From positions 1 to 40,708 of the forward strand of contig MPDF01000015.1 of the NCBI GenBank assembly GCA_001874365.1: a DNA stretch of 40,708 nucleotides, written 5' to 3'. Position numbers and translations under genes: made by a program. The notes beneath the pieces were generated by a model, which saw nothing but the letters and a program-made list of their open reading frames with translations, was not told the origin of the DNA and did no database searches. This stretch comes from Gammaproteobacteria bacterium MedPE (GTDB lineage Bacteria; Pseudomonadota; Gammaproteobacteria; Enterobacterales; Psychrobiaceae). Shown piece by piece: positions 1 through 40,708 of the stretch. Positions within the stretch are counted from its first letter, which is position 1, and each line of letters starts with the position of its first letter.

Positions 1-32
1 AAAGCCTGACATTGCTAATGTCAGGCTTTTTT
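1..32 (+). terminator. Rho-independent terminator of a gene left of the window
   Basis: A perfect 13-bp inverted repeat (AAAGCCTGACATT at 1-13 and its complement at 17-29) encloses a 3-nt loop and runs into a T tract. This is a classic intrinsic terminator. The gene it ends lies outside the window. It insulates fliC from upstream transcription. Confidence 0.85.
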
Positions 33-114
33 GTATAATAGATAGAAATGTCCTCATTAATAATTCTATAATTAACAATAGTTTATAAAAAAATTAAATT
101 TATTTAAAAAAAAA

Positions 115-142
115 CTAAAGTAATATCTCACTGGGCCGTTAA
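115..142 (+). promoter_or_regulatory. sigma28 (FliA) promoter of fliC
   Basis: TAAA at 116-119 is followed by 15 nt and GCCGTTAA at 135-142. This fits the FliA consensus TAAA-N15-GCCGATAA with one change. Transcription should start near 149, giving a leader of about 65 nt before the fliC ATG. FliA itself is encoded at 27511-28227. Confidence 0.9.
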
Positions 143-213
143 GTTAATTATCGAGGGGGAACCTTCACAATATAATTAATAACTTTAGCACTAACGCTAA
201 CTGGAGAATTATC

Positions 214-1635
214 ATGGCTTTAACAGTACAAACTAATGTTACTTCATTAAACGGTCAACGTAACCTTGCTGGTTCTGGTGCTGCATTATCAACATCAATG
301 CAACGCTTATCATCTGGTCTACGCATTAACAGTGCTAAAGACGATGCGGCTGGTTTACAAATTTCAAACCGTCTTACTTCACAAATTAACGGTTTAGGTG
401 TAGCACAGCGTAATGCTAACGACGGCATCTCTATGGCACAAACTGCTGAAGGCGCGATGCAAGCATCTACTGACATCTTACAACGTATGCGTGACCTTGC
501 TATTCAATCGGCAAATGGTTCTAACTCTAAAGAAGACCGTGGCGCACTTCAAAAAGAAGTTTCTGCATTACAAAGCGAACTTACTCGTATCTCAGAAACT
601 ACAAGTTTTGGTGGTACTAACTTACTAGATGGTTCGTTTGGTTCTAGAAAATTCCAAGTTGGCGCACAAGCGAATGAGACAATTTCTGTAGGACTTTCAA
701 GTGTTGCAGCATCTGATATTGGACAAAATGCTATTGAAGGTGCTGGTTCTGTATTTGGCGCTGCAGCTCAAACAAACGTAACATTAGCTGCCGCAATTGG
801 CGGTGCGACTGCTGCTACATGGACTGTGAATGGGCCTTCAGGTGTTGGTACTGTTAACGTTGCTGGTACTGAAACACCAACAGAATTAGCTGAAGAAATT
901 AATAATTCTGGTACTGGTATTTCTGCTTCGACAGAGTTGACTACGACACTTAACTTAACTGCTACTAGTGCTGATGGTACAATGACTATTGGTGATAACT
1001 CTTTTGATTTATCCACTTATGGTGGCGACATGAAAAAACTGGCAGCTGACATTAGTAAAGCGGGTACCGACGCCGTTTATAATGAAGATACTGGTGTTAT
1101 CGATTTGAATTTAAAAGACGTTGATGGTGTTGATATCACTGCCGTCACAACTGCTGGTGATGTTGAATTAGGCGGAGTTGCTAATGGTGCAGGCCAAGTA
1201 TTATCACAAGTTAGTGCAATGAAAATCACTTCAGGTGAAAGCTTTTCAATAACATCTACAGGTACTATGGATGAAATATTAAATACAACTGCAACAGCTG
1301 GAGCTTCATCGTTAGATAGCATTGCTAGTGTTGATATTTCTGGCACATCAGGAACTGGCGCTCAAGATGCGATTGCTGTTATTGATGCCGCGATTGCAGG
1401 TATTGATTCACAACGTGCTGATTTAGGTGCTGTTCAAAACCGTTTTGGACATACAATCTCTAATCTATCGAATATCGAAGAGAATGTATCTGCATCTCGT
1501 AGTCGTATTCGTGATACTGATTTTGCTTCAGAAACAGCTATGATGACCAAAAATCAGATTTTACAACAAGCGGGTACATCAATCTTGGCACAAGCGAATC
1601 AGTTGCCACAAGCTGCATTAAGTCTATTAGGTTAA
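214..1635 (+). CDS. fliC: Flagellin
   Basis: This is the structural subunit of the flagellar filament, exported through the type III apparatus and polymerised under the FliD cap. The 473-residue protein has the conserved flagellin ends. The N-terminal D0/D1 helices (about 1-165) carry [19 protein letters not shown]. The C-terminal D1/D0 helices (about 395-473) carry [12 protein letters not shown] and end in SLLG. The middle (about 170-390) is low-complexity, rich in Thr, Ala and Gly, and is the variable surface region. A TGGAG ribosome site precedes the ATG. The gene has a private sigma28 promoter and is followed by two hairpins, so it is probably transcribed largely alone. It is the only flagellin in this window; other copies elsewhere cannot be excluded. 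Confidence 0.97.
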
Positions 1636-1647
1636 TAGCAATGAGAG

Positions 1648-1705
1648 TCGGCTTGAAGAGATAGCCAACCTTTCGCCTTTACATAGAAAGGTTAATAAAA
1701 GCCGA
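1648..1705 (+). other. Extended stem-loop in the fliC 3' untranslated region
   Basis: Two nested inverted repeats follow the fliC stop. The outer arms are TCGGCTT (1648-1654) and AAGCCGA (1699-1705). The inner arms are AACCTTTC (1667-1674) and GAAAGGTT (1686-1693) with an 11-nt loop. No T tract follows, so this looks more like a 3' end stabiliser than a terminator. It precedes the terminator-like hairpin at 1709-1734. Confidence 0.5.
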
Positions 1706-1708
1706 TAA

Positions 1709-1738
1709 AGCCGTTGCCAACCATAGCAACGGCTCTTT
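1709..1738 (+). terminator. Probable terminator after fliC
   Basis: Nine-bp arms AGCCGTTGC (1709-1717) and GCAACGGCT (1726-1734) enclose an 8-nt loop, followed by CTTT and a second T run. The T tract is broken, so termination may be partial and allow read-through into flaG. Confidence 0.6.
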
Positions 1739-1780
1739 AGGTTTTAGGTATATCTGAATATACAGACGGGAGAGGAAATT

Positions 1781-2182
1781 ATGAAAGTTGATACGCAACC
1801 ATTAATAACAGAGTCGGGAACAAAAAGTCCTGTCGTGTCTCAAACTATCGCAACTGAAGAATTAGCCAAGGTTCAGATAGAAGAGAATAAAGACGTTAAA
1901 ATAGCTTCTATTAAGCAGCACGAGTTAGAAAAGGAAGATAAAAAGTCGATAGAATTGGATCGTGAACAATTAGAAACTATGGCTCAGAAATTGCAAGAAT
2001 TCGTTGGCTCGCTTAATCGCGGACTAGAATTTAGTGTGCACGAAGATTCAGGTCGCGATGTTATTAAAGTGATAGATAAGAATTCGGGCGATACAGTGAG
2101 ACAATATCCATCTGAAGAGGTATTAGAGTTAGTGGCTAGCTTGTCAGATGCGGCAGGAAATTTTGTAAATATTGAAGCTTAA
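1781..2182 (+). CDS. flaG: FlaG family flagellar protein
   Basis: A small protein of 133 residues. Residues about 60-133 match the FlaG family: a helix with QKLQEFVGSLNRGLEF, then VHEDSGRDVIKVID and the conserved DTVRQYPSEEVLELV. The first 60 residues are Lys/Glu-rich and probably disordered. FlaG family members are encoded between flagellin and fliD in many polarly flagellated bacteria and influence filament length; the exact mechanism is not settled. A strong GGGAGAGGA ribosome site precedes the ATG. Only 30 nt separate it from fliD, so the two are probably co-transcribed. I see no convincing promoter directly upstream, so expression may come from fliC read-through. Confidence 0.88.
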   Translation: MKVDTQPLITESGTKSPVVSQTIATEELAKVQIEENKDVKIASIKQHELEKEDKKSIELDREQLETMAQKLQEFVGSLNRGLEFSVHEDSGRDVIKVIDKNSGDTVRQYPSEEVLELVASLSDAAGNFVNIEA

Positions 2183-2212
2183 GCATTAATTTAAGTGTTA
2201 TAGGGGAAGAAT

Positions 2213-3634
2213 ATGTCAGGAATTTCATTTACAGGGTTAGGTTCAGGGTTACCAGTGTCAGATATTGTAACTGGTTTAGTTAACGCCGAAAAAACACCTT
2301 ATACCCAGCGAATAAATCAGCAAGGCGGTAAACTGACAACTAACATTTCGGCGAATGGTGCGTTAAAGAGCGCGTTAGCTGCGATGGAATCTTCACTTGA
2401 AAAGCTTAAAAGTAGTGATAATTTTCAATTACGTAGTGCATCAGGTACTGACGACTTTATTACACTTACTTCGACAAAAGACGCACAAGTTGGCAATTAT
2501 GATGTGAAAGTCAATAACTTAGCTCAGGCTCAAAAAAGCATGACGGATGTGTTCGACAGTGACGAAGTTGTTGGTGAAGGAAAGATTAGTTTTGCTACTG
2601 CGAAAGAAATCGCAGATGGAGAAACTGGTTTTTCGATCGATGTTGATGACGATGATACGCTTACTGAGTTGAGGGATAAAATAAACGACGCGCCTGATAA
2701 TGAAAGTATTATTGCGACAATAGTTACTGAAAGCGATGGTAAGCAAAGGCTTGTAATGACTGCGAAAGATACAGGCTTAGAAAGTGCAGTGACTATGACA
2801 GCTACTAAAGCTGATGGTAGTGCGCTCGATCCGGGCAGCCGCTTAAATGATCTAAATTCAGCTAATTTGACAGAGCTTAAACCAGCTGCCGATGCGAGTA
2901 TATTAATTGATAATGCAATAACATTGACTAGCTCAACGAATGAATTTAAAGAAGCAATTGATGGTATTACGATTACAGCTAAGAAGGCACATAAAGTAGA
3001 CGATGATTTATCTAAAGCGTCAATTAGCGAAGATAATAACCTTGTCGTTAGAGAATTAGAAAACTTCGTAAAAACTTATAATGAATTTCAGACTCTTACT
3101 AAAGAACTAGGAAAAGGTGGCGGCGAAAACGAGAACTCTGGCGTTCTGGTTGGCGACTCAATGCTGCGAAGTGTTACATCAAAAGTTAGAAACATGTTGA
3201 GTCGATCTTTTGATAGCAATGGCTCTACAATAGCGTTGTCTCAATTAGGTGTTGAAACGGATCAATATGGAAAGCTTTCGTTAGATAAAACTAAATTGAA
3301 TGATGCAGTTTCAGAGAATCCAGCAGCAATAGAAGAGTTTTTTGTCGGTACGGAAGAAAATCCGGGGTTCGCAGCAACACTTGAAGGGCTAGTAAAGAAT
3401 TATACAGAAACTGGTGGGCTTATTGATTCTCGAATTGATAGCTACAATAACCAATTAACTAAGTTAGATGATGATTTAGTGGCATTTAACAAGAAAATGG
3501 ATCGTTATGAAGCTCGATTATTTGCTCAATACAATGCAATGGACGCACTTGTAGCAAACCTACGTTCAACGAGTACCGCGCTTCAAGGACAGCTTGCAAA
3601 TTTACCTGGTGTTGTTAGTAATAATAATAGTTAG
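2213..3634 (+). CDS. fliD: Flagellar filament cap protein (hook-associated protein 2)
   Basis: FliD caps the growing filament and guides flagellin folding at the tip. The 473-residue protein begins with the diagnostic MSGISFTGLGSGLPVSDIV and continues with a helical N-terminal segment (about 25-70, the FliD_N domain). An acidic variable middle follows (about 110-260). The FliD_C domain (about 260-465) carries LSQLGVETDQYGKLSLD and a long C-terminal coiled coil with YNAMDALVANLRSTSTAL. Length is normal for the family. A GGGGA ribosome site precedes the ATG. It is followed by a bidirectional terminator and then by convergent fliT. In related clusters the chaperone genes continue in the same direction; here they do not. 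Confidence 0.95.
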   Translation: MSGISFTGLGSGLPVSDIVTGLVNAEKTPYTQRINQQGGKLTTNISANGALKSALAAMESSLEKLKSSDNFQLRSASGTDDFITLTSTKDAQVGNYDVKVNNLAQAQKSMTDVFDSDEVVGEGKISFATAKEIADGETGFSIDVDDDDTLTELRDKINDAPDNESIIATIVTESDGKQRLVMTAKDTGLESAVTMTATKADGSALDPGSRLNDLNSANLTELKPAADASILIDNAITLTSSTNEFKEAIDGITITAKKAHKVDDDLSKASISEDNNLVVRELENFVKTYNEFQTLTKELGKGGGENENSGVLVGDSMLRSVTSKVRNMLSRSFDSNGSTIALSQLGVETDQYGKLSLDKTKLNDAVSENPAAIEEFFVGTEENPGFAATLEGLVKNYTETGGLIDSRIDSYNNQLTKLDDDLVAFNKKMDRYEARLFAQYNAMDALVANLRSTSTALQGQLANLPGVVSNNNS

Positions 3635-3656
3635 ATAATCTTCTTATTATGCTAAT

Positions 3657-3685
3657 AAAAATACCAGCTTTTCGCTGGTATTTTT
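3657..3685. terminator. Bidirectional terminator between fliD and fliT
   Basis: Twelve-bp arms AAAAATACCAGC (3657-3668) and GCTGGTATTTTT (3674-3685) surround a 5-nt loop. The A tract on one side and T tract on the other make it work for both strands, as expected between convergent fliD (+) and fliT (-). Confidence 0.88.
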
Positions 3686-3689
3686 ATTT

Positions 3690-4019
3690 CTAGGTGTTGT
3701 TAGTATATGCATTTGTTGCTTTAGAGTTGTTTTTTTGCTTTAAAATTTGTTTAGCCATTATTTCTTTAGCTTGAGCAGCTGCATTTATTAACTGCTTGTC
3801 TAAGTTATTTAATCGATTAAGTTGATTGCTAAAAAGGGCTAACTCTTCAGCTGAATAGCTCTTGAAGAGTTGGTGTATATTTTTTTCACGTATATCTAAA
3901 AGCGACTTAATCGTTGGCAAGCTTTCTTCTTCAACTATTGGTGTTGAAATATTGTCAATGAAGTCGATGATTTTTATCGTTTCATCGATTATTCGAGTAA
4001 TTTCGTTCTCGATATCCAT
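3690..4019 (-). CDS. fliT: FliT-like flagellar protein, probable export chaperone
   Basis: A small helical protein of 109 residues with no membrane segment. The pattern LPTIKSLLDIREKNIHQLF is like the FliT/FlaI chaperones that hold FliD before export. The tail is Lys/Asn-rich. Sequence similarity is weak, so the call rests mainly on size, helical content and position next to fliS. I chose the ATG at 4019, directly after the fliS stop. A GTG at 4055 would extend the protein by 12 residues but overlaps fliS, and neither start has a clear ribosome site, which suggests coupling to fliS translation. It lies on the opposite strand from all other flagellar genes here except fliS. Confidence 0.6.
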   Translation of the reverse strand: MDIENEITRIIDETIKIIDFIDNISTPIVEEESLPTIKSLLDIREKNIHQLFKSYSAEELALFSNQLNRLNNLDKQLINAAAQAKEIMAKQILKQKNNSKATNAYTNNT

Positions 4020-4020
4020 T

Positions 4021-4422
4021 TTAATTACTAAAGCCCGACTTATTTCGTTCTTCACTAGGGATTTGGTCCCAAGCAGATTTTATCGGTAGTAAGATTTGAA
4101 TCACTTCTTCCAATTTATTTTCATCGTTTTCAATATTGGCTTTAAATAACAAAATTGAACAATACTCGTAAAGAGATGCCAAGTTATTTGAAAGTTCACC
4201 ACCTTTTTCAAAATCCAACGAGTCTTCTAATACAGCGATTAATGATGTTGCCTTATTGATCAACGTATTACGTTGTTCGATGTCGTTCTGTGTAATTGCA
4301 CCTTTAGCTGCTGCTATGTTGCCTAATAGCTGCCTAAAAATTGCAGACACTAATTGATGTGGATTTTCTGCACTGCCTGAAACGCTATTCTGCTTGTAAG
4401 TTTTTATCGAAAGTCTGCTCAT
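4021..4422 (-). CDS. fliS: Flagellin export chaperone FliS
   Basis: FliS binds the C-terminal helix of flagellin in the cytoplasm and stops it polymerising before export. The 133-residue protein shows the family signature: an early conserved Tyr (KTYKQNSV), NPHQLVSAIFRQLLGNI, a D-I-E-Q-R-N loop, LDFEKGGELSNNLASLYEYC, and the AN...D...LEEV..ILLPIKSAW ending. It precedes fliT with a 1-nt gap on the minus strand, so the pair forms a small operon. A consensus sigma54 promoter lies about 98 nt upstream. It is divergent from flrA and convergent with fliD, whereas relatives usually keep it in line with fliD. Confidence 0.93.
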   Translation of the reverse strand: MSRLSIKTYKQNSVSGSAENPHQLVSAIFRQLLGNIAAAKGAITQNDIEQRNTLINKATSLIAVLEDSLDFEKGGELSNNLASLYEYCSILLFKANIENDENKLEEVIQILLPIKSAWDQIPSEERNKSGFSN

Positions 4423-4519
4423 GTATAAAATCCAAATCGTTCTAAATCTAGTGAATAATAGTAACCTAATCTAAATATGAATACTCTAGTTTTCGTTATT
4501 CAGTGGTTAATGGGAATAA

Positions 4520-4535
4520 GCAAATAAGGTGCCAA
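4520..4535 (-). promoter_or_regulatory. sigma54 promoter of fliST
   Basis: Read on the minus strand, TTGGCAC-N5-TTGC occupies 4535 down to 4520 (GG at 4533-4532, GC at 4521-4520, exactly 10 nt between). It matches the -24/-12 consensus fully. The predicted start is near 4508, about 85 nt before fliS. Confidence 0.8.
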
Positions 4536-4612
4536 GTTATTGATTGGTAGAGTTGAATATTAAAATACTTCAATTTTCGAGTAAATCAAATTGATGATGC
4601 TATAAACTAAGG

Positions 4613-4626
4613 GTCAAAAAATTGAC
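4613..4626. promoter_or_regulatory. Putative FlrA (FleQ-type) binding site in the fliS-flrA gap
   Basis: GTCAAAAAATTGAC is a 14-nt dyad matching the Pseudomonas FleQ consensus GTCaNTAAAtTGAC at all but one defined position. It lies about 105 nt upstream of the predicted fliST sigma54 start and about 55-65 nt upstream of the predicted flrA start. It could serve as enhancer for one and as an autoregulatory operator for the other. Binding is inferred. Confidence 0.55.
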
Positions 4627-4644
4627 TATTGCTATGTTTTTACC

Positions 4645-4672
4645 TTGACAGTTAAAATGCTCATAATAATAA
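4645..4672 (+). promoter_or_regulatory. Candidate sigma70 promoter of flrA
   Basis: TTGACA (4645-4650) is followed after 16 nt by TAATAA (4667-4672), giving a start near 4679 and a leader of about 35 nt. The -35 is perfect and the -10 is moderate. A second possible extended -10 (TGCTATAAA, around 4598-4606) lacks a good -35. Housekeeping control fits flrA at the top of the cascade. Confidence 0.5.
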
Positions 4673-4714
4673 GAATTCACAAATCACACTGTTTTTAAAG
4701 GGTAATGTCAACTG

Positions 4715-6160
4715 ATGCAAATTTCCAACGCAATACTGGTATGTAGTTCTAACTCAGTATATTTAGAGTCGCTTCCCACCATTTTAGACTTTATTGGCGA
4801 AACCGTAATAACAAGTAACAGTATTAAAGAACTTGAAGCACTAATCGTTGGGCAAGAAACCATTTACCGTAGTATTATTATCGACCATCAAGTTTCAAAC
4901 TTTAATGAGAGTTTGATTACTGACCTTCCAAAACAGCCTTTTTTGATTGTTGGTGATGATGTTGGTCATTTAGCTAATAATTACCCTAATGTCATTGGTG
5001 TGCTTCCCTATGAAGTCAAATATGCAAAATTAACCCAAGAACTTCATAATTGTCAGGACTTTTTGAATAAAAGGCCTGCAACTCATGCTGTGTCTGGTTC
5101 ATCTTCCATGCTCTTTCGGAGCTTAGTTGGCCGTAGTGATAATATACAAAACGTTCGTGTTCTAATAGAACAAGTTGCTCAAACTGATGCTAATGTCCTT
5201 GTCCTTGGCGAATCGGGTACTGGTAAAGAAGTTATTGCCCGCAATGTTCATTATTATTCCAAGCGCCGAGAGGGGCCGTTTATTCCAGTGAATTGTGGTG
5301 CAATTCCACCTGAGCTATTGGAGAGTGAATTATTCGGTCATGAGAAAGGTGCTTTTACAGGGGCTTATACGGCACGAAAAGGCCGCTTTGAGTTAGCGGA
5401 AGGTGGTACATTATTTTTGGATGAAATTGGTGATATGCCTCATCCTATGCAGGTTAAATTGTTACGTGTTTTGCAAGAACGAACTTTTGAACGAGTTGGT
5501 GGTAATAAAACCATGACTTGTAACGTTCGTATTGTGGCTGCAACCCATCAACATCTTGAAGAGCAAATTAAAGATGGAAAATTTAGAGAAGACTTATTCT
5601 ATCGTCTCAATGTTTTTCCAATTGAAGTACCTGCACTTAGGGACCGTAAAGACGATATTCCGTTGTTATTACAAGAGTTGGTGACAAGAATGGAATCTGC
5701 ATATAATACTTCAGTTCGCTTTACTCAGCGTTGTATGGAATCTCTCATGATGGCAGATTGGTCTGGTAATGTTCGTGAGTTAAGCAATCTAGTTGAGCGT
5801 CTAGTTATTCTCTACCCTAATAATCTCATCGACGTTAATGATTTACCGGCTAAATATCGCCATTTAGATGTACCAGAATTTGAACCAGATTATCCTGAAG
5901 AAATGCAAGAGCAAGATGCATTTGCTGCAATCTTTAGTGGTGAAGATGTTGTTGAAGTGCCAGAGAAAACCGTGATGACAGAACTGCCATCAGAAGGTGT
6001 AAATCTTAAAGAAATGCTGTCAGAGCTAGAAGTAGACTTAATTCGTCAAGCGTTAGAGCAACAAGAGTTCGTTGTGTCTCGTGCAGCAGATATTTTGGGA
6101 ATGCGTCGAACAACTTTGGTTGAAAAAATGCGAAAATATGGCATGTCTAAAGACGGGTAA
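4715..6160 (+). CDS. flrA: Master flagellar regulator FlrA (FleQ family, sigma54 activator)
   Basis: FlrA activates early sigma54 flagellar promoters. The 481-residue protein has an N-terminal FleQ-type receiver-like domain (about 1-120) without the usual phospho-acceptor pattern. The AAA+ domain (about 138-370) has Walker A GESGTGKE (165-172), the sigma54-contacting GAFTGA (212-217) and Walker [11 protein letters not shown] (231-240). A Fis-type helix-turn-helix lies at about 440-478. Arg135 (in LFRSLVG) and Arg176 (in IARNVHYYS) stand at the positions reported for cyclic-di-GMP binding in Vibrio cholerae FlrA. An AAAGGG site precedes the ATG; an ATG at 4705 is out of frame. It is divergent from fliST and transcribed separately from flrBC, which has its own sigma54 promoter. 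Confidence 0.95.
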
Positions 6161-6183
6161 TTTACCCCTAATGTTTTTTGTTA

Positions 6184-6223
6184 TATCGCGGTGATTATTA
6201 CATATGTAGTAATCACCGCGATA
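6184..6223. repeat. 40-bp near-perfect palindrome after flrA
   Basis: The arms TATCGCGGTGATTA (6184-6197) and TAATCACCGCGATA (6210-6223) are exact complements. The centre T-TACAT-ATGTA-G continues the dyad with a single T/G mismatch and no loop. No T tract follows, so it is not a standard intrinsic terminator. It could end or stabilise flrA mRNA, extrude as a cruciform, or bind a dimeric protein. Confidence 0.8.
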
Positions 6224-6571
6224 GAGTCATCATATGTTATCCAAGCTATGATTAGTATAAATTCGTATTATTAAGTTTGTCGTTTGTTCTCTTCACAAAA
6301 TTTAACGATTAATGCCGTAATTCATTCTAGTACACCATTGAATTTACCCTCCCAATGTTAATCAGTCTGTTAAATCGCTATAGTTACTATTAGTAACAAT
6401 GGGTAGTCTTCAGCACTTAATGAGCCGTCCAAAACACAAAACGTCGCTATATACCGTGAAAACAATCCAAAAGCATATCTAAACATCACATAAGGTCTAT
6501 TTGGGAAATGATGCTTTACTGGTTATTATGTAATTTAATGATTAATATATTGAAAAATAAGTAAATAAAAG
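6224..6571. other. Non-coding gap between flrA and the flrBC promoter
   Basis: About 350 nt of AT-rich sequence with no reading frame I would defend on either strand. A short dyad GTTACT-ATT-AGTAAC occupies 6383-6397. A loose TATAGT (6379-6384) lacks a matching -35. It may simply be the upstream activation region of flrBC; I see no recognisable RNA gene in it. Confidence 0.5.
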
Positions 6572-6572
6572 T

Positions 6573-6587
6573 TGGCACACTAGGTGC
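6573..6587 (+). promoter_or_regulatory. sigma54 promoter of flrBC
   Basis: TGGCAC-N5-GTGC at 6573-6587, with GG (6574-6575) and GC (6586-6587) exactly 10 nt apart and a T before the -24 box. The predicted start is near 6599, about 36 nt before flrB. FlrA- and sigma54-dependent flrBC transcription is established in Vibrio. Confidence 0.8.
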
Positions 6588-6592
6588 ATTAT

Positions 6593-6626
6593 CGTCAATA
6601 AATATCAAGCAGACAATTTATTGACG
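6593..6626. promoter_or_regulatory. Dyad with two FlrA-box-like arms in the flrBC leader
   Basis: CGTCAATAAAT (6593-6603) and ATTTATTGACG (6616-6626) form a perfect 11-bp inverted repeat across a 12-nt spacer. The right arm belongs to GACAATTTATTGAC (6612-6625), which fits the reverse FleQ consensus except for one base. The left arm begins with a ten-position match. The dyad starts near +1 and touches the flrB ribosome site GAGG, so it may act as DNA operator, RNA hairpin or both. Confidence 0.6.
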
Positions 6627-6634
6627 AGGCTGTT

Positions 6635-7690
6635 ATGGCACCACAATTTCATCAACCAACGACTTCTGGACGTATTTCGCAAAATCGTTTAGCACACCTT
6701 GTTGATATCCTGCCGTCTGGTGTCATCATTCTTGACGCCAATGGGCGTGTTGAGGAAGCTAACCGTATGGCGTTAGATTTTTTTGGTGATAACGTGGTTG
6801 GCCAGCGTTGGGCGAGTGTTATTAATAGTGTGTTCGAGCCTCGTGCAGATGATGGTCATGAGGTGTCTCTGAAAGACGGTCGTCGCTTAAAGATTGCGAT
6901 ATCGTCGTTAGCGCCTGAAGACGGTCAATTAATCCTAGTGACGGATTTAACCCAAACTCGCCAAATGCAAAATAGCATGGCCCATATGCAACGTTTATCT
7001 GCACTTGGTAAAATGGTGGCGTCTTTAGCACATCAGGTCCGCACGCCGTTATCCGCAGCTATGTTGTATGCTGCAAATTTAAAAAGCAAAGCAATGAACC
7101 CTGAATCGAAAGCGCGTTTTCATGACAAATTAATGGCTCGCTTGAAAGATTTAGAACAGCAAGTTAATGATATGTTGATGTTTGCGCGTAGTGACAGCGG
7201 CCAACTATCTACAGAAATCTCGTTGCAAGAGATTTTAAGTGAGGTTCAAGCGTCAAGTGATGCAATGATGGAGCAGTATAAAGCGAACTTGATGGTGACG
7301 TTACCTGACCCAGATTTACTTGTTATGGGCAATCGCACGGCATTAAGTGGCGCTATTACTAATCTCATTCATAATGCAATTCAGGCCAAGCCTCAAGGAT
7401 TGATGATGCATTTGATTGCAAAACGTCACGGTGAAAACGAAGTCGAAATTTCACTCGTTGATAATGGCCCAGGAATTTCGGTGGCCGATCAACAAAAAAT
7501 ATTTGAACCCTTTTATACGACTAAGTCGCAAGGAACAGGATTAGGGTTAGCCGTTGTTCAATCGGTGGCAAAGTCCCATAACGGCCAACTCACTTTAGTG
7601 TCTAAGCAAGGCCAAGGTTCATGTTTTTCATTGATATTACCGCTGCATCGAGAAGCTGCTGTTGTTGTCAAACACGCGGCTGTCGGTTAG
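6635..7690 (+). CDS. flrB: Flagellar sensor histidine kinase FlrB (FleS family)
   Basis: FlrB phosphorylates FlrC, linking assembly of early flagellar structures to later genes. The 351-residue protein has no membrane segment and is cytoplasmic. A PAS-like domain (about 15-105) includes LPSGVIILDANGRVEEANR. The HisKA domain has the H box SLAHQVRTPLSAAM with His133 as the expected phosphorylation site. The ATPase domain (about 215-338) shows the N box NLIHNAIQAK, the G1 box DNGPGI, the F box FEPFYTTK and the G2 box GTGLGLAVV. GAGG precedes the ATG by 5 nt. It is 30 nt from flrC and surely co-transcribed from the sigma54 promoter at 6573. Confidence 0.95.
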   Translation: MAPQFHQPTTSGRISQNRLAHLVDILPSGVIILDANGRVEEANRMALDFFGDNVVGQRWASVINSVFEPRADDGHEVSLKDGRRLKIAISSLAPEDGQLILVTDLTQTRQMQNSMAHMQRLSALGKMVASLAHQVRTPLSAAMLYAANLKSKAMNPESKARFHDKLMARLKDLEQQVNDMLMFARSDSGQLSTEISLQEILSEVQASSDAMMEQYKANLMVTLPDPDLLVMGNRTALSGAITNLIHNAIQAKPQGLMMHLIAKRHGENEVEISLVDNGPGISVADQQKIFEPFYTTKSQGTGLGLAVVQSVAKSHNGQLTLVSKQGQGSCFSLILPLHREAAVVVKHAAVG

Positions 7691-7720
7691 CCATAGCCAG
7701 TTACTAGGAGAAATAATTCT

Positions 7721-9085
7721 ATGAGTTCTCATAAAATTTTAGTTGTCGAAGATGATGCCGGCTTACGCGAAGCGCTTGTCGATACATTAATGCTTGGTGG
7801 TTATGAATGTGTTGAGTGTGAAAGCGGCGAAGAAGCATTATTAACGTTAAAAACAACGCCAGTGTCTATGGTCGTATCTGATGTGCAAATGGGTGGCATG
7901 TCGGGATTATCTTTGTTAAGAAGTATCAAGCTCAAATGGCCTGAATTACCCATGTTGTTAATGACTGCTTATGCCACTATCGACGATGCTGTTAGCGCTA
8001 TGCGTGATGGCGCATCAGATTATATGGCTAAACCATTTGCCCCTGAAGTATTGCTTAATTTAGTCAGCCGTTATCTACCTGTACCAACGATTGAAACAAA
8101 TGATCCTGTCATTGGCGATCCCAAATCTGTCGAATTATTGGCGCTGGCGAAGAAAGTTGCCCAGAGTGACGCGTCAGTGATGATCAGCGGTCCATCAGGC
8201 TCTGGTAAAGAAGTCTTAAGTCAATACATTCATAATCAGTCTAAGCGTAGTGAGCAGCCATTTGTTGCAATCAACTGTGCAGCGATCCCTGAAAATATGC
8301 TTGAATCTACTTTATTTGGCTATGAAAAAGGGGCTTTTACTGGTGCACTTCAAGCTTGTCCTGGTAAATTTGAACAGGCGCAAGGTGGCACAATACTGCT
8401 TGATGAAATTACCGAAATGGATATTAACTTGCAGGCCAAATTACTTCGTGTCCTGCAAGAAAAAGAAGTTGAGCGCTTAGGCTCACGTAAAACAATTAAG
8501 CTTGATGTACGTGTGTTGGCAACGTCAAATCGTGATTTACGCCAATCAGTGAAAGACAAAGAGTTTCGCGAAGATTTATATTATCGTCTTAATGTATTCC
8601 CTCTCGCGTGGCCACATTTAAAAGAGCGCCGTGGTGATATCATCCCGTTGGCAGAATACTTATTGTCACGTCATTGGCAACAAGCAGGTCCTGTACCTGC
8701 CTATTCAACTGACGCTAAGTTGATGTTACAACGTCATACTTGGCCTGGTAATGTCCGTGAATTAGATAATGTGGTGCAGCGCGCGCTCATTTTGAGTAAT
8801 GGCGAAGAAGTTGCAGCCAGTGATTTAATTATTGAATCCGTTGAAGATAATCAAGAAAATGTGGTTGATGAAGCACCTTCGATGACGGCTATTCCTGGTA
8901 ACATCGTAAACAATGACTTGTTAGGGAATGAGCTTAAGCAACAAGAGAATCAGATAATCATTGATACGTTGGCGGCGTGTAATGGTTCACGTAAAGCCGT
9001 TGCTGAAAAACTCGGTATTAGTCCACGAACCCTGCGATATAAACTTGCAAAAATTCGTGAGCAAGGAATTGAGTTGCCCGCATAA
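7721..9085 (+). CDS. flrC: Flagellar response regulator FlrC (sigma54 activator, FleR family)
   Basis: FlrC, when phosphorylated by FlrB, activates the later sigma54-dependent flagellar genes. The 454-residue protein has a receiver domain (about 1-120) with acidic pair Asp11/Asp12 near VVEDD, phospho-acceptor Asp54 (VVSDVQM), Thr82 and Lys104. The AAA+ domain (about 128-365) carries Walker A GPSGSGKE (157-164), GAFTGA (204-209) and Walker B GTILLDEI (223-230). A Fis-type helix-turn-helix (about 410-450) includes GSRKAVAEKLGISPRTLRYK. Asp54 is also the residue used in Vibrio cholerae FlrC. It is the last gene of flrBC, followed by a strong terminator. Confidence 0.96.
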   Translation: MSSHKILVVEDDAGLREALVDTLMLGGYECVECESGEEALLTLKTTPVSMVVSDVQMGGMSGLSLLRSIKLKWPELPMLLMTAYATIDDAVSAMRDGASDYMAKPFAPEVLLNLVSRYLPVPTIETNDPVIGDPKSVELLALAKKVAQSDASVMISGPSGSGKEVLSQYIHNQSKRSEQPFVAINCAAIPENMLESTLFGYEKGAFTGALQACPGKFEQAQGGTILLDEITEMDINLQAKLLRVLQEKEVERLGSRKTIKLDVRVLATSNRDLRQSVKDKEFREDLYYRLNVFPLAWPHLKERRGDIIPLAEYLLSRHWQQAGPVPAYSTDAKLMLQRHTWPGNVRELDNVVQRALILSNGEEVAASDLIIESVEDNQENVVDEAPSMTAIPGNIVNNDLLGNELKQQENQIIIDTLAACNGSRKAVAEKLGISPRTLRYKLAKIREQGIELPA

Positions 9086-9106
9086 CTTAAAATATAACAA
9101 CACCTT

Positions 9107-9142
9107 AAAGCAGATTTGAACTAGCGTTTAAGTCTGCTTTTT
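9107..9142 (+). terminator. Terminator after flrBC
   Basis: AAAGCAGA (9107-9114) pairs with TCTGCTTT (9133-9140). The stem continues inward as TTTGAAC/GTTTAAG with two G-U pairs, closed by a TAGC loop and followed by extra Ts. It separates flrBC from the fliE promoter 16 nt downstream. Confidence 0.85.
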
Positions 9143-9157
9143 CGTGCTTTCAATTTT

Positions 9158-9172
9158 TGGCAAGGTAATTGC
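9158..9172 (+). promoter_or_regulatory. sigma54 promoter of the fliE operon
   Basis: TTGGCAA-N5-TTGC, with GG at 9159-9160 and GC at 9171-9172, 10 nt apart. The predicted start is near 9184, about 52 nt before fliE. Confidence 0.8.
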
Positions 9173-9197
9173 TTTATCTGTCATAAATAACGCAATT

Positions 9198-9211
9198 GCC
9201 AAAAAATTGTC
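9198..9211. promoter_or_regulatory. Weak FlrA-box-like site in the fliE leader
   Basis: GCCAAAAAATTGTC keeps the dyad spacing of the FleQ consensus but differs at three defined positions. It lies about 14-27 nt downstream of the predicted start, similar to FleQ sites placed downstream of some Pseudomonas flagellar promoters. On its own it is suggestive only. Confidence 0.3.
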
Positions 9212-9235
9212 GTTTCAATATTTGGGAGCACAGCC

Positions 9236-9595
9236 ATGAACATCAATACAAATTCAAATGCCATGTTAAGCAACATGCAAAACATGATTGCTAAAGCACA
9301 GATGCAAACGCCAGGTATCAACCAACCAAACATGGGCAATATTGAAACACGTCAGGTTACCCAAACCAACGGCAGTGATTTTGCTAGCATGTTAAAGAGT
9401 GCTGTTGACAACGTTAATGGTTTGCAAAAACACTCAAAAGCACTACAAACGGCTGTTGAAATGGGCGACCGTAGTGTGAGCATTTCTGATGCGATGATTG
9501 CCTCTCAAAAATCAAGCGTAGCCTTTAGTGCAACAGTTGAAGTTAGAAATAAATTCGTTGAAGCCTATAAAGAAATCATGAGCATGCCTGTTTAG
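9236..9595 (+). CDS. fliE: Flagellar hook-basal body protein FliE
   Basis: FliE joins the MS ring to the proximal rod and is the first rod protein exported. The 119-residue protein is slightly long because of an Asn/Met/Gln-rich N-terminus. From about residue 45 it shows the family pattern: DFASMLKSAVDNVNGLQKHS, VEMGDRSVSISDAMIASQKS, and the C-terminal VRNKFVEAYKEIMSMPV. A GGGAG site precedes the ATG. It opens the fliEFGHIJ operon under the sigma54 promoter at 9158, and 91 nt separate it from fliF. Confidence 0.95.
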   Translation: MNINTNSNAMLSNMQNMIAKAQMQTPGINQPNMGNIETRQVTQTNGSDFASMLKSAVDNVNGLQKHSKALQTAVEMGDRSVSISDAMIASQKSSVAFSATVEVRNKFVEAYKEIMSMPV

Positions 9596-9686
9596 TAAAT
9601 TTTGTTAGGTAAAGTCTTTTAAATTATGACATTATTAGCAAGATAGACGATGTCTACGTAATTTTTAAATTTTGGAAGGTAATCCT

Positions 9687-11423
9687 GTGAGTCAAGCGAG
9701 TGAATCGACAGATATGATGGTGTCAGACGACCAACATCCCATCACAACTTCAAATACCGCGTTACCCGACGAAAAGACTGGTGCTTTTTCTGGTTTAGGT
9801 GATGGCGAAACTATGCGCCAAATCGTTATGGTTGTTGCACTGACAGTCTGTTTAGCATTAGCTGTAATGGTTGTTTTTTGGGCGCAAGAACCTGAGTATC
9901 GACCGCTAGGGAAAATGAATACAGAAGAGTTTACTACGACGCTAGACTTTCTTGATCAAAATAAATTTGAGTACAAAACTGAAAACCGTGAAATTCTGGT
10001 CACTCAAGACGACTACCAAAAGATTAAACTTGCCCTTGTAAGAGCTGGCATGGATGCGGCGCCAGCAAATGGTGACGATATCTTGATGCAAGATATGGGG
10101 TTTGGTGTATCACAGCGCTTAGAGCGAGAACGCCTCAAACACAGCCGAGAAAAACAATTAGCGAGTGCTATTAGTGAACTTAAAAATGTCTCACGCGCTC
10201 GTGTATTGTTGGCTATTCCTAAAGAAAATGTATTTTCTCGTCGTGACAAAAAAGCAAGTGCGACAGTAGTCGTGACGCTTAATCGTGGACGTCAGTTAAC
10301 GCAGGGTGAAGTTGATAGTATTGTTGATATCGTATCCTCTGCAGTACCTTCACTTGAACCTGGGCGTGTATCTATTGCCGATCAAGCGGGTCGTTCATTA
10401 AAATCGGGTAATGAAGATCCGTCGAGTATTCGTAGTCGCAAAGAGTTTGAGCAAGAAAAGAAACAAGAAAGTGCCTATTTATCTAAGATTGACACGATTT
10501 TAATTCCCGTTGTTGGGTTAGGAAACTACACGGCACAAGTTGATGTTTCGATGGACTTTACTGCTGTTGAAGAAACGCAGCAACGTTATAACCCTGATTT
10601 ACCAGCCATTCGAAGTGAACGAACTTCTGAAAATAGTAACGTCGGTAATGTCATTAGTGGTGTTGCTGGCGCGTTAAGTAACCAGCCGCCACTTGAATCA
10701 GAGATTCCTCAGCAAGTGAGTGAGTTACAAGGTGGCGAAAGCGGAAATGGCCAGCCTGGCCAATTTCAAAAAGAAGCTACTCGAAACTTTGAACTCGACA
10801 CGACGATTAGCCACATTCGTCAACAAGTTGGCATTATTAAGCGCATTAGTGTTTCTGTCGCCTTAGATTATAAAACGATGCCAGCAGCGGAAGGTGGAGA
10901 AACGACTCAAGCGCCTCGGACCGCTGAAGAGCTTGCAAACATTACACGACTCTTACAAGGCAGCATTGGTTTTAATCAAGCACGTGGTGATGTATTAGAA
11001 GTCGTAACAACTCAGTTTTACAAAGAAGAAATTGCAGCAGCTGCTGAATTACCGATGTGGGAACAGCCATGGTTCTGGAAGCTCGCAAAATTGGTGATCG
11101 GTGGTTTAGTCATTATTGCCATTATCATTTTCTTAGTTCGCCCAATGTTAAATCGTCTCATCTACCCTGATGCAGAAGAAGATAGCGATGAAATGAATGA
11201 AGATGATTTAGCTGACTTTGACGACCAATTTGCGTCTGATACGGTAGACATGTTGGCGGCATCTGATAGTGACTATACCTACGCAGATGATGGCTCAATT
11301 AAAATTCCGAACCTGCATAAAGACGATGACTTATTACGTGCAGTTCGAGCATTAGTCGCCAACGAACCAGATTTATCAATTCAGGTTGTTAAGAACTGGT
11401 TATATCAAGATAGTAATAAGTAA
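9687..11423 (+). CDS. fliF: Flagellar MS-ring protein FliF
   Basis: FliF forms the MS ring in the inner membrane, the base for rod, C-ring and export gate. I chose the GTG at 9687 because GGAAGG stands 7 nt upstream; the upstream TTG at 9672 would overlap that site. The 578-residue protein has a first membrane helix at about 40-62 (VMVVALTVCLALAVMVVFW), a periplasmic YscJ/FliF ring region with REKQLASAI and a proline/glutamine-rich loop near 340-370. A second helix follows at about 475-495 (LVIGGLVIIAIIIFLVRPML). The acidic C-terminal tail ends with a helix (PDLSIQVVKNWLYQD), the usual FliG-binding end. Only 10 nt separate it from fliG. Confidence 0.95.
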   Translation: MSQASESTDMMVSDDQHPITTSNTALPDEKTGAFSGLGDGETMRQIVMVVALTVCLALAVMVVFWAQEPEYRPLGKMNTEEFTTTLDFLDQNKFEYKTENREILVTQDDYQKIKLALVRAGMDAAPANGDDILMQDMGFGVSQRLERERLKHSREKQLASAISELKNVSRARVLLAIPKENVFSRRDKKASATVVVTLNRGRQLTQGEVDSIVDIVSSAVPSLEPGRVSIADQAGRSLKSGNEDPSSIRSRKEFEQEKKQESAYLSKIDTILIPVVGLGNYTAQVDVSMDFTAVEETQQRYNPDLPAIRSERTSENSNVGNVISGVAGALSNQPPLESEIPQQVSELQGGESGNGQPGQFQKEATRNFELDTTISHIRQQVGIIKRISVSVALDYKTMPAAEGGETTQAPRTAEELANITRLLQGSIGFNQARGDVLEVVTTQFYKEEIAAAAELPMWEQPWFWKLAKLVIGGLVIIAIIIFLVRPMLNRLIYPDAEEDSDEMNEDDLADFDDQFASDTVDMLAASDSDYTYADDGSIKIPNLHKDDDLLRAVRALVANEPDLSIQVVKNWLYQDSNK

Positions 11424-11433
11424 CGGATAAGAA

Positions 11434-12480
11434 ATGGCTGAAGAAATTGCAACTCAAGAAGAAAAAGAAGCGAGTTTTGACGCAAGTACCTTAACTGGTC
11501 TTGAAAAAACAGCGCTACTTTTATTAAGTCTCAAAGAAGAAGATGCGGCGAGCATTCTAAAATCTTTAGAGCCCAAAGAAGTCCAATATGTTGGTCAAGC
11601 TATGGCGGGGTTTGAAGATTTTACACCGGCAAAAGTACAAGCGGTACTTCGTCTGTTTTTAGATGATATTCAAGACTTATCGTCTATTGGTCTTAACTCT
11701 GAAGACTTTATCCGTAAAGCCTTAATTGAAGCCTTAGGTGAAGACAAAGCATCTAATATTATTGATCAAATTATCCTTGGTGGTAGTGCTAAAGGTCTTG
11801 AGTCACTTAAGTGGATGGATGCTAGACAGGTTGCTAATATCATCGTGAGTGAGCATCCGCAAATTCAAACTATCGTACTGTCTTATTTAGATCCTGAGCA
11901 ATCGGCAGAAATATTATCGCAATTTCCAGAGAAGATACGCTTAGATCTCATGATGCGAATCGCAAACCTTGAAGAAGTGCAGCCTGCTGCGTTACAAGAG
12001 CTAAATGACATCATGGAAAAACAATTTGCTGGTCAAGCTGGTGCACAAGCTGCGAAAATGGGTGGCTTGAAATCTGCGGCTAACATTATGAACTACCTAG
12101 ACAACAACGTTGAAGGCCAATTAATGGACTCTATTCGTGATACAGACGAAGAGATGGCACAAAAACTTCAAGATCTTATGTTTGTCTTTGAAAATCTTAT
12201 TGATGTTGATGATCGCGGCGTTCAAGCAATCTTGCGCGATGTCCAAACTGACGATCTCATGAAGGCGCTTAAAGGTGCTGATGAGGCTCTTAAAGACAAA
12301 TTCCTTAATAATATGTCAAAACGTGCAGCAGAAATGTTGGTTGATGATCTTGAAGCCATGGGGCCAATTCGTGTAAGTGAAGTGGAAGTGGCTCAGAAAG
12401 AAATCTTGGCGGTGGCAACTCGCTTAGCTGATTCAGGCGAAATTATGCTTGGCGGCGGCGGTGGCGACGAGTTCTTGTAA
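11434..12480 (+). CDS. fliG: Flagellar motor switch protein FliG
   Basis: FliG is the C-ring subunit that contacts FliF above and the stator for torque. The 348-residue length is typical. The N-terminal domain begins near LTGLEKTALLLLSL and binds FliF. The middle domain has the conserved EHPQ motif in IIVSEHPQIQTIVLSYL, which contacts FliM. The C-terminal domain carries VFENLIDVDDRGVQAILRDV with charged residues of the torque helix, then KRAAEMLVDDLEAMGPIRVS. The tail is a Gly-rich GGGGGDEFL. It lies between fliF and fliH in the usual order. Confidence 0.97.
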   Translation: MAEEIATQEEKEASFDASTLTGLEKTALLLLSLKEEDAASILKSLEPKEVQYVGQAMAGFEDFTPAKVQAVLRLFLDDIQDLSSIGLNSEDFIRKALIEALGEDKASNIIDQIILGGSAKGLESLKWMDARQVANIIVSEHPQIQTIVLSYLDPEQSAEILSQFPEKIRLDLMMRIANLEEVQPAALQELNDIMEKQFAGQAGAQAAKMGGLKSAANIMNYLDNNVEGQLMDSIRDTDEEMAQKLQDLMFVFENLIDVDDRGVQAILRDVQTDDLMKALKGADEALKDKFLNNMSKRAAEMLVDDLEAMGPIRVSEVEVAQKEILAVATRLADSGEIMLGGGGGDEFL

Positions 12481-12501
12481 TTGAGTAATTGAGGACTAAT
12501 T

Positions 12502-13446
12502 ATGTCGAGTGAAGTTTATAAGCCAACAGATGAAGAGCTAGAGCTGTTAAAACGTTGGTATGCACCTGATGTTAGTAAAGAAGTTGATAAAGATCGCACT
12601 AATGCGTTTAGAATGAATGTTGCGAATTTATCAACGCCAGAGCCTGTTGCTGTAGAATCTGCCGATGATGAAGAGAGCAATACATTATCTGCACAAGCCT
12701 TAGAAGAAATAACTCAGCAAGCACAAGAGCAAGGTTATCAAGACGGTTTAACCAAAGGTAAAGAAGAAGGTTTATTACAGGGACATCAAGAAGGCTATGA
12801 TCAAGGATTAGTGCAAGGTATCGAAGACGGCACCGCACAAGGTCTTGAACAAGCACAGCCTCAAATCGCGCAACGGGTTGCAATTATTGATGCAATGATT
12901 GCCAAGTTACAACAGCCATTATCAAACCAAGATAAAGCCGTAGAGTCTGCCTTAGTTGAACTTGCATTAACCCTAGCTAAGAAAATTGTCCACGTTGAAA
13001 TATCTCAAAATAAACAACCAGTTATTCAATCTGTCAGTGAAGGCATTAAAGTGATTGGCAGTGAAAGCGCCGTTAATTTACATGTTAATCCGCAAGATTT
13101 AGATATCATTGAAAACTTATTTGGTGAACAAAAAAACGAGAAAACTCGCTTAACAATTGCTTCTGATCCTACCTTAAATATAGGTGATTGTTACCTAGAA
13201 ACGACCAATAGTTCTGTCTCATTAAATCTAGAAGAGCGAATCAATCAAGTATTTGATGATTTTAATAATAATGCAACGCCTGAGTATGAGCAGATTCCTC
13301 AAGATGTTGTTGAACAAAGTGGCGCAACATCGGCGATGGCAGGTAATGGTAGTGAGCAACAATCCATTGACAGTAGTGATGACAATTTAAAGCAAAGTCA
13401 GCCAGATGATATCGCCAGTTCCTCAAGTGAAGAATCTGATGTCTGA
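12502..13446 (+). CDS. fliH: Flagellar assembly protein FliH
   Basis: FliH binds the ATPase FliI, keeps it inactive as a heterotrimer and ties it to the C-ring. The 314-residue protein has an N-terminal Trp/Tyr segment ([10 protein letters not shown], about 14-23). A Gly-repeat helix follows with glycines at every fourth residue from 78 to 114. The conserved C-terminal FliH domain (about 130-245) includes [16 protein letters not shown] and INQVFDDF. The tail (about 255-314) is low-complexity, rich in Ser, Asp and Gln. It overlaps fliI by 8 nt, which implies translational coupling. Confidence 0.9.
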
Positions 13447-14782
13447 GTCTATTCCTATGGTGGATTGGGTTAAACAACTTGGAAAATACAACGATCAAGT
13501 TAATCAATTCCAACCAGTGATGGCGGGGAAATTGAAGCGCGTTGTTGGTCTAACAATGGAGGCGATAGGTTGCCGTGCGCCGGTTGGTAGCCAGTGTAGC
13601 GTTGAAACGCTTACCGGAAATATTAACGCTGAAGTCGTCGGTTTTAGTGACGATATTCTCTATCTAATGCCGAGCGAAGAGATTCATGGGGTCTTACCGG
13701 GGGCAAAAGTACAACCATTAAATCAACAGCAAGGTTTACCTATTGGCCTTGAGTTATTAGGACGTGTTATTAATGGCATCGGTGAACCGCTTGATGGTTT
13801 AGGGCCTATTAAAACGAGTGCAAAGGTGTCCGGAAAGGCAACGCCAATTAATCCATTAGCACGCCGACCAATCTCTAAACCACTGGATGTAGGGATCAGA
13901 GCAATAAATACCTTAATGACTGTGGGGAAAGGTCAGCGAATGGGGCTGTTTGCTGGCTCAGGTGTCGGTAAAAGTGTGCTGCTCGGCATGATGACTCGTG
14001 GTACTAGTGCTGATGTTATCGTGGTGGGCTTAGTTGGTGAGCGTGGTCGTGAAGTCAAAGAGTTTATTGAAGAAATTTTAGGTGAAGATGGCCGACAACG
14101 TTCTGTTGTTGTGGCTGCGCCTGCCGATACATCGCCGTTAATGCGTTTAAAAGCTTGTGAAACGTCAGTGACTATCGCTGAGTATTTTCGCGATCAAGGA
14201 ATGGAAGTATTATTGTTAATGGACTCGCTGACACGCTTTGCACAAGCGCAACGAGAAATTGCGCTTGCTATTGGTGAACCGCCTGCCACCAAAGGATACC
14301 CGCCATCGGTATTCGCCAAACTTCCTCAGTTGGTTGAACGGGCAGGTAATGGTGCTGATGGGCAAGGATCAATTACTGCATTTTATACTGTGTTAACGGA
14401 AGGGGATGACCTACAAGATCCGATTGCGGACTCATCACGAGCGATATTAGATGGCCATATTGTATTGTCACGTCGATTGGCGGAAGCTGGTCATTACCCC
14501 GCCATTGACGTTGAAGCGTCAATTTCCCGTGTTATGCCAATGGTGGTCAGTGATGAGCACATGCAATATGCTCGTATGGTTAAACAAAACTATTCACTTT
14601 ATCAACAAAATAAAGATCTCATCGCCATTGGAGCCTATGTCGCAGGCGCGGATCCAAAAGTTGATAAGGCTATTCAATTTTATCCAGTCATTGAAGCATT
14701 TTGTCAGCAAACTATGAAAGAATCCCATCCTTATGACGAAGCGTTATTAGCGTTAACGCAACTTGGTCAAGCATTGCAATAA
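13439..14782 (+). CDS. fliI: Flagellum-specific ATPase FliI
   Basis: FliI hydrolyses ATP to help deliver substrates to the export gate. The start at 13439 overlaps the fliH stop and gives 447 residues; an in-frame ATG at 13406 would add 11 residues not expected in the family. The F1-beta-like core has Walker A AGSGVGKS (172-179), [13 protein letters not shown], the Walker B strand [18 protein letters not shown], and [14 protein letters not shown] typical of type III ATPases. The N-terminal domain (about 1-100) is the hexamerisation part. It is followed by fliJ with a 1-nt overlap. Confidence 0.97.
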
Positions 14783-15228
14783 TGGCTAATGTTAAACAAC
14801 TAACCATTGTTCTTGATATGGCTCAGAAAAAAGAGCAAGATGCGCTTAAAGTCTTTAGCCAAGCACAACAGCAACTTAATCAACTTAAAGAACAAATGGA
14901 GTCACTGGTTCAGTATAAGCAAGACTATTTAGCGCAAATGAAGCCTGAAAATATTCACCAAGTTAGCGCTGATAAGCTTATTCGATTACAGGGGTTTCTC
15001 GCTCAGATCGATCAGTCGATATTTCAACAACGCGATGTTATTGCGAAAGCATCATTGGCGGTTGATGCAAGGCGTGAGGCATGGGCTAAAGCTAAGCAAT
15101 ATGCAGATTCCATCGTATTTCTTATTGATAAACAAAATAAGGAAGCCTTCTTAAAAGAAGACAAACATCAGCAAAAAATGGCAGATGAATTTGCCATGAT
15201 GTCTCATCACCGAAAAAGACAGCGTTAA
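14782..15228 (+). CDS. fliJ: Flagellar export protein FliJ
   Basis: FliJ is the stalk-like coiled coil inside the FliI ring, contacting FlhA. The 148-residue protein is almost entirely helical and rich in Gln, Lys and Ala, with heptad-like patterns (KEQDALKVFSQAQQQLNQLK; SADKLIRLQGFLAQIDQSI). Identification rests on position, length and coiled-coil character, since the family is poorly conserved. Its ATG shares one base with the fliI stop. It closes the fliEFGHIJ block; a gap of 165 nt follows. Confidence 0.88.
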   Translation: MANVKQLTIVLDMAQKKEQDALKVFSQAQQQLNQLKEQMESLVQYKQDYLAQMKPENIHQVSADKLIRLQGFLAQIDQSIFQQRDVIAKASLAVDARREAWAKAKQYADSIVFLIDKQNKEAFLKEDKHQQKMADEFAMMSHHRKRQR

Positions 15229-15249
15229 TCAACCTTTCTAATTTCATAG

Positions 15250-15264
15250 TGGCTCAATAATTGC
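15250..15264 (+). promoter_or_regulatory. Candidate sigma54 promoter of fliK
   Basis: TGGCTC-N5-TTGC, with GG at 15251-15252 and GC at 15263-15264 spaced by 10 nt. It departs from TGGCAC at one base. The predicted start is near 15276. No FlrA-like box is obvious nearby, so it may answer to FlrC. Confidence 0.5.
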
Positions 15265-15285
15265 TTTTATATTTTTCACAAATCA

Positions 15286-15314
15286 GTTTATTTCTAACGA
15301 AAATGGAAATAAAC
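15286..15314 (+). other. AT-rich hairpin in the fliK leader
   Basis: GTTTATTTC (15286-15294) and GAAATAAAC (15306-15314) are exact complements across an 11-nt loop. It lies about 10 nt after the predicted fliK start site. A second small dyad GTCA-TTC-TGAC (15360-15370) lies just before the ribosome site. The function of both is unknown. Confidence 0.4.
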
Positions 15315-15393
15315 GTCCTGTGTATTAAGTAAATTATTGTTTATTAGTGTTTTAAATTTGTCATTCTGACTTTATGAGCAAGGATATAGTCTT

Positions 15394-17262
15394 TTGGAAT
15401 CATTTAATTTTATCAATTTAAATGCCAGTGTCGATAATACGGCAACTTTTGCCGCATCGTCAGCGTCGTCTACTGCACTTCATGGGGAAGTAAGTGGCCA
15501 AGCACAACAATTTAAAGCGGCAAATGCATTAACTTTTAACGATCATTTGAATCAATCAATTGAATTTTCTAAAGTTAAATCTGAAGACACAACTGATGAC
15601 AAAACTAAAGCGTTAGTTGAGCAGCTGATGCGTTTGTTAAAAAGTGAACGGTCGCCGAAAATGTCAAACGATGATATTAGTGCTACCAAAGAGCTCGAAA
15701 AATCTAATCCAACAGACTCGTTAAGCAACGCTGATAGCTCAGATATTGATGATACAAACAATGTGTTAGCGAAACTTGAAGCGATTATTGCTAGTTTAAC
15801 ACCGTCAAAAAGTGAACAGCTTTCTCACGCATTAGCTGAAATAAAAGCACTTAATGACGAATTTAATTTGGAGCAACAATTAGAAAAATTACAGTCGTTT
15901 AATGGTGAACTAAACGATAACGATACGCTTGCGATTGATGAGCTTGATTCGATAATTAATGACGTTAGCAATTTGTTGTCAACGTTTGAGTCGCTTCAAA
16001 ATAGGGCCAAATTAAATGAAAAGCTGTCAAGTGAGGAGCTCGCAACTGAGTTAGCGCAATTACGAGCGCGAATTGAATCGTTGAATGTAGACGATGTAAC
16101 ACTAGCTGAGATTAAAGGCAACGTAGAGCAACTCATCAATGTTACGAATGAATACCTGTCAGAAGCGCAAGATTCAACATTAGAAAACAAGCTATCTCAG
16201 GAAGTTCTACCGCAGACGGTGATGCAAAGCGGGGCAGAAGTCGTTCAAGACACGACAATCAGTGATAATAAAGAACTCCTTAGCGATAAGTTGCAAACAT
16301 TAATTAATGAGTTACCAGATAAACAACGTCAACAACTATTTAATTTTATCTCTGAAAAAAATGAGCCGATTGTTGTTAATTCACAGTCAGCTAAACAAAT
16401 GCTCGCGCAGATAGAAGGAAGTCGAGCTAGCCTGCAGCAAGTCAATCAAACTGATGCTCAGATCGATGAGTCAGCTAAAAATGCTGCCTCAGTAGAATCA
16501 TCAATGGAAGGAGCTGACAGTGATACAGTTATTGCTGGGCGTGATAATGCCGTTGCTAGACTTCACAATGAAAGCGAAAAGAAAATCAACGTAAAAACAG
16601 CGCCAATGACAAGTGAACGAGAATTCGTGAAAGGTGATGTTGTCGTGGAACAAGATAAGCCTGTACCATCCAAAGTTGATGCGTTAGTCGCGCAATTAGA
16701 ATCGAGTTTTCGTAATAGTTCAGCAAGCATGACGCCCGCAGAGTCCTCTGTAAGTGGTGCCGCTAGAGTGGAGCAACAAGTCGCAAAGGAGTTTGCGTCA
16801 AGTCAATTAACCGCAAATAAAACACCGGAAACATTGGCACAGCGAATTACCTTGAACGATAACAGTATGGCGTCTCAGCAACTAAAAGAGCATATGACGA
16901 TGATGGCTCGTGGTGGCATAAATCATGTAGTCATGAATTTAGATCCGGAAGAGCTTGGCGCTATGTCTGTTCGAATTGTGATGCAGCAAGATCAAATGAA
17001 TGTGCAATTTCAAGTTAGCAATCCTCAAGCAAAAGATATGCTAGAGCAAGCGATGGCTAAGCTTAAAGAGTCGTTACAAGAGCAAGGAATTGAGTTAAAC
17101 CAAAGTGATGTCAAAGAACAAAATCAGCAACAAAAAGATTCTCAGCAAGCTCAGCAGTCGAATTTATTCGGTGAGCAAGGAGATTTTGACGGTGAAGATA
17201 TTGAGCCAGTGACCTTGATTTTGAACAAACAATCAGCCAACGGTATTGATTATTACGCGTAA
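15394..17262 (+). CDS. fliK: Flagellar hook-length control protein FliK
   Basis: FliK is a secreted ruler that measures hook length and then switches FlhB from hook to filament substrates. The start is a TTG preceded 9 nt upstream by AAGGA; an ATG at 15374 is in another frame and soon stops. At 622 residues it is long. Residues 1-490 are low-complexity, acidic, Ser/Asn/Gln-rich and probably disordered. The compact C-terminal Flg_hook domain (about 495-580) has VVMNLDPEELGAMSVRIVMQ and NPQAKDMLEQAMAKLKESLQ. The end is Gln-rich. A candidate sigma54 promoter at 15250 may start this unit. Confidence 0.9.
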   Translation: MESFNFINLNASVDNTATFAASSASSTALHGEVSGQAQQFKAANALTFNDHLNQSIEFSKVKSEDTTDDKTKALVEQLMRLLKSERSPKMSNDDISATKELEKSNPTDSLSNADSSDIDDTNNVLAKLEAIIASLTPSKSEQLSHALAEIKALNDEFNLEQQLEKLQSFNGELNDNDTLAIDELDSIINDVSNLLSTFESLQNRAKLNEKLSSEELATELAQLRARIESLNVDDVTLAEIKGNVEQLINVTNEYLSEAQDSTLENKLSQEVLPQTVMQSGAEVVQDTTISDNKELLSDKLQTLINELPDKQRQQLFNFISEKNEPIVVNSQSAKQMLAQIEGSRASLQQVNQTDAQIDESAKNAASVESSMEGADSDTVIAGRDNAVARLHNESEKKINVKTAPMTSEREFVKGDVVVEQDKPVPSKVDALVAQLESSFRNSSASMTPAESSVSGAARVEQQVAKEFASSQLTANKTPETLAQRITLNDNSMASQQLKEHMTMMARGGINHVVMNLDPEELGAMSVRIVMQQDQMNVQFQVSNPQAKDMLEQAMAKLKESLQEQGIELNQSDVKEQNQQQKDSQQAQQSNLFGEQGDFDGEDIEPVTLILNKQSANGIDYYA

Positions 17263-17393
17263 CAGGTATGTTTTATAGGATAATTGATTGTTGTGTGGTA
17301 GCTTTAAATCGATGATTTATCACGGGTTCAATTGCTTAACAGAGAGTGTTAGGATCAGTGGTTTAGAAATAGTTTTTGTGAAGGAATGTAAAT

Positions 17394-17930
17394 ATGGCTG
17401 AAGAAGCAGTTGAAGAAGCACAAGGCGGTAGTAAAAAGCTACTTATTATCATTATTGCCGTTGTGGTATTGATTGCTGGCGGTGCAGGTGCTTTTTTCTT
17501 TTTGTCAGGCTCTGATGAACCGACAGATCCCGAAATGTCACTTGAAGAAGGCGCTGAACTAGACGCTGATGTTTCAGAAGAAAGTGCTGACGAAGGTGAG
17601 GCTGAAACTGGTGATGCATTTTATGTTGGGATGCCACGTCCATTTGTATTTAATGTTCCTGGCTATGGCCGAGATCGCTTGGTGCAAATAAAAGTGCAAT
17701 TAATGGTGCGAGGCGGTGATCACGATACCATTGCTCGAAAACATATTCCATTAATTGAAGATACTCTACTAACGACTTTTAGTACTTCTAATGCAGAAAA
17801 GCTTTCAACTAATGAAGGCAAACAGGAATTACGCAAAGAATCTCTTGCAGCAGTGCAACAGGCTCTTGAGCCGCTTGTAGGAAAACCTGTGGTAGAAAAA
17901 GTACTATTTATTGGATTTGTTATGCAATAA
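17394..17930 (+). CDS. fliL: Flagellar basal body-associated protein FliL
   Basis: FliL surrounds or supports the stator and affects torque. The 178-residue protein has a short cytoplasmic N-terminus, one membrane helix at about 16-37 (IIIIAVVVLIAGGAGAFFF), and an acidic linker (about 40-70). A periplasmic domain follows, with VFNVPGYGRDRLVQIKVQLM, a helix around HIPLIEDTLLTTFS, and the family ending KPVVEKVLFIGFVMQ. It is preceded by a 131-nt gap without a clear promoter and followed by fliM after 48 nt. Confidence 0.92.
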   Translation: MAEEAVEEAQGGSKKLLIIIIAVVVLIAGGAGAFFFLSGSDEPTDPEMSLEEGAELDADVSEESADEGEAETGDAFYVGMPRPFVFNVPGYGRDRLVQIKVQLMVRGGDHDTIARKHIPLIEDTLLTTFSTSNAEKLSTNEGKQELRKESLAAVQQALEPLVGKPVVEKVLFIGFVMQ

Positions 17931-17978
17931 CTCTTAATGAGTTGTTGATGTCGTTAACTAAAAAAGGTGGGCTAAAGC

Positions 17979-19001
17979 TTGAATGATCTACTGAGTCAAG
18001 ACGAAATTGATGCGTTGTTACACGGTGTGGATGACGTTGAAGAAGAAGAAGTCGAAGGTGGCGCTGGTGATAGTGCCGCTGAATACGACTTCTCTTCTCA
18101 AGATCGTATTGTTCGTGGTCGAATGCCCACTCTTGAAATGGTTAATGAACGTTTTGCTCGCCATTTGCGAATTAGCTTGTTTAACTTAATGCGCCGAACT
18201 ACTGAGGTTTCTATCAATGGCGTACAAATGCTCAAGTTTGGTGAATATATTCATACGCTGTTCGTTCCAACCAGTTTAAACATGGTTCGTTTTAGGCCTC
18301 TAAAAGGTACCGCATTAATTACCCTTGAAGCACGTTTAGTTTTTATTTTAGTCGATAACTTTTTTGGCGGTGATGGTCGTTACCCTGCCAAAATCGAGGG
18401 ACGTGAATTTACGCCAACAGAACGTCGAATTATTCAATTATTGTTAAAAATTGTTTTTGAAGATTACATGGAAGCTTGGGCACCAGTGATGGATGTTGAG
18501 TTTGAATATTTAGATTCTGAAGTGAATCCATCAATGGCTAACATTGTGAGTCCAACGGAAGTTATTGTTGTATGTTCTTTTCACATTGAACTCGATGGCG
18601 GTGGTGGCGATTTTCATATTGCATTGCCATATTCAATGCTTGAACCTATTAGAGAACTGTTAGATGCCGGTGTTCAGTCTGATAAAGAAGATACTGACCA
18701 ACGCTGGAGTGCGGCCTTAAAAGACGAGATAATGGATGTTGAAGTCGAGCTAGAAGTTGGGCTTGGTGACGTTGATTTAACATTGCGTAAAATTATGGAA
18801 ATGAAAGAAGGCGATATCATTCCATTTGAAATGCCAGATGAACTTGTTGTAAAAGCTGAGGAGCTTCCATCATTTAGAGGAAAACTCGGACAAGTTAATG
18901 ATAATTATGGTTTGGAAGTAACATCGATTATTCCACGACCTGAATCGCAAAAGTCAGAATTTCAATTACTTCAGCGAAAAATGTCTGAAGAAAAATCGTA
19001 A
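17979..19001 (+). CDS. fliM: Flagellar motor switch protein FliM
   Basis: FliM is the C-ring subunit that receives phosphorylated CheY. A TTG start is chosen: AGGTGG lies upstream, and the protein then opens with the invariant FliM N-terminus LLSQDEIDALLHGVDD, the CheY-binding peptide. The 340-residue length is normal. The middle domain (about 45-235) holds GRMPTLEMVNERFARHLR and the FliG-contact segment around GGDGRYPAKIEGREFT. The C-terminal FliN-like domain (about 250-325) includes DVEVELEVGLGDVDLTLRK. It is 14 nt from fliN. Confidence 0.96.
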   Translation: MNDLLSQDEIDALLHGVDDVEEEEVEGGAGDSAAEYDFSSQDRIVRGRMPTLEMVNERFARHLRISLFNLMRRTTEVSINGVQMLKFGEYIHTLFVPTSLNMVRFRPLKGTALITLEARLVFILVDNFFGGDGRYPAKIEGREFTPTERRIIQLLLKIVFEDYMEAWAPVMDVEFEYLDSEVNPSMANIVSPTEVIVVCSFHIELDGGGGDFHIALPYSMLEPIRELLDAGVQSDKEDTDQRWSAALKDEIMDVEVELEVGLGDVDLTLRKIMEMKEGDIIPFEMPDELVVKAEELPSFRGKLGQVNDNYGLEVTSIIPRPESQKSEFQLLQRKMSEEKS

Positions 19002-19015
19002 GTGAGAGATAAAAA

Positions 19016-19405
19016 ATGAGTGATATGGATGATTGGGCTGACGCAATGGCTGAACAAGCCGATGCAGAAGCTGAAGAAGCACAAAAGGCTGAGTTAGACC
19101 AGCTTGATGAGTCTGCTATTGGTGGTGACGGCGAAATTTCAGGCGATGCAAAACTTGATGCTATTCTAGATATTCCAGTGACCATTTCAATGGAAGTTGG
19201 GCGGTCAAATATTACTATTCGTAATTTACTGCAATTAAACCAAGGTTCAGTGATTGAACTTGATCGTGTTGCTGGTGAATCTCTTGATGTGTTAGTCAAC
19301 GGTACCTTAATCGCCCATGGCGAAGTAGTTGTCGTCAATGATAAATTTGGTATTCGATTAACTGATGTTATTAGTCAAACAGAACGTATTAAAAAATTAC
19401 GTTAG
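19016..19405 (+). CDS. fliN: Flagellar motor switch protein FliN
   Basis: FliN forms the bottom of the C-ring with FliM and contacts FliH. The 129-residue protein has an acidic Ala/Glu-rich N-terminus (about 1-45) and the SpoA-type C-terminal domain (about 50-127), with LDIPVTISMEVGRSNITIRN, QLNQGSVIELDRVAGESLDV, VNGTLIAHGEVVVVNDKFGI and RLTDVIS. An AGAGATAAAAA stretch precedes the ATG. Its 3' end overlaps the start of fliO by 41 nt. Confidence 0.96.
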   Translation: MSDMDDWADAMAEQADAEAEEAQKAELDQLDESAIGGDGEISGDAKLDAILDIPVTISMEVGRSNITIRNLLQLNQGSVIELDRVAGESLDVLVNGTLIAHGEVVVVNDKFGIRLTDVISQTERIKKLR

Positions 19406-19790
19406 AAAGCTTAGTGCTGGGCTCATCGCCTGCCTTAGTTTACCAGCCGCGGCAACAACACTGACTGAGCCGCCAGATTTCTTGCGCATGATCATGTCGC
19501 TAATCATTGTATTGGCGGTTATTTTCTTGCTCGCGTTCATCGTGAAGAAGCTTAAAATTACCCCACATAGCCAAAAACACCTACGCAGTGTGGCCCAGTT
19601 ATCTATTGGACCTAAAGAGCGAGTTGTTGTTGTTGAAGTCAATGGTGAGCAGTTTATGCTTGGCGTTACAAATAATAATGTTAATTTGCTCCATAAACTT
19701 GAAAACCCAATTGAAAAAAATCAGCCGTCGGATAGTGCAGAAAAATTACCATTAACAATTCAATCGCTATTGAAGAAAGGGAAGTCATGA
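19365..19790 (+). CDS. fliO: Flagellar biosynthetic protein FliO
   Basis: FliO is a small membrane chaperone for assembly of the FliP-FliQ-FliR core. The 141-residue protein has a signal-like hydrophobic stretch (about 16-31, ending AAAT) and a membrane helix at about 38-61 ([20 protein letters not shown]). The cytoplasmic domain contains [20 protein letters not shown] and [19 protein letters not shown]. The only ATG that keeps the signal-like region lies inside fliN, 41 nt before its stop; no closer in-frame ATG exists before residue 42. It overlaps fliP by 4 nt. Confidence 0.85.
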
Positions 19791-20524
19791 TCAAGTATTT
19801 TATTGCTGTATTTATCATGTTGGTGTCGCCAGCGTTGATGGCAGATACAGGCCTACCAGCGGTTACTGTCGTGCCAAATGCTGATGGAACACAAAGTTAC
19901 AGCATAACGCTGCAAGTGCTTGCATTAATGACGGCGCTTAGCTTCATTCCTGCCGTCTTAATCATGATGACTTCTTTTACTCGTATTGTAATTGTCTTAT
20001 CAATTTTAAGGCAGGCAATGGGCTTGCAACAAGCGCCGTCTAATCAGGTTATTATTGGTCTTTCGTTATTTCTAAGCCTGTTTATCATGTCACCTGTACT
20101 CGATAAGATTAATAATGTTGCAGTTCAGCCTTACGTCAATGAACAAGTGGATGCAATTGCTGCACTAAAATTGGCACAAGGGCCTATTCGTGAGTTTATG
20201 TTGTCACAAACGCGGGAAAAGGATATTGCGACGTTTTTAGATATTGCTAATCGCACGGACGTTGCTGCGCCAGAAGATGCGCCAATGACCGTATTGATTC
20301 CAGCGTTTATTACGAGTGAATTAAAAACGGCTTTTCAAATCGGATTTATGCTGTTTATTCCTTTTTTGGTCATTGATTTGGTGGTTGCCAGTGTCTTAAT
20401 GGCAATGGGTATGATGATGTTGTCGCCGATGATCGTTTCATTACCTTTTAAATTGATGCTATTTGTATTGGTTGATGGTTGGTCGCTAGTGATGGGAACA
20501 CTTGCCAAGAGTTTTGGATTATGA
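19787..20524 (+). CDS. fliP: Flagellar export gate protein FliP
   Basis: FliP pentamers form the core of the export channel in the MS ring. The 245-residue protein has a cleavable signal peptide (about 1-20, ending PALMADT) and four membrane helices. Family signatures are [20 protein letters not shown], the Met-rich gate segment after [20 protein letters not shown], and [20 protein letters not shown] near the C-terminus. It starts in an ATGA overlap with fliO and is followed by fliQ after 24 nt. Confidence 0.97.
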
Positions 20525-20548
20525 CGAGACTGAATAAGGAGCAAATCG

Positions 20549-20818
20549 ATGTCACCTGAAGTTTTTGTCGATATTTTTCGCGACGCGCTGTTTGTGGTTA
20601 TGCTGCTCGTTGCGGCCATTGTTGTGCCCAGCTTAATTATTGGTTTAATTGTTGCCATCTTTCAGGCGGCGACCTCCATCAATGAACAAACGCTAAGTTT
20701 TTTACCGCGTCTAATGATGACATTACTTGCTTTAATTATTGGTGCTCATTGGCTGACCCAACAATTAATGGACTTTACTATCGGCATGATTGAAGCGATA
20801 CCACGCGTAATAGGGTAA
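20549..20818 (+). CDS. fliQ: Flagellar export gate protein FliQ
   Basis: FliQ wraps the outside of the FliP-FliR export core. The 89-residue length is standard. Two membrane helices are clear (about 13-36 and 52-72), linked by the conserved FQAATSINEQTLSFLPRL, which is diagnostic of the FliQ/SpaQ family. An AAGGAG ribosome site lies before the ATG. It is 3 nt from fliR. Confidence 0.97.
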   Translation: MSPEVFVDIFRDALFVVMLLVAAIVVPSLIIGLIVAIFQAATSINEQTLSFLPRLMMTLLALIIGAHWLTQQLMDFTIGMIEAIPRVIG

Positions 20819-20821
20819 TTT

Positions 20822-21607
20822 GTGACACTTTACGAGAACATCATCATGGAATGGCTTGCAGCTCATATTTGGGCATTTGCACGTGTTTCAGGGATGTTTA
20901 TGGTCATGACAGTCGTTGGTAGTAATAACTTATCAACGAGGCTACGCTTGTTCTATGCATTAGCGGTTACCTACCTAATCGTACCTACTATTGGTCATTT
21001 TCCAACAGCCGATCTATTTTCCTTTTCAAGCTACATTATTGTTATCCAACAGACATTAATTGGTGTTGCCATTGGTTTCATCTCCGTTTTGGTGATGCAA
21101 TCTTTTGTTATTGCTGGTCAGGTGATAGGTATGCAAACGAGTTTAGGGTTTGCGTCTATGGTTGATCCTGGTTCTGGACAGACTGTTCCCGTCGTAGGCC
21201 AATTTTTTCTACTGTTAGCGACCTTGATGTTTTTGGCCATTGATGGTCATTTAATTATGATTAAAATGCTGGTTGTTAGCTTTGAAACGCTGCCAATTGG
21301 GGAGGTAGGTTTATCCAGTGTTACCATGGAAAATATCGCTAAGTGGGGGATGTGGATGTTTACATCAGCACTTGCAATGTCTATTGCGGCGATGGTTGCT
21401 TTACTCGTGATTAATTTCTCATTTGGCATTTTAACCCGCGCCGCGCCACAACTAAATATTTTCGCCATTGGTTTCCCAGTTACTATGCTCGCAGGCCTCT
21501 TAGTATTATGGTTAACACTTGATACTGTTATGTCGCATTTTGATGCGCAATGGGAGCGTGGTATGGAAATGATGTGTAATGTCATTAATACAAAGTGTGA
21601 ATTCTAA
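20822..21607 (+). CDS. fliR: Flagellar export gate protein FliR
   Basis: FliR completes the FliP5-FliQ4-FliR1 export core. The 261-residue protein has about six membrane helices. Family features are the N-terminal WAFARVSGMFMVM, the GVAIGFISVLVMQSFVIAGQ segment, IGMQTSLGFASMVDPGSGQ and the C-terminal FAIGFPVTMLAGLLVLWLTL. I keep the GTG at 20822, with AGGG about 9 nt before it; an internal ATG at 20846 is an alternative that would shorten it by 8 residues. It is followed by flhB after 15 nt. Confidence 0.95.
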   Translation: MTLYENIIMEWLAAHIWAFARVSGMFMVMTVVGSNNLSTRLRLFYALAVTYLIVPTIGHFPTADLFSFSSYIIVIQQTLIGVAIGFISVLVMQSFVIAGQVIGMQTSLGFASMVDPGSGQTVPVVGQFFLLLATLMFLAIDGHLIMIKMLVVSFETLPIGEVGLSSVTMENIAKWGMWMFTSALAMSIAAMVALLVINFSFGILTRAAPQLNIFAIGFPVTMLAGLLVLWLTLDTVMSHFDAQWERGMEMMCNVINTKCEF

Positions 21608-21622
21608 CGGGAGCGTTGTGTA

Positions 21623-22753
21623 ATGGCAGCAAGTGACGGCCAAGAAAAGACAGAACAAGCTACCCCCAAGAAGCTGCAACAAGCAAGAGAGAAGGGACAG
21701 GTTCCCCGCTCCAAAGACCTTGGTACTGCAGCTGTTCTAATTGCTTCCGCTGTTGGCATGTACATATTTGGCAGTGCGATAGCCACCTCACTTTTCAACG
21801 TAATGAAGCGATTGTTTTCATTGAAACGAAGTGAAGCCTTTGATACCAATCAGTTTGGGTTGATGTGGGCAGAAGTGATGTCGACTATCGCTTGGCCGAT
21901 TATTGGATTTGTCGTGAGTTTATTTATTGCTGCATTTGTCGGTAGTATCGTGCTCGGTGGTTTGACTTTTAGTAGCGAAGCGATGATGCCAAAGGCATCA
22001 AAAATGAGTCCAATTGCAGGATTCAAGCGAATGTTTGGCATGCAGGCGGTGGTTGAACTACTGAAATCTATCGGTAAGTTCGCGGTAATTGCTACGTTAG
22101 CTTGGACCTTGCTAACTTTTTATTTTCCACGCATTCTTGCCCTAAGCCAAACGTCATTTCCATTAAATGTTATCGAAGCCCTCGATATTTTATTGTGGAT
22201 TTTTATTCTTCTGTGTTGTTCGTTGTTACTTATCGCCGCTGTTGATGCGCCATACCAGATTTTTAAGCATAACAAAGAGCTTAAGATGACATTACAAGAA
22301 GTGAAAGATGAACATAAAAATATCGAAGGTAAGCCAGAGGTCAAAGGTAGGCAACGTCAATTACAAAGAGAAGTATCGCAACGTCGAATGATGCAAGATG
22401 TGCCAGAAGCTGATGTGATTGTGACCAACCCAACCCATTTCTCAGTTGCTTTAAAGTATGATGTGAATGGTTCTAGTGCACCAACTGTTGTTGCTAAAGG
22501 TGGCGATCATATGGCTTTTAGGATCCGTGAAGTTGCACGCGAGAATGAAGTTTCGATTGTTTCGAGTCCTGCACTTGCACGAGCAATTTATCACACGACT
22601 GAAATTAGTGAGCCAATTCCGGATGGATTATTCGCCGCTGTTGCACAAGTATTAGCCTATGTCTATCAGTTAGAACAGTTTAAGAAACGTAAAGGACGAC
22701 GTCCAACTAAACTCCCTAAGGAATTCGACATTCCAGAAAACCTGAAACACTAG
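21623..22753 (+). CDS. flhB: Flagellar export switch protein FlhB
   Basis: FlhB sets substrate specificity of the export apparatus and switches from hook to filament proteins after FliK signalling. The 376-residue protein has the cytoplasmic N-terminus GQEKTEQATPKKLQQAREKG, four membrane helices (about 35-55, 88-112, 145-168 and 188-207), and a cytoplasmic domain with the self-cleaving NPTH motif at residues 269-272. DAPYQIFKHNKELKMTLQEV precedes it. The protein ends in a basic tail. It closes the fliL-flhB run; a 309-nt gap follows to the chosen flhA start. Confidence 0.97.
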   Translation: MAASDGQEKTEQATPKKLQQAREKGQVPRSKDLGTAAVLIASAVGMYIFGSAIATSLFNVMKRLFSLKRSEAFDTNQFGLMWAEVMSTIAWPIIGFVVSLFIAAFVGSIVLGGLTFSSEAMMPKASKMSPIAGFKRMFGMQAVVELLKSIGKFAVIATLAWTLLTFYFPRILALSQTSFPLNVIEALDILLWIFILLCCSLLLIAAVDAPYQIFKHNKELKMTLQEVKDEHKNIEGKPEVKGRQRQLQREVSQRRMMQDVPEADVIVTNPTHFSVALKYDVNGSSAPTVVAKGGDHMAFRIREVARENEVSIVSSPALARAIYHTTEISEPIPDGLFAAVAQVLAYVYQLEQFKKRKGRRPTKLPKEFDIPENLKH

Positions 22754-22861
22754 ATTGATTTTTAACCATTTAGTTCCTGTAAGGTAAGTGATTAATTGAA
22801 GCCGTAAATTACTGACACTAACGCTATCTTGTTGTTGGTTCACACTAAAATAAAAACGACA

Positions 22862-22892
22862 TGAGCTAAATTGACAACGTCAATAAAATGAC
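22862..22892. promoter_or_regulatory. Tandem FlrA-box-like sites upstream of flhA
   Basis: GTCAATAAAATGAC (22879-22892) matches the FleQ consensus except at one defined position. Just upstream, TAAATTGAC (22867-22875) supplies the complete right part of a second box. They lie roughly 105-135 nt upstream of the predicted flhA sigma54 start, a normal enhancer distance. The remaining flhB-flhA gap holds no gene or clear terminator that I can see. Confidence 0.55.
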
Positions 22893-22970
22893 TGCTATGA
22901 TGGACGGTTGACTATTGGCTAATTGCTTGTTATTTCTATGTAATTAATATAAAAATCTAACTATGTATTT

Positions 22971-22985
22971 TGGCGCATTCATTGC
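22971..22985 (+). promoter_or_regulatory. sigma54 promoter of flhA
   Basis: TTGGCGC-N5-TTGC, with GG at 22972-22973 and GC at 22984-22985, 10 nt apart. The predicted start is near 22997. This makes an flhA start at 23003 unlikely, since the leader would be only a few bases. Confidence 0.78.
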
Positions 22986-23062
22986 AATGACGTTGATTTA
23001 CGATGCTGTTATTCGACGGAATTGACGGCAGATTCATGTTAGTTATCAAGGCTCATCATTTA

Positions 23063-25171
23063 ATGGATATCAAAGCGAGATTTTCGCAAGTTATTGCAGG
23101 CAACCAAGCTGTAATCAAAGGGGTTGCAACGCCGTTATTGGTGCTGGCTGCGCTTGGCATGATCGTTCTTCCTATTCCCGCATTTTTACTCGATTCTATT
23201 TTTGTTTTCAATATATTGTTATCAATGGTGGTATTACTGGTTGCAATCTATTCGTTAAGGCCTCTTGATTTCGCAGCATTTCCTAGTGTGCTGTTAATTG
23301 CAACTCTATTACGCCTTGCGGTAAATGTTGCATCGACTCGAATTGTTTTACTTGAAGGCCATGAGGGTGGTGATGCGGCAGGTAAAGTTATTGAAGCGTT
23401 TGGCTCAGTGGTTATTGGCGGTAATTACGCCGTTGGTTTAGTTGTATTCTTAATTCTAATTATTATTAATTTCGCGGTTGTTACCAAAGGTGCAGGGCGT
23501 ATTTCTGAAGTGAGTGCGCGTTTTACCTTAGATGCAATGCCAGGTAAGCAAATGGCAATCGATGCCGATTTAAATGCCGGCATCATTGATCAAGATACCG
23601 CACGAGAACGTCGAGCTGAAGTCACAAAAGAAGCAGATTTTTACGGTTCAATGGATGGTGCATCCAAATTCGTTAAAGGTGATGCCATTGCGGGTATTCT
23701 AATCTTAGTGATTAACATCATTGGCGGCTTTGTTATTGGTATGGTTCAACACGGCTTAACCATGAGTCAGGCCATTGAAATTTATACATTGCTTACCATT
23801 GGTGATGGATTAGTTGCTCAAATACCTTCTCTATTATTATCTATCGCTGCGGCATTAATGGTCACCAGACAAAATGAGTCTGAAGAAATGGGTAAGATGG
23901 TATTTGCCCAAATGCTTAGTAATCCTAAAGCGTTGTTAGTGGCAGGTGGTATTTTATTTGTGATGGGTATTATTCCTGGTATGCCGACTGTTGCGTTTTT
24001 ATCAATGGCGTTGTTATCACTAGGTATTGGCTATAAGTTATCTCGCGATGCAAAATCAACAACCAAGAGCGGAGAACTTGCCACGGCTGATGGGACTCCA
24101 GCATCAAGTGCACCACCAGAACCTGTTAAAGAGTTAGGGTGGAGTGATGTAAATCAAGTCGACGTGATTGGACTTGAAGTAGGATACCGTCTTATTCCGT
24201 TAGTGGACGTTGGTCAAAGCGGTGAGTTACTTTCTCGCATTAAGGGTGTTCGAAAAAAATTATCACAAGAATACGGGTTTTTAGTACCAGCTGTACACAT
24301 TCGCGATAACCTTGATTTAAATGCTAATAGTTATCGGATTTCATTAATGGGCGTAACCATTGGTGAAGCTGAAATACGTCATGATTGTGAGCTAGCGATT
24401 AATCCGGGCCAAGTATTTGGTATGGTTGAGGGGACACCAACCACTGACCCCGCATTTGGACTTGAAGCGGTATGGATTACGCCTGAACAACGGGAACATG
24501 CGCAAACATTAGGGTACACCGTTGTTGATCCAGCGACGGTAGTAGCAACTCATATTAGTCAGTTATTAACCAATAATGCATCGCAACTACTTGGCCACGA
24601 AGAAGTACAGAACTTACTGGATATTTTAGAGCGACAATATCCAAAACTTGTTGAAGGCTTAGTGCCTGACTTATTGCCACTTGGTGTGGTTGTTAAGGTT
24701 ATGCAAAACTTACTTAACGAAGGTGTGCCGGTCAGAGATTTACGAACCATTGTTCAAACATTAGTTGAGTATGGTTCGAAGAGTCAGGACCCTGACGTGT
24801 TAACCGCTGCCGCACGAATAGCACTCAAACGATTAATAGTCCAAGAAATCAATGGTATAGAGCCTGAATTATCTGTGATAACATTGGCGCCTGATTTGGA
24901 ACAAATGTTGCACCAAACGATGCAAGCATCTGGTGGTGACGCTGGGGCAGGTATGGAACCTGGTTTAGCGGAACGCTTGCAAAGTTCGTTAGCAACAGCG
25001 ACAGAGCAATTAGAGTTAGAAGGATTGCCTGCTATCTTATTGACGTCAGGTGTATTAAGATCGACATTGTCACGTTTTGTTAAAAATACAATTCCAGGAT
25101 TACGGGTGCTTTCATATCAAGAAGTGCCGGATGATAAACAAATAAAAATTGTTAGTTCAGTTGGACAGTAA
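23063..25171 (+). CDS. flhA: Flagellar export gate protein FlhA
   Basis: FlhA is the nonameric export gate that uses the proton gradient and docks chaperone-substrate pairs. I chose the ATG at 23063 (MDIKARFSQV), giving 702 residues, because the family has a short N-terminus before the first helix. In-frame starts at 23003 and 23036 add 20 and 9 unmatched residues. About eight membrane helices lie within residues 20-310. The conserved FHIPEP-type loop contains GDAIAGILILVINIIGG, preceded by AMPGKQMAIDADLNAGIID. The cytoplasmic domain (about 340-700) includes GLVPDLLPLGVVVKVMQNLL. It likely heads the flhA-flhF-flhG-fliA operon. Confidence 0.95.
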   Translation: MDIKARFSQVIAGNQAVIKGVATPLLVLAALGMIVLPIPAFLLDSIFVFNILLSMVVLLVAIYSLRPLDFAAFPSVLLIATLLRLAVNVASTRIVLLEGHEGGDAAGKVIEAFGSVVIGGNYAVGLVVFLILIIINFAVVTKGAGRISEVSARFTLDAMPGKQMAIDADLNAGIIDQDTARERRAEVTKEADFYGSMDGASKFVKGDAIAGILILVINIIGGFVIGMVQHGLTMSQAIEIYTLLTIGDGLVAQIPSLLLSIAAALMVTRQNESEEMGKMVFAQMLSNPKALLVAGGILFVMGIIPGMPTVAFLSMALLSLGIGYKLSRDAKSTTKSGELATADGTPASSAPPEPVKELGWSDVNQVDVIGLEVGYRLIPLVDVGQSGELLSRIKGVRKKLSQEYGFLVPAVHIRDNLDLNANSYRISLMGVTIGEAEIRHDCELAINPGQVFGMVEGTPTTDPAFGLEAVWITPEQREHAQTLGYTVVDPATVVATHISQLLTNNASQLLGHEEVQNLLDILERQYPKLVEGLVPDLLPLGVVVKVMQNLLNEGVPVRDLRTIVQTLVEYGSKSQDPDVLTAAARIALKRLIVQEINGIEPELSVITLAPDLEQMLHQTMQASGGDAGAGMEPGLAERLQSSLATATEQLELEGLPAILLTSGVLRSTLSRFVKNTIPGLRVLSYQEVPDDKQIKIVSSVGQ

Positions 25172-25185
25172 CACAGAGGTTATCT

Positions 25186-26640
25186 TTGAAAATTAAACGT
25201 TTTTTCGCTAAAGACATTCGTTCAGCACTCGATGAGATAAAAATCGCATTGGGGCCTGACGCTATTATTATGTCGAATAAAAACGTCGAAGGCGGTGTTG
25301 AAATCGTCGCTGCTATTGATGAAGATAATAATGCTGTTGTTAAAAGTTCAACATCTGCGCCGGCAAAGCCTATTTCTGAGCCACAACGACAGGCGCCTGA
25401 ACGCCCGGCGACATCCAATCAACGAAGTGATAGTAGTTGGGATACTAATAGTCGATTAGAGCGCGAATTTAACGACGACCAAGTCTCATTATCAGGATTT
25501 CAACAGCGACTAATTAAACAACAGGCAGAGCACGCTGTGTCAGAGTTGGCACCGGAGCCGTCATCTGATTTCATGCACCAAACTCCGGCTCCTTCGATTC
25601 AATCAAATAATGATGAATTACCTGCATGGGCTCAAACATTAAATAAGCCACCTTTTCAACAAGAAAAACACGAAGAGGCACATCAGGCACAAGGACTTGA
25701 CCAAATTTCTCAGTCTGCCCAAAGCCCTGCTATCGAAGAGCTACGCCAAGAAATGGCATCTATGCGGCAGTTATTACAGCATCAAGTGAGTAGTTTAATG
25801 ACGCAAGATGCTAATCGTCGTGATCCAATTCGTCATTTGTTGGATAAAGAATTAGTTCGTCTTGGTTTTGATAGTCATGTTGCTCAGCAGTTACTCGTTA
25901 ATATTCCATCTAATATTGATATTGAACAAGCAAAAGAAGCATTGGCAAGAACGATGCTTGAACGGGTTTCTTCAACACGTAATGACGTGTTAGAGCAAGG
26001 CGGTGTCGTCGCTTTACTGGGGCCGACAGGCGTCGGTAAAACAACGACAGTTGCAAAGTTGGCCGCGCGTTATGCAATGCGTTTCGGTCAAGAACAAGTG
26101 GCGATGATTACGACAGATAGTTACCGTATCGGCGCTTATGAACAATTAAATACCTATGGCAAAATTATGGGTTGTCCTGTAACTGTGGCTAAGGATGCAC
26201 AGCAATTGGCTGATGCCATTTATCAATACAGAACGAAACGATTAGTGCTTATTGATACTGCAGGAATGGGGCAACGAGATATTCGCCTTAATGAGCAGCT
26301 CACTACATTGATGAATTCAAGTCATGTCGCGATACGTAGTTATTTAGTGCTGCCAGCAACTGCTCAGCGTCAAGTTTTAGAAGATGCTATTACTCAATTT
26401 AGAAAAATTCCATTGACCGGTACTATTGTTACCAAAATGGATGAAGCAATTGGCGCGAGTGAGATTTTAAGTGTTGCTATAGGTAATTCATTGCCAATTG
26501 GTTATTTAACCAACGGTCAGCGCGTTCCAGAAGATATTGGGGTCGCAGACATTAAAAAATTAATAGATAGTGTGGTAGATAATATTGGTAATGATGTTGC
26601 CAATGCGTCTAACTCAGACATTGCACGATTTAACAGGTAG
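25186..26640 (+). CDS. flhF: Polar flagellum placement GTPase FlhF
   Basis: FlhF is an SRP-type GTPase that marks the cell pole for flagellar assembly. The start is a TTG with AGAGGT just upstream, giving MKIKRFFAKDIRSALDEIK, the normal FlhF N-terminus. The 484-residue protein has a basic N-terminal domain, a long Gln/Pro/Ser-rich linker (about 55-180), a helical N domain, and the G domain with G1 GPTGVGKTT (279-287). The segments TTDSYRIGAYEQL, LIDTAGMGQRD and TKMDEA are also present. It lies 14 nt after flhA and 8 nt before flhG, its regulator. Confidence 0.96.
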   Translation: MKIKRFFAKDIRSALDEIKIALGPDAIIMSNKNVEGGVEIVAAIDEDNNAVVKSSTSAPAKPISEPQRQAPERPATSNQRSDSSWDTNSRLEREFNDDQVSLSGFQQRLIKQQAEHAVSELAPEPSSDFMHQTPAPSIQSNNDELPAWAQTLNKPPFQQEKHEEAHQAQGLDQISQSAQSPAIEELRQEMASMRQLLQHQVSSLMTQDANRRDPIRHLLDKELVRLGFDSHVAQQLLVNIPSNIDIEQAKEALARTMLERVSSTRNDVLEQGGVVALLGPTGVGKTTTVAKLAARYAMRFGQEQVAMITTDSYRIGAYEQLNTYGKIMGCPVTVAKDAQQLADAIYQYRTKRLVLIDTAGMGQRDIRLNEQLTTLMNSSHVAIRSYLVLPATAQRQVLEDAITQFRKIPLTGTIVTKMDEAIGASEILSVAIGNSLPIGYLTNGQRVPEDIGVADIKKLIDSVVDNIGNDVANASNSDIARFNR

Positions 26641-26648
26641 GCAGTAAA

Positions 26649-27518
26649 GTGGATCAAGCGAGTGGTTTAAGAAAAATGAATCAAAATAGAATGATTAAAG
26701 TAATTGCTGTTACAGGTGGTAAAGGGGGCGTTGGCAAAACCAATGTTTCATTGAACTTGGCCGCATCACTGGCTCAACAAGGGAAAAAGGCACTGATCCT
26801 TGATGCAGACCTTGGTTTAGCTAATGTTGATGTGATGCTTGGCTTGCGCGTTCAAAAAAATCTTTCTCATGTATTATCTGGCGAATGTGAGCTAGATGAC
26901 GTAATAGTACATGGTCCGCAAGGGGTGAGTATTATCCCTGCAACGTCAGGTTCTCAGTCTATGGTTGAGTTAGACCCTGCTCAGCACGCTGGCCTTATAC
27001 GTGCGTTTAGCGAAATGAGACACGACTTTGATGTCCTAATTGTTGATACAGCAGCGGGTATTTCAGATATGGTAGTGAGCTTTGCCCGTGCAGCACAAGA
27101 TGTCATTGCTGTCGTGTGTGATGAACCTGCCTCAATTACTGATGCTTACGCGTTGATTAAATTACTATCTCGTGAACATGGCGTATTTAGAATTAAAGTT
27201 GTCGCGAACATGGTACGTAATATGCGAGAAGGGCAAGAGTTATTTGCCAAACTAACACGCGTTACTGATCGCTTTTTAGATGTCGCTCTTGAGCTGGTTG
27301 CAACAATTCCATTTGACGAAAATGTTAGACGCTCAGTGCGCAAGCAAAAATTAATTACTGAGCTGTTTCCGCAGTCGCCCGCGTCGCTTGGCTACAAAGC
27401 ATTGGCAAATAAAGTCATGACTTGGCCAATCCCCAACCAGCCAGGTGGGCATTTGGAGTTCTTTATTGAGCAATTGGTAGATAATAGATTCCAGCAGCGA
27501 GAAAACTCGGGTGAGTAG
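26649..27518 (+). CDS. flhG: Flagellar number regulator FlhG (FleN, MinD-like ATPase)
   Basis: FlhG limits flagellar number by acting on FlhF and, in relatives, by restraining FlrA/FleQ. The GTG start is supported because residues 2-8 read DQASGLR, the N-terminal activator motif (DQAxxLR) that stimulates FlhF GTPase. The 289-residue protein has the deviant Walker A GGKGGVGKT (23-31), LILDADLGLANVDVMLGL, and VDTAAGISDMV. A C-terminal amphipathic end (about 265-280) probably aids membrane binding. It overlaps fliA by 8 nt. Confidence 0.96.
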   Translation: MDQASGLRKMNQNRMIKVIAVTGGKGGVGKTNVSLNLAASLAQQGKKALILDADLGLANVDVMLGLRVQKNLSHVLSGECELDDVIVHGPQGVSIIPATSGSQSMVELDPAQHAGLIRAFSEMRHDFDVLIVDTAAGISDMVVSFARAAQDVIAVVCDEPASITDAYALIKLLSREHGVFRIKVVANMVRNMREGQELFAKLTRVTDRFLDVALELVATIPFDENVRRSVRKQKLITELFPQSPASLGYKALANKVMTWPIPNQPGGHLEFFIEQLVDNRFQQRENSGE

Positions 27519-28227
27519 GGCAGCCGCTTATGCCAGTGCAGCGCCAACCAATGATCAATTGGTGGTTATTCACGCTGGTTTAGTCAAAAAGATAGCACAT
27601 CATTTAAAAGGTAGATTGCCTGCGAATGTGCTATTAGATGATTTAATCCAATCTGGAATGATTGGATTGCTTGAAGCGTCAAAAAATTTTGATGGTAGTA
27701 AAGGCGCAAGCTTTGAAACCTTTGCTGGTATTCGGATACGTGGCGCCATGCTTGACGAGATGCGCCGCGGTGACTGGGTTCCACGCTCTGTGCACCGCAA
27801 TAGTCGTATGGTAATGAAAGCCATTGACGACTTGCAAAAAGAACTTGGGCGAGATCCCAAAGATCATGAAATAGCAGAAAATTTATCAATAAGCCTAGAC
27901 GAATATGCTCAAATGCTTAATGATATATCTACGGGTAAGATAATAGGTATAGAAGACCTTGGTGTATCGGAAGATGTTATTAATACAAGTGATGAACATC
28001 AAGATGACTCTTTTAACCACACAGCATCGGATAAGTTTCAAGGTGCATTAAGTGACGCTATTAAGACGTTGCCAGAAAAAGAAGCATTAGCTCTCTCGTT
28101 GTATTATGACGAAGGGCTTAACTTAAAAGAAATAGGACTAGTTTTAGGTGTTAGTGAGTCGCGTGTAAGCCAAATCCACTCACAAGCGATGGTAAGACTT
28201 AAAAGTCGATTAAATAGTTGGACGTAA
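27511..28227 (+). CDS. fliA: Flagellar sigma factor sigma28 (FliA)
   Basis: FliA directs RNA polymerase to late flagellar promoters such as the one at 115-142. The 238-residue protein is of usual length. Region 2 contains LPANVLLDDLIQSGMIGLLE and FETFAGIRIRGAMLDEMRRG. Region 3 contains ELGRDPKDHEIAENLSISL. Region 4 contains LPEKEALALSLYYDEGLNLK and the helix-turn-helix IGLVLGVSESRVSQIHSQAM. A GTG start inside the 3' end of flhG is used. The next gene cheY begins 35 nt after the stop. Confidence 0.96.
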   Translation: MSRAAAYASAAPTNDQLVVIHAGLVKKIAHHLKGRLPANVLLDDLIQSGMIGLLEASKNFDGSKGASFETFAGIRIRGAMLDEMRRGDWVPRSVHRNSRMVMKAIDDLQKELGRDPKDHEIAENLSISLDEYAQMLNDISTGKIIGIEDLGVSEDVINTSDEHQDDSFNHTASDKFQGALSDAIKTLPEKEALALSLYYDEGLNLKEIGLVLGVSESRVSQIHSQAMVRLKSRLNSWT

Positions 28228-28261
28228 TTGCAGCTTAGCAATGTAACATTTGGAGAATATT

Positions 28262-28648
28262 TTGGATAAAAATATGAAAATTCTTGTTGTTGATGATTTC
28301 TCAACAATGAGACGAATCATCAAGAATCTTTTAAGAGATTTAGGATTAACCAATACGCAGGAAGCTGATGATGGGCAAACTGCTTTGCCAATGCTTAAAG
28401 AAGGTGACTTTGATTTCGTAGTCACCGATTGGAACATGCCTGGTATGCAAGGTATCGATCTACTAAAGCATATTCGTGCAGACGAGAATCTTAAGCATCT
28501 ACCAGTATTAATGGTAACAGCAGAAGCTAAACGTGAACAAATTATCGCTGCCGCACAGGCTGGCGTAAACGGTTACATCGTTAAGCCATTTACAGCTGGA
28601 ACGCTTAAAGAAAAACTTGATAAGATTTTTCAGCGTATTGAATCTTAA
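28262..28648 (+). CDS. cheY: Chemotaxis response regulator CheY
   Basis: Phosphorylated CheY leaves the receptor array and binds FliM to change motor rotation. I chose the TTG at 28262, six nt after GGAG, giving [20 protein letters not shown], which matches the start known in related Alteromonadales. An earlier TTG at 28250 overlaps that ribosome site. The 128-residue protein is a lone receiver domain: acidic pocket Asp11/Asp12, phospho-acceptor Asp56 in [12 protein letters not shown], Thr86 in VTAEA, and Lys108 in IVKPF. It is followed by cheZ after 21 nt. Confidence 0.95.
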
Positions 28649-28669
28649 TTTGGCGAGCTAGGAAGAAAT

Positions 28670-29407
28670 ATGACTAATAATGAGACGGCTCACATCTCGT
28701 TAGAACAAGCTCGTGAATTGGTTAGTGCTCTTGAACAAAATGATATAGCTCAGGCTAATCAAATTGTTGAGGCGGCGAGCCAAAGAATTGAACATGAGCT
28801 GTTTGAAGGTGTTGGTAAACTTACCAGACAGTTTCATAATTCGTTCACAGAAATGAGTATGGACGAAAAATTTTCTTCAATGGTTAATTTGTCAATTCCC
28901 GATGCGAAAGAGCGTTTGGAGTATGTTGTTACCATGACAGCAGAAGCGGCCGATAAGACAATGGACGCCGTAGATGAATGTATTCCTCTGGCACAGAAGC
29001 ACCAAGAAACGGTTAGAGATATTATTCCATCGTGGGAGCGGTTAAAAGATTGCAAAATAAAGGTTGGTGAGTTTAAACAACTTCGCGATAAGTTAGATGC
29101 CTATTTTGCTGAATCTGTAACAGATGCTGAAGAACTTAATGTCAAACTAAATGATATTATTCTCGCTCAAGGCTACCAGGATTTAACCGGCCAAGTTCTA
29201 CAGAAAATTTCTGAAATGGTCAAAAATGTAGAAGAAGATTTAATTAACCTTCTTAGACTATTTGGTCAACACGAGAAAAAGGAATCTGTAGAAAAAGTTG
29301 ATAACTGCATTGAAGCAGATGGCCCGATGGTTCCTGCAAATAAACAACATGATGTAGTGTCAGGTCAAGATGATGTTGATGATCTACTATCAAGTTTAGG
29401 TTTTTAA
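28670..29407 (+). CDS. cheZ: CheY phosphatase CheZ
   Basis: CheZ dephosphorylates CheY and shortens the motor signal. The 245-residue protein is mostly helical, forming the long hairpin of the dimer. The catalytic segment is ILAQGYQDLTGQVLQKI (about 163-179), where the Gln/Asp pair of the family sits. A flexible linker (about 200-232) leads to the CheY-docking tail QDDVDDLLSSLGF. A GGAAG site precedes the ATG. It lies between cheY and cheA as in other polar systems. Confidence 0.96.
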   Translation: MTNNETAHISLEQARELVSALEQNDIAQANQIVEAASQRIEHELFEGVGKLTRQFHNSFTEMSMDEKFSSMVNLSIPDAKERLEYVVTMTAEAADKTMDAVDECIPLAQKHQETVRDIIPSWERLKDCKIKVGEFKQLRDKLDAYFAESVTDAEELNVKLNDIILAQGYQDLTGQVLQKISEMVKNVEEDLINLLRLFGQHEKKESVEKVDNCIEADGPMVPANKQHDVVSGQDDVDDLLSSLGF

Positions 29408-29421
29408 AAGGATTGTAAGCT

Positions 29422-31629
29422 ATGTCGTTTGATGTTGATGAAGATATACTCCAGGATTTTTTAATTGAAGCTGGTGAAATATTAGAGCTACTCCAAGAGC
29501 AGCTGGTTGAATTAGAGAATAATCCTGATGACGCCGATTTATTAAATGCAATTTTCCGTGGGTTTCACACCATTAAAGGTGGTGCTGGGTTCATGGGATT
29601 AAAAGAGCTAGTTGATGTCTGTCACGGTGCTGAAAATATATTTGATTTATTGCGGACTAATCAACGTTCTGTGACACCAGAACTGATGGATGTCATTCTA
29701 GAAGGCTTAGATACCGTCAACGACATGTTTCAATTGGTTCAAGCGAGAGAGCCTCTCATTCCAGCAGAGCCTCGATTACTTGAAGAGCTTGCTCGCCTAA
29801 GTCAGCCAGAAGGCGCTAGTGCACCTGAGCCTGAACCAGAGCCTGAACCCGAACCGGAGCCAGAGCCCGAAGTTACAACTAGCGGTAGTGACGATGAAAT
29901 TACGGATGAGGAGTTTGAAGCCTTATTAGATGACTTACATGGGGCTAATGGCAGTGTTACAGCTGAAAGCCCTACTAGTACTCCTGCTACGGCGAGTGAT
30001 AGCGATGATATTACTGATGACGAATTTGAAGCGTTATTAGATGAGTTGCATGGTGCGAAAGGACAGCCTAAAGCACCGAGCGTTGCTGTCAGCGCATCAG
30101 ATGAAATCACTGATGATGAGTTCGAAGCCTTTTTAGATGAATTACATGGTAAAAAAGGTGCCCCTTCGCCAGTTGAAAGTGCAGTGTCAAAAGCGAGTGA
30201 GCCGACAAAGTCTACCCCTGAATCTGACGAGATTGATGATGCTGAATTTGAAGCATTGTTAGATGAGTTACAGGCGGCAAAAAATACTAATTCAAGTAAT
30301 GAGTCAGCCGCCAAGGTTGAAGCTAAAGCGACTAAAGCATCACCTGTAAAAGATAAAACAGAAGCGCCTAAACCAGCACCTAAGAAAGTGGCATCTGTGC
30401 CAGCTAAAGCAAACGACGCCAACAAATCTAGCGCAGCGTCGAAGAAGGCTGCTACACCGGCTCCTCAAGCTGAAACGACTGTTCGTGTCGATACGGCGCG
30501 TCTCGATGATATTATGAATATGGTTGGCGAGTTGGTGTTAGTTCGTAATCGATTAGTGAGTCTTGGACTGACTAGCGGTGACGAAGAAATGTCTAAGGCG
30601 GTTGCTAATTTAGATAATGTGACTGCTGATCTGCAAGGTTCAGTAATGAAAACGCGGATGCAGCCAATTAAGAAAGTGTTTGGCCGATTTCCTCGTGTTG
30701 TTCGTGACATGGCACGAAGTCTGAAAAAAGACATAACATTAACGATGGAAGGTGAAGATACCGATCTCGATAAGAACTTGGTTGAAGCATTAGCCGATCC
30801 GTTAGTGCATTTAGTGCGTAACTCAGTAGATCATGGTATTGAAATGCCAGATGCTCGAGAAGCAGCAGGCAAACCTCGCACCGGTACTGTTATTTTATCT
30901 GCATCGCAAGAAGGCGATCACATCCTGTTATCGATTAAAGATGATGGCGCTGGCATGGACGCAGATAAACTCAAAAGCATTGCAATTTCTCGTGGCGTAC
31001 TCGACGAAGAAAGTGCAGCTCGAATGAGTGATGAAGATGCTTATGAATTAATTTTTGCTCCTGGCTTTTCAACTAAGACTGAAATATCAGATATTTCAGG
31101 TCGTGGTGTGGGCATGGATGTGGTTAAAACGAAGATCACACAACTAAACGGTACGGTAAAAATTTCGTCTGAAAAAGGCGTTGGTACTGTGTTGAAGATC
31201 ACTGTTCCGTTAACGCTAGCGATTATGCCAACGTTAATGGTTCAACTCGGTCAGCAAATTTTCGCATTGCCACTTGCCGCTGTTAATGAAATATTTAATC
31301 TTGATTTAACAAAAACAAATATCGTCGATGGACGTAAAACAATTTCAGTGCGTAATCGCGCCATTCCTTTATTCTATTTAGATGAATGGCTCAGTAAGGA
31401 TTACATTCCAGGTAAAGATCGTACTGAAGGTCATGTTGTTATCGTACAAATAGGCCCGCAAACAGTAGGCTTTGTTGTCGATGGACTAATTGGTCAAGAA
31501 GAAGTTGTTATTAAGCCATTAGGCGCATTATTACACGGTACACCAGGCATATCTGGAGCAACTATTACCAGTGATGGTAGCATTGCATTGATTGTCGATA
31601 TTGGAAACTTACTTAAGCGATATGCTTAA
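29422..31629 (+). CDS. cheA: Chemotaxis histidine kinase CheA
   Basis: CheA couples receptors to CheY and CheB by phosphotransfer. The 735-residue protein has the Hpt domain P1 (about 1-125) with phosphorylated His49 in FRGFHTIKGGAGFMG. A Pro-Glu repeat (136-150) follows. Four acidic repeats of the type ITDDEFEALLDELHG begin near 160, 197, 229 and 271. A Lys/Ala/Pro-rich linker runs to about 350. Dimerisation P3 begins at VDTARLDDIMNMVGELVLVR. The ATPase P4 has HLVRNSVDHGIE and GRGVGMDVVK, and the CheW-like P5 ends near LLKRYA. No folded P2 domain is visible; the repeats occupy its place and may match the region called LID in Vibrio CheA, used for polar localisation with ParC/ParP. Confidence 0.95.
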   Translation: MSFDVDEDILQDFLIEAGEILELLQEQLVELENNPDDADLLNAIFRGFHTIKGGAGFMGLKELVDVCHGAENIFDLLRTNQRSVTPELMDVILEGLDTVNDMFQLVQAREPLIPAEPRLLEELARLSQPEGASAPEPEPEPEPEPEPEPEVTTSGSDDEITDEEFEALLDDLHGANGSVTAESPTSTPATASDSDDITDDEFEALLDELHGAKGQPKAPSVAVSASDEITDDEFEAFLDELHGKKGAPSPVESAVSKASEPTKSTPESDEIDDAEFEALLDELQAAKNTNSSNESAAKVEAKATKASPVKDKTEAPKPAPKKVASVPAKANDANKSSAASKKAATPAPQAETTVRVDTARLDDIMNMVGELVLVRNRLVSLGLTSGDEEMSKAVANLDNVTADLQGSVMKTRMQPIKKVFGRFPRVVRDMARSLKKDITLTMEGEDTDLDKNLVEALADPLVHLVRNSVDHGIEMPDAREAAGKPRTGTVILSASQEGDHILLSIKDDGAGMDADKLKSIAISRGVLDEESAARMSDEDAYELIFAPGFSTKTEISDISGRGVGMDVVKTKITQLNGTVKISSEKGVGTVLKITVPLTLAIMPTLMVQLGQQIFALPLAAVNEIFNLDLTKTNIVDGRKTISVRNRAIPLFYLDEWLSKDYIPGKDRTEGHVVIVQIGPQTVGFVVDGLIGQEEVVIKPLGALLHGTPGISGATITSDGSIALIVDIGNLLKRYA
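29890..30282 (+). repeat. Four FliM-like acidic repeats inside cheA
   Basis: Residues 157-287 of CheA contain four copies of a motif around DDEFEALLDELHG, at residues about 157-177, 195-214, 227-246 and 269-287 (spacing 37, 32 and 42). The last copy is the most diverged (DDAEFEALLDELQAAK). The core DEFEALL resembles DEIDALL of the FliM CheY-binding peptide and the CheZ tail DDVDDLLSSLGF. Confidence 0.85.
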
Positions 31630-31669
31630 GATAAGAAGCAAGTGCCCTTGGTAGGAGGAATTACCTTAA

Positions 31670-32827
31670 ATGAGTATTAAGGTATTAATTGTTGATGACT
31701 CACATTTTTTTAGACGTTGTATCGGTGATATCATCACGAAGGCGCAGGGAATGGAAGTTATCGATTATGCAAAAAATGGTCAAGAAGGTGTCGAAAAAGC
31801 ACTGTCATTAAAGCCAGATGTCGTCATGATGGACATTGAAATGCCCATCAAAAATGGTATAGATGCAACGCGAGAAATTATGTCGAAACAGGCAATGCCT
31901 ATTTTGATGTTTTCGTCGTTGACCCATGAAGGCGCTAAAGCGACTCTTGATGCGCTCGATGCTGGCGCCGCAGATTTCTTACCTAAAAAGTTCGAAGAAA
32001 TCGCAGGATCTGGAAAAGTTGCAACAGACCGCATTACCACCGCTATTAAGGCGTTAGGTGGTCGCAGTGCCGCAAGAAGAACATCTTTTTCATCGACGAC
32101 AGCTCCTACGCCAACTTCAACACGTGGATTAGACCGTACTGCAACACCTACAGCAACTAGGACACAGGCTAGTCAGCATCAAGCGATTAAACGTACTGCA
32201 GTGGTTTCTGAGCGTTCTGCGCCAGCGAGAGCATCTGGAGTGACAAGCGCGAGTGGCAAAAAGTACAGCTTACTTGCTATCGCTTCATCAACGGGTGGGC
32301 CTGTCGCCCTGCAGTCTGTCTTAAGTAAGCTCCCAGCGAGTTTTCCTCACCCTATTTTGTTAGTTCAGCATATGCCTGCAGCATTTACCGGCGCTTTTGC
32401 TGAACGTTTAAACAGACTGTGTAATATTGGCGTTCAAGAAGCTAAAAATGGTGACGTTATTCGTCCTGGTCAAGCATACTTAGCGCCAGGCGGCATGCAA
32501 ATGTTGTTAGAGCGAGGTAATCGATTAAAAGTTGTGCCAGGGCCAAGTGATTTGAATTATAAGCCTTGTGCCGATGTTACTTTTGCGACTGTATCGAAGT
32601 TTAATGACGGTAATACATTAACTGTTGTGTTAACTGGGATGGGGGCTGATGGCTGTGACGGCGCAAAGATGTTAAAAATGCGAGGTGCAACAGTGTGGGC
32701 ACAAGATGAAGCAACATCAGTCGTCTATGGGATGCCCCAAGCAGTTAAGAAAGCAGGCGTAACGGACAAAGTTATGCCGATTGACGTCATTGGTGAATCC
32801 ATCGTTAAAGAGATGGCTCATGGATAG
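31670..32827 (+). CDS. cheB: Chemotaxis protein-glutamate methylesterase CheB
   Basis: CheB removes methyl groups from (and deamidates) chemoreceptors during adaptation and is activated by CheA. The 385-residue protein has a receiver domain (about 1-125) with Asp55 in VVMMDIEMPIKNGID and Lys106. A Ser/Thr/Arg-rich linker spans about 130-198. The esterase domain (about 199-380) has catalytic Ser207 in ASSTGGP, His234 in VQHMPAAF and Asp327 in GMGADGCDG. A very strong TAGGAGGAA ribosome site precedes the ATG. Its stop overlaps the motC start by 8 nt. No cheR or receptor gene lies in this window. Confidence 0.96.
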   Translation: MSIKVLIVDDSHFFRRCIGDIITKAQGMEVIDYAKNGQEGVEKALSLKPDVVMMDIEMPIKNGIDATREIMSKQAMPILMFSSLTHEGAKATLDALDAGAADFLPKKFEEIAGSGKVATDRITTAIKALGGRSAARRTSFSSTTAPTPTSTRGLDRTATPTATRTQASQHQAIKRTAVVSERSAPARASGVTSASGKKYSLLAIASSTGGPVALQSVLSKLPASFPHPILLVQHMPAAFTGAFAERLNRLCNIGVQEAKNGDVIRPGQAYLAPGGMQMLLERGNRLKVVPGPSDLNYKPCADVTFATVSKFNDGNTLTVVLTGMGADGCDGAKMLKMRGATVWAQDEATSVVYGMPQAVKKAGVTDKVMPIDVIGESIVKEMAHG

Positions 32828-33572
32828 ACTGAGTTTATTTGGTCTATTATTAGCGATTGTCGCTATTATTGGTGGTCAAGTACTCGAAGGCGGTTCATTA
32901 ATTGCTTTATATAACGGTCCTGCGCTACTCATTGTCGTTGTAGGTACACTCGCTGCGGTGATGATTCAAACACCGTGGCACATTTTTACTCGTAGTTTTA
33001 TTTTACTCAAGTGGGTTTTGTTTCCGCCGCGTTTTGATATTCAGTCGCGTATCGACACATTAGTTAACTGGTGCAACATATCAAGAAGTGATGGGTTTCT
33101 GCCGTTAGAAGATCAACTTGAATTAGAAGAAGATCCAATTGTTCGACAATGCTTGATGATGTTGATTGATGGTTCAACACCGGAAGTGTTGCAAGAAACG
33201 ATGGAAACTCAGATTTATTTTCAACGAGATGAATTTAGCCATAGTGCAAAAGTTTATGAGTCGATGGGAGGGTATAGTCCGACATTGGGTATTTTAGGCG
33301 CAGTATTAGGCCTTATCCAATCAATGCAATATCTTGACCAACCAGATGCATTAGGTGGCGGTATTGCGACTGCTTTTGTTGCAACAATCTATGGTGTGGG
33401 GTTTGCGAACCTTATTTATTTACCAATTCATTACAAATTACGTCATATTATTTTCCAAAATACCTTGTATTACGAAATGGTACTTGAGGGAACCTTGATG
33501 ATTCATCGAGGTGAGAATCCTCAACATATTAATCGCCGCTTAGATGCCTACAAGGTGGCCTATGCTCAATAG
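32820..33572 (+). CDS. motC: Flagellar stator protein MotC (MotA/PomA family)
   Basis: MotC is the MotA-like half of an ion-driven stator. The ATG at 32820 overlaps the cheB stop and gives MDRLSLFGLLLAIVAIIGGQ, the expected first helix, and 250 residues. An in-frame ATG at 32781 would add 13 residues from inside cheB. Four membrane helices lie near 5-23, 32-50, 150-172 and 183-203. The conserved prolines are in GGYSPTLGILGAVLGLI and YGVGFANLIYLPIHYK. The cytoplasmic loop between helices 2 and 3 (about 55-145) contacts FliG. It is followed by motD with an 11-nt overlap. Confidence 0.92.
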   Translation: MDRLSLFGLLLAIVAIIGGQVLEGGSLIALYNGPALLIVVVGTLAAVMIQTPWHIFTRSFILLKWVLFPPRFDIQSRIDTLVNWCNISRSDGFLPLEDQLELEEDPIVRQCLMMLIDGSTPEVLQETMETQIYFQRDEFSHSAKVYESMGGYSPTLGILGAVLGLIQSMQYLDQPDALGGGIATAFVATIYGVGFANLIYLPIHYKLRHIIFQNTLYYEMVLEGTLMIHRGENPQHINRRLDAYKVAYAQ

Positions 33573-34521
33573 TCGACGGGCACAAAATGTTGTGCAAGAC
33601 GATAGCCACCTTGAGCGGTGGTTAGTGTCGTACGCCGATTATATGACGTTATTATTTGCTTTGTTCGTCGTGCTTTATGCCTTTGCTTTAATTAAAGAAG
33701 AAAAACACGCCATTTTGTCCAATAGCTTGGGCGAAATTTTTCATTTGGCGGGTAAAAAAGAGCAAGGAGGACTCGGTAATGTTGAACAAAATAGCAGTGA
33801 TACACCGTTAACTTCAGGCGACAAATTATCAGAGCTTAACGACTTTAATAAGGGACTATTAGATGAAGTGGGTACAGAGCCTGTCCCCGGTGATAGCCAG
33901 CTCGTGAATCCAGACGTAAAGCAACTTGGTACGCCGTTCTCATCGATGAAAGAGAAATTAGCCCAAGATCTTCTTGAGGTTGTTGAAAAAGGTTACGCAC
34001 AAATAGAACAGGATGATAACTGGTTAACGATTGAATTTCGCAGTGGATTACTTTTTGATAGCGGTAGCGCAGTGACTCGTAGTGCGACTAAAGCTGTTTT
34101 GAGGCAAGTGATAGGGACCATAGCACCAGCAAATAATTATGTGCATGTGCGTGGTTATACTGATGATCAATCGATGAGCAATGAGCAGTTTCAATCTAAT
34201 TGGCAATTATCATCGGCGCGGGCGAGTGCAATCGTTCAGGAGCTACAACAACTTGGGGTTGAACCTCAGCGATTGGCTATTGAAGCGTATGGTCAATATC
34301 GCCCTAAAGTAGAAAACAGTGATGCATCAAGCCGTGCACAAAATCGACGCGTTGTTGTAGCCATTAGTAAATTTGGTTGGGTGAAACCTATGCCAGCGTC
34401 CCAAGACATCGCTGAGGCTGTTCCAATGAATGATATTGTGCCTATTGAAGATAGCAAAGAAATACAAGTGATTGAATTGCCAAATGGTGGATTACGGATT
34501 ACCACCCGTAAACAGGAGTAA
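33562..34521 (+). CDS. motD: Flagellar stator protein MotD (MotB/PomB family)
   Basis: MotD is the ion-binding, peptidoglycan-anchored half of the stator. The ATG at 33562 has AAGGTGG upstream and overlaps motC by 11 nt; 319 residues result. The single membrane helix (about 25-45) carries the ion-binding Asp26 in SYADYMTLLFALFVVLYAFA. A linker of about 100 residues leads to the OmpA-like domain (about 165-270), with GLLFDSGSAVTRSATKAVL, VHVRGYTDDQSM and LSSARASAIVQELQQLGVEP. In relatives MotCD units near che genes are proton-driven; coupling ion here is inferred. Confidence 0.92.
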   Translation: MLNSRRAQNVVQDDSHLERWLVSYADYMTLLFALFVVLYAFALIKEEKHAILSNSLGEIFHLAGKKEQGGLGNVEQNSSDTPLTSGDKLSELNDFNKGLLDEVGTEPVPGDSQLVNPDVKQLGTPFSSMKEKLAQDLLEVVEKGYAQIEQDDNWLTIEFRSGLLFDSGSAVTRSATKAVLRQVIGTIAPANNYVHVRGYTDDQSMSNEQFQSNWQLSSARASAIVQELQQLGVEPQRLAIEAYGQYRPKVENSDASSRAQNRRVVVAISKFGWVKPMPASQDIAEAVPMNDIVPIEDSKEIQVIELPNGGLRITTRKQE

Positions 34522-34524
34522 GGC

Positions 34525-35295
34525 GTGAAAGTTTGGAGTATTGCGAATCAAAAAGGTGGCGTAGGTAAAACAACGACAGCGCTTACATTAGCCGGTATAT
34601 TGGCACGCCGAAAAAAGCGTGTGCTATTGGTTGATATTGATCCCCACTCATCAATGGGCTTTTCGTTAGGGGTTGATTGTGATGAATTGGAATATTCACT
34701 TTACGATTTATTTACGTGCCCCGATAAATTTATTGATCGGCTAACGCAGCGGGTGATTCAAAAAACAAATGTTGATGAAATAGATTTAGTTCCATCATCA
34801 ATGGCATTGGCGACGTTAGATCGAGAGTTAGGCCATAAAGAAGGCATGGGGCTCATTCTTAAACGTATTTTAGCGGGGGTTGCAGATAATTATGACCATG
34901 TGATTGTCGATTGTTCACCTGTGTTAGGTGTTTTAATGGTAAATGCTTTAGCCTGTAGTAGTAAAGTTATTGTGCCAGTGCAAACAGAATACTTAGCATT
35001 TAAAGGGTTAGAGCGTATGGTGAAAACCTTGCTTATTATGCAACGCTCGAATAAAACACCGTATAATTATTTGATTGTTCCTACGATGTTTGACCGCCGA
35101 ACAAAAGCCAGTTTACAGTCTTTAGATACGATGAAAGAGACATTCGAACATCGAGTCTGGGATAAAGTTATTCCTGTGGATACGAAATTTAGAGATGCGA
35201 GTGAGCGTCATTTACCATTGCCACAATTTGCGCCACGAAGTCGCGGTGTTGTTGCATATGGATTGTTATTAGACTCACTTTTAGAAGAAGATTAA
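34525..35295 (+). CDS. parC: ParA-family ATPase for chemotaxis array placement (Vibrio ParC type)
   Basis: In Vibrio the matching protein, named ParC, positions chemotaxis arrays at the cell pole; it is unrelated to topoisomerase IV ParC. The 256-residue protein begins [20 protein letters not shown], with the deviant Walker A at about 10-17. It continues with [16 protein letters not shown] and [21 protein letters not shown] start follows AGGAG, only 3 nt after motD. No ParB gene is nearby, as expected for a protein-positioning ParA rather than a plasmid or chromosome partition system. It lies next to the CheW-like ParP gene, its known partner. Confidence 0.9.
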
Positions 35296-35310
35296 ACCGG
35301 TAATAGCGTT

Positions 35311-36114
35311 TTGGACGAAAAAAAATTAATGGAAAGCCGCTCCTCTCGAGCTGTCAAAGACTTTTTTGATGTGCTACTCGACGAGCCTAAAAATAACACT
35401 ATTGAATCTCAACCACTGGCTAAGTTGTTAGAGAAAGTAGGGGATGTTGCACCGCAAGTCGATGTTGCTCCTGAGTTGATCGATCCCTCGTTATTAAATG
35501 AGCCAGAATCAACTATAGATAAGGTTGAAAAGCCACAAAAAGTTACACAACGCGATGTTGAACCTATTATTGAAGAAGTTGTTGAGCCAACAACTCCTGA
35601 CGTTGAGGTTGCACCAGAACAAGCAGCAATCCCTGCGACAGGTCCGTTACAGGTTAATACATCAATGAGTGATCTGGAAGAAGGTTTTCCGGCACTATTT
35701 TTTGAAGTGATGGGGCAAACTTTTTCAGTGCCTTTGGTAAAGCTTAAAGGTATTTATCGAAGAAAATCGCTGACCAAGTTAATTGGCAAGCCTAATTGGT
35801 TTAGTGGTGTACAAATAGAACGTGACGAACAGCTTAATGTCATCGATACGGCACGTTATCTAATGCCTGAAAAATATGGGGCGTCACTAGAATATTCGCC
35901 AAATTATCAGTATATTATTGTTATAGGTGATAGTAATTGGGGCTTAGAGTGTAATAGACTTATTGATAGCACCACATTATCGCACGATGAAATAAAATGG
36001 CGAACCGATGTGACTCGAAGTCCATGGCTCGCAGGAACAGTTAAACACCGGATGTGTGGCTTGTTAGCCGTCGATGCCTTAATCGAATTATTTGAAAGCA
36101 ATGAGACGAAGTAA
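35311..36114 (+). CDS. parP: CheW-domain protein ParP, array polar tether
   Basis: ParP links ParC to CheA and keeps arrays at the pole in Vibrio. The 267-residue protein has an N-terminal motif SSRAVKDFFDVLLDEP (about 9-24), a disordered Pro/Glu/Val-rich linker (about 30-120), and a C-terminal CheW-like domain (about 125-262) with LFFEVMGQTFSVPLVKLKGI, NWFSGVQIERDEQLNVIDTA and RSPWLAGTVKHRMCGLLAVD. The start is uncertain: the TTG at 35311 has only a weak GGTAA upstream, and an ATG at 35329 has no clear ribosome site. Its order between parC and cheW matches other polar clusters. Confidence 0.85.
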   Translation: MDEKKLMESRSSRAVKDFFDVLLDEPKNNTIESQPLAKLLEKVGDVAPQVDVAPELIDPSLLNEPESTIDKVEKPQKVTQRDVEPIIEEVVEPTTPDVEVAPEQAAIPATGPLQVNTSMSDLEEGFPALFFEVMGQTFSVPLVKLKGIYRRKSLTKLIGKPNWFSGVQIERDEQLNVIDTARYLMPEKYGASLEYSPNYQYIIVIGDSNWGLECNRLIDSTTLSHDEIKWRTDVTRSPWLAGTVKHRMCGLLAVDALIELFESNETK

Positions 36115-36141
36115 CGGCTCGCTGTAATAGAGGAAATTAAA

Positions 36142-36633
36142 ATGAATGCAGAAACAGAAATGTCAGTCAATTCAGTCGATAATGACGAAATGCTGCAATG
36201 GGTTACATTCAAGTTAGAGAATGAAACATACGGCGTCAACGTAATGCAAGTACAAGAAGTATTACGTTACAGTGATATTGCACCTGTTCCTGGCGCACCT
36301 TCATACGTATTAGGTATTATTAACCTTCGTGGTAGTGTGGTTACTGTTATTGATACGCGCTCACGTTTTGGCTTACCGCCATCAGATATTACTGACAACA
36401 CACGCGTTGTTATTATTGAGTCTGACAAACAGGTGATTGGTATTTTAGTTGATAGCGTTGCTGAAGTTGTTTATATGAAGGCTTCTGAAATTGAGCTTGC
36501 ACCAAATGTTGGTACTGATGAAAGTGCTAAATTCATCAAAGGCGTGTGCAATCGCGAAAGTGAACTACTGATTTTAGTTGACTTAGATAAACTACTTAGT
36601 GATGAAGAATGGGATGACATAGCGTCATTCTAA
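36142..36633 (+). CDS. cheW: Chemotaxis coupling protein CheW
   Basis: CheW bridges receptors and CheA in the signalling array. The 163-residue protein is a single CheW domain with QWVTFKLENETYGVNVMQVQ, EVLRYSDIAPVPGAPSYVLG, the conserved IINLRGSVVTVIDTRSRFGL and GILVDSVAEVVYMKASEIEL. A GAGGAA site precedes the ATG. It follows parP after 27 nt and precedes the DUF2802 gene, the same order seen in Vibrio and Shewanella clusters. Confidence 0.96.
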   Translation: MNAETEMSVNSVDNDEMLQWVTFKLENETYGVNVMQVQEVLRYSDIAPVPGAPSYVLGIINLRGSVVTVIDTRSRFGLPPSDITDNTRVVIIESDKQVIGILVDSVAEVVYMKASEIELAPNVGTDESAKFIKGVCNRESELLILVDLDKLLSDEEWDDIASF

Positions 36634-36664
36634 GTTTATCGATTTATTGACAGCAGGTTTATAC

Positions 36665-37060
36665 ATGAACGAGTTATTTTTATGGATTGTGCCTGCTGTG
36701 CTAATGTTAGCAATTGTTGGCTTGTGGCTAGCAATACAAAAACGCCAGCGCCAGATCAGCGCGCTAAAGTTGTTGTTTCATGAACAACAGCGTCAAATTA
36801 CTTCAGTTAAAGCTGAAATTCATGAATTACGGACTGGCACACTCGGGGTCGGTAGTCGAGTTCAAGATGTCGAAGGTAAACTCGCTCAAGCAATGGAGCG
36901 TCAAGAACAACTGTCTCAAGTCAATATCGATCCTCAGTCTAAGCTTTATGGGCACGCGATGAAAATGGTTGAATTAGGGGCTAACGTTGACGACATTATG
37001 CGTGAATGTGAGTTGCCTCGTGGCGAAGCTGAGCTTTTGGTATCTTTACACGGTAAATAA
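36665..37060 (+). CDS. DUF2802 family protein, function unknown
   Basis: A small membrane-anchored protein of 131 residues. The N-terminal helix (about 2-22, LFLWIVPAVLMLAIVGLWLA) is followed by a coiled coil (about 25-85, Gln/Arg/Glu-rich). A compact helical C-terminus contains KMVELGANVDDIMRECELPR and ends GEAELLVSLHGK, a helix-turn-helix-like stretch typical of DUF2802. The ATG at 36665 is preferred over a TTG at 36647, since CAGG lies between them. Proteins of this family regularly sit after cheW in polar flagellar clusters; no function is established that I know of. Confidence 0.8.
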   Translation: MNELFLWIVPAVLMLAIVGLWLAIQKRQRQISALKLLFHEQQRQITSVKAEIHELRTGTLGVGSRVQDVEGKLAQAMERQEQLSQVNIDPQSKLYGHAMKMVELGANVDDIMRECELPRGEAELLVSLHGK

Positions 37061-37243
37061 AATATATTCTGCCAACTGTTAACGCTGTCTCATTACGCCT
37101 TAACTAACGGCATTAAATGGTGTTTATTGACCCGATTTCTATGATTTCCTCCGAGTTTTAGCGATTAAAATCATGACAAACTTGCTAATTGGTCATGGCG
37201 ATAATAGACTAGCGCCGCATTAAGTTTTTAACGAAAAATACCC

Positions 37244-38287
37244 ATGAAAGTATCCCAGTTTTCTTTTGATTTACCTCCTCATTTGATTGCCCGATATCCA
37301 CAGCAAGAACGCACTGCGAGTCGCCTTCTAAGCCTTGATGGATTAGACGGCGCCATTACAGACGGTCAGTTTGTTGATGTACTTGATAAAGTCAATGAAG
37401 GAGATCTTATGATCTTTAATGACACGCGCGTTATTCCGGCACGTGTTTTTGGCCAAAAAGAAAGCGGTGGAAAACTGGAGGTGTTAGTTGAACGTATGCT
37501 CGATGAACATTCCGTGTTAGCTCATGTTCGCTGTTCTAAGTCACCTAAACCAGGTTCTACCATTATTTTGGATGGTGATATTAAGGTAACCATGGTCGCT
37601 CGTCATGACGCATTATTTGAATTGCGTTTTGAAGACACCCGTAACGTACTCGATATTCTAGAAAATGTTGGGCATATGCCGCTGCCACCATATATTGACC
37701 GCCCTGATGAGGATAGTGATAAAGAACGCTATCAAACAGTTTATAATAAAAACCCTGGCGCTGTTGCCGCGCCAACGGCAGGTTTACACTTTGACGATAA
37801 TCTTTTAGAGCAGCTGCAAGCGAAGGGTGTAAATATTGGCTTTGTAACCCTTCATGTTGGCGCTGGTACCTTCCAACCTGTGAAGGTAGAGAGGGTTGAT
37901 GAACATGTGATGCACAAGGAGTATATCGAAGTATCGCCAGAGGTTAGTGAACTAATTAAGGCGACTAAAGCGGCTGGTAAACGCGTTATTACTGTTGGCA
38001 CTACATCGATGCGTTCACTTGAAAGTGCTGCTAATAAAGCGCTTGAATCTGGTGAAACCATGGCACCATTTTACGGCGATAGTGACATCTTTATTTACCC
38101 AGGGTATGAATTTAAAGTCGTTGACGCCATGGTGACGAACTTTCACTTACCTGAATCCACTTTAATCATGCTGATTAGTGCGTTTGCAGGATTTGAGCAT
38201 GTGATGAATGCCTACCAACACGCGATAGAAAACGAGTATCGATTCTTTAGTTACGGTGATGCGATGTTTATTGAAAAGTCGCCGTAG
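37244..38287 (+). CDS. queA: tRNA preQ1(34) S-adenosylmethionine ribosyltransferase-isomerase
   Basis: QueA transfers and isomerises the ribosyl part of S-adenosylmethionine onto preQ1 in tRNA, giving epoxyqueuosine. The 347-residue protein begins [20 protein letters not shown], and contains [37 protein letters not shown], the signature [16 protein letters not shown] and [20 protein letters not shown]. The preceding gap (37061-37243) has a partial dyad CATGAC/GTCATG near 37172-37197 but no convincing promoter. The next gene, tgt, acts one step earlier in the same queuosine pathway. Confidence 0.97.
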
Positions 38288-38307
38288 TAATTACTAACTT
38301 TATTTAG

Positions 38308-39534
<1,227 letters not shown>

Positions 39535-39624
39535 TGTCTTAATTTATCGACAAAATCCTATGGTATTTATGGTAGGGTAAGGTCAAATTTTTAATCGTTT
39601 AATTATAAAAACAAAGGGGAAGTA

Positions 39625-39951
39625 ATGTTTATTTCTAATGCACACGCAGCGGCTAGCGTAGCACCAGGTGGCGAATACGGCAGTTTAATTATGTTAGCTG
39701 TATTTGGTTTGGTGTTCTATTTTATTATCTACCGTCCACAAGCTAAGCGTGTTAAAGAGCATAAAAGCTTAATGTCTTCAATGAACAAAGGTGATGAAGT
39801 TCTTACTAACGGTGGCATCATTGGTAAGATCGCAAAAATTAGCGAAGACAATGATTACATTCAGATTGAAATCAGCACAGATCTGCACATTACTGTGAAA
39901 AAGGATTACGTGTCTGCTGTGTTACCTAAAGGCACAATGAAGTCGCTATAG
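39625..39951 (+). CDS. yajC: Preprotein translocase accessory subunit YajC
   Basis: YajC is a small inner-membrane partner of SecD-SecF. The 108-residue protein has one membrane helix (about 20-38) ending in the family motif FYFIIYRPQAKRVKEHKSLM. A cytoplasmic domain follows with KGDEVLTNGGIIGKIAKIS and VKKDYVSAVLPKGTMKSL. An AAAGGGGAAG ribosome site precedes the ATG. The order queA-tgt-yajC-secD is the standard one in gammaproteobacteria. Confidence 0.97.
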   Translation: MFISNAHAAASVAPGGEYGSLIMLAVFGLVFYFIIYRPQAKRVKEHKSLMSSMNKGDEVLTNGGIIGKIAKISEDNDYIQIEISTDLHITVKKDYVSAVLPKGTMKSL

Positions 39952-39965
39952 ATTAAGGAAATCCC

Positions 39966-40708
39966 ATGTTAAATAGGTATCCACTATGGAAAACACTATT
40001 GATTACGTTAACCGTAATCATTGGTTTTCTATATGCGGCGCCTAACTTGTATGCGCCTGATCCTGCTTTGCAGATATCAGGCATCAAGGGTCGCGATGTT
40101 CAGCTTAAGACCTTTGAGCGTATTAAAAGCAAGTTAGATTCGCAATTGGAAATAAAGTCTGCATCACTTGATGGCGGTCAGGCGTTAATTCGATTAAACG
40201 ATTTAGATTCACAAACAAAAGCGCGTGAGATTGCCACAGAGTTATTAGGTGATCAATACACAGTTGCCTTGAATATGGCGCAAACAACACCTGCCTGGTT
40301 ATCTGCGTTTGGTGCATCACCGTTAAATCTAGGTCTTGATTTACGTGGTGGTATCTACTTCTTAATGGAAGTAGATATGCGCGATCTAATGAAGACAACC
40401 CATGAACAAATGGTGCTAGATTTTAAAACGGATTTACGCAAAGAACGTATTCGTTATCGTAGTATTCGCATGGCTAATGATGGCGTTGATCTTAAGTTTC
40501 GTAATGAAGAATCTCTTGAAAAAGCAATTACTTTATTAGAAACAAATTATCGTACAACGAGCTTTAAGCAACTTAAGTCAGATCCACTAGCGCTTCGTGC
40601 GAGCATGAGTCCTGAATTATTGCGCCAAACTAAACTCGAAGCTGTTGAACAAAATATCACTATCATTCGTTCTCGTGTGAATGAGTTAGGTGTTGCTGAA
40701 CCTGATGT
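39966..40708 (+). CDS. secD: Protein translocase subunit SecD (N-terminal part, cut by window end)
   Basis: SecD with SecF uses the proton gradient to help pull proteins through SecYEG. The frame is open from the ATG at 39966 (AAGGAA upstream) to the last base, about 247 residues of roughly 600 expected. The N-terminus has one membrane helix (about 8-26, TLLITLTVIIGFLYAAPNLY). It is followed by the conserved PLNLGLDLRGGIYFLMEVD and by VEQNITIIRSRVNELGVAEP of the first periplasmic domain. It lies 14 nt after yajC. The gene is partial only because the window ends. Confidence 0.95.
   Translation, partial: MLNRYPLWKTLLITLTVIIGFLYAAPNLYAPDPALQISGIKGRDVQLKTFERIKSKLDSQLEIKSASLDGGQALIRLNDLDSQTKAREIATELLGDQYTVALNMAQTTPAWLSAFGASPLNLGLDLRGGIYFLMEVDMRDLMKTTHEQMVLDFKTDLRKERIRYRSIRMANDGVDLKFRNEESLEKAITLLETNYRTTSFKQLKSDPLALRASMSPELLRQTKLEAVEQNITIIRSRVNELGVAEPD

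Follow-up and report, generated by a model that had tools for sequence, protein, structure and literature searches.

Results

Gene content of the locus

The window, by which we mean the whole 40,708-nucleotide stretch of DNA analysed here, carries the gene order fliA-cheY-cheZ-cheA-cheB-motA-motB-parC-parP-cheW, read from its open reading frames and Pfam matches and shared with relatives, which is the order of an F6-type polar flagellar che cluster. The class name F6 for such clusters is taken from the literature rather than computed here (PMC7184735, PMC7534058). The cheA product has the domains of a CheA histidine kinase (PF01627, PF02895, PF02518 and PF01584, in that order and all above cut-off). 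The positions given by the first-pass annotation for fliM (17979-19001), for the FliM N-terminus and for the CheZ tail are correct. The features used below are the following.

17991-18020, forward strand: FliM N-terminal peptide LSQDEIDALL, residues 5-14, an established CheY-binding motif similar to the repeats
28250-28648, forward strand: cheY (Pfam PF00072), candidate ligand
29363-29404, forward strand: CheZ C-terminal peptide GQDDVDDLLSSLGF, located by sequence comparison
29422-31629, forward strand: cheA, 735 amino acids, Hpt/P1, repeat linker, P3, P4, P5
29443-29718, forward strand: P1 (Hpt), residues 8-99 (Pfam PF01627, E 2.1e-18)
29824-30495, forward strand: P1-P3 linker, residues 135-358, AlphaFold2 pLDDT mostly below 50 outside four short helices
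29899-29943, forward strand: repeat 1 core ITDEEFEALLDDLHG, residues 160-174, predicted helix 162-172
30010-30054, forward strand: repeat 2 core ITDDEFEALLDELHG, residues 197-211, predicted helix 199-209
30106-30150, forward strand: repeat 3 core ITDDEFEAFLDELHG, residues 229-243, predicted helix 231-241
30232-30276, forward strand: repeat 4 core IDDAEFEALLDELQA, residues 271-285, predicted helix 273-287
30475-31620, forward strand: P3, P4 and P5, residues 352-411, 459-598 and 605-733 (Pfam PF02895, PF02518, PF01584)
34525-35295, forward strand: parC-like ATPase gene (PF13614; synteny with ParC loci)
35311-36114, forward strand: parP, with a CheW-like C-terminus (PF01584; family alignment), rival ligand

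Four repeats in a linker without a folded P2

The first-pass annotation placed four repeats at residues 157-287 of CheA, and both a repeat search and a profile bear this out. The repeat search returns four 60-nt copies in cheA (29892-29951, 30003-30062, 30099-30158 and 30225-30284), which share 70-100% identity with the first copy and are spaced by 111, 96 and 126 nt, the fourth being the most diverged and missing from most relatives, which carry three. Because synonymous differences among the copies (0.48-0.86 per site) far exceed nonsynonymous ones (0.03-0.19), the copies are old and under purifying selection. A profile of the repeat unit recovers the CheA copies of this genome at E values of 1.9e-12 to 7.4e-9, and outside CheA the same genome-wide search at E≤10 yields only noise. 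A search of the PDB with the repeat found no relative.

The absence of a visible P2 domain, also claimed at first pass, agrees with the structure prediction. In an AlphaFold2 model of CheA built with 41 CheA sequences, P1 is confident and residues 135-358 are mostly below pLDDT 50; the only structure in the linker is four isolated helices of 11-15 residues, one per repeat, and nothing resembling a folded P2 appears within residues 150-350. The window CheA has no Pfam match to P2, and the 240-residue linker finds no relative in the PDB. By Pfam, PDB and AlphaFold2 the protein thus departs from the canonical five-domain CheA, which has a folded P2 between P1 and P3, and its linker is, as modelled, without a folded domain in the P2 slot. 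Pfam is a weak witness on this point, since it also misses the P2-like segment that we see by eye in the genome's second CheA (L006/L262), and a Pfam survey of P2 across the class is uninformative, PF09078 matching just 1 of 229 genomes and missing P2-like segments.

Resemblance to the CheY-binding peptides of FliM and CheZ

The likeness of the repeats to the CheY-binding N-terminus of FliM, noted at first pass, is well supported by sequence comparison. Scored with BLOSUM62 without gaps, the core ITDDEFEALL aligns to LSQDEIDALL of FliM with a score of 28, FliM being the best of the 26 other window proteins, with the match at residue 5; that score is reached by 0.3% of 2078 ORFs and by none of 1622 N-termini. 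The core therefore fits the FliM-type pattern L-S-Q-x-E-I-D-x-L-L better than 99.7% of ORFs, in the right register and with conservative substitutions. Under a strict 15-column profile FliM is the third-ranking window protein, aligned in register at its N-terminus. FliM N-termini in the host's order read LSQDEIDALLHGVDD, and CheZ tails [GSDN]QD[DE]VDDLLSSLGF.

The CheZ tail, a known ligand of CheY, shares with the repeats the register and an LL followed by xxL, and differs in lying at the carboxy terminus of its protein and in scoring lower. The resemblance claimed for it is present but modest: its scores against the 12-residue core TDDEFEALLDEL are equalled by 1-5% of random C-termini, and the tail was not found in the strict 15-column profile search.

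FliM contacts CheY through L6, Q8, I11, D12, L14, L15 and residue 16 (PMC3774744 Table 3), which map, by alignment rather than structure, to I(-4), D(-2), F(+1), E(+2), L(+4), L(+5) and D(+6) of the repeat. The modal residues at these positions account for 85, 71, 100, 94, 93, 99 and 100% of cases, and the most variable position is +3, where the modal residue reaches 36% and which corresponds to the non-contact A13 of FliM. E(0) is conserved although it has no counterpart among the listed FliM contacts, so that contact and conservation appear to match well but not perfectly. The repeats and the FliM peptide thus share a gapless 10-residue core, with L6/I11/L14/L15 corresponding to I/F/L/L and the acidic D12 to E, and a predicted short helix; the repeats differ in lying within CheA, in being multicopy, in having F for I and an extra DELHG, and in that their CheY binding is putative.

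A 10-residue match is short and calls for caution, as acidic amphipathic helices can arise by chance. The strongest non-CheA profile matches were acidic tails (EDDADFEAFMDELDG) of MlaA/VacJ-like lipoproteins (L134:16069-16854, L137:17948-18802, L170:16002-16832); these proteins are periplasmic, and we dismissed the likeness as chance. The idea that the linker is a plain acidic spacer of helix-forming repeats with no specific partner, which its low complexity and the MlaA tails might suggest, is hardly credible, given single positions fixed throughout the class (F in 100 of 100 units), the strong synonymous excess between copies and the free variation of the rest of the linker.

We also ran AlphaFold2 on a natural read-through fusion (L145) joining CheY, CheZ and CheA 1-302 in one frame, with stops modelled as Ser and 70 rows. 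Its repeats reached pLDDT values of about 75, 65 and 79, like the unbound repeats in the CheA model above, and the CheZ tail, the positive control, was left undocked too at about 50, a failure of the control.

Distribution and conservation of the array

Among Gammaproteobacteria, CheAs of this class generally carry the array. Repeats occur in 90 of the 229 sampled Gammaproteobacteria genomes, and all 40 matches in a phylum sample of 299 genomes fall within Gammaproteobacteria and in no other sampled class. Among 80 named loci, which include Vibrio harveyi, Aliivibrio fischeri, Shewanella, Pseudomonas, Aeromonas and Pseudoalteromonas, 74 have three copies, five have four and one has five, with extremes across the class from one (G208) to about eight (G153). 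Relatives in the host's order carry two to four copies of the pattern [DE]I[TS]DDEFExLLDELHG, and in 100 collected units F(+1) is invariant (100/100) and L(+5) nearly so (98/100). Conservation of repeats 1-3 (0.84-0.90) is comparable to that of P1 (0.85) and P3 (0.86), against 0.48 for the remaining linker.

Two loci are unusual in themselves. In the CheA of G153 (1068 amino acids; L098:2548-5754, reverse strand), a long AAPAKPA low-complexity stretch comes after the roughly eight repeats. On G347:C14 (L101, L110), a deletion between fliA and motA has removed cheY, cheZ, cheB and most of cheA, and the stand-alone repeat ORF there is a 119-amino-acid relic of the deleted che operon with two repeats.

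The array, the LID and ParP

Ringgaard is said to have described and mapped, in 2014, a region of CheA called LID (localization and inheritance domain). In published accounts the LID is a ParP-binding part of CheA that precedes P3 and is confined to species with ParC/ParP (PMC7534058, PMC5706961), and it is placed between P2 and P3 (PMC7534058). An overlap between the repeats and the Vibrio LID had been proposed at first pass and gains support here: in 17 Vibrio/Photobacterium CheAs almost nothing in the linker is conserved except the three repeats and, behind the third, a short GKGPS-EEL-AT stretch. Since the repeats are thus nearly the sole conserved linker sequence in Vibrio, the LID and the array most likely coincide. 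They share the linker of orthologous CheAs and the species range with ParC/ParP, and the repeats, like the LID, lie before P3 and are conserved in ParC/ParP species; they differ from the published LID in that we see no folded P2 and that the repeats, which are probably the LID themselves, also occur without ParP.

This last difference comes from comparing repeats with parP across the class. In the sample of 229 genomes, ParP was found in 72, repeats in 90 and both in 70. The two apparent cases of ParP without repeats were rejected: in G333 cheA is cut by a contig end, and G194 has a weak ParP match in a different chemosensory cluster. Conversely, of the 20 genomes with repeats and no ParP match at first pass, one holds the relic (G347), four have an actual or possible divergent ParP (G239, G277, G278, G332), and 15 of the 90 repeat-bearing genomes have none detectable with the ParP profile. 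Among individual loci, G121 has an otherwise complete operon without parC and parP and carries four repeat copies, G231 and G284 have parC with parP absent at the locus, and G273 and G132 have neither gene there. Core conservation is 0.978 without ParP (13 genomes) versus 0.969 with it (53 genomes).

As the array and an equally conserved core persist without ParP, ParP cannot be the sole ligand. A ligand besides ParP is needed, and the sequence points to CheY; the persistence favours CheY, or another ParP-independent partner, over ParP alone as the constant ligand. In G311, which lacks ParP, ITDDEFEALL is kept exactly in three repeats and the distal DELHG is lost; given how similar these copies are to one another, they may be of recent origin. 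We considered a two-part motif, with a FliM-like half for CheY and a DELHG half for ParP, and dropped it: the apparent loss of DELHG in ParP-less genomes vanished against a fair ParP-bearing class sample (P 0.28).

Discussion

According to the survey by Berry, Andrianova and Zhulin (2023, PMC10782961), more than half of CheA homologs have an unstructured stretch where P2 would be, which raises the question of how such a CheA brings CheY to the kinase. That survey nowhere mentions repeats, Vibrio or disorder motifs in its text. P2-less CheA and the LID are already known; what is apparently new is a FliM-like array as a candidate substitute for P2. We found no description of FliM-like repeats or short linear motifs in CheA in the literature searched, which covered few subscription journals.

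We propose that the repeat array stands in for P2 as a multivalent dock for CheY, and we put the probability of this reading at roughly 0.6. The CheA linker would be a flexible, multivalent docking arm in which each repeat, a short disordered peptide, folds into a helix of two to three turns on the alpha4-beta5-alpha5 face of CheY, in the binding mode of the FliM N-terminus and of the CheZ tail. CheY would be kept near phospho-P1, two to four weak sites raising its local concentration beside P1, and the array could thereby achieve by avidity what a folded P2 does in E. coli. CheB could use the same sites, and in ParP-bearing species the array is probably also the LID region contacted by ParP. 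What the data show directly is the repeats and their conservation, the lack of a folded P2, the match to FliM and the persistence without ParP; that CheY binds, through which face and with what consequence for phosphotransfer is inferred. The array and the P2/CheY-binding domain (PF09078, PF07194) share the slot between P1 and P3 and the same proposed job; they differ in that P2 has an alpha/beta fold and is present once or sometimes twice, and the array is a set of unfolded peptide repeats, usually two to four. In G284 (L237), two CheA genes lie about 5 kb apart, the first with repeats and no P2 and its neighbour with a P2-like segment and no repeats. A FliM-like peptide in the P2 slot suggests a different way of loading CheY.

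Several points weigh against a CheY dock. The FliM match is a short one, and the preference of the FliM peptide for phosphorylated CheY, taken up below, is not what a phosphotransfer dock calls for. Repeats accompany ParP strongly, in 70 of 72 ParP genomes with the remaining two uninformative. Even in E. coli, P2 is dispensable for phosphotransfer (cited in PMC10782961), so that a substitute for it may be unneeded.

The first-pass annotation had left open whether the repeats are the LID, a CheY/CheB dock or both. It is close to an even bet that both ligands are used, the repeats binding CheY for phosphotransfer and ParP for tethering, with copies shared out or competing. All the evidence for a CheY dock would apply, together with the co-occurrence with ParP and the coincidence with the LID (PMC5706961), and multiple copies would permit a division of labour; no copy-specific signature, however, splits a CheY class from a ParP class, the loss of DELHG not being significant. 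More tentative is a broader scenario, in which P2 was swapped, throughout a class of CheA kinases, for a FliM-like CheY-docking array that doubles as LID, tethering and phosphotransfer competing for one set of peptides, and in which the DEGFGFFEP array of a second CheA class, described below, represents a repetition of the swap.

The FliM peptide binds phosphorylated CheY by preference, whereas a dock for phosphotransfer should bind unphosphorylated CheY, so the array could be either a loading dock or a product buffer. That the repeats serve as a local buffer, keeping CheY-P or CheB close to the array, and do not load unphosphorylated CheY is nevertheless unlikely: they lie next to P1, in the slot of P2, and the task expected there is substrate docking. 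A buffer would fit the preference of their nearest relative, and array and motor are reported to occupy the same pole in Pseudomonas (PMC12410967).

Quite improbable is the LID alone, that is, a region that binds the CheW-like AIF domain of ParP and tethers CheA to the pole with no CheY docking. The described restriction of the LID to ParC/ParP species (PMC5706961, PMC7534058), the 70 genomes with both repeats and ParP, the lack of any judgeable genome with ParP and no repeats, and the repeats and GKGPS-EEL-AT tail as about the only conserved linker sequence in Vibrio/Photobacterium all speak for it. It is disfavoured by the 15 repeat-bearing genomes without detectable ParP, at locus level by G121, G231, G284, G273 and G132, and by core conservation undiminished without ParP, and it leaves the match to FliM unexplained.

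Should CheY indeed bind the repeats, then in Vibrio, Pseudomonas, Shewanella and Aeromonas the main kinase of chemotaxis would use the docking peptide of the motor, in several copies. Models of phosphotransfer rate and of competition for CheY-P between array, CheZ and motor would then need revision, as would models of how ParP couples tethering to signalling. The CheYs of F6 and F7 CheAs are distinguished by residues whose positions, in the E. coli complex, lie opposite P1 and P2, CheA-F6 having been read through the E. coli P2 structure (Ortega et al., 2020, PMC7184735); with a peptide array where P2 was assumed, these differences would acquire another reading.

A second CheA class of the host's order, encoded in cheY-cheA-cheW-mcp-cheR-cheD-cheB clusters, is often without P2 and has three to four copies of [DE][DE]G[FY]G[FL]F[ED]P in the P2 slot (L247, L252, L254, L259 and L260, with neighbourhoods L292-L295, and L263). 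Its sisters L246, L251, L253, L255, L258 and L262 have a P2-like segment instead of the motif, and L263 seemingly has both. In these clusters the C-terminus of CheW reads ...SSQELGLFD, and ...GD[VI]ELF closes either CheD or a membrane protein. In the CheA of L261 (G099:C1:1057100-1059800), a receiver domain (STIKILLVEDSKVIQK...) sits between P1 and P3, in the position of P2.
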